Origin: Phaeobacter sp. HF9A
GTDB taxonomy: Bacteria > Pseudomonadota > Alphaproteobacteria > Rhodobacterales > Rhodobacteraceae
Length of the DNA stretch: 33,046 nt
Reading direction: 5' to 3'
NCBI RefSeq assembly: GCF_011806385.1
Contig: NZ_JAATOX010000034.1
Span: 1-33,046 of the forward strand
In this document: positions 1 through 33,046 of the stretch, in pieces
How positions within the stretch are numbered: the first letter of the stretch is position 1
How the letters are laid out: the number at the start of each line of letters is the position of its first letter
Made by a program: the position numbers and the translations under genes
The notes under the pieces: model-generated
Database searches by the model: none
The model's input: only the letters and a program-made list of their open reading frames with translations
What the model was told of the DNA's origin: nothing

Positions 1-2013
1 CTCTGGCGCGCCAAAGCTTGCATCAACAGTGAGGTCGGCCTCGCCCGAGAGCGTCAGCCTGCCGTCCAGGTCCAGCGCGATATCGCGCGGCCCACGCAGT
101 TGCGCCTTGCCATCAAAACGCTCGCCCGTGCGGTCAAAATCTGCGGTGAGGGTCACGGCGCCGGGCAGGTCCGGCACCAGGCGCTCCAGCCGCGCCAGAC
201 GGGCGGTCAGCTGAACGCGGCCAGCGCCGCTGTCCAGGTCGCCATGCCCATTGGCGGTCAGTTCTGTACTCGTCACTGCAAAGCGATCGACGCGAATGCC
301 ATCGCTGTCGCGGGTGGCGACAAGCGTCAACTGGCTTTCGCCCGCAAGCAGGGGATCCACCTGCGCGTGCCCGATGCCAAGATTTTGCCCCGTCAATGAC
401 AGGTCGAGCCCGAAGGCACCGCTGAGCGGCTGATAATGGCCCGCGATTGTCGCCTCGGCGGCGCCGGACAGCGCCTGCCCGGACAGGCGCGAATAGCGGG
501 AGATGTCTTCGACCGAGAGCGCCATATCGGTGTCGATGCGCAGGTCATTCTCCACGCCATTGAACCGAATATCGCCACGCGCCTGATAGCGGTCGCCTTG
601 CAGGTTCAGCTCACGGATCAGGAAATCATCCTCGCCACGGGTGCTGAGGTCGGCGCTGAGCGCAATATCGCGCCCTGCGGCGGCGGCCAGAGCCGGATCG
701 CTCAGGATAAAATCGCTCAGCTCGGCCTCCAGACGGCCATCCAGATCAAAGCCGGCGCTCTGGTTCAAACTGCCGCTGGCCTGAAACACCGCCCGCGCCA
801 TCGAGAGCTCCGGGGTGCTCAGGCGATTGACAAACCCGTTGATCGTCCAATCCGCGCCTTCGGCTTTTTGGGCGGTGAGCGAAACCTTTGCCACCGTCGC
901 CTTTGCACCGGGGATCGGCAGCAGCACGGCGGCCTGGCCTTGGGGCGGGGTGATGCCGGCCTTGAGGTTGGCGGTCTGCAAATCGCCGCCCGCGATGGTC
1001 AGCGCCCCGGTCAGCTGAAGCGCACGGCTGCGAAGCGCGAGGCTGTCCAGCTCCAGCCCGCCACCGGGCAGGGTCTGGCCCTTCAGCGTCGCGCGCAACC
1101 CGGGGCCAAAGAAGGGGCGATAGTCCGGTTTCAACAGCGGATCAATGTCGCCGCCGAGGTTTGCCGAAAAGGCCAATCCCGCATCGGCGCCTGCGGCCAC
1201 ATCGGACAGGCCGGCCAGGGTGACGCTGCCGCTGATGCGCTCTTTGCCATTGGTCGAAAGACCGATGTCGGCAGTGAAATCGGCCAGCGGACCTGTGCCC
1301 TTGATCGCGAGGTTCAGGTTCGGTCGTCCCGGCAGATCCAGCGCTGTGGAGACCAGACCACCTGCGGCCTCGTCCAGCGCGAGATCCAGCGCCAGCTGTT
1401 CGGTGTCATTGGCAAAGGAGGCGCCGAGGGTCAGGCGATCCCCGGGCCGATCCAGGCGGGAAATGCGCAAATTCGTATCCAGCGCGCCATCCGCCAGGGT
1501 GATGTCCCCTTTGAGCGATAGCGAGGCGGCTTGGCCGGTGAGCGGGGCGCCCAGCTCGACCTTGTCGGCGGAAATATCACCAATTTCCAGCGAGACCGGC
1601 AGGTCCGGCAGCGAAAACGGGGTGGCTTCGGGCTTGGGCAGGCTTGGGTCGGCGGGCAGCGGTTTGGGCTGGCGCGCGATGATGATGTCATCCGCCGTCA
1701 GGTGATTGACCGAGAACCGCCCCTGAATCAGCGCCAGACGGTTCCAATCCAGCTCGGCGCCTTTGACGGTCAGCCAGACGCCATCCTCATCCGAGACAGT
1801 CAACAGGGCGATCTTGGCCTGAGAGGAAAACGCCCCCTCCAACCCTTCGACATGGATGGTGCGGCTGTCGTTTGACAGGGTGTCTTCCAGAAAGGACACA
1901 AGCAAGCCGCCGGATTCCGAGGCATCTTGCTGCGCCACTGCCGGCAGGGAGGTCAGCGCGGTGCTTGTCGCCAAAGTGGTGGCGAGAAAGAAAGAGCGTG
2001 CGGCTTTTGTCAA
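1..2013 (-). CDS. tamB: TamB translocation/assembly module subunit (N-terminal part, cut by window edge)
   Basis: The frame stays open for 671 codons from a TTG start at 2013 to position 1, so the C-terminal DUF490/TamB domain lies outside the window. The first ~27 residues (MTKAARSFFLATTLATST...) look like a Sec signal peptide ending near AVAQQ. The rest is long, repetitive and beta-rich, as expected for TamB, which spans the periplasm and works with TamA in outer-membrane protein or lipid delivery. The TTG overlaps the tamA stop in a TTGA arrangement, implying translational coupling. The rare TTG start has no nearby in-frame ATG competitor. Identity rests mainly on the position directly after tamA and the protein's composition, since the diagnostic C-terminus is absent. 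Confidence 0.85.
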   Translation of the reverse strand, partial: MTKAARSFFLATTLATSTALTSLPAVAQQDASESGGLLVSFLEDTLSNDSRTIHVEGLEGAFSSQAKIALLTVSDEDGVWLTVKGAELDWNRLALIQGRFSVNHLTADDIIIARQPKPLPADPSLPKPEATPFSLPDLPVSLEIGDISADKVELGAPLTGQAASLSLKGDITLADGALDTNLRISRLDRPGDRLTLGASFANDTEQLALDLALDEAAGGLVSTALDLPGRPNLNLAIKGTGPLADFTADIGLSTNGKERISGSVTLAGLSDVAAGADAGLAFSANLGGDIDPLLKPDYRPFFGPGLRATLKGQTLPGGGLELDSLALRSRALQLTGALTIAGGDLQTANLKAGITPPQGQAAVLLPIPGAKATVAKVSLTAQKAEGADWTINGFVNRLSTPELSMARAVFQASGSLNQSAGFDLDGRLEAELSDFILSDPALAAAAGRDIALSADLSTRGEDDFLIRELNLQGDRYQARGDIRFNGVENDLRIDTDMALSVEDISRYSRLSGQALSGAAEATIAGHYQPLSGAFGLDLSLTGQNLGIGHAQVDPLLAGESQLTLVATRDSDGIRVDRFAVTSTELTANGHGDLDSGAGRVQLTARLARLERLVPDLPGAVTLTADFDRTGERFDGKAQLRGPRDIALDLDGRLTLSGEADLTVDASFGAPE

Positions 2014-3836
2014 AACGCTTGTCCTATACCGATGTAAAACTGCAACCCATCCTCTTTATCACCGGATACGGGCATCGCGAGGTCGAGCCGGATCGGTCCG
2101 ATCCCGCTCACATTATAGCGCAGCCCCAGACCGGCGCCGGCGTGGTGTTCGCTGTTGCCGCTGACAAAGCTGCTCTCGTCCACAAAACCGATATCGTAAA
2201 AGCCGACCAGAGAGATCGTGTCGGTTATCCGCCCGCGCAGTTCGCCAGACAGCGCCAGATACCCGCGCCCGCCTGCCGTCTTGCCATTGGTTGGGATGCC
2301 GAGGGATTGATACTCCTGCCCGCGCACAGATCCCGCGCCGCCCGAGAAATACAGCAATGTCGGCGAGACATCGCTCGCGTCGGGGCCGATGAGCGAGCCC
2401 AGTTGCACCCGCCCGGCGAGCACCAGCCGGCCGCTGCTGCCCAGCGATTTGTAGCCGCGTGCGTCCAGGTTGATCTGCACGCCGGGATCGCGGCCAGTGA
2501 TCCCGACAAAGGGGGTGATCTCGCCGTTCAGGTAGTAGCCAGAGGTCGGATCGGTCTTGATATCGCGTTTGTCCCTCTCGCCGCGCAGGCGGGCGGAGAG
2601 ATATTTGAATTCCCGGCCATCGCCATAGGCATCATCGGCCCGTATGTAGCGCAGCCCCAGCCCCCCCTCGATAAAGGTGACATCAGAGATGATACGCCGC
2701 ACGCCAACCTCTGCGCTCAGGCTGGATGCAGAATAATGTTCCTCTTCCAGCTGTTCGAGCGCGCCCAGATAGAACAGCGTTCTGTCGGTGCCCAGGGCGG
2801 CGGGGCGGTCGAGCCGCACCGAGGCGCTGCCATCGAGGTTGCTGCTGCCGATCCCGCTAAGGGAAAGGTCGATCTTCAGCCGTTCCGCCGCACCGAACAG
2901 ATTGCGGTGCATCCAGCTGGCGTTGAGCTCCACCGCCTGTGACGAGGAGACCTCCGCGCCGAAGGTGAGGCGGCGTTTGGGCATGTCCTCGACGCTGGCG
3001 ATGAAATCCAATGTGCCGTCCGGGTTGGGTCGCTCGGCCTGTTTCAAGGTCACCGCCGAAAAGGCGCCGGTGCGGCGCAGACGGGTGGCGGATTGCGACA
3101 CCAGATCGGGGTGATAGGTCGCGCCGCTGGCAAAACCCGCAATGCGCTGGATCGCCTCGCGCCGCACATCCGAGTCGCCCTCAACGCGCATCTGCCCCAG
3201 CCGCAGCTTCGGCCCCGGTGCCAGCCGCAGTTCGGCATTCAGCCGATGGCTGACCGCATTGGCGGTGATGTTCTGGCTCTGCACCCTGACCTTGGGGTGG
3301 CCGGACCGATCCCAGGCATCAAGCCCTGCGGTCGCGGCATCCTGAATGACGCTGGTGCTGGCGGGACGCCCGCTGGCAAAGTCCGGTGGCAAGGCAACCG
3401 GTTTGCCGGTGGGGAGGGGCGCGATTTCGGCGGTCTCGAAGGTAAAGCTCGCCCCCGGATCGACGGTGATAGCGACGGTTTTCACCTGCTTGGGCGGTGT
3501 CAGCAGATTGATCGCCGCCGCCTCTCGCCCGTCCAGCCGGATATGGACGACGGGCGCGAAATAGCCCGCATCATAGAGCACCTGCACCAGGGTCCGGTAA
3601 TCAGAGAGGGCGGCGGCCATGATTTCCTGCACCTCGGCCTGATCGCCAAGGGAGAGCGCGGCGCTGGAGCCGCGCAGTCGCTCGACAAGCTCCTTGGAGG
3701 CGCCGGGGGCGGTGAATTGCTGCTCCAAAGCCTGCGCGGGGGCGGTGGCCCACAACAGGCTCGCGCTCAGGAGCAGCGGTCGTGTGACAGGGGCAAGGCG
3801 GCGCAAGATGGCGGCGGAAAGGGGGCGAGGGGGCAT
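2010..3836 (-). CDS. tamA: TamA outer-membrane assembly factor, BamA/Omp85 family
   Basis: This is a 608-residue Omp85-type protein. An N-terminal signal peptide ends near residue 36 (TAPAQA). It is followed by POTRA-like repeats over about residues 40-260 and a C-terminal 16-strand barrel region with typical motifs (GGAGSVRGQEYQSLG; GAGLGLRYNVSGIGPIRLDLA) ending in an aromatic residue (GIGQAF). TamA sits in the outer membrane and partners with TamB, encoded immediately downstream with a 4-nt overlap. A GTG at 3842 could also start the frame. I prefer the ATG at 3836 because GGAG lies 5 nt before it and overlaps that GTG. The 160 bp upstream of the gene hold no other feature I can support. 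Confidence 0.92.
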   Translation of the reverse strand: MPPRPLSAAILRRLAPVTRPLLLSASLLWATAPAQALEQQFTAPGASKELVERLRGSSAALSLGDQAEVQEIMAAALSDYRTLVQVLYDAGYFAPVVHIRLDGREAAAINLLTPPKQVKTVAITVDPGASFTFETAEIAPLPTGKPVALPPDFASGRPASTSVIQDAATAGLDAWDRSGHPKVRVQSQNITANAVSHRLNAELRLAPGPKLRLGQMRVEGDSDVRREAIQRIAGFASGATYHPDLVSQSATRLRRTGAFSAVTLKQAERPNPDGTLDFIASVEDMPKRRLTFGAEVSSSQAVELNASWMHRNLFGAAERLKIDLSLSGIGSSNLDGSASVRLDRPAALGTDRTLFYLGALEQLEEEHYSASSLSAEVGVRRIISDVTFIEGGLGLRYIRADDAYGDGREFKYLSARLRGERDKRDIKTDPTSGYYLNGEITPFVGITGRDPGVQINLDARGYKSLGSSGRLVLAGRVQLGSLIGPDASDVSPTLLYFSGGAGSVRGQEYQSLGIPTNGKTAGGRGYLALSGELRGRITDTISLVGFYDIGFVDESSFVSGNSEHHAGAGLGLRYNVSGIGPIRLDLAMPVSGDKEDGLQFYIGIGQAF

Positions 3837-3998
3837 GGGCACTCCGGCAGCGGGCAGTCATGCGGAGGTCCCGGTCTCAGGGCTGTTTGCTCCGCACAGG
3901 GACGCTACACTGATGCCGCGCGCGATAAAACCGCCAACCGCGATCAAACATGGGATAAGATCAGGGGATTGAATCGGGATTGGCAAAAGCCCGCCCGT

Positions 3999-4988
3999 TC
4001 AGGCTCCGGCGGCCATCCGGCGCGCCACATCGAGCATCCGCGCGGAAAAGCCCCATTCATTGTCGTACCAGCCGAAAATGCGCAACTGCTGGCCATCGAC
4101 CATACGGGTTTCGGGCGCGGCAACGATCAAAGACGCCGGATGCGCCCGCAAATCGGACGAAACCAGCGGCTGCTCGGTCCAGCCAAGGATCGGCGAGGCC
4201 TCGGCAGCCGTTTTCAGGGCGGCCAGCAGATCCTCCTGTGCCCAGGTACTGCGCAGCCGCACCACCAGATCCACCGCTGACACACTGGCGGTGGGCACCC
4301 GAACTGCCGCGCCGGAGATCCGGCCCTTGAGATGGGGCAAGACCACGTCAATGAGGTGCATCGCCGATGTTGTGGTGGGCACCATCGACATGGCCCCGGC
4401 GCGGGAGCGGGCAAAATCGCCGCGCGGCGCATCCACCATCGGCTGTGAATTGGTGTAGCAATGAATGGTGGTCATGTGGCCGGTCTCGATTCCCGCCACC
4501 TGATCGACCAGCTGCACCAGCGCCGCCACCGCATTGGTGGTGCAGGAGGCGTTGGAGACAATCCGCGCGCCGTCCAGATCGGCATCATTCACACCATAGA
4601 CAACCGTCACCTCCGCCGCCGGCGAGGGGCCAGAGATCAAGACCTTGCCCGCCCCCGCACCAAGGCCGCGCTCGGCAAGGTCGGTGGTGCGGGCGATGCC
4701 GGTACAGTCCAGCAGCACCTCCACCTCGGAAAGGTCAAGCTGGGTGATATTGGCCTGCTGATGCAGCGGGATCCGGTGCCCGTCGACGCAGAACAGCCCG
4801 TCCTCCAGCCGCACGGAGCCGGGGTAGGGGCCAAAGGTGCTGTCATACTGGAAAAGATAGGCGCACATTTCGGGATCAGCGATATCGTTGATGCACAGAA
4901 CCTCGATCCCGTCGCCCCGTGGGCTGGTCAGGATCTGCCGTAAAATCGTGCGGCCGATACGGCCGAATCCATTGATCGCTATCTTCAT
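3999..4988 (-). CDS. gap: Type I glyceraldehyde-3-phosphate dehydrogenase, divergent paralogue
   Basis: This 329-residue protein has the GAPDH layout. The Rossmann start is INGFGRIGRT (residues 5-14), with Asp35 in the NAD-binding position. The catalytic cysteine is Cys149 in SNASCTTN, with partner His176 in TIHCYTNSQ. The conserved RVPTASVSAVDL and WYDNEWGFS motifs follow. It should oxidise and phosphorylate glyceraldehyde 3-phosphate with NAD+. Two phosphate-site positions differ from classical enzymes: the usual T-G-A triplet is Thr207-Ser208-Ala209, and SYTNDQ is CYTNSQ. An erythrose-4-phosphate dehydrogenase-like role is therefore possible. The open frame extends 45 codons further upstream, but that extension is not GAPDH-like, so the ATG at 4988 is the start. 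The gene is divergent from the glycine riboswitch. Confidence 0.88.
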   Translation of the reverse strand: MKIAINGFGRIGRTILRQILTSPRGDGIEVLCINDIADPEMCAYLFQYDSTFGPYPGSVRLEDGLFCVDGHRIPLHQQANITQLDLSEVEVLLDCTGIARTTDLAERGLGAGAGKVLISGPSPAAEVTVVYGVNDADLDGARIVSNASCTTNAVAALVQLVDQVAGIETGHMTTIHCYTNSQPMVDAPRGDFARSRAGAMSMVPTTTSAMHLIDVVLPHLKGRISGAAVRVPTASVSAVDLVVRLRSTWAQEDLLAALKTAAEASPILGWTEQPLVSSDLRAHPASLIVAAPETRMVDGQQLRIFGWYDNEWGFSARMLDVARRMAAGA

Positions 4989-5114
4989 GCGCAAAGCTAT
5001 GGCAGCGGATTTCAGCCGCGACAATCCACCCGCACAATTCCGCGCGTTGCTCGATACAATTGCGGCAGCGCCGAAAGAGAGGTAATTTGCGACAGTTTTG
5101 ATGGCTATTCCGTC

Positions 5115-5143
5115 TTGCGCCACCGCCGAGCCGCTGCTAGCGT
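5115..5143 (+). promoter_or_regulatory. Possible sigma-70 promoter for gcvTHP
   Basis: TTGCGC (5115-5120) and TAGCGT (5138-5143) are 17 nt apart and would start transcription near 5150, almost exactly at the first base of riboswitch stem P1 (5149). Both hexamers match the consensus poorly, so the placement is supported mostly by spacing and by the riboswitch boundary. Confidence 0.3.
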
Positions 5144-5148
5144 CGCGT

Positions 5149-5318
5149 CACACATGGGAGAACTGAGCATCAGGCAGCCGCCTGTGATCAGTGCCGAAGG
5201 AGCAACCGCCCCGGAAACTCTCAGGCCACAGGACCGTGTGTGTGAAACGACTCTGGAGAGATCCCGGCACGCCGGGACGCCGAAGGGATAACGATCTCAG
5301 GCGAAAGGGACAGAGGGG
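5149..5318 (+). promoter_or_regulatory. Tandem glycine riboswitch (two gcvT-type aptamers)
   Basis: Two consecutive glycine aptamers are readable. Aptamer 1 has P1 formed by CACACATGG (5149-5157) and CCGTGTGTG (5234-5242), with the conserved core GCCGAAGGAGCAA then ACTCTCAGG. Aptamer 2 follows after a linker of about 8 nt. Its P1 pairs CTCTG (5251-5255) with CAGAG (5311-5315), its hairpin is TCCCGGC/GCCGGGA (5262-5277), and the core is GCCGAAGGGATAA then ATCTCAGGCGAAAGG. Tandem glycine riboswitches usually turn on glycine cleavage genes when glycine is high, which fits gcvT 118 nt downstream. I found no intrinsic terminator after it, so control is more likely translational. Confidence 0.95.
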
Positions 5319-5407
5319 GCATCGAAGCGTGCGGGACGACCTCGCGCAAAACCTTGGATGCCGGATGCCAATCGACGCGTTAACATATTGCTTTGCTCAA
5401 ACCGCAC

Positions 5408-5433
5408 CGGCCGCAGTCGTAAAAGGCAGGCCG
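5408..5433 (+). promoter_or_regulatory. Hairpin masking the gcvT ribosome-binding site (possible expression platform)
   Basis: CGGCC (5408-5412) can pair with GGCCG (5429-5433). The 16-nt loop contains the purine-rich AAAAGGCA, which with the first bases of the 3' arm forms the only Shine-Dalgarno candidate before the ATG at 5436. It would be a plausible switchable element for the upstream riboswitch. The stem is only 5 bp and was found by eye. Confidence 0.3.
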
Positions 5434-5435
5434 TC

Positions 5436-6560
5436 ATGTCGGATCTGAAAACCACCCCTCTTGTCGAATTGCACCAGAGCCTCGGGGCCAAGATGGTGCC
5501 TTTCGCGGGGTATCTGATGCCCGTGCAATATCCGATGGGCATCATGAAGGAACATCTGCACACCCGCAGCAAGGCGGGGCTGTTCGACGTCAGCCACATG
5601 GGGCAGGTGATCCTGCGCGGCAAGAGCTATGCCGCCGTTGCCCGCGCCTTTGAACGCCTTGTGCCTATGGATGTGATGGATCTGCCCGAGGGGCGTCAGC
5701 GCTATGGCCTGTTCACCAATGGTGCGGGCGGTATCGAAGATGACCTGATGTTCACCAACCGTGGCGATCATCTCTTTGTGGTGGTCAATGCGGCCTGCAA
5801 GGAGGCCGATATCGCGCGGATGAGCGCGGCGCTGGAGCCGGAGATCTCGGTCGAGCCGATCACCGACCGTGCCCTGATCGCGCTTCAGGGGCCGGCGGCG
5901 GAGGCGGCGCTGCAAAGCCTGGTGCCGGGCGTGGCCGAGATGCGTTTCATGGATGTCGCCAGCTTTGATCACAACGGGGCAGAGCTGTGGATTTCGCGGT
6001 CCGGCTATACCGGCGAAGACGGGTTTGAAATCTCCGTACCGGAGGGCGCTGCCGAGGGTCTTGCCCGGGCCCTGCTGGCGCATCCTGATGTGGAGCCCAT
6101 CGGTCTGGGGGCGCGGGATTCGCTGCGGCTGGAAGGCGGGCTCTGTCTTTATGGGCATGATATTGATGCCAAAACCCGCCCACTGGAGGCCGCTCTGGGC
6201 TGGGCGATCCAAAAGACACGCCGCCCCGGTGGCGAACGCGCCGGGGGCTTTCCGGGCGCGGAGGCTGTCTTTGCCGATCTGAATGGCGCGGCGCCGCGCA
6301 AGCGGGTCGGCTTGCGCCCCGAAGGTCGTGCCCCGATGCGCGAAGGGGTGGCGCTTTATGCCGAGAGCGAAGGCGGCGCGCCCATCGGCCAGATCACCTC
6401 TGGCGGCTTTGGTCCCTCGGTGGAGGGGCCGGTGGCGATGGGCTATGTCGCGGCAGACTATGCCGCCACTGACACACAGATATATGGCGAGCTGCGCGGC
6501 AAGCGCGTGCCCGTCACGGTCGCCAAACTGCCCTTTGTGGCAGCCAATTTCAAACGCTGA
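5436..6560 (+). CDS. gcvT: Glycine cleavage system T protein (aminomethyltransferase)
   Basis: This 374-residue protein transfers the methylene carbon from the aminomethyl-lipoyl H protein to tetrahydrofolate, releasing ammonia. Family signatures include [12 protein letters not shown] (near residue 25), [10 protein letters not shown] (near 50), [12 protein letters not shown] (near 190) and [14 protein letters not shown]. The C-terminal beta-barrel contains [12 protein letters not shown]. The frame is open back to 5358, but the residues before [13 protein letters not shown] are not conserved-looking and lie in the riboswitch leader, so I place the start at 5436. It is the first gene of gcvT-gcvH-gcvP, with gcvH starting 35 nt later. 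Confidence 0.96.
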
Positions 6561-6595
6561 ATACCCCAACAGGGATCAACACAGGAAGAGTTCCC

Positions 6596-6955
6596 ATGAA
6601 ATACACCGAAGAACATGAATGGCTGAGCGTCGAAGGCGATATCGTCACCGTTGGCATCACCGCCCATGCGGCAGAGCAGCTGGGGGATGTGGTCTTTGTC
6701 GAATTGCCCGAGGTTGGCGGCGAAGTGGCCAAGGATGACGAAATCGTGGTGATCGAGTCGGTCAAGGCGGCCTCCGACATTCTGGCCCCGCTTGATGGCG
6801 AAGTGGTCGAAGTGAACGAGGCGATCGTGGACGAACCCTCCAAGGTCAATGACGACCCGGAAGGCGAGGCCTGGTTCTTCAAGCTGAAGGTCTCTGACAT
6901 GTCGCCGATGGACGATTACATGGACGAAGCCAAATACAAAGATTTCATCGGCTGA
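6596..6955 (+). CDS. gcvH: Glycine cleavage system H protein (lipoyl carrier)
   Basis: The 119-residue lipoyl carrier shuttles the aminomethyl group between GcvP and GcvT. The lipoylation site is Lys57 in IESVKAASD, with the usual [12 protein letters not shown] upstream and [13 protein letters not shown] near the C-terminus. Length is typical of the family. AGGAAG lies 7 nt before the ATG. It is followed by a 166-nt hairpin-rich gap before gcvP, unlike the short gcvT-gcvH spacer. Confidence 0.97.
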
Positions 6956-6973
6956 GCTGATCCCTGATCTTTT

Positions 6974-7063
6974 GCCCGGCCCTGGGTCGGGCAGTGCCCG
7001 CCCGTTTCAGGGTGGGCGCGTTGAACCCGCCCGGGCCGGGCGCTTCCTTCCGCATTTTGCGGA
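6974..7063 (+). promoter_or_regulatory. Hairpin cluster in the gcvH-gcvP spacer
   Basis: Three stem-loops can be drawn: GCCCGG/TCGGGC (6974-6979 with 6987-6992), GCCCGCCC/GGGTGGGC (6996-7003 with 7010-7017, one G-U pair) and TCCGCA/TGCGGA (7049-7054 with 7058-7063). None is followed by a U-tract, so a classical terminator is unlikely. They could act as an attenuator or as an mRNA-stabilising or processing site that gives more H than P protein. Confidence 0.45.
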
Positions 7064-7121
7064 GTGAGAGTGCTATTGCGACGGCGAACCTGACCAAAGT
7101 TGCGACCCTAAGGAGGCACAT

Positions 7122-9971
7122 ATGCCTTTCGAACCGACAGATTACCTCCCGTATGACTTTGCCAACCGACGCCACATCGGCCCCTCGCCCGAGGAAATGG
7201 CCGAAATGCTAAAGGTTGTGGGCGCTGAGAGCCTCGATGCGCTGATTGATGAAACCGTGCCGCAGTCCATCCGCCAGAAAACGCCGCTGGATTTCGGCCG
7301 GCCGATGTCGGAGCGCGAGCTGCTCTTTCACATGCGCGAGGTGGCCGACAAGAACAAGCTGATGACCTCGCTCATCGGGCAGGGCTATCATGGTACGGTG
7401 ACGCCGCCCGCGATCCAGCGCAACATTCTGGAAAACCCCGCCTGGTACACGGCCTATACGCCCTATCAGCCCGAAATCTCGCAGGGGCGGCTAGAGGCGC
7501 TCCTGAACTTCCAGACGATGATTTCTGACCTCACCGGGCTGGAAATCGCCAATGCCTCGCTGCTGGACGAGGCCACCGCCTGCGCCGAGGCGATGACCAT
7601 GGCGCAGCGGGTGTCGAAATCCAAAGCCAAGGCGTTTTTTGTGGATCGCGACTGCCATCCGCAGAATATCGCGGTGGTGCAGACCCGCGCCGCGCCGCTC
7701 GGGATCGAGGTGATCGTCGGCAATCCTGACAAGATGGATCCGACGCAGGTGTTTGGCGCCTTGTTTCAATATCCCGGCACCTATGGCCATGTGCGCGATT
7801 TCACCGACCACATTGCCAGGCTGCATGAGAACAAGGCGATCGCCATTGTCTCGGCGGATCCGCTGGCGCTGACGCTGCTGAAAGAGCCGGGCGAGATGGG
7901 GGCGGATATCGCTGTCGGCTCCACCCAGCGCTTTGGCGTGCCGGTGGGGGCAGGGGGGCCGCATGCGGCCTATATGGCGACCAAGGACGCCTATAAGCGC
8001 AATATGCCCGGGCGCATCGTGGGCGTCTCCGTCGATAGCCACGGCAACAAGGCCTATCGGCTGAGCCTGCAAACCCGCGAGCAGCATATCCGTCGCGAAA
8101 AGGCGACTTCGAATGTCTGCACGGCGCAGGCGCTTCTGGCGGTGATGGCTTCGATGTATGCGGTGTTCCATGGCCCCAAGGGGCTGAAGGCGATCGCGCA
8201 GCGCATCCACCGCAAGACCGTGCGGCTGGCCAATGGGCTGGAGGAGGCGGGCTTCAAGGTCGATCCGCGCTCGTTCTTTGATACGATCACCGTGGATGTG
8301 GGCCCGCTGCAGGCGGCAGTGATGAAATCCGCCGTTGACGAAGGGGTGAACCTGCGCCGCGTGGGCGAAACCCGGGTCGGCATTTCGCTGGATGAAACCA
8401 CGCGTTCGGAAACCATCGAGGCGGTCTGGCGGGCTTTTGGCATCCTGCGGGCGGATGATGATTATAAACCGGAATATCGCGTACCGGCGGATATGCATCG
8501 CCAATCCGACTATCTGACCCATCCCATTTTCCACATGAACCGGGCAGAGACCGAGATGATGCGCTATATGCGCCGTCTTGCGGATCGCGATCTGGCGCTG
8601 GATCGCGCGATGATCCCGCTGGGCTCCTGCACCATGAAGCTCAACGCCGCCGCAGAGATGATGCCGCTGAGCTGGCCGGAGTTTTCCACCGTGCACCCCT
8701 TTGCCCCCGCAGATCAGCAGGCGGGCTATGGCGAGATGGTGGCGGATCTCTCGGAAAAGCTCTGCGCCATTACCGGCTATGACGCGATTTCGATGCAGCC
8801 GAATTCTGGCGCGCAGGGTGAATATGCCGGTCTCCTGACCATCGCCGCCTATCACCGGGCGCAGGGCGAGGGGCACCGCAACATCTGCCTGATCCCGATG
8901 TCGGCGCATGGCACCAACCCGGCCTCGGCGCAGATGGTGGGCTGGAAAGTGGTGCCGGTGAAGTCGGCGGAGAACGGCGATATCGACCTGGCGGATTTCC
9001 GCGCGAAGGCGGAACAACACGCCGACGCGCTGGCGGGCTGCATGGTGACTTATCCCTCTACCCATGGGGTGTTTGAGGAAACCGTGCATGAGGTCTGCAA
9101 GATTACCCATGAGTTCGGCGGTCAGGTCTATATCGACGGCGCCAATATGAACGCCATGGTGGGGTTGAGCCGTCCCGGCGATCTGGGCGGCGATGTGAGC
9201 CATTTGAACCTGCACAAGACCTTTGCCATTCCACATGGTGGTGGCGGTCCCGGCATGGGGCCCATCGGCGTGAAGGCACATCTGGTGTCGCATCTTCCGG
9301 GCCACCCGGAGGTCGGCGGGCAGGAGGGGCCGGTGTCAGCCGCGCCGCTGGGCTCGGCCTCGATCCTGACGATCTCCTGGGCCTATTGCCTGATGATGGG
9401 CGGTGCCGGTCTGACGCAGGCGACCAAGGTGGCGATCCTCAACGCCAACTATCTGGCGAAGCGGTTGGAGGGTGCCTATGACGTGCTCTACAAAGGGGAA
9501 ACAGGCCGGGTGGCGCATGAATGCATCCTGGATACGCGCCCCTTTGCCGACAGCGCGGATGTGACCGTGGATGATGTGGCCAAGCGCCTGATGGACAGCG
9601 GTTTTCACGCACCGACCATGAGCTGGCCGGTGGCGGGCACCCTGATGGTGGAGCCCACGGAGTCTGAGACCAAGGCCGAGCTGGACCGGTTTGTTGATGC
9701 GATGCTGTCGATCCGTGCCGAGATCAAAGCCGTTGAGGATGGCGAGATGGCGCGGGAAAACAACGCGCTGAAGAACGCGCCGCATACGATGGAGGATCTG
9801 GTCAAGGATTGGGATCGCCCCTACACGCGCGAACAGGGATGTTTCCCGCCGGGCGCCTTTCGGGTCGACAAATACTGGCCGCCGGTCAACCGCGTCGACA
9901 ATGTCTACGGCGACCGTCACCTGGTCTGCACCTGCCCGCCGATGGAGGACTATGCCGAGGCGGCGGAATAA
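7122..9971 (+). CDS. gcvP: Glycine dehydrogenase (decarboxylating), glycine cleavage P protein
   Basis: This 949-residue PLP enzyme decarboxylates glycine and loads the aminomethyl group onto GcvH. It is the single-chain (homodimer) form, with an N-terminal GcvPA-like half ([36 protein letters not shown]) and a C-terminal GcvPB-like half ([36 protein letters not shown]). The PLP lysine is Lys699 in [19 protein letters not shown] strong AAGGAGG sits about 6 nt before the ATG. Length is normal for the family. It ends at two strong inverted repeats that separate it from the convergent reductase gene. Confidence 0.97.
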
Positions 9972-9993
9972 CCGGCGCATGCAAGAACACGGA

Positions 9994-10054
9994 CGCGCCC
10001 CTGATCGGGGCGCGGCAGGTTGAGCCATCCCCGGCGCAGATGCGCCGGGGATGG
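9994..10054. terminator. Two hairpins between convergent gcvP and the reductase gene
   Basis: CGCGCCCC/GGGGCGCG (9994-10014, loop of 5 nt) is followed by a near-perfect inverted repeat, CCATCCCCGGCGCA/TGCGCCGGGGATGG (10025-10038 with 10041-10054). Neither has a long U-tract, although CCGTTT follows on the plus strand. The position between two convergent stop codons suggests bidirectional termination or protection of the 3' ends. Confidence 0.7.
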
Positions 10055-10059
10055 CCGTT

Positions 10060-10995
10060 TCAGTAGCCCCGCTGGCGGTCCACTTCGTGCAGAAGGTCGC
10101 GGCCTTCTGTCAGGCGGTGCAGGTTCTCCACCACATCCCCAAGTGCGTCGCCCAGATGCCAGCCCGAGACATGCGGCGTGAGTGTCACGCAGGGGTGTTT
10201 CCAAAGCGGGCTTTCTGTCGGCAGGGGTTCTTTGCACATGACATCCAGAACCGCGTGGCCGGGTCGGCGCTGGTAGAGGGCGGAGATCAGGGCTGGCTCG
10301 TTGATCAGGTCGCCGCGTCCCGCGTTGATCAGGGTGGATCCCTCTTTCATCAGCGCGAGGCGGTCGGCGTTCAAGAGCTCGCGCGTTTCCGCCGTGGAGG
10401 GCAGGATGGCGCAGAGGTAATCGCTGGCGGTCAGGATCTCGGTCAGCCCCGCATCGCCGCTGAGGCAGGTGATGCCATCAAGATCCTCTTGCGACCGGCT
10501 CCAGCCGAGGGTTTTGAAGCCGATATCGCGCATCAGCTTTGCGGTGAGCCCGCCGATATGGCCGAGGCCAAGCACCCCGACGGTGACCTCATGCGGGCGC
10601 CGAGGCGGCACCGGATCCCAAATCGCGCGGGCCTGAGCCTTTTCGTGGTAATCCATGTTCCGCGTGCCGCGCAGCACATAGGCGAGGCAATATTGCGCAA
10701 TTTCGCGGGCAGGCTCCTGCGGTTTCAGCCGGGCGACCCGCACATTGGGCGCGATGGAGGGGTGGGAGACGATGGTTTCGACCCCGGCGCCGAGTTTCTG
10801 CACCAGTTGCAGATTGGGCAATTGGCTGGCGATGTCCGAGCGCAGCGTCGAGACGGCCAGCATGGTGATCTCTGAGAGGTCCCCGGGGGCGCTGATGGGG
10901 CGGATGTCGGCCTCGGGGTCGAGGCTTTGCAGCTCGGCGGCCAGCTCCTCTGCGCTATACCAGCCGTCGTGGCCGATCTCGATCAACAATGCCAT
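10060..10995 (-). CDS. ghrA: D-2-hydroxyacid dehydrogenase, glyoxylate/hydroxypyruvate reductase A-like
   Basis: The 311-residue protein shows the D-isomer 2-hydroxyacid dehydrogenase fold. The nucleotide-binding motif is GLGHIG (residues 143-148). The catalytic triad is Arg227 (NAGRGD), Glu256 (CKEPLP) and His275 (TPHVSG). The short length and the TPHVSGWH ending region resemble GhrA, which reduces glyoxylate or hydroxypyruvate with NADPH; substrate choice cannot be read from sequence. GGAG lies 8 nt before the ATG. It is convergent with gcvP and downstream of truA (89-nt gap). A link to glycine/serine metabolism is suggestive only, as the genes are on opposite strands. Confidence 0.82.
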   Translation of the reverse strand: MALLIEIGHDGWYSAEELAAELQSLDPEADIRPISAPGDLSEITMLAVSTLRSDIASQLPNLQLVQKLGAGVETIVSHPSIAPNVRVARLKPQEPAREIAQYCLAYVLRGTRNMDYHEKAQARAIWDPVPPRRPHEVTVGVLGLGHIGGLTAKLMRDIGFKTLGWSRSQEDLDGITCLSGDAGLTEILTASDYLCAILPSTAETRELLNADRLALMKEGSTLINAGRGDLINEPALISALYQRRPGHAVLDVMCKEPLPTESPLWKHPCVTLTPHVSGWHLGDALGDVVENLHRLTEGRDLLHEVDRQRGY

Positions 10996-11084
10996 CGGAT
11001 GCTCCGTCTTTTTGCCTGTGATATCCGGCCATTGTGGGGGAGAGGGCGGGATTTGCCAAGCAATGCGGGGCAGATTGCGGCGTG

Positions 11085-11861
11085 TTACGCGGTGTTGGAG
11101 AACACAGGCTCCGGGTAACCCACTCGCGCGAGATAGAGCCCATGCCCGGGGCAGACCGGCCCGCAGGCGGCGCGGTCTCTGGCCTCCAAGGCGTCGCGGA
11201 CGTCTTCGGGGCTCCAGGATCCGGCGCCGACCCGCTCCAGCGTGCCGACGAAGCTGCGCACCTGATTGTGCAGAAAACTGCGGGCGCGCACGTGAAAATG
11301 GATCTCCGGGCCGGAGACGCCCATCACCCGCTCGACGCGCAGCTCATCGAGGGTTTTGACCGGGCTGGCGGCCTGGCAGATGGTCGAGCGAAAGGTGGTG
11401 AAATCATGGTTGCCCAGCAGATAGTCGGCGCCGCGCTGCATGGCCCCGACGTCGAGCTGCTGGCTGACCTGCCAGACCTGACCGGCGTCATGGGTGGCGG
11501 GGGCGCGCCGCATCAGGATGCGGAACAGATATTGCCGCTCAACTGCGCTGAAGCGGGCGTGCCAGTCATCCGCCACGCGCGCGGCGTCCACGATGGCGAC
11601 CGGATGGGGCTTCAGGTGGTAGTTCAGCGCCTCGCTCAGACGGAACGGGTCCCAGTCTTTTTGCAGGTCGCAATGCGCCACCTGACCAAGCCCGTGGACG
11701 CCGGTATCAGTGCGCCCGGCAGCGGCAATCGTATGCGGGCCGGGTTCCAGTTTCGCCAGGGCGGCCTCGATCACGCCCTGCACCGAGAGCTGGTCCTTTT
11801 GCCTTTGCCAGCCGGCAAAAGGCTTCCCGTGATATTCGACTTTCAAAGCAATACGCGGCAT
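11085..11861 (-). CDS. truA: tRNA pseudouridine(38-40) synthase TruA
   Basis: This 258-residue enzyme makes pseudouridine at positions 38-40 of the tRNA anticodon stem. The start [21 protein letters not shown] is typical, and the catalytic aspartate is Asp52 in [14 protein letters not shown]. Later motifs include the [14 protein letters not shown] region near the C-terminus. The open frame continues 40 codons upstream of 11861, but this extension is not TruA-like, so I use the ATG at 11861. The gene is divergent from ycjX across about 137 bp, which should hold both promoters. Confidence 0.94.
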
Positions 11862-11998
11862 GCGCGCGGGGTACCCTGCGGCGGCGAAACTGACAAGCCC
11901 CGTTGCGTCTTCCCGGGCTCTCCACTGGCAACGGGCGGTCTTCATGCCTATGTTGATCGGGCACGGGCAGGCCCAGAGCAAGGTCGGGGCCGCTGCAT

Positions 11999-13471
11999 GT
12001 GAACAAGAACCAACGACACAAGACGGGGCGACAGGTGACGCGAGGAACAGGGGTTGTGGGTTTGGCCGCGGATGTGGCCGATGGGGTGCTGCGCGGGGCG
12101 GAGACGCTGGGCAGTGCGGTAACCAGCCCCTTTGCGGAGCCTGCGCTGCGCCTGGGCGTGACCGGGTTGGCGCGGGCCGGAAAGACGGTTTTTATCACCT
12201 CGCTGGTGGCGAACCTGATGAACCGGGGGCGGATGTCGCAGCTGGTGGCAGAGCGGGACGGACGGATTGAAGCGGCTTACTTGCAGCCCCAGCCCGATGA
12301 CACGGTGCCGCGTTTTGACTATGAACATCATCTTGGCGCTCTGACCGGGCCGGAGCCGCATTGGCCCGACAGCACCCGCGCGGTGTCCGAGCTGCGCCTG
12401 AGCCTGCGGTTGAAACCGCGTGGCCTTTTGGGCGGGCTCACCGGGCCACGGGTGCTGCATCTGGATATCATTGATTACCCGGGCGAGTGGCTGTTGGATC
12501 TCTCCTTGCTGGAGAAGGACTACGCCAGCTGGTCGCGCGATGTGCTGGCGCGGATCAAATCCCGCAGGGAGGCGCGCGACTTTCTCGCGGCGCTTTCGGC
12601 GGCGGATGCGTCGGCGGCGCATGACGAACCCATTGCGCAGGGGCTTGCTGCGGCCTTTGCGGCCTATCTTCAAGAGGCGCGGGAGGCGGGATACTATGAC
12701 TGCACGCCAGGGCGGTTCCTGTTGCCGGGGGATCTTGCGGGCTCTCCGGTGCTGACCTTTGCGCCGCTGCCCGAGGGCGCGGCCCCGCGCGGCAGCTTGG
12801 CTCGCGAGATGGAGCGCCGCTTCAATGCCTATAAAAGCCAGGTGGTGCGCCCCTTCTTTCGCGATCATTTCGCGCGGATCGACCGGCAGGTGGTTTTGGT
12901 CGATGCCCTTGGCGCCCTGCATGCCGGACCGCCGGCAATGGAGGATCTGCGCCGGGCCATGGCCGACATTCTGAGCACGTTTCGTCCCGGCTCCAACGGC
13001 TTTCTGACCCAGCTATTGCGCGGCAAACGGGTGGAAAAGATCCTCTTTGCGGCGACCAAGGCCGACCATTTGCACCATCAGCAACACCCGCAGCTCACCG
13101 CGATCATCGAGGCGCTGACGCGTGACGCGCGCGATAGGGCGCGCTTTGCCGGGGCGGAAACGGCGGCGCTGTCGCTGGCCGCGTTGCGTGCCACAACCGA
13201 GGAAATCCGCCCCCATGACGGGGTGGATTTGCCCTGCGTGCGCGGGCTTCTGGCCGACACGGGCCGCCCGGCGGCGCTCTATCCGGGGCGGCTGCCCGAA
13301 GATCCGGCACAGCTGTTGACCCCGGCGCGGCAAGGGGCCGAACGCTGGCTGGATGGCAGCTATGCCTCGATGCGCTTTGCGCCGCAGCCCCTGACGCTGA
13401 AACCGGGTGATGGCCCGCCGCATATCCGGCTCGACCGGGCCGCTGAATTCCTGATCGGAGATCGCCTGTGA
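11999..13471 (+). CDS. ycjX: YcjX family P-loop NTPase (DUF463)
   Basis: The 490-residue protein has a P-loop, GLARAGKT (residues 56-63), a [13 protein letters not shown] motif that acts like a Walker B/G3 element, and the later [11 protein letters not shown] typical of the YcjX family. E. coli YcjX is a stress-regulated cytosolic NTPase paired with YcjF; its precise role is not settled. The reported start is GTG at 11999. A second in-frame GTG at 12056 has AGGA 9 nt upstream and could be the real start, removing 19 residues. It heads an overlapping operon with a GNAT gene and ycjF. Confidence 0.9.
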
Positions 13472-13953
13472 CGGTCACGTTTCGCACAGCCCGGCCACTG
13501 GATGCCACCGCCGTGGGCGAAATCCTTTATCGGTTTGAACAGGAAACCCCCTGGATGCCAAAGGAACATTCCATGGCGGAGGCGATTTCCTTTGGTGATC
13601 GGATGATCGGCTATGGCTGGGTGACCGTGGCCAGCCTGACGGACACCGGCGAGGTGGTCGGTTTTGTCGGACAGGACATCGAGGAGCTGTGCTCGCTTTA
13701 CGTGCTGCCGGAGTATCGCGGCAGGCAGATCGGCAAGGCCATGCTGGACCGCGCCAAATCCGCCGCGTCGCATCTCTATCTGTGGACCTTTCAGGCCAAT
13801 ACGGGTGCCCAGCGGTTCTACCTGCGTGAAGGTTTCACCGAGGTGGGGCGCTCTGACGGTGATCGCAATTCCGAAGGGCTGCCCGACATTGAATACCACT
13901 GGCACGCTGACGCGCGCGCGGAGACAGCGGAGACAACGGAGCCTTCCCGATGA
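13468..13953 (+). CDS. GNAT family N-acetyltransferase
   Basis: The 161-residue protein has a GNAT core. The acetyl-CoA motif is LYVLPEYRGRQIGKAML (about residues 73-89), followed by LYLWTFQANTGAQRFYLREGF, the usual motif B region. The substrate is unknown; families like this acetylate small amines or protein termini. The GTG start overlaps the ycjX stop by 4 nt (GTGA), with GGAG 7 nt upstream. The TGA stop overlaps the ycjF ATG (ATGA). It is thus translated inside the ycjX-ycjF pair, which suggests a functional connection or at least co-expression. Confidence 0.9.
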   Translation: MTVTFRTARPLDATAVGEILYRFEQETPWMPKEHSMAEAISFGDRMIGYGWVTVASLTDTGEVVGFVGQDIEELCSLYVLPEYRGRQIGKAMLDRAKSAASHLYLWTFQANTGAQRFYLREGFTEVGRSDGDRNSEGLPDIEYHWHADARAETAETTEPSR

Positions 13954-14945
13954 GCCGTAAACCGATCGTCTTTGACCTCGATGACGAAGCGCAAACCGCG
14001 CCGAATGTCAGCGATGCACCGCCGGTGCCGGACCTTGACACGCCGACCGCAGTGCAGGCCAGCGCCGAGATCCTCGGCAAGAAACGCCGCTCCGGCTGGG
14101 GGGGCTGGGTCTGGAGCCTTGTGGCGGGGCTGATCGTCACGATCATCTCGGCCGCGGCCTGGGATTACGCCATGGGGCTGTTGGACCGGATGCCGCTGCT
14201 GGGGATGATCGTCTCGGCGGCATTGATCGGGCTGGCGCTGGCGGCGCTGATCTTCTGCCTGCGCGAACTGGCGGCGCTGGCGCGTGTTGGCCGGGTGGAG
14301 GGTCTGCGCAAGGGCTGCACCGAGGCGCGTTCGGGCGACTTGAAGGCGGCTCAGGCGCAGGTGGCAACCCTTTTGCGGTTCTATGATGGGCGCAGCGAGC
14401 TGGAGTGGGCTCAGCGCAACCTTGCCGAGCGCAAGGGCGATATCCTGGACCCAGACGCGCTGATCGACCTTGCCGAGTCAGAGCTGATGCGCCCGCTGGA
14501 TGCCCGCGCGGTGCTGGAGGTCCAGGCCGCCGCCCGCCAAGTGGCCAGCGTCACCGCCCTGGTGCCGCTGGCGCTGGCGGATGTGATCACCGCCCTGGTG
14601 TCCAGCCTGCGTATGATCCGCCGCATCGCCGAGATTTATGGCGGGCGCTCCGGCCTGTTCAGCTCCTGGCGGCTGACCCGGGCAGTGCTGTCGCATCTGG
14701 TGGCAACCGGCGCGGTGGCGGTGGGGGATGACCTGCTGGAGCCCTTGCTGGGCGGCTCCGTGCTGTCCAAACTCTCGCGTCGCTTTGGCGAAGGTTTGGT
14801 GAACGGCGCGCTGACCGCGCGGGTGGGCGTTGCCGCCATTGAGGTCTGCCGGCCCATGGCCTTTCAGGCCCTGCCACGACCTTCGACCCGAAAATTGGTC
14901 CAGCGCGCCCTGACCGGCCTGTTTGGACGCGGCGCAAAGGGCTGA
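13950..14945 (+). CDS. ycjF: YcjF family inner-membrane protein (TIGR01620/DUF697)
   Basis: The 331-residue protein begins with an acidic cytosolic segment (about residues 1-45). Two hydrophobic helices follow, roughly residues 51-70 (WVWSLVAGLIVTIISAAAW) and 79-98 (MIVSAALIGLALAALIFCL), and then a long C-terminal domain of the DUF697 type (ALVPLALADVITALVSSLRMIRRIAEIYG). YcjF is the usual partner of YcjX. The start codon overlaps the stop of the GNAT gene. The stop lies one base from the stop of the convergent truncated haemoglobin gene, leaving no room for a terminator. Confidence 0.9.
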   Translation: MSRKPIVFDLDDEAQTAPNVSDAPPVPDLDTPTAVQASAEILGKKRRSGWGGWVWSLVAGLIVTIISAAAWDYAMGLLDRMPLLGMIVSAALIGLALAALIFCLRELAALARVGRVEGLRKGCTEARSGDLKAAQAQVATLLRFYDGRSELEWAQRNLAERKGDILDPDALIDLAESELMRPLDARAVLEVQAAARQVASVTALVPLALADVITALVSSLRMIRRIAEIYGGRSGLFSSWRLTRAVLSHLVATGAVAVGDDLLEPLLGGSVLSKLSRRFGEGLVNGALTARVGVAAIEVCRPMAFQALPRPSTRKLVQRALTGLFGRGAKG

Positions 14946-14946
14946 T

Positions 14947-15363
14947 TTAGAACAGCCGGGGCGGCGCATCCTTGGGTTGGCGCATGGAGACCACCCCGGC
15001 GCGAAACCCCTCGCCGATGCGATCCGCCAGCGCGCCCCAGGCCCGCGCCTGCTGTGGGCTGACCCTGCGCGCCAGCACCGCGTGAAACAGCGCCAGCCAT
15101 TGCGCGAAATGCTCTGGCTCGATCTCCGGCGTGCTGACATGCAGGCGCATCGGGTTGCCGGAATAGCTGCGCTCTCGCAGGATGGCATTGCGCCAGAAGC
15201 CGGCGATTTTTTCCTCATGGGCGGGCCAGTCGGTGACATGCGCGGCAAAGATGGGGCCCAGCACGGGGTGGCTGCGCACCTCGGCGTAAAAATCGGTGAC
15301 CACCTGGTTGATCTCCTGCGCGGAGATGTCAAACCGCGCCAGAGGGGGCGTATTCTGTTCCAC
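14947..15363 (-). CDS. Group III truncated haemoglobin
   Basis: This 138-residue protein fits the group III truncated globins. It has an FY pair at residues 25-26 (helix B), the PIFAAHVTDWPAHEEKIAGFWRN stretch near 38-60, and His75 in the RLH segment as the expected proximal haem ligand, before HFAQWLALF. Such globins bind O2 or NO and are linked to NO detoxification or redox sensing; the role here is not shown. The start is GTG at 15363 with GGAG 6 nt before it. It converges with ycjF, with one base between the stops. Confidence 0.9.
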   Translation of the reverse strand: MEQNTPPLARFDISAQEINQVVTDFYAEVRSHPVLGPIFAAHVTDWPAHEEKIAGFWRNAILRERSYSGNPMRLHVSTPEIEPEHFAQWLALFHAVLARRVSPQQARAWGALADRIGEGFRAGVVSMRQPKDAPPRLF

Positions 15364-15659
15364 GTTGCTCTCCGCCTGTGCCTGCGCTCCTCCCTACGCC
15401 CGCGACGCCAAAACGAAAAGGGGCGGGGTGTGATCTGCGACAAGATTTCCCGCCCGATGGACAGCCCACTTTACCCTCGCAAACCAAGCGCCTATAAGCA
15501 GCCCCATGACCCCAACAGCGACACCACGCGTGGCCATCATTATTCGAATTAGCATCCCGGCGCTCTGATAGATCGAGACGCCGGGCAAAGGTGCTTGAGT
15601 GATCGCACCGAACCGAATATCCCCAAATCGACCCGATGATGCAAAAGGACGCCACCGAC
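15364..15659. other. Spacer between globin gene and ileS, with an ileS-leader hairpin
   Basis: This spacer of about 296 bp must hold the divergent promoters of the globin gene and ileS; I cannot place either with confidence. CCCGGCG (15556-15562) can pair with CGCCGGG (15579-15585), extended inward by TCT/AGA across a bulged C, giving a hairpin about 75 nt before the ileS start. A 64-codon minus-strand frame (15394-15588) with one hydrophobic stretch overlaps it. It has less coding bias than its neighbours and I do not annotate it. Confidence 0.4.
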
Positions 15660-18566
15660 ATGTGCGCCGAAAAGACCGAAGTCACGCCCGACTACAAAGA
15701 CACGCTGAACCTGCCCAAGACCGATTTCCCCATGCGCGCCGGCCTGCCCAAGCGCGAGCCCGCCTGGCTGGAACGCTGGGAGAAGATCGGCGTCTATGAC
15801 CGCCTGCGCGAAAAACAGGGCCGCACGCCTTTTACGCTGCACGACGGCCCGCCCTATGCCAACGGGCATCTGCACATCGGCCACGCGCTGAACAAGACCA
15901 TCAAGGACATGATCGTGCGCAGCCATCAGATGATGGGTTTTGACGCACGTTACGTGCCGGGCTGGGACTGCCACGGTCTGCCGATCGAGTGGAAGATCGA
16001 AGAGCAATACCGCAAGAAGGGCAAGAACAAGGACGCCGTTCCGGTGGTGGAGTTCCGCCAGGAATGCCGCGCCTTTGCCGATGAATGGGTGAACATCCAG
16101 CGCGAGGAGTTCAAACGCCTCGGCATCACCGGCAACTGGGCCGATCCCTATCTGACCATGAACTACCACGCCGAGGCGGTGATCGCGGATGAGTTCATGA
16201 AGTTCCTGATGAACGGCACGCTTTATCAGGGCTCCAAGCCCGTGATGTGGTCGCCGGTGGAAAAAACCGCCCTGGCTGAGGCCGAGGTGGAATACCACGA
16301 CAAGGAAAGCTTTACCGTCTGGGTGAAGTTCAAGGTCGCCGAGACAGCAGATCACAAATTGGCCGGTGCCTATGTGGTGATCTGGACCACCACCCCCTGG
16401 ACCATGCCGTCGAACAAGGCCGTGGTCTACGGCGAAGACATTGCCTATGGCCTCTATGAGGTGACCGGCACGCCGGATGAATGCTGGGTCAATGTCGGTG
16501 ACAAATATGTGCTGGCAGATAACCTGGCGGCTGATGTGTTCAAACGCGCACGCCTTTCCGAGGATCAATACACCCGCGTTGCAGATGTCCCGACCGCTGA
16601 TCTGGCGGGCGTTGGCCTGACGCACCCGCTCGCCGGGGCCGAGGGCGCCAACGGCGACTTCCGCGCCGCGCCTTTTGTGACCGACACCGAGGGCACCGGC
16701 TTTGTGCATTGCGCGCCGAGCCACGGGATGGAGGAATTCGAGCTTTATCGCGATCTTGGCATGCTGGAGCAGGTCATCACCTATAACGTGATGGACGATG
16801 GCGGCTTCCGCGCCGATCTGCCGTTCTTTGGCGGCAAATATATCCTCAATCGCAAGGGCGGCGAGGGCGACGCCAACAAGGCGATCATCGACAAGCTGGT
16901 CGAGGTTGGCGGCCTGATGGCGCGTGGCAAGATCAAGCACAGCTATCCGCATTCCTGGCGCTCCAAGGCGCCGATCATCTATCGCAACACGCCGCAATGG
17001 TTTGCTGGCGTGGACCGCAAGCTGGATGACGGCATGGGCACTTATGGCGACAGCATCCGGGAACGTGCGCTGCGCTCGATCGACGAGCTGGTCAAATGGA
17101 CGCCGCAGACGGGTCGGAACCGGCTTTATTCGATGATCGAGAGCCGCCCCGACTGGGTGCTGTCGCGTCAACGCGCCTGGGGCGTGCCGCTGACCTGTTT
17201 CACCAAGAAGGGCGCGCTGCCGACCGACGCCGACTACCTCTTGAAAAATGCCGAACTGAATGCGCGCATCGTGGCCGCCTTTGACGAAAAAGGCGCCGAT
17301 GTCTGGTACGAGGACGGTTTCAAGGAGACCGTGCTGGAGGGCATCGCAAACCCCGACGATTACGATCAGGTCTTTGACGTGCTCGACGTGTGGTTTGATT
17401 CCGGCTCCACCCATGCCTTTGTGTTGCGCGACCGCGAGGACGGTACCGAGGACGGCATTGCCGATGTCTATATGGAAGGCACCGACCAGCACCGTGGCTG
17501 GTTCCATTCCTCCCTGCTGCAAGCCTGCGGCACCAAGGGGCGCGCGCCCTATCGCAACGTGGTGACCCATGGCTTTACGCTGGACGAGAAGGGCATGAAG
17601 ATGTCCAAATCGCTCGGCAATACCATCGTGCCCGAAGAGGTCGTGAAGCAATATGGCGCCGATATCCTGCGGCTTTGGGTTGCTCAGGTGGATTACACCG
17701 CCGACCAGCGCATCGGCCCGGAGATCCTGAAAGGCACCGCCGACAGCTATCGCCGCCTGCGCAACACCATGCGCTTTATGCTGGGCAGCCTTGGCGATTT
17801 CACCGAGGATCAGCGCGTCGCCCCCGCCGATATGCCAGAGTTGGAACAATGGGTGCTGCATCGTCTGGCAGAGCTCGATCACATTGTGCGCGAAGGATAT
17901 AAATCCTTTGACTTCAACGAGGTCTGGCAAGCGATCTTTAACTTCGCCACGGTGGATCTGTCGGCCTTCTATTTCGACATCCGCAAGGATACGCTCTATT
18001 GCGATGGCGACACGCTGAACGCCCGCGCCGCGCGCACCGTGCTGGACATCCTGTTCCATCGCCTGACCACATGGCTGGCGCCGGTCCTGGTCTTCACCAT
18101 GGAAGAGGTCTGGCTGGAGCGCTTCCCGGGCGAGGAGAGCTCGGTGCATCTGGTGGATATCCCGGACACGCCGCGCGATTGGCTGAATGAGCCGCTGGCC
18201 GCGAAATGGGCCAAGGTGCGTCAGGCGCGCCGGGTGGTGACGGCGGCGCTGGAGGTGCAGCGTACCGACAAGGTCATCGGTGCCTCGCTGGAGGCCGCGC
18301 CGGTGGTGCATGTGCGCGAAGCCGAGGTGCTGGCGGCGCTGCAATCGGTGAATTTCGCCGATATCTGCATCACCTCGGACGTGCAGTTGACCGGTGATCC
18401 CAGCCCTGCCGAGGCCTATCGCCTGCCGGAGGTCGAAGGCATTTCGGTGGTGTTCGAGAAGGCCGAGGGCGAAAAATGCCAGCGCTGCTGGAAGATCCTG
18501 CCCGACGTGGGCAGCCACGCCCATGCTGGCACCTGCGCACGTTGCGATAGTGCCCTGGCGGATTGA
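15660..18566 (+). CDS. ileS: Isoleucyl-tRNA synthetase
   Basis: The 968-residue class Ia synthetase charges tRNA-Ile. The HIGH motif is at residues 72-75 within NGHLHIGHALN. KMSKS is at residues 647-651. The C-terminal zinc finger uses Cys940, Cys943, Cys959 and Cys962 (CQRCWK ... CARC), typical of the bacterial IleS1 type. I choose the ATG at 15660 because AAAGGA lies 10 nt upstream. An in-frame ATG at 15636 has no ribosome-binding site. A classical terminator follows 24 nt after the stop. Confidence 0.97.
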   Translation: MCAEKTEVTPDYKDTLNLPKTDFPMRAGLPKREPAWLERWEKIGVYDRLREKQGRTPFTLHDGPPYANGHLHIGHALNKTIKDMIVRSHQMMGFDARYVPGWDCHGLPIEWKIEEQYRKKGKNKDAVPVVEFRQECRAFADEWVNIQREEFKRLGITGNWADPYLTMNYHAEAVIADEFMKFLMNGTLYQGSKPVMWSPVEKTALAEAEVEYHDKESFTVWVKFKVAETADHKLAGAYVVIWTTTPWTMPSNKAVVYGEDIAYGLYEVTGTPDECWVNVGDKYVLADNLAADVFKRARLSEDQYTRVADVPTADLAGVGLTHPLAGAEGANGDFRAAPFVTDTEGTGFVHCAPSHGMEEFELYRDLGMLEQVITYNVMDDGGFRADLPFFGGKYILNRKGGEGDANKAIIDKLVEVGGLMARGKIKHSYPHSWRSKAPIIYRNTPQWFAGVDRKLDDGMGTYGDSIRERALRSIDELVKWTPQTGRNRLYSMIESRPDWVLSRQRAWGVPLTCFTKKGALPTDADYLLKNAELNARIVAAFDEKGADVWYEDGFKETVLEGIANPDDYDQVFDVLDVWFDSGSTHAFVLRDREDGTEDGIADVYMEGTDQHRGWFHSSLLQACGTKGRAPYRNVVTHGFTLDEKGMKMSKSLGNTIVPEEVVKQYGADILRLWVAQVDYTADQRIGPEILKGTADSYRRLRNTMRFMLGSLGDFTEDQRVAPADMPELEQWVLHRLAELDHIVREGYKSFDFNEVWQAIFNFATVDLSAFYFDIRKDTLYCDGDTLNARAARTVLDILFHRLTTWLAPVLVFTMEEVWLERFPGEESSVHLVDIPDTPRDWLNEPLAAKWAKVRQARRVVTAALEVQRTDKVIGASLEAAPVVHVREAEVLAALQSVNFADICITSDVQLTGDPSPAEAYRLPEVEGISVVFEKAEGEKCQRCWKILPDVGSHAHAGTCARCDSALAD

Positions 18567-18590
18567 GGGCTGAACGAGAGCTGAAAATGC

Positions 18591-18621
18591 AAAACGCCCG
18601 GCAGGTTCTGCCGGGCGTTTT
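18591..18621. terminator. Bidirectional Rho-independent terminator after ileS
   Basis: AAAACGCCCGGCAG (18591-18604) and CTGCCGGGCGTTTT (18608-18621) form a perfect 14-bp inverted repeat with a 3-nt loop. The T-run follows the stem on both strands, so it can terminate ileS and the convergent small gene at 18661. Confidence 0.93.
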
Positions 18622-18660
18622 CATGTTGCCTTGCTCTGCAAAGATCTATGCGGACCTCGC

Positions 18661-19119
18661 TCAGGCCGCGATCCGTGTCAGCACATCGCGGGTGTTGGTG
18701 TACATTTCCTGAGCATAGCTTCCCGGGCTTGAGCCGCGAAAGATCTGATCATCGGCCAGCGCGTCTGCCTGTTTCATCTGGCTGGTCAGCACATTCTCCA
18801 TCGAGGCACGGCTGATCGGGTCCATTGTTTCAGGCGGCGGGGGCGGTGCGAGCTCGGCGCGAGAGCTGTTGTCATTGGCCGGCGCGCGCGGGCCCTCGTT
18901 GTATTTGTCGCCCGGGTTGCCGCTCATCAGCGTGTCAAGGTCCCGATCCCTTGGGGCAGGATCGTCGCTGAGGAAATTCGCAAGGCGGCTGTTGGCGAAC
19001 TCCGCGCCAGCGGAATCGCCCGCGCCACGGGATACGGAAACCGTTTCTGTTTGGCTCAGAACGGCGATGTTCGACGCCGCTGCTGGCACGCCGGAGTAGG
19101 GGCGCATCGCAGGTAGCAT
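18661..19119 (-). CDS. Hypothetical protein, small gene 1 of a trio
   Basis: I do not recognise this 152-residue protein. It has no signal peptide or membrane segment. A low-complexity acidic/proline-rich middle (including five consecutive prolines near residue 92) separates a Ser/Ala-rich N-terminus from a probably helical C-terminus (SMENVLTSQMKQADALADD ... YAQEMYTNTRDVL). The C-terminus faintly recalls rod-binding segments of flagellar FlgJ-type proteins, but that is an impression only. The gene is supported by AGGAGG 7 nt before the ATG and by sensible codon use. It shares orientation with two further unrecognised small genes upstream and ends at the ileS terminator. Confidence 0.75.
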   Translation of the reverse strand: MLPAMRPYSGVPAAASNIAVLSQTETVSVSRGAGDSAGAEFANSRLANFLSDDPAPRDRDLDTLMSGNPGDKYNEGPRAPANDNSSRAELAPPPPPETMDPISRASMENVLTSQMKQADALADDQIFRGSSPGSYAQEMYTNTRDVLTRIAA

Positions 19120-19130
19120 AACAGTCCCTC

Positions 19131-19158
19131 CTACATCAATGTAGAGCCAGGTGGCTCT
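19131..19158 (-). promoter_or_regulatory. Inverted repeats next to the ribosome-binding site of small gene 1
   Basis: CTACAT/ATGTAG (19131-19136 with 19139-19144) lies on the mRNA just upstream of, and touching, the AGGAGG of the gene starting at 19119. A second repeat, AGAGCC/GGCTCT (19143-19148 with 19153-19158), follows. They may form small hairpins in the 5' leader. No function is demonstrated. Confidence 0.35.
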
Positions 19159-19343
19159 GGGGGTATTGAAACAGTGTATCAGAGATTAAAGATACGTGCT
19201 GGCGGTCGTTAAAATTTTCACTTTCTTATCGCGGGCAAAGCGCATTGGCGATTTCTGCGCGTGGGGGTAGGGGTTAGGGATTTTACTAAAATTGCAGTCG
19301 ATTGGCTGTCACAGTTTTATTGCAGGATTAATGGGGCCTGTTC
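19159..19343. other. AT-rich spacer between small genes 1 and 2
   Basis: This stretch is clearly richer in A and T than its surroundings (runs such as TTAAAATTTTC and GATTTTACTAAAATT). It probably holds the promoter of the gene starting at 19119. I can place no convincing -35/-10 pair, and I see no open reading frame or RNA gene in it. Confidence 0.35.
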
Positions 19344-19733
19344 CTAGGCTGGGAGAGAGGCGACCTTCATCGCAGTTTGATAGTTCTGCTGGGCGACAAG
19401 CGCGCTCATCGGCATCGGGCCCTCGACCGTACCTTCCATAACGCCCCGGATGTAATTCGCCATGTCCATGCTGTTGGCGTTGAGCTGGGTAATGTCTCCC
19501 GAAGCAATGCGATCCTGAGCCTGCGCAACGGGGTCTTGCGCGGCATCGCTGGGCGCGTTCGGGCGCAGGGATTGTTCGCGTTGGATGGAAAAGGCCATGC
19601 CCTGGCTGCTGCCGGTGCTGGCGGCGCGCAGGGTTTCCTGCGTGGTCTTGATCGCAGCCTTCGCGTCGTCCTGACCGGAGAACTGTCCGTTCAGCATCCG
19701 GTAGACGCCAAGGCTGGTGCCCATGCCATTCAT
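19344..19733 (-). CDS. Hypothetical protein, small gene 2 of a trio
   Basis: This 129-residue protein is not recognised. It is soluble-looking and Ala/Gln/Met-rich, with predicted helices. It ends in MSALVAQQNYQTAMKVASLPA, which vaguely recalls the C-termini of axial or rod proteins such as FlgB, but too weakly to name it. The frame is open back to 19778. The ATG at 19733 is chosen because GGAG lies 8 nt upstream and the following MNGMGTSLGVYRMLNG reads as a natural start. TAAAAT on the minus strand (19773-19768) could be its -10 box, without a good -35. Confidence 0.72.
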   Translation of the reverse strand: MNGMGTSLGVYRMLNGQFSGQDDAKAAIKTTQETLRAASTGSSQGMAFSIQREQSLRPNAPSDAAQDPVAQAQDRIASGDITQLNANSMDMANYIRGVMEGTVEGPMPMSALVAQQNYQTAMKVASLPA

Positions 19734-19944
19734 TTTCCACTCTCCCGCGCAAATTCGATTGTCTAGAATTTTACACAACTCGCGCGACAGTTCACCGGTG
19801 CCATTTGATGCGGCCGGTCAAATAGGTATGGCGTTCCTATCCCTTCGAAGGGGCCAAGGGCGAGCGGGGTCGGGACGCTGGGGGCGAAGGGCGCGCTTTC
19901 GTTCGCGGGCCTCTTGCTGCATCCGACAGGGGCATGGTGCCGGG

Positions 19945-20262
19945 TCAGATGATGGTCTTTGCCCCGGCATAGAGACGGCTTGCTTCTCGCTCCGAGGTGC
20001 GATGCATGCTGTGTTTGGACATCATGGCAAGTTCAACGCTGCCATAGGCCATCTGTTTGCGCTTGGGCGGCAAGGGAGCCTCGGTCGGGCTGTCGTCAGC
20101 GGACGCAGCGCGTGGAAAAACGGCGGCGGCGGCGGTTTTTTGCAGCTGCGCCATCGCGTCGGCCAGCTGTTGCCGAGACGCCGATAGGCTGGCCGCTTTG
20201 TACCGTTCTGCCAATGCAGGCAGAGATACGACCGGGGTCTGCTCTTCCTGTAACGTTGCCAT
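19945..20262 (-). CDS. Hypothetical protein, small gene 3 of a trio
   Basis: This 105-residue protein is not recognised. It has an N-terminal helical region (LAERYKAASLSASRQQLADA), an Ala-rich and Pro-rich centre (about residues 43-65), and a basic C-terminal half (PPKRKQMAYGS ... HSMHRTSEREASRLYAG). It has no signal peptide or membrane segment. GAGGAG 8 nt before the ATG supports translation. It is upstream of small genes 2 and 1 on the same strand, separated by about 210 nt. An AT-rich leader lies beyond its start (20290-20400). Function unknown. Confidence 0.65.
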   Translation of the reverse strand: MATLQEEQTPVVSLPALAERYKAASLSASRQQLADAMAQLQKTAAAAVFPRAASADDSPTEAPLPPKRKQMAYGSVELAMMSKHSMHRTSEREASRLYAGAKTII

Positions 20263-20435
20263 CTGACCTACTCCTCAACAAGGCGACTGCTAAATGTTGC
20301 GTGCCTTTGTAGTTTCGGGAGTTTTGCCTAACGTTTTATTTAAAACTGCAGCTATTCAGATGGAATATCGCTAAACGGGAATAAAAAACTCACCTTTCGT
20401 GACCGCAGCGGCAAATTTTTCAGGGCTGGGGCCGC

Positions 20436-21128
20436 TCAGGACCGCGACGGCACGATCTGCTGCGCAATGCCAACCAGCAGCAAATAGACCGAGGTCAGCA
20501 TCAGCGCCATGTTCACCCCTTGACCGGTGTCAAAATCCACCCAGGCGGTCCAGCCCGCGAGGGCGGTCCACACAAGCGCGATCGGCAAGGACACATTGCG
20601 CCAGCGTTGGGTGCGCACGGGATGGATGAACTTCAGCGGCATGAACATGGTAGCCGACAGCAGCGCCACCAGCGTCAGGCTGACCCAGTGGCTGGGTTCC
20701 AGCGCAAAGATGACCAGAACCAGCATATTCCAGCATCCGGGAAAGCCAGAGAAGGAATTATCCTTTGTTTTCATGCGAGTGTCGGCAAAATACATGGCGC
20801 TGGTAAAGGTGATGACGATGATCGCCGCCCAGCCGGTCCAGCCCGACATCAGGTCCGACTTGAACAAGGCAAAGGCGGGAATAAAGACATAGGTCAGGTA
20901 GTCGATGATCAGATCGAGCAACACCCCGTCAAATTGCGGCGCATTGCGTTTGACATCATAGTGGCGCGCCAGCGGCCCATCGACCCCGTCAACGGCAAAG
21001 GCCACAACAAGCCATAGGTACATCAAGTCCCATTTGGCATCTGCGGCGGCCAGCATCGCCAGCATGGCGAAGACGGCACCGGTTGCAGTCAAGAGGTGTA
21101 CGGAGAGGGCGCGAAGTTCAAATGTCAT
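20436..21128 (-). CDS. pcs: Phosphatidylcholine synthase (CDP-diacylglycerol-choline transferase)
   Basis: The 230-residue, multi-pass inner-membrane protein carries the CDP-alcohol phosphotransferase signature in the Pcs-type spacing: DG-x2-AR-x12-G-x3-D-x3-D, read as DGPLARHYDVKR ... DGVLLDLIID (about residues 49-75). Pcs condenses free choline with CDP-diacylglycerol to phosphatidylcholine, a membrane lipid common in alphaproteobacteria. The open frame extends 23 codons further upstream. I use the ATG at 21128 (MTFELRALSVHLLTATGAV) from resemblance to known Pcs starts; its ribosome-binding site is weak. It is divergent from the LptF-like gene, with a 177-bp spacer. Confidence 0.88.
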   Translation of the reverse strand: MTFELRALSVHLLTATGAVFAMLAMLAAADAKWDLMYLWLVVAFAVDGVDGPLARHYDVKRNAPQFDGVLLDLIIDYLTYVFIPAFALFKSDLMSGWTGWAAIIVITFTSAMYFADTRMKTKDNSFSGFPGCWNMLVLVIFALEPSHWVSLTLVALLSATMFMPLKFIHPVRTQRWRNVSLPIALVWTALAGWTAWVDFDTGQGVNMALMLTSVYLLLVGIAQQIVPSRS

Positions 21129-21305
21129 CTGCACGTGATGGCGAATTTCCAACGGGGCTGCAACCCGTAAGCCAGCGGAACAGGTGCCATTTGCCAAAGT
21201 TTGCGCGTGGATCTACTAGTTTATGCGCGATCTGCTATTAGCTGACGTAAACACACGCCCCCGCCGTCTTCCGTGGCGGGCAAATGCAGGGACCCCGCCG
21301 AGCTC

Positions 21306-22442
21306 ATGATTTCCCGATACGATGGATATGTGCTGCGCCAGTTGATCACCATGTGGAGCTTCTTCACGCTGATTCTGGCCGGGGTGTTCTGGATCTCCCG
21401 CTCGATCGGGCTGTTCTCGACCCTGCTTGGCGGCGGTCATTCGCCTTGGGTCTTCTTTGAGCTGACGGCGCTGACATTGCCGACGCTGCTGCGCACGGTG
21501 ATGCCGATCGCCATTTTTGCCGCTGTGGTCTATGTCACCAACCGGCTGCGGCGGGAGAGCGAGCTGGTCGTCATGCAGGCCATTGGCAGCAGCCCGTTCC
21601 GCTTGGCACGGCCGGTGCTGTGGTTCGCCGCGCTGGCGGCGGTGATGGTTGGAACCCTGACCCTGGTGCTGCGCCCGGCCTCGCTGGAGGTCTTTGAGGC
21701 CCGCGAGGCGGAGCTGGAACAGGATCTCGCGGCAAAGCTGTTGAAGGAGGGGACATTCCTGCATCCGATGGACGGCGTGGTGGTCTATTTCGGCCAGATT
21801 GACCCGAATGGCACGCTGCGGGATGTCTATATCTCGGATCAGCGAAAAACCGGGGATAGCCTGACCTATACCGCCTCGCAGGCCTATCTGGTGCAGGAAA
21901 ATGGCGCGGTTTATTCGGTGCTGGTGGATGGCATGGCGCTCCAGTTCGACCCCACGACGGAACATCTGTCGGCGACCTGGTTTGACGATCTGACCGTTGA
22001 TATCTCGCGCTATGGCGGTCTGACCGCCCCGGAGCAGAGCAATATCCGGGCGCTTTCGACCCGGCGGCTGATTTCGGATCAGGATGATCTGATCGCTGAG
22101 GGGCGCTATGGCAAGGGGGACCTGGTGGAGGAACTCAACGAGCGGCTCTCCTGGATCGGGGTCTGCATCGCGGTGGCCTTGGTGGGATACAGCGCGCTGA
22201 TGACGGGGGTTCATTCCCGCTTTGGCCTGTGGACGCAGATCGGCATCGCCTTCGTGATCCTCATCCTGGTGGAGGCCGCGCGGGGCGGGGTGTCGGGCCT
22301 GGTTCAGCAGAACCCGCAGCTCTGGTGGGTCTATCATGTGCCGATGCTGGTGGGCTGTCTGCTGGCGCTGGTTTTCCTGGCGATTGCTGGCCGTCCGATA
22401 CGGATTGGCGGCTGGCTGCGCCGCGCCAAAGACCAGTCCTAG
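21306..22442 (+). CDS. LptF/LptG family permease (YjgP/YjgQ type)
   Basis: The 378-residue inner-membrane protein has the LptF/LptG layout. An N-terminal block of three helices begins MISRYDGYVLRQL and includes TLPTLLRTVMPIAIFAAVVYVTNRLRRESELVVMQAIG. A periplasmic beta-rich domain follows (about residues 120-270, including GTFLHPMDGVVVYF), then a C-terminal block of three helices. LptF and LptG form the membrane channel of the LptB2FG transporter that extracts LPS. The coupling segment RRESELVVMQAIGSS is conserved. Unlike the usual lptF-lptG pair, no second permease gene is adjacent. The ATG at 21306 is preferred over the GTG/other codons upstream. It may be LptF itself or a paralogue. Confidence 0.82.
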   Translation: MISRYDGYVLRQLITMWSFFTLILAGVFWISRSIGLFSTLLGGGHSPWVFFELTALTLPTLLRTVMPIAIFAAVVYVTNRLRRESELVVMQAIGSSPFRLARPVLWFAALAAVMVGTLTLVLRPASLEVFEAREAELEQDLAAKLLKEGTFLHPMDGVVVYFGQIDPNGTLRDVYISDQRKTGDSLTYTASQAYLVQENGAVYSVLVDGMALQFDPTTEHLSATWFDDLTVDISRYGGLTAPEQSNIRALSTRRLISDQDDLIAEGRYGKGDLVEELNERLSWIGVCIAVALVGYSALMTGVHSRFGLWTQIGIAFVILILVEAARGGVSGLVQQNPQLWWVYHVPMLVGCLLALVFLAIAGRPIRIGGWLRRAKDQS

Positions 22443-22651
22443 GCTGCGCTCGGCGCCGCCGCAGGACGAGAAGCGCGGAATATCGCCCAGAACGGATATA
22501 AAAGGCTCAACAATGCTCTACAAATATCGTAGAGCCGGAGCGAAAGACCGGAGCGAAACAGGATCCGGCCAATGGGACGGGGCCACGGGGCCCCTGCCAC
22601 CTGATCGCGGAGAGTCACTCCCCGCAGAAGAAACTAAGGAGCATGGTCATC
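22443..22651 (+). promoter_or_regulatory. Structured leader before the glycosyltransferase operon
   Basis: This 209-nt spacer has a TATAAA-like box near 22496 and a hairpin GCTCTAC/GTAGAGC (22515-22521 with 22529-22535). It also has a 13-bp tandem repeat (22535-22560) and a GC hairpin GGGGCC/GGCCCC (22579-22584 with 22589-22594). A short frame from ATG 22513 (66 codons, ending 22710) overlaps the following gene and could be a leader peptide, with little support. AAGGAG (22636-22641) is the ribosome-binding site of the next gene. Confidence 0.4.
22535..22560 (+). repeat. 13-bp tandem repeat, two copies
   Basis: CCGGAGCGAAAGA (22535-22547) is followed directly by CCGGAGCGAAACA (22548-22560), 12 of 13 bases identical. 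It lies in the leader of the glycosyltransferase operon and its first base overlaps the end of the GTAGAGC hairpin arm. Confidence 0.85.
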
Positions 22652-23494
22652 GTGTCGGCGACAACAACGTCAGCAGAACCGGAGCAGACACCCGTTGTCT
22701 CGATCATTAGCCCGATGCACAACGAGGCCGACAATGTCGCGGCGATGGTGTCGGAATTGGAAGTCGCACGCGCACAGATGCCCGCAAGCGAAGTCATCCT
22801 GGTCGATGACGGCTCGCGCGATGACACCGCCAGGCTGATTGCACAACATATGACGACCCGCCCCTGGTTGCGGCTGGTGCAGCATAAAACCGCCGGTGGT
22901 CAATCGGCGGCAGTGCATAGCGGTGTTCTGGCCGCGCGCGGCCGTGTGGTCTGCACGCTGGATGGCGATCTGCAAAACCCGCCTGCGGAATTGCCCAAGC
23001 TCTGCGCGCCGCTGCTTGCGCCGGACGCGCCGGAACGGCTCGGCCTGGTGGCAGGGCAGCGTCAAAAACGCCAGGACACGTTTTCAAAACGGATGGCGTC
23101 GCGCTGGGCGAACAAGCTGCGGGCCTATGTGCTCAATGATGACACCCGCGACACTGGTTGCGGCCTCAAGGCATTTCGCCGGGACGCCTATCTGCAATTG
23201 CCGTTCTTCAACCATATGCATCGCTACCTGCCGGCGCTGTTCGGCCGCCAGGGCTGGGATGTGGCGCATGTGGACGTGGCGCATCGCGCCCGCAGCGGTG
23301 GCGCGTCGAAATACACCAATTTCCAGCGTGCCATGGTCGGCGTATCGGATCTGATGGGGGTTGCCTGGTTGATCCGCCGCGCCAAAACCGCCAGCCCGCA
23401 AGAGGTGCGCGCGGCGGATCTGCTGCCTGACGGCGCTCAAACGCCTGCCGCCGCCGGGGCGACGGGGCAACATGATGGGGAGGCCGTGCTCTGA
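22652..23494 (+). CDS. GT2 family glycosyltransferase, polyprenyl-phosphate sugar synthase type
   Basis: The 280-residue protein resembles dolichyl-phosphate mannose synthases, ArnC and RgtE. It has VSIISPMHNEADN at the start of the nucleotide-sugar fold, VDDGSRD (about residues 50-56), DGDLQNPPAELP with the metal-binding DxD (about 106-117), and DTGCGLKAFRRDA. It lacks the C-terminal membrane helices of ArnC, so it should act on the cytosolic face. The expected product is a polyprenyl-phosphate sugar for the GT39 enzymes nearby; the sugar is unknown. AAGGAG is only 1 nt from the ATG at 22643 but 10 nt from the in-frame GTG at 22652, so I take GTG. The next gene overlaps by 1 nt. Confidence 0.85.
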   Translation: MSATTTSAEPEQTPVVSIISPMHNEADNVAAMVSELEVARAQMPASEVILVDDGSRDDTARLIAQHMTTRPWLRLVQHKTAGGQSAAVHSGVLAARGRVVCTLDGDLQNPPAELPKLCAPLLAPDAPERLGLVAGQRQKRQDTFSKRMASRWANKLRAYVLNDDTRDTGCGLKAFRRDAYLQLPFFNHMHRYLPALFGRQGWDVAHVDVAHRARSGGASKYTNFQRAMVGVSDLMGVAWLIRRAKTASPQEVRAADLLPDGAQTPAAAGATGQHDGEAVL

Positions 23495-23811
23495 TGCTTG
23501 AGGCTGTTCGCGAATTTTTCAAGGTTGATAGCACCGGAGAGCTGATCTGGGTGATCGTTGGCCTTGCGGCGCAATTGACCTTCTCCATGCGCTTCATCCT
23601 GCAATGGTGGGCTTCCGAAAAAGAGGGCCGCTCGGTCATTCCCGAGGTCTTCTGGTGGTTCTCCATCGGCGGCGGACTGACCCTCTTTGCCTATGCGCTG
23701 CACCGGCAGGACCCCGTCTTTATTCTTGGACAGTCGCTGGGTGTTTTCATCTACGCGCGTAACCTCTGGCTGATTTATGCTGAAAAGCGCGCATCCTCTC
23801 AGGAGGTTTGA
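23494..23811 (+). CDS. Small membrane protein with lipid-A-disaccharide synthase N-terminal (LAB_N) domain
   Basis: The 105-residue protein has three probable membrane helices (about residues 17-36, 50-66 and 75-93) and the LAB_N signature QLTFSMRFILQWWASEKEGRS followed by VIPEVFWWFSIGGG. LAB_N is found fused to LpxB in some bacteria and alone beside GT2/GT39 genes. In such places it is thought to help move polyprenyl-phosphate sugars across the membrane, which is inference. Its ATG overlaps the GT2 stop by one base. Its 3' end overlaps the next gene's proposed start by 35 nt, so the three are probably translated together. Confidence 0.85.
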   Translation: MLEAVREFFKVDSTGELIWVIVGLAAQLTFSMRFILQWWASEKEGRSVIPEVFWWFSIGGGLTLFAYALHRQDPVFILGQSLGVFIYARNLWLIYAEKRASSQEV

Positions 23812-25237
23812 CCCCGTTCACATCGGCTATCTGCTGATCGCGGCCATTGCGGCGCTGCGATTGCTGGTGCTGTGGGCAAGCGATGCGGATCTGTTCTTTG
23901 ACGAGTCGCAATATTGGCTCTGGGGGCAGAATTTTGATTTTGGCTACTACTCCAAGCCGCCGCTGATCGGCTGGGTGATCCGTGCGGTCACTGATCTGGC
24001 TGGCAGTGACAGCGCCTTTTGGGTGCGGGCGGCAGCGCCGCTGTTTCATGCCGCCGCTGCGCTGCTCTTGATGGCGGTGGCGCGGCGCATGTGGCGGGCC
24101 GAGGTTGGTCTAACGGTGGCGCTGACTTATCTCAGCCTGCCGATGATCGCGGTTGGCTCAGTACTGATCTCCACCGATACCATCCTGCTGCCGTTCTGGT
24201 GTGCGGCGCTCCTGCTGTGGCTGCGCCAGATGGAGGTGCCCCGCCTGCGCGATGCCGCGCTAATGGGGCTGTGCCTCGGGCTGGGCATGATGGCGAAATA
24301 TGCGGCGGCCTATTTCCTGATCGGGGCGGGTCTGGCGCTGGTGGCCCTGCCGCACACGAGGCTGCCCTGGCGCAATGGCGCCGTCGCGCTGGTGGTCTCT
24401 ATGGCGGTGATCGCGCCCAATGTGATCTGGAACATGGCCCATGATTTCGCCACGCTCAGCCATACGGCGGATAACGTCGATTGGGTGCGTCAGGATCATG
24501 GCCCGGCGCTGAATTTCGGCAAGCTGGCCGAATTCCTGGCGTCACAGGCGATGGTAATGGGACCGCTGCTGTTTGGCGGCTTCCTCTGGGCGGCCTATCA
24601 CGGCCTGCGCTTTGGTCCGGCCGCCGCGCGCTGGCTCTTGTGCATGTCGCTGCCGGTCTTGCTCCTGGTCTGCGTGCAGGCGCTTTTGTCCAAGGCTTAT
24701 GCCAATTGGGCGGCGATGACCTATCCGGCGGCTGTGCTTCTGGTGGTGCCCTTCCTGCTTCTGCGCGCGCGGCGGCTGTTGTGGGCGGCAATTGGGGTCA
24801 ACCTCTGCCTGAGCCTCGCCATTGCGCTTGGTGCGGCGCAGGTGACCCATTGGATGCGCGGGGATCAATTGCTGCTCAAGCGCTACACGGGACGCGCCGA
24901 GATGGTGCAATCGGCGGCGGCGATTGCCCGCGCCGAGGGGCTGGAGGCGATCATTTCCGACAATCGCCATGTGCTGGCGGATGTCTTTTACTACGGGCGG
25001 GATCTGGGTCTGGCGCTCTATGCGGTGCCACATAGGGGCGCACAGCCGCATTACTACGCCGAACAATTTGCCCTGCCTGCCGAAGGCGCCCCGGCGGAGC
25101 TCTTGTACCTGGGGCAGGGGGCTCCCTGTGCCGATGCGCAGCTTCTGGGGGCGTTGGATACCGCCCCTGGGGCCTATGCCGGGCGCGGCCTCGGCGCCTA
25201 TCGCGCGCCCGCCTCCTGCTGGGAGGGGCGCCCGTGA
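23777..25237 (+). CDS. ArnT-like GT39 glycosyltransferase 1
   Basis: The 486-residue protein has about 11-12 membrane helices. The first periplasmic loop contains LFFDESQYWLWGQNF and then YYSKPPLIGW, matching the ArnT/PMT-type catalytic acidic pair and KPP element. A C-terminal periplasmic domain ends in ASCWEGRP. GT39 enzymes take sugar from a polyprenyl-phosphate donor and attach it to lipid A, LPS core or protein on the periplasmic side. The start at 23777 overlaps the LAB_N gene by 35 nt. An AGGAGG at 23802-23807 lies within the frame but has no usable in-frame start codon after it. The acceptor and the sugar are unknown. Confidence 0.85.
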   Translation: MLKSAHPLRRFDPVHIGYLLIAAIAALRLLVLWASDADLFFDESQYWLWGQNFDFGYYSKPPLIGWVIRAVTDLAGSDSAFWVRAAAPLFHAAAALLLMAVARRMWRAEVGLTVALTYLSLPMIAVGSVLISTDTILLPFWCAALLLWLRQMEVPRLRDAALMGLCLGLGMMAKYAAAYFLIGAGLALVALPHTRLPWRNGAVALVVSMAVIAPNVIWNMAHDFATLSHTADNVDWVRQDHGPALNFGKLAEFLASQAMVMGPLLFGGFLWAAYHGLRFGPAAARWLLCMSLPVLLLVCVQALLSKAYANWAAMTYPAAVLLVVPFLLLRARRLLWAAIGVNLCLSLAIALGAAQVTHWMRGDQLLLKRYTGRAEMVQSAAAIARAEGLEAIISDNRHVLADVFYYGRDLGLALYAVPHRGAQPHYYAEQFALPAEGAPAELLYLGQGAPCADAQLLGALDTAPGAYAGRGLGAYRAPASCWEGRP

Positions 25238-26112
25238 GATCCTCCTTCCTGAGGCCGCTGTTCTGGGTCTGGCTCGGGGCGGCGATGATATTCGCCATGG
25301 TCCCTGGCCTTGATCTCTGGACCTCTGGGCAGTTTTTTGATCCGGCGCTTGGCGGCTTCTATCTGGAGGGCAGCGCCGGGTTGCAGTTTCTGCGTCAGGT
25401 GATCTGGAACCTGTTTGATCTGGTCGCGCTGATTGCGCTCCTCTTCGGGGTGCAGGCCCTCTACACCCGTCACCCGCTGGAAATTCCGGGCCGGTTCTGG
25501 GGCTATTGCGTGACGCTGGTTGTCTTGGGGCCGGGGCTGCTGGTCAATGCGCTGCTCAAATCCCACTGGGGGCGCGCCCGCCCGGCCCATATCGACGTGT
25601 TCGGTGGTGACGCGCATTTCACTCCGGCGCTGCAATATGCGGATCAATGTGTCTCCAACTGCTCCTTTGTGTCGGGCGAGGCCTCCGCTGCCACCGTTGG
25701 GGCAATTATTGCCGGGCTGATCCTGTGGAACGTGGTTCCGCCGCAGCGCCGCCGGTTGCTGGTCTGCGCCATGGTGGGGTTTGCGCTGCTGGGCGCCAGC
25801 CTGCGGGTGTTCATGGGGCGTCACTTCTTGTCGGATGTCATCTGGGCGATGATTTTGATGCTCACGCTGAGCGTCTGGCTCGGGCGTCTGTTCCGCATTC
25901 GCGCGATCCTGCCCCGGGTGACCTGCGCGGCCTTGACGCGTGATGCGCGGGTGTTCTGGCTGGATGTCAGAGGCGTTCTGCTGCGCACGTCGCAGCAGCT
26001 GCGTGCCACAAACCGGCGCCTGCGCCGCCTGTCCGGGCTGGCCATGGGGCGGATGCGGGGTAGCCAACCCAAGGGTGACGAGCCGCAATCCCGACCCGGA
26101 GGCCCGCAATGA
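25234..26112 (+). CDS. PAP2 superfamily phosphatase 1 (variant active site)
   Basis: The 292-residue membrane protein has six predicted helices and the three PAP2 motifs: K109-x6-R116-P117 (KSHWGRARP), SGE at 147-149, and R191-x5-H197-x3-D201 (RVFMGRHFLSD). Motif 2 is normally PSGH, and here Glu149 replaces the histidine. PAP2 enzymes of this kind remove phosphate from lipid A, undecaprenyl diphosphate or phospholipids in the periplasm. Close overlap (4 nt) with GT39 gene 1 and with PAP2 gene 2 places it in the operon. It also has a positively charged C-terminal tail (about residues 225-292). A lipid A phosphatase role is inferred. Confidence 0.8.
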   Translation: MRSSFLRPLFWVWLGAAMIFAMVPGLDLWTSGQFFDPALGGFYLEGSAGLQFLRQVIWNLFDLVALIALLFGVQALYTRHPLEIPGRFWGYCVTLVVLGPGLLVNALLKSHWGRARPAHIDVFGGDAHFTPALQYADQCVSNCSFVSGEASAATVGAIIAGLILWNVVPPQRRRLLVCAMVGFALLGASLRVFMGRHFLSDVIWAMILMLTLSVWLGRLFRIRAILPRVTCAALTRDARVFWLDVRGVLLRTSQQLRATNRRLRRLSGLAMGRMRGSQPKGDEPQSRPGGPQ

Positions 26113-26771
26113 GCGATGTAAAATCCCCAGTAGCTGGTGGGGTCGTGTCCCGGCCCGGCCCAGTGTGGAGGCTTCTGCGCCATGTGATGCGCCAGTTCGG
26201 CCTCTTTGTGATGTTGTCCGTTTTTCTGGTCAGTATCTTGCTGTCGCAACGTACCGCCGAAACCATCGGCGACAATATCCAGATCGCCCTGCCGCTGACC
26301 GGCCTTGGCTGTGCCGTGGCCGAGGGGCGCGGGGTGCAGTATTTTGGCCGTTTCCTGTTGATGGAACTGGCGATTCACGGCTCCAAGACCGCGTTGGGTG
26401 ACGCCGAGATCAACCAGCGCCCCAATGGCAGCGGCAAGGGGTTTCCCTCCGGCCATACCACCGCCGCCGCCTTTGGCGCCACCGCCTTGATTCAGGGCTG
26501 TCTGGCGGGCAACAAGAGCGCGCAGGCGGCAACGGTGATCGCGGCGGGCTATGTCGGCACCAGCCGAGTAGAGGCGGGGGCCCATACCATATGGCAGGTG
26601 CTTGCGGGCGCGGTTTTGGGATGGATCCTACAGGCCGCGACACTGGCCGCATTTGATCGCGCGATGGCGCGGCTTTGGTCCGGCGCCGGGCGCGGCGCTG
26701 CGGTGCTCCGCTCCGAGATGGCGATTGCACGCCGGCGCATCTGGCACTGGCTGCGTCGGGTCCGGCGCTAG
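26109..26771 (+). CDS. PAP2 superfamily phosphatase 2 (dolichyldiphosphatase-like motif 3)
   Basis: The 220-residue membrane protein has an intact PSGH (residues 113-116, GFPSGHTTAA). In motif 3, SRVEAGAHTIWQVLAG, His159 is followed three residues later by Gln163 instead of the usual aspartate. The same HTxxQ pattern is known in eukaryotic dolichyldiphosphatases. Motif 1 is loose: Lys93 and Arg104-Pro105 are 10 residues apart. The substrate may be a polyprenyl diphosphate or a lipid A phosphate; I cannot tell. The start overlaps PAP2 gene 1 by 4 nt. Its stop is 9 bp from that of the convergent GT39 gene 2. Confidence 0.78.
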   Translation: MSDVKSPVAGGVVSRPGPVWRLLRHVMRQFGLFVMLSVFLVSILLSQRTAETIGDNIQIALPLTGLGCAVAEGRGVQYFGRFLLMELAIHGSKTALGDAEINQRPNGSGKGFPSGHTTAAAFGATALIQGCLAGNKSAQAATVIAAGYVGTSRVEAGAHTIWQVLAGAVLGWILQAATLAAFDRAMARLWSGAGRGAAVLRSEMAIARRRIWHWLRRVRR

Positions 26772-26780
26772 GCCGAGGCG

Positions 26781-28436
26781 CTACTGCGTCTGATAGACCG
26801 TCAAATCCACCTCATCCGCGCCACCAATCGCAAATCCCGTGACCTCGCCGATCTGCGTCAAGGCGAGGCCCGTCTCTTGCGCGGCCTGCAAGAATGTCGG
26901 GGCGATCCCCGCATCGACAAAGGCCATGCCGCAGGGCGCCTGGCCAAGCGTCTGCGCCGCAATGAGCGGATCGGCTTCAAAGCGCACCGGCGCGGCATTC
27001 AGCAACATCAGCGATTCTTCGTGATAGCCGGTCGAGATCAGCAGCGGATCGGAGCAGAGATCGGCCGCCTGCGCATATTGCGTCAGCGCCACCGAGGGCC
27101 AGAGTTGCGGCACCCGCGCCAGATGTGCATAGAGCGAGACGCTCATGCCAAGGCTCAGCAACGCCAGCGCCCCGATGGGCAGCAGGTGCAGCGGGGCTGA
27201 CATCATGCGCCAGAACAGCACCACACCACCAAGGCCGAGCAGCAGCCCAAGCCCCCACCAAAGGCTAAGCCCCGCGCCGAGATCGTAGCTGAACCAGCCG
27301 GAGGCGGCGGGGAACAGCAAGGCCAGCATTAGCATCCCCACCAGGAACACCCGGAAGATCAACCGTTGCGTGGTGGCTTCCTTTCGCGCCAGCCACCCGG
27401 CGGCAGCCAGCATCGCCAGCGCGGGATAGGTGGGCAGCACGTAATGCACCAGTTTTGTTGCGGCCAGTTCGAACATCAGCCAGGTCGGCAGGATCCAGGC
27501 CAGGCAAAACACCACCTCCGGGCGGCGCAGGTTGCGGATGACATAGGCCCCGGCAAAGGGCAGAAAGATCGCCGCCGGCCAGAAGGTGACCCACATGGCA
27601 AGCAGATAGGTGCCGGGCGGCGCGCCATGGCTTTCCTGGCCCGCGCCGACCTTGGCCAGCAGGTCCTTGCCCAGCGATTCCGTCCAGAACGCCCCGTCAG
27701 AGCGGATGGTGATGACGATGAACCAGGGCAGCACTAAGAGCAACAAGAGCGGCAGGCCCAGCTTGGGTTGCAGCGGCGCCAGCCAGCGAATTGCGCGCCG
27801 ATGAAGGATCAACAAAACCAGCGTGCTGCCCACAACCACCGGCCCAAGCGGGCCTTTGATCAGGATCGACGCCGCAAGCGCGACCCAGAACAGCAATGCG
27901 ACCGGGCGCGAGATGTGTTCGCCAACCCAGAGCCGCACCAGCACCCATTGGCAGGCGAGAATTGTCGCGAGGAGGGTCGAGTCGGTCTTGGCCAGCCGCG
28001 CCTCGGCGCCAAAGACAAAGCTGCTGGCCAGAAGCGCCCCCGCGAGGAAGGCGGCCTGCGCCCCCATCAATCGGAGCGCAATCAGATAGGTCAGCACCAC
28101 CGACACCGCCGCCGCCAGCGCCGAGGGCAGGCGATAGGCCCAGACATCGTTCAAATGCGCCTCCGCGCCGAGCAGTGAGACAGATGCGCTCTGGAGCCAA
28201 TAGATCCCCACCGGTTTCTTGTAGCGGGTGCCGTCGCCCAGACGGATGTCAATCAAATCGCCGCTCTCGACCATCTGGCGCGAGGCCTGGGAAAAACGGG
28301 TTTCGTCCCGGTCGATCGGCGGCAGGTCAAAAAAACCGGGCAGCACCATCAGGGCGGTGAAGAGCACCAGCGCCAGCTGCGGCAAATATCTGCCGCGCAT
28401 GGCAAAGCGCTGCAAGGCGGAGTCCAGATGTTGCAT
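26781..28436 (-). CDS. ArnT-like GT39 glycosyltransferase 2
   Basis: The 551-residue protein has about 12 helices and clear ArnT features: IDRDETRFSQASRQM (residues 41-55), then GTRYKKPVGIYWLQ. Later come AKTDSTLLAT, LIKGPLGP and the KLVHYVLPTYPALAM motif near residue 350. A periplasmic C-terminal domain follows (about 450-551). The donor should be a polyprenyl-phosphate sugar and the acceptor lipid A or LPS core by analogy with ArnT; neither is shown. AGAGGA lies 9 nt before the ATG. It is transcribed toward PAP2 gene 2, so it is not in the same operon as GT2/LAB_N/GT39-1. Confidence 0.86.
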   Translation of the reverse strand: MQHLDSALQRFAMRGRYLPQLALVLFTALMVLPGFFDLPPIDRDETRFSQASRQMVESGDLIDIRLGDGTRYKKPVGIYWLQSASVSLLGAEAHLNDVWAYRLPSALAAAVSVVLTYLIALRLMGAQAAFLAGALLASSFVFGAEARLAKTDSTLLATILACQWVLVRLWVGEHISRPVALLFWVALAASILIKGPLGPVVVGSTLVLLILHRRAIRWLAPLQPKLGLPLLLLLVLPWFIVITIRSDGAFWTESLGKDLLAKVGAGQESHGAPPGTYLLAMWVTFWPAAIFLPFAGAYVIRNLRRPEVVFCLAWILPTWLMFELAATKLVHYVLPTYPALAMLAAAGWLARKEATTQRLIFRVFLVGMLMLALLFPAASGWFSYDLGAGLSLWWGLGLLLGLGGVVLFWRMMSAPLHLLPIGALALLSLGMSVSLYAHLARVPQLWPSVALTQYAQAADLCSDPLLISTGYHEESLMLLNAAPVRFEADPLIAAQTLGQAPCGMAFVDAGIAPTFLQAAQETGLALTQIGEVTGFAIGGADEVDLTVYQTQ

Positions 28437-28526
28437 GCCGTGGGGTCCTCTCGACGGGCGCGGGATCTGCGCTGCGCGGTCAAAACAGCCTGTGTCTGAA
28501 ATGGGTAACGCCGTGGGCGCGGTGGC

Positions 28527-29462
28527 TCAAGCCTTTGGATGCGCGCGGGCGTAGATCTCCATCAAATGCGCGGTATTCACCGCCGTATAGGCCTGGGTGG
28601 TCGACAGCGACGCATGGCCCAGAAGCTCCTGAATGGCGCGCAGATCGCCGCCCGCCTCCAGAAGATGGGTGGCAAAACTGTGTCGCATCGCATGGGGGGT
28701 GGCGCTCGCGGGCAGACCGAGCTGGCGCCGCGCATCCGCCACCACGCCCTGGATCATGCGGGCATGCAGCGCACCGCCGCGCACACCGCGAAACAGCGGG
28801 CTGGCGGGCTCCTGCGGATGCGGGCAGAGCGTCAGATAACGGTCCACCGCCTCGCGGGCGGCGGCAAGCACGGGCACGATGCGCTCTTTGCCGCCCTTGC
28901 CGGTGATCCTGAGCGTTGCGGGCAGGGGGGCATCACGGCCCAAGAGGCCAAGCGCCTCGGAGATGCGCAGCCCGCAGCCGTAAAGCAGCGTCACCACGGC
29001 GACGTCGCGCGCCGCCACCCAATCGTGGCGGGATTGCAATTCCACCGTGTCGATCATCGCCCGCGCCGCGTCCTTGTCCAGCGGGCGGGGCAGTTTCTTT
29101 TGGAACTTTGGCGTGCGGGTGGAGAGCACGGCGGTGGGGTCAAACCCCTCGCCCCGTGCCAGCCAGCCGTAGAATTTCTTGATGGCCGAGAGCTTGCGGG
29201 CAAGCGAGCGCGCGCCGGTGCCGCTGGCCCGCGCCGAGGCCATCCAGGCGCGCATGTCGCCGGTGGTGATCTGGCGCAGCGCCCCCAGCCCCTGCGGGCC
29301 GCCAAAATGCAGGCTCATGAAACAGAGGAACTCGGTCACATCGCCGCGATAGGCGGTAAGGGTATTTTCCGCCGCACCCTCCAGCGCGCGCAGGCCCTCC
29401 AGCCAGGTTTGCAAGGCATCCCGCGCCGCGGGAGAGACCAGGGTTGGATCCTGCGCGTTCAC
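28527..29462 (-). CDS. xerC: Tyrosine recombinase XerC
   Basis: This 311-residue site-specific recombinase resolves chromosome dimers at dif together with XerD. The N-terminal SAM-like domain (about residues 15-105) is followed by the catalytic domain, with Arg166 (CGLRISEALGL), Lys189 (GKGGKER), His257 and Arg260 (HAMRHSFATHL), His283 (LGHASLSTTQ) and nucleophile Tyr292. Spacing of the last four matches XerC/XerD proteins. It is called XerC rather than XerD because it follows and overlaps (4 nt) a DUF484 gene, the standard xerC neighbour. It is not associated with an integrated element here. Confidence 0.9.
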   Translation of the reverse strand: MNAQDPTLVSPAARDALQTWLEGLRALEGAAENTLTAYRGDVTEFLCFMSLHFGGPQGLGALRQITTGDMRAWMASARASGTGARSLARKLSAIKKFYGWLARGEGFDPTAVLSTRTPKFQKKLPRPLDKDAARAMIDTVELQSRHDWVAARDVAVVTLLYGCGLRISEALGLLGRDAPLPATLRITGKGGKERIVPVLAAAREAVDRYLTLCPHPQEPASPLFRGVRGGALHARMIQGVVADARRQLGLPASATPHAMRHSFATHLLEAGGDLRAIQELLGHASLSTTQAYTAVNTAHLMEIYARAHPKA

Positions 29463-30172
29463 GACAACCAGCGGCGCATGCTGCGCTCAAAAACACCGGC
29501 AAAAAAGGCGAGAAGATCGGTGGCATGCTGCGGGGTGAACTGCTGCGAATCCTCGGAGCCAAAGACCAGAAGACCGGGCAGGCGACCCGCGCCCAGATCC
29601 AGCCGCAAACAGGCCTCGGAGCGCAGTCGCGCACCCAGGTCGCCATAGATCCGGGCAGGGCCAGCCGAGATCTGGCGCAGCAGCACCGGGCGATCGCTGG
29701 AATAGGTGCGCCCCTGCGCAATATAGGAGCTGACAAAACCGGCCTCGGTGAATTTCAGCACATCGCCGACGCGTTCGACGGCGGCACCGGCCTCCTCCTG
29801 CGTGGTCTCCAGAATCAGCGCCAGCGCATCGACGCGCAGGATGTCGCGCAGATCGCCGCGCAGCACCTGCATGAACTCGGCAAAACTCTCGGGATCCAGG
29901 AGACGCAGCACGGCGCGGTGGATCTGATTGGTGCCGGCAAGGTTTTCATAGGCGGCGGCGATGACCAGGCGATGGGTGTCTTCCAGCCGGTCCAGCCGGG
30001 CCTCCAGCCGCTCCATCGCGACGCCGCGCAGATCGACGATATTGGCCCCCATGGCGCGTTCATTGGCCGCGACCAGCGCGCGCATCACATTTGGGTCGTC
30101 CAGCACCATGGCGGGCGCGTCGATGATTTTTTGGCGCAGGCTGTCGTCCAGCCCGGCGTTTGTGCTGCTCAT
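29459..30172 (-). CDS. DUF484 family protein
   Basis: This 237-residue cytosolic protein has the DUF484 pattern: an N-terminal helical segment (LRQKIIDAPAMVLDDPNVMRALVAANE), a coiled-coil-like stretch (residues 50-75) and a GAF-like domain ending in LLVFGSEDSQQFTPQHATDLLAFFAGVFERSMRRWL. DUF484 genes commonly precede xerC in proteobacteria; the function is unknown. It overlaps xerC by 4 nt, so the two are co-translated. AGAGG is about 10 nt upstream of the ATG. Confidence 0.88.
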   Translation of the reverse strand: MSSTNAGLDDSLRQKIIDAPAMVLDDPNVMRALVAANERAMGANIVDLRGVAMERLEARLDRLEDTHRLVIAAAYENLAGTNQIHRAVLRLLDPESFAEFMQVLRGDLRDILRVDALALILETTQEEAGAAVERVGDVLKFTEAGFVSSYIAQGRTYSSDRPVLLRQISAGPARIYGDLGARLRSEACLRLDLGAGRLPGLLVFGSEDSQQFTPQHATDLLAFFAGVFERSMRRWLS

Positions 30173-30202
30173 GTCTTTTGAACCTCTGACCGGGTTTTAT
30201 TC

Positions 30203-30208
30203 ACTATA
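30203..30208 (-). promoter_or_regulatory. Possible -10 box for the DUF484-xerC operon
   Basis: TATAGT on the minus strand (within GTGTTATAGTG) lies about 31 nt upstream of the DUF484 start at 30172. The region 16-18 nt further upstream gives no recognisable -35, so the assignment rests on the -10 sequence and position only. Confidence 0.3.
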
Positions 30209-30303
30209 ACACGGCCATTTCGCCGTTGCGCGCGAAAAATCGGAAAATTCCCGTCGGGTCAGCCGGAAATCCGGCGCGCTGCGGTAAGGTGCTGACCGGC
30301 AAC

Positions 30304-30334
30304 AAAAAATGGCGCCCCGCGGGGAGGCGCCATT
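30304..30334 (-). terminator. Rho-independent terminator after the transaldolase-like gene
   Basis: On the minus strand AATGGCGCC (30334-30326) pairs with GGCGCCATT (30316-30308) around a GC-rich loop, and a run of T follows. It lies about 28 nt after the stop of the aldolase gene. Confidence 0.9.
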
Positions 30335-30361
30335 GCAATCTCAGTCACCCGCGCGTGGGGG

Positions 30362-31015
30362 TTACAGGATCTTGATATCGGCCGCCTTGATGTCGGCAAG
30401 GAAAGCATCGAGCCCCTTGTCGGTCAGCGGGTGGTTCACCATCGCCTTGATCACGGCGGGCGGTGCGGTGATCACATCGGCGCCAATGCGGGCGCAATCG
30501 AGGATATGATTGACCGAGCGAATGGAGGCCGCGAGGATCTCGGTTTCAAACCCGTAGTTGTCATAGACGGTGCGGATGTCCTCAATCAGCTCCATACCGT
30601 CGAGGTTAATATCGTCGAGGCGGCCAACGAAGGGCGAAATGAAACTCGCGCCCGCCTTGGCGGCCAGCAGCGCCTGATTGGCGGAGAAGCAGAGCGTCAC
30701 ATTGACCTTGTGACCATCGTCGGTCAGCGTCTTGCAGGCCTTCAGCCCGTCCCAGGTCAGCGGAACCTTGACGGCGATGTTGTCCGCGATCTCCAACAGT
30801 TTGCGGCCTTCGGCAATCATGGTCTCGGCGTCCACGGCGGTGACCTCGGCGGACACGGGACCATCGACCAGATCACAGATTTCCTTGGTGACCTCGATGA
30901 TGTCACGGCCGGATTTCTTGATCAGCGAGGGGTTGGTGGTGACGCCGTCGACCATGCCGAGATCGTTCAGCTCGGCGATGGCGTCGATTTCGGCGGTGTC
31001 TACGAAGAATTTCAT
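30362..31015 (-). CDS. fsa: Fructose-6-phosphate aldolase / transaldolase (TalC/FSA type)
   Basis: The 217-residue protein matches the short transaldolase subfamily. It starts [20 protein letters not shown] and has [13 protein letters not shown] (residues 24-36) and the Schiff-base lysine Lys83 in [44 protein letters not shown] follows. The family includes true transaldolases and fructose-6-phosphate aldolases, and I cannot separate them from sequence. The frame is open far upstream (to 31450), but only because it runs antisense through priA. AGAGGA 9 nt before 31015 fixes the start. It is divergent from priA across 107 bp. Confidence 0.92.
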
Positions 31016-31122
31016 GGGCTTTGGTCCTCTGGATGGCTTGGCCTCGGTGCGCCTAGGCTTTACCTGATAGGAGCAGGCGCGAAAAGTGCGAATGCAGGCG
31101 AGGGAGCAACAGACCGCATCAG

Positions 31123-33046
31123 ATGACCGATCACAGCCCGGAATATTTTGCCGCAGGCGAGCGGATCGGCGTGCTGACGACGGAGCCGCTGGATCGGATG
31201 CTTGATTACCGCGCGCCCGAGGGCGGCTGCTTTCTCGGCGCCTTTGTCGAGGTGCCGCTGGGGCCGCGCAAGGTGATTGCCGTGGTCTGGGGGCCGGGGA
31301 TGGGCGGCTTTGACGCGGCCAAGCTGCGGTCGGCCTATCGGGTGCTGGATCTGGCGCCGATGCGCAGCGAGATGCGGGCGTTTCTGGAGCGCGCGGCGCA
31401 ATACACGCTGACGCCGCTGTCGCTGATGCTGCGGCTGGCGACGCGGGCACCGGGGCTCGCGGATCCGCCCTCGATGCGCAAGATCCTGCGCCGGGGCGAG
31501 GGCGAGCCGGACCGGATGACCGATGCGCGCGGCAAGGTGCTCGACGTGATGGACGAATACGAGGGCGCGGCCTTCACCCCGAGCGAGCTTTCGGGCCTTG
31601 CGGGGGTGACCACCTCTGTGGTCAAGGGGCTGATCAAACAGGGGGTGATCCGCGAGGAAGACGCCCCGCGCGATCTGCCCTTCCCGCAGCTGAACCCGGA
31701 GCTGCCGGGCAAGACCCTGACCGAAGACCAGAGCAAAGCCGCCGAGGCGCTGGCCGCCGGTGTGACGTCTCATCGCTATGGCACCACGCTCCTGAAAGGG
31801 GTCACCGGCTCCGGCAAGACCGAAGTCTACCTGGAGGCCGTTGCCGCCTGCCTGCGCAAGGGGCGGCAGGCGCTGGTACTGCTGCCGGAAATCGCCCTTA
31901 CGGCGGAGTTCCTGAAACGGGTCGAGGCGCGCTTTGGCGCGGTGCCGGCGGAATGGCATTCGGGTGTCACCATGACCGAACGGCGGCGGGTCTGGCGCAT
32001 GGTCGGGCAGGGGGCGGCACAGCTGGTGATCGGCGCGCGCTCGTCGCTCTTTTTGCCGTTTCGCGATCTTGGTCTGATCATCGTCGATGAGGAGCACGAC
32101 ACCTCCTATAAACAGGAAGAGGGCGTTCTCTATAATGCCCGCGATCTGGCGGTCTGGCGGGCGTCCCTGTGTCAGGCGCAGGTGGTGCTGGCCTCCGCCA
32201 CGCCGAGCCTGGAGACCTGGGTCAATGCAGAGGCTGGCAAATACGCCCGGCTTGACCTGACCTCGCGCTTTGGCGAGGCGGTGCTGCCGGAGATGCGCGC
32301 CGTGGATATGCGGTCCGAGGATCTGCTGCCCGCCACCTGGATCTCGCCGACGCTGAAGCAGGGCATGAAGCTGCGCATCGAACGGGGCGAACAATCGCTC
32401 CTGTTCCTCAACCGTCGTGGCTTTGCGCCGGTGACCATCTGCCGGGCCTGCGGGGCGCAGGTGGCCTGCGACAATTGCGATGCGCGCATGGTCGAGCACC
32501 GGTTCATGAAACGGCTGATGTGCCACCAATGCGGTGAAACCAAACCGGTGCCCACCGAATGCCCCTCCTGCAAGGTAGAGGGCAAGATGGCCCCCGTCGG
32601 CCCCGGCATCGAGCGGCTGGCCGAGGAGGCTGCCGCGCTCTTTCCCGAGGCTCGCATCGCGGTGCTGAGTTCGGATCTTTTTGGTTCTGCCCGCGCCCTG
32701 AAACAGCGGATCGAGGATATCGCCAAGGGCGAGGCGGATATTATCCTTGGCACCCAGCTGGTTGCCAAAGGGCATAATTTTCCCTTGCTGACGCTGGTCG
32801 GGGTGATTGATGCGGATCTCGGCCTGCAAGGGTCCGACCTGCGCGCGGCCGAGCGGACCTTTCAATTGATGCGGCAGGTCGCGGGCCGCGCGGGGCGGGC
32901 AGAACGGCGGGGCGAGGCGCTGCTCCAGAGCTTTCAGCCCGAGCATCCGGGGATCCGGGCGATCCTTTTCGGCGACGAGGAGAGCTTCTGGCGCGCCGAG
33001 GCCGAGCAGCGACAGGCTGCCGGGGTGCCGCCCTTTGGCCGGATGG
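31123..33046 (+). CDS. priA: Primosomal protein N' PriA (C-terminus cut by window edge)
   Basis: The open frame runs from ATG 31123 to the window end, 641 codons, without a stop; PriA proteins are about 730 residues, so the last domain is missing. PriA is the helicase that restarts stalled replication forks. Visible are an N-terminal DNA-binding region ([25 protein letters not shown]), Walker A GVTGSGKT (residues 226-233), DEEH (322-325) and two zinc-binding sites from eight cysteines (440, 443, 449, 452, 467, 470, 480, 483). The later helicase motif is [18 protein letters not shown], then [22 protein letters not shown] lies 16 nt upstream of the ATG, a weak ribosome-binding site. Confidence 0.95.

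Follow-up and report, generated by a model that had tools for sequence, protein, structure and literature searches.

The window, a stretch of 33,046 nucleotides from Phaeobacter sp. HF9A, carries a block of glycosyltransferase (GT) and PAP2 phosphatase genes (Table 1), which raises the question of what envelope molecule such a block modifies, and how. In the initial annotation, made from the sequence alone, it was proposed to dephosphorylate lipid A and replace the phosphate with a sugar, or to add sugar to the lipopolysaccharide (LPS) core. Here we argue that the block probably represents a make-flip-transfer module for envelope glycosylation that acts on LPS in this lineage (a reading to which we assign a probability of roughly 0.6), and that the PAP2 pair supplements a core of GT2, LAB_N and GT39 genes, which is, as judged from gene content and order, an Arn/Rgt-like make-flip-transfer unit.

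Organization of the locus

Table 1. Genes of the block and the adjoining lptF, with positions in the window
Gene	Position	Strand	Family match or remark
lptF	21273..22442	+	TIGR04407; ATG start probably 21306
GT2, ArnC-like, candidate polyprenyl-phosphate sugar synthase	22643..23494	+	PF00535 E 3e-22
LAB_N small membrane protein	23494..23811	+	PF07578 109.8 bits, E 7e-32
GT39a, ArnT-fold GT-C glycosyltransferase	23777..25237	+	PMT_2 E 4e-23
PAP2a, LpxF-like phosphatase	25234..26112	+	PF01569 E 6e-17
PAP2b, divergent PAP2 protein	26109..26771	+	PF01569 E 2.5e-12
GT39b, second ArnT-like GT-C transferase	26781..28436	-	PMT_2 E 3e-15

The genes and families first described for this block are borne out by the open reading frames and their family matches; the GT2 start given there, 22652, is an in-frame GTG inside the longer frame of Table 1. 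Successive genes from GT2 to PAP2b overlap by 1, 35, 4 and 4 nt, so that the tight packing stands, while the description of 4-nt junctions fails for LAB_N and GT39a with their 35-nt overlap. The gene directly 5′ of the cassette is lptF, absent from the original gene list. As had been noted, a second ArnT-like gene (GT39b) converges on the block, its end lying 9 nt from that of PAP2b; the same convergent position is kept in five other loci (G125, G039, G130, L123 and L124), which led us to discard the idea that GT39b has nothing to do with the block. The presence of two GT39 and two PAP2 genes in one place, singled out as unusual, is indeed rare, being found besides the window in only two (G125, G130) of the 56 strong loci described below.

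Conservation of the GT2-LAB_N-GT39 core

Fifty-eight of 199 Rhodobacteraceae-family genomes carry LAB_N, at 59 places (two in one genome); leaving out the window and two weak matches (G171, G090) gives the 56 strong loci. LAB_N is immediately preceded by GT2 in 51 of these loci and immediately followed by GT39 in 41, with a GT39 somewhere in the locus in 53 by profile search; three more loci (L043, L050, L081) have the order LAB_N-GT39-GT2. These neighbourhood counts derive from single-query searches, the GT2/GT39 order partly from a neighbourhood profile. In a scan of named genomes, GT2 accompanied LAB_N in 79 of the best 80 of 584 confirmed LAB_N loci, 78 of them on the same strand, and as the named and family sets share loci (L127 and G189, for instance, coincide in coordinates) the two are not independent. 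Such adjacency indicates that the gene pairing is not due to chance. PAP2a, by comparison, is present in 15/56 loci and PAP2b in 3/56, and conserved adjacency together with optional PAP2 genes defines the core as GT2-LAB_N-GT39. Among cultured relatives, Celeribacter baekdonensis DSM 27375 (L134) has the set GT2-LAB_N-GT39a, and Rhodovulum euryhalinum DSM 4868 (L125) has it with PAP2a added.

Beyond this family, LAB_N occurs beside GT2, usually with GT39, in Pseudomonadota (A. lipoferum 4B, for one, has GT2-LAB_N-GT39), Fusobacteriota and Bacillota, and the LAB_N-GT2 pair is also found in MAGs labelled Acidobacteria and Desulfobacterales. A search of viral contigs for LAB_N, with single-sequence patterns whose reach is limited to close relatives, gave no match, and GT39a was not found among the plasmids searched. 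The initial annotation had looked to a neighbourhood survey for signs that these genes drift apart and serve other acceptors: the core holds together, but a LAB_N unit in a monoderm and the probable exopolysaccharide neighbours of one locus, both discussed below, keep other acceptors in play.

Proposed synthesis, translocation and transfer of the sugar

The window GT2 resembles ArnC both by model (E 9e-28, below cut-off) and by structure-derived sequences (E 4e-23), the latter alignment covering ArnC residues 9–219 of 322. It has no predicted transmembrane helix in a hydropathy scan, which, with the end of the ArnC match at residue 219, agrees with the earlier remark that C-terminal membrane helices are missing. 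The same is true across LAB_N units: among 53 GT2s (the window, 50 directly upstream of LAB_N, and those of L043 and L050) the median length is 253 aa and none has a C-terminal transmembrane pair. Six GT2s fall outside this set, two because of over-long ORF starts (L055, L081) and four because they come from loci without a GT2-LAB_N pair, where LAB_N is either strong and apart from GT2 (L070, L072) or represented by weak matches only (L093, L094). These four have two to three C-terminal helices, and they sit on a branch further from the window GT2 (E 1e-32 to 1e-39), so that subfamily varies along with the presence of helices in this comparison.

LAB_N is predicted to have the three-helix SemiSWEET, or half PQ-loop, fold. 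Its AlphaFold2 model (pLDDT 90.4) has SemiSWEET chains as all of its top 14 Foldseek matches, at probability 1.00 and TM up to 0.84, with E-values of 0.026–0.33 (none below 0.001); the family profile matches SemiSWEET 4x5m at E 0.004, the single sequence has no match among PDB sequences, and the Pfam MtN3-like clan is listed as including LAB_N (excerpt of PMC4499210). Family alignment reveals invariant residues R33, E42, R89 and N90, and in Hymenobacter LAB_N takes a tandem two-domain form like that of full-length SWEET and PQ-loop proteins. We regard LAB_N as a candidate flippase or membrane anchor/partner of GT2, and, from genetic context, as a candidate for the pathway place held in eukaryotes by MPDU1, a PQ-loop protein needed for use of dolichol-phosphate sugars whose mechanism is presented as unsettled in excerpts of two papers (PMC4281381, PMC11365447). 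Titles and abstracts, among the matches listed, held nothing on point about LAB_N as a flippase. If the assignment is true, so small a protein of the MPDU1 fold class would offer a tractable model for the flipping of lipid-phosphate sugars, a step for which, to our knowledge, the flippase is in many polyprenyl-phosphate systems unknown or merely inferred.

The proposed comparison of the GT39 proteins with ArnT was favourable for both, by predicted fold for GT39a and by sequence for GT39b. The GT39a model (pLDDT 92.2) finds ArnT 5ezm and 5f15 as best Foldseek matches (E 9e-8 and 9e-7), above OST and PMT folds that it also matches, and its sequence has no match among PDB sequences; GT39b matches ArnT 5ezm at E 1e-11 (phmmer). 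Together with the ArnC homology of GT2, these matches uphold the suggestion of a polyprenyl-phosphate-sugar pathway of the ArnC/ArnT or RgtE/Rgt kind.

The donor of the module is likely a UDP-uronate, and the sugar a uronic acid, because some LAB_N units lie beside genes for its synthesis. In L181, L061, Paenibacillus and Cetobacterium the unit is joined without a break by genes for an SDR epimerase and a UDP-glucose dehydrogenase, while L143 has the dehydrogenase alone beside it and a Paracoccus plasmid the epimerase alone; within reach of 142 loci, the dehydrogenase occurs in seven and the epimerase in 12, with neither in most. The HF9A genome also encodes a 65% identical epimerase; the epimerases pass no NCBIfam cut-off. 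Lipid A with alpha-(1->1)-GalA is reported from A. lipoferum (excerpt of PMC7663294), and titles and abstracts, among the matches listed, held nothing on point about uronic acids in Roseobacter or Rhodobacterales lipid A.

The PAP2 genes

The best match of PAP2a is the LpxF model NF045633 (E 4e-24, 85.9 bits over residues 16–216, below the cut-off of 400), against which an Agrobacterium relative scores 88.5 bits. Taking the PAP2 catalytic motifs (KX6RP, C2, RX5HX3D) as a yardstick, PAP2a carries the whole set, with SGE rather than SGH as its C2, invariant in all 16 aligned sequences. PAP2b has KX10RP, PSGH and RX5HX3Q and thus departs from the LpxE catalytic set, the C3 Asp being replaced by Gln; its KX10RP and H-X3-Q are found in 4/4 aligned sequences. 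It matches the LpxE model at E 3e-6 (below cut-off) and, as a profile, the LpxE structure 6ebu at E 0.0056. From these motifs and matches, lipid A dephosphorylation is plausible for an LpxF-like PAP2a and only weakly indicated for PAP2b. Two genomes, G039 (99% complete) and G199, keep lptF-GT2-LAB_N-GT39a-GT39b with no PF01569 match across their assemblies.

Linkage to lptF

The cassette-side gene is the only lptF found in the HF9A genome (94.8% complete). It scores 226.7 bits against the LptF model (cut-off 230; scored on the protein from 21330, hence slightly truncated) versus 68.7 against the LptG model, and its product falls in the LptF clade of our tree. There are two PF03739 genes in this genome, this lptF and an lptG that adjoins lptD, surA, pdxA and ksgA, with no lptF there; the usual place of lptF is beside lptG. 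The sole lptF found adjoins the cassette in four further genomes (G125, G039, G199, G200). These relocated LptFs form a clade in the LptF tree (support 99/95), cassette proteins are 46–83% identical across the lptF-linked genomes, and comparison of HF9A, L123, L124 and G125/G039 found no DNA similarity outside the unit. Only about 10 kb separates lptF from the cassette in the sister Chachezhania. The LptG tree fails to recover the corresponding group, Chachezhania lying inside it (0% of bootstrap trees with one change). We rejected the idea that lptF was imported along with the cassette by a donor beyond this group, as LptF trees nest the relocated LptFs among native ones.

This linkage is the best evidence that LPS is the likely target in this lineage, and it supports the target first suggested. 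Phylogeny indicates that the relocation was probably one event in one clade, and hence it counts as one observation; moreover, the spacing in Chachezhania means that proximity plus rearrangement could explain it. It nonetheless exemplifies in nature the movement of a gene for LPS export together with a module that probably modifies LPS.

A working model and its alternatives

We propose that the soluble ArnC-like GT2 would make a polyprenyl-phosphate sugar, probably a uronic acid, in the cytosol, and that LAB_N, likely as a dimer, would hold GT2 at the membrane and/or carry its product to the outer leaflet, a role suggested by its predicted fold. GT39a and GT39b would then transfer the sugar to periplasmic-face acceptors, which the lptF linkage suggests are most likely two lipid A/core positions, before LptB2FG extracts LPS. 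For PAP2a, removal of a phosphate from lipid A is the probable role; PAP2b may act on a second phosphate or in turnover of the carrier. A more specific version, at somewhat less than even odds, is that LAB_N proteins are bacterial polyprenyl-phosphate-uronate carriers of the MPDU1 kind, linking a soluble GT2 to a GT-C transferase, and that in this Rhodobacteraceae clade the unit captured lptF, tying LPS chemistry to export.

Two alternatives concern what the parts do. LAB_N might merely anchor or activate the soluble GT2, as DPM2/DPM3 do for DPM1, with another protein (SMR/EamA, DedA) flipping the product. Small membrane subunits are described as required by DPM1 (excerpt of PMC4281381), LAB_N is closely paired with GT2s that have no membrane helices, and an EamA-type gene (family F16, one member tested) precedes GT2 in 3/56 loci; the predicted transporter fold, the four invariant residues and the tandem form in Hymenobacter, however, suit a carrier better, making a purely anchoring or activating role rather less likely. 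The phosphate-for-sugar exchange originally proposed, in which PAP2a/PAP2b would correspond to LpxF/LpxE and GT39a/GT39b would be RgtD/RgtF-like, each phosphate giving way to one GalA as in Rhizobium, has in its favour the two PAP2 and two GT39 genes, the closeness of PAP2a to LpxF and the weak likeness of PAP2b to LpxE. In Oligotropha, moreover, the homologues of rgtE, lpxE and rgtF bear locus numbers close to one another, and lipid A carries two GalA (excerpt of PMC7663294). Yet most GT2-LAB_N-GT39 loci lack the PAP2 pair, G039 and G199 have both GT39 genes but yield no match to PF01569, PAP2b combines the Gln for the C3 Asp with KX10RP spacing, and both PAP2 proteins fall below the curated LpxF/LpxE cut-offs. 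We thus consider such an exchange unlikely, and a plain LpxE/LpxF plus RgtD/RgtF set was rejected because the PAP2 genes are optional.

The acceptor may also differ, the module decorating exopolysaccharide, capsule or protein with the lptF neighbour an accident of rearrangement. Monoderm Paenibacillus, which is without lipid A, has the LAB_N unit along with dehydrogenase and epimerase, so LAB_N is not lipid-A-specific; the genes downstream of the L135 cassette, read from protein starts, are presumably an exopolysaccharide block; GT-C relatives of the OST and PMT folds glycosylate proteins; and the Chachezhania spacing fits as well. Caulobacter is described as having similar lipid A and rgtE/rgtF homologues (excerpt of PMC7663294) but, as a control in our search, gave no LAB_N match; this chemistry can thus do without LAB_N. 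Against a different acceptor stand the lptF linkage in five genomes despite divergent cassette proteins and no flanking DNA similarity found, the ranking of ArnT above PMT/OST for GT39a, and ArnT and LpxF/LpxE as the nearest named families. We judge it improbable, and retain LPS as the preferred acceptor.

Comparison with known systems

The enteric ArnC-ArnEF-ArnT system, which places L-Ara4N on lipid A, shares with this block a GT2 synthase, a small membrane carrier and an ArnT-fold transferase. It differs in that the GT2s here (the window and 52 others) lack ArnC-type C-terminal helices, that the carrier candidate is of the LAB_N/SemiSWEET fold rather than SMR, and that a second transferase and PAP2 genes are added; ArnE/ArnF form the Arn flippase (excerpt of PMC9574504), and a scan of the block and its surroundings, ten proteins in all, turned up neither these SMR-type proteins nor ArnA/ArnB/ArnD. 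The RgtE/RgtD/RgtF plus LpxE/LpxF systems of Rhizobium, Mesorhizobium and Oligotropha have in common with it their alphaproteobacterial hosts, the GT2, GT39 and PAP2 families and a probable UDP-uronate donor, whereas here, comparing by family and published locus tags, LAB_N is a regular partner, PAP2 is optional and lptF has joined. LAB_N has the predicted fold of SemiSWEET and the MtN3-like clan (SWEET, PQ-loop, MPDU1), but its R33, E42 and R89-N90 are unmatched in two SemiSWEET alignments, the E42 neighbourhood excepted, and it lies in a glycolipid operon; SemiSWEET transports free sugars, whereas for LAB_N only the fold is predicted.

Three-component glycosylation of the GtrA-GtrB-GtrS/GtcA type combines a synthase, a small flippase and a GT-C transferase. 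The GT2-LAB_N-GT39 core shares this three-part logic, with LAB_N in place of a GtrA-type flippase and GT39 in place of a transferase of the GtrS type.

Gene order and conservation

LAB_N, a small PF07578 membrane protein present as a single copy in the Phaeobacter sp. HF9A genome, is encoded in a tightly packed block (see table) that is not distinct from its surroundings in base composition (G+C 0.60–0.67 throughout 21–29 kb). Sigma-70-type promoters gave 0 matches in 21100–28600, against 1.3 expected from shuffling.

Features of the block and its neighbours in the window
Feature	Position	Strand	Remarks
GT2-LAB_N-GT39a-PAP2a-PAP2b block	22643–26771	+	overlaps of 1, 35, 4 and 4 nt in gene order
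GT39b	26781–28436	−	convergent on the block, 9-nt gap
lptF	21273–22442		directly upstream of the block
phosphatidylcholine-synthase-like gene	20436–21197		divergent from lptF, about 75 nt apart; scores under curated cut-offs

LAB_N occurs in 58 of 199 Rhodobacteraceae genomes, HF9A counted, and 58 further LAB_N places were fetched for neighbourhood comparison, of which 56 have a strong LAB_N gene. In these 56 loci a GT2 glycosyltransferase gene lies directly upstream of LAB_N on the same strand in 51 and a GT39 gene directly downstream in 41, with the alternative order LAB_N-GT39-GT2 in three further loci (L043, L050, L081); by profile, GT39 is present in 53 and missing from L070, L072 and L090. 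PAP2a (PF01569) is part of 15 loci and PAP2b of three, in one of which (L049) it is several genes distant. As the order is kept, the flanking genes differ between loci and PAP2 genes are missing from most, GT2-LAB_N-GT39 is a portable unit to which the PAP2 genes are options. The initial annotation had grouped GT2, two GT39 genes, two PAP2 genes and LAB_N as one candidate remodelling locus; in the survey GT2, LAB_N and GT39 stay together and the PAP2 genes are dispensable to the arrangement.

Among the flanking genes, whose families were named from one tested member each, a LacI-type gene lies directly upstream of the unit in 12 loci (for example L041 2586–3644) and downstream in a 13th; the upstream position suggests sugar-responsive control of the unit. 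Three units are located between rpoC and rpsL, and five have secG and/or pyrG as neighbours. Only the window and genome G125 were seen to have the complete arrangement of lptF, the PAP2 pair and two GT39 genes; G130 has both PAP2 and both GT39 genes in full order without lptF, and G039, G199 and G200 (the last two represented by loci L123 and L124) have lptF-GT2-LAB_N-GT39a and a convergent GT39b without the PAP2 pair. A PF01569 search gave zero matches in G039 and G199, and in G200 one, away from the unit.

LAB_N and its partner GT2

SemiSWEET chains fill the top 14 structure matches of the predicted LAB_N model (pLDDT 90) at probabilities of 0.98–1.00, with a best E of 0.026 and none below 0.001, and the LAB_N profile matches SemiSWEET 4x5m by sequence (E 0.004). 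This fold assignment is itself not new, since PMC4499210 already reports LAB_N as a member of the Pfam MtN3-like clan. Nineteen columns are invariant among 47 aligned LAB_N sequences, including Q27, R33, Q37, E42, Q80, R89 and N90. A Hymenobacter protein with two tandem LAB_N domains, and a marginal MtN3_slv match under cut-off, resembles full-length SWEETs. In Hymenobacter radiodurans (L221 3608–4276) the tandem LAB_N has a two-component system and an RND efflux operon as neighbours, with no GT2 among the genes listed, in an incomplete plasmid gene table, for the surrounding 8 kb. Two-component systems adjoin the LAB_N gene or unit in Ilyobacter, Cetobacterium, Hymenobacter and Thalassospira. 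The literature searched yielded no role of LAB_N in flipping.

The GT2 is ArnC-like, matching ArnC structures. None of 53 GT2s from LAB_N units (median 253 aa) has a C-terminal helix pair by a hydropathy scan, a crude one that finds one or two segments in most LAB_N proteins against three long helices in the model; 47 have no predicted transmembrane segment and six have one, at residues 20–55 in five and 183–201 in one. At four loci without a GT2 adjoining LAB_N, the nearest GT2s (319–340 aa) have two or three C-terminal helices, these being more distant homologues, so that subfamily is not constant in the comparison. Among the best 80 of 584 confirmed LAB_N loci, a set that overlaps the family set, the hydropathy threshold was exceeded in 16 of the 79 GT2 ORFs; the 15 of these that were listed have one segment each, never a C-terminal pair. 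The scan found no transmembrane segment in six annotated LAB_N-linked GT2s (Fusobacteriota, Azospirillum, Thalassospira, Pelagovum, Paracoccus) or in that of Paenibacillus. As GT2s paired with LAB_N lack C-terminal helices and unpaired ones have them, a GT2 seems to have either LAB_N or helices of its own, which fits LAB_N as anchor, carrier, or both.

Transferases and PAP2 proteins

GT39a has no match among PDB sequences, and ArnT provides the top two fold matches to its model (pLDDT 92; E 9e-8 and 9e-7; TM 0.58–0.66). GT39b matches ArnT by sequence. PAP2a is closest to the LpxF model, with a score below the curated cut-off, and K, RP, SGE, R, H and D are invariant in 16 aligned sequences. 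PAP2b is more distant and weakly LpxE-like; in it and three relatives Q replaces the C3 Asp (4/4) and the first spacing is longer (KX10RP). Beyond the block, the HF9A genome has one more PAP2 match, a marginal one.

Relocation of lptF and the probable link to LPS

Genomes have as a rule two PF03739 genes (G110 has an additional marginal third match), adjacent in 33 of 36 genomes and split in HF9A, G125 and G039; the pair is also split in G199 and G200, and unsplit in Chachezhania and Agrobacterium B6. The only lptF found in HF9A lies outside the lptG-lptD-surA operon (lptG place G000:C262, L101), as in four relatives. At the lptG place of four split genomes (HF9A, G039, G125, G200) pepA borders lptG/lptD and no lptF is there; for G039 and G200 this place was taken from the PF03739 search, an overlapping long ORF masking lptG in the gene calls.

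In their tree the five moved LptFs group together as a single clade (99/95) that adjoins Chachezhania and is nested among native LptFs; this is most simply read as one relocation of the native gene, with a single change in 98% of bootstrap trees. The LptG tree, from which the G199 LptG was left out, places Chachezhania inside the moved-lptF group at weakly supported forks, with no bootstrap tree having a single change, so that there may instead have been two moves, or a return. In Chachezhania lptF is at its native place with the cassette about 10 kb off, which may be the ancestral neighbourhood of the two. Outside the lptF-to-GT39b unit no DNA similarity was found among HF9A (flanks 20000–30500), L123, L124 and G125/G039, the last two having flanks in common; lptF and the unit thus appear to have remained linked while their surroundings were later rearranged. 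It is mainly because of this linkage and its persistence, weighed as one observation from one lineage, that we rank LPS first as the target of the module.

Donor sugar

Profiles run over 142 stretches (the window, L037–L094 and L123–L205) found UDP-glucose dehydrogenase (UGD) in seven and SDR epimerases in 12. In L181 and L061 both genes directly adjoin the unit, in L143 UGD alone. Annotated records give GT2-LAB_N-SDR-dehydrogenase-GT39 in Cetobacterium somerae and LAB_N-GT39-GT2-epimerase in Paracoccus sp. AK26. Paenibacillus cellulosilyticus has the order UGD-epimerase-GT2-LAB_N (L203 1862–5333), its proteins each 51% identical to their C. somerae counterparts. This monoderm has LAB_N, though the name refers to lipid A biosynthesis; being monoderm, it must have an acceptor other than lipid A. 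Two tested UGDs exceed the nucleotide-sugar dehydrogenase cut-off; three tested epimerases pass none, and we therefore only infer that they are UDP-uronate 4-epimerases. HF9A has a 65% identical epimerase at G000:C250:1422–2432 (L206), with one TGA counted within the match, perhaps the terminal stop.

Proposed mechanism and comparison with known systems

Building on the observed gene families, order, conservation and lptF linkage, and on predicted folds, we propose that the cytosolic GT2 probably loads polyprenyl phosphate with a uronic acid; that LAB_N, probably as a dimer, would dock the GT2 and/or carry its product outward; that GT39a and GT39b would transfer the sugar to two LPS acceptor positions prior to Lpt extraction; and that PAP2a, possibly also PAP2b, would prepare or modify the acceptor.

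Azospirillum lipoferum 4B has GT2-LAB_N-GT39, and lipid A of A. lipoferum is reported with alpha-(1->1)-GalA in PMC7663294, which describes that of Caulobacter as similar; a control search of Caulobacter gave no LAB_N match, which argues against a general rule linking LAB_N to such lipid A. The same paper gives Oligotropha lipid A two GalA, and its rgtE, lpxE and rgtF homologues neighbouring locus numbers. The proposed module would work much as ArnC-ArnEF-ArnT and the Rgt system do, but it departs from the Arn type in that the window GT2 lacks C-terminal helices and the block has no SMR carrier.
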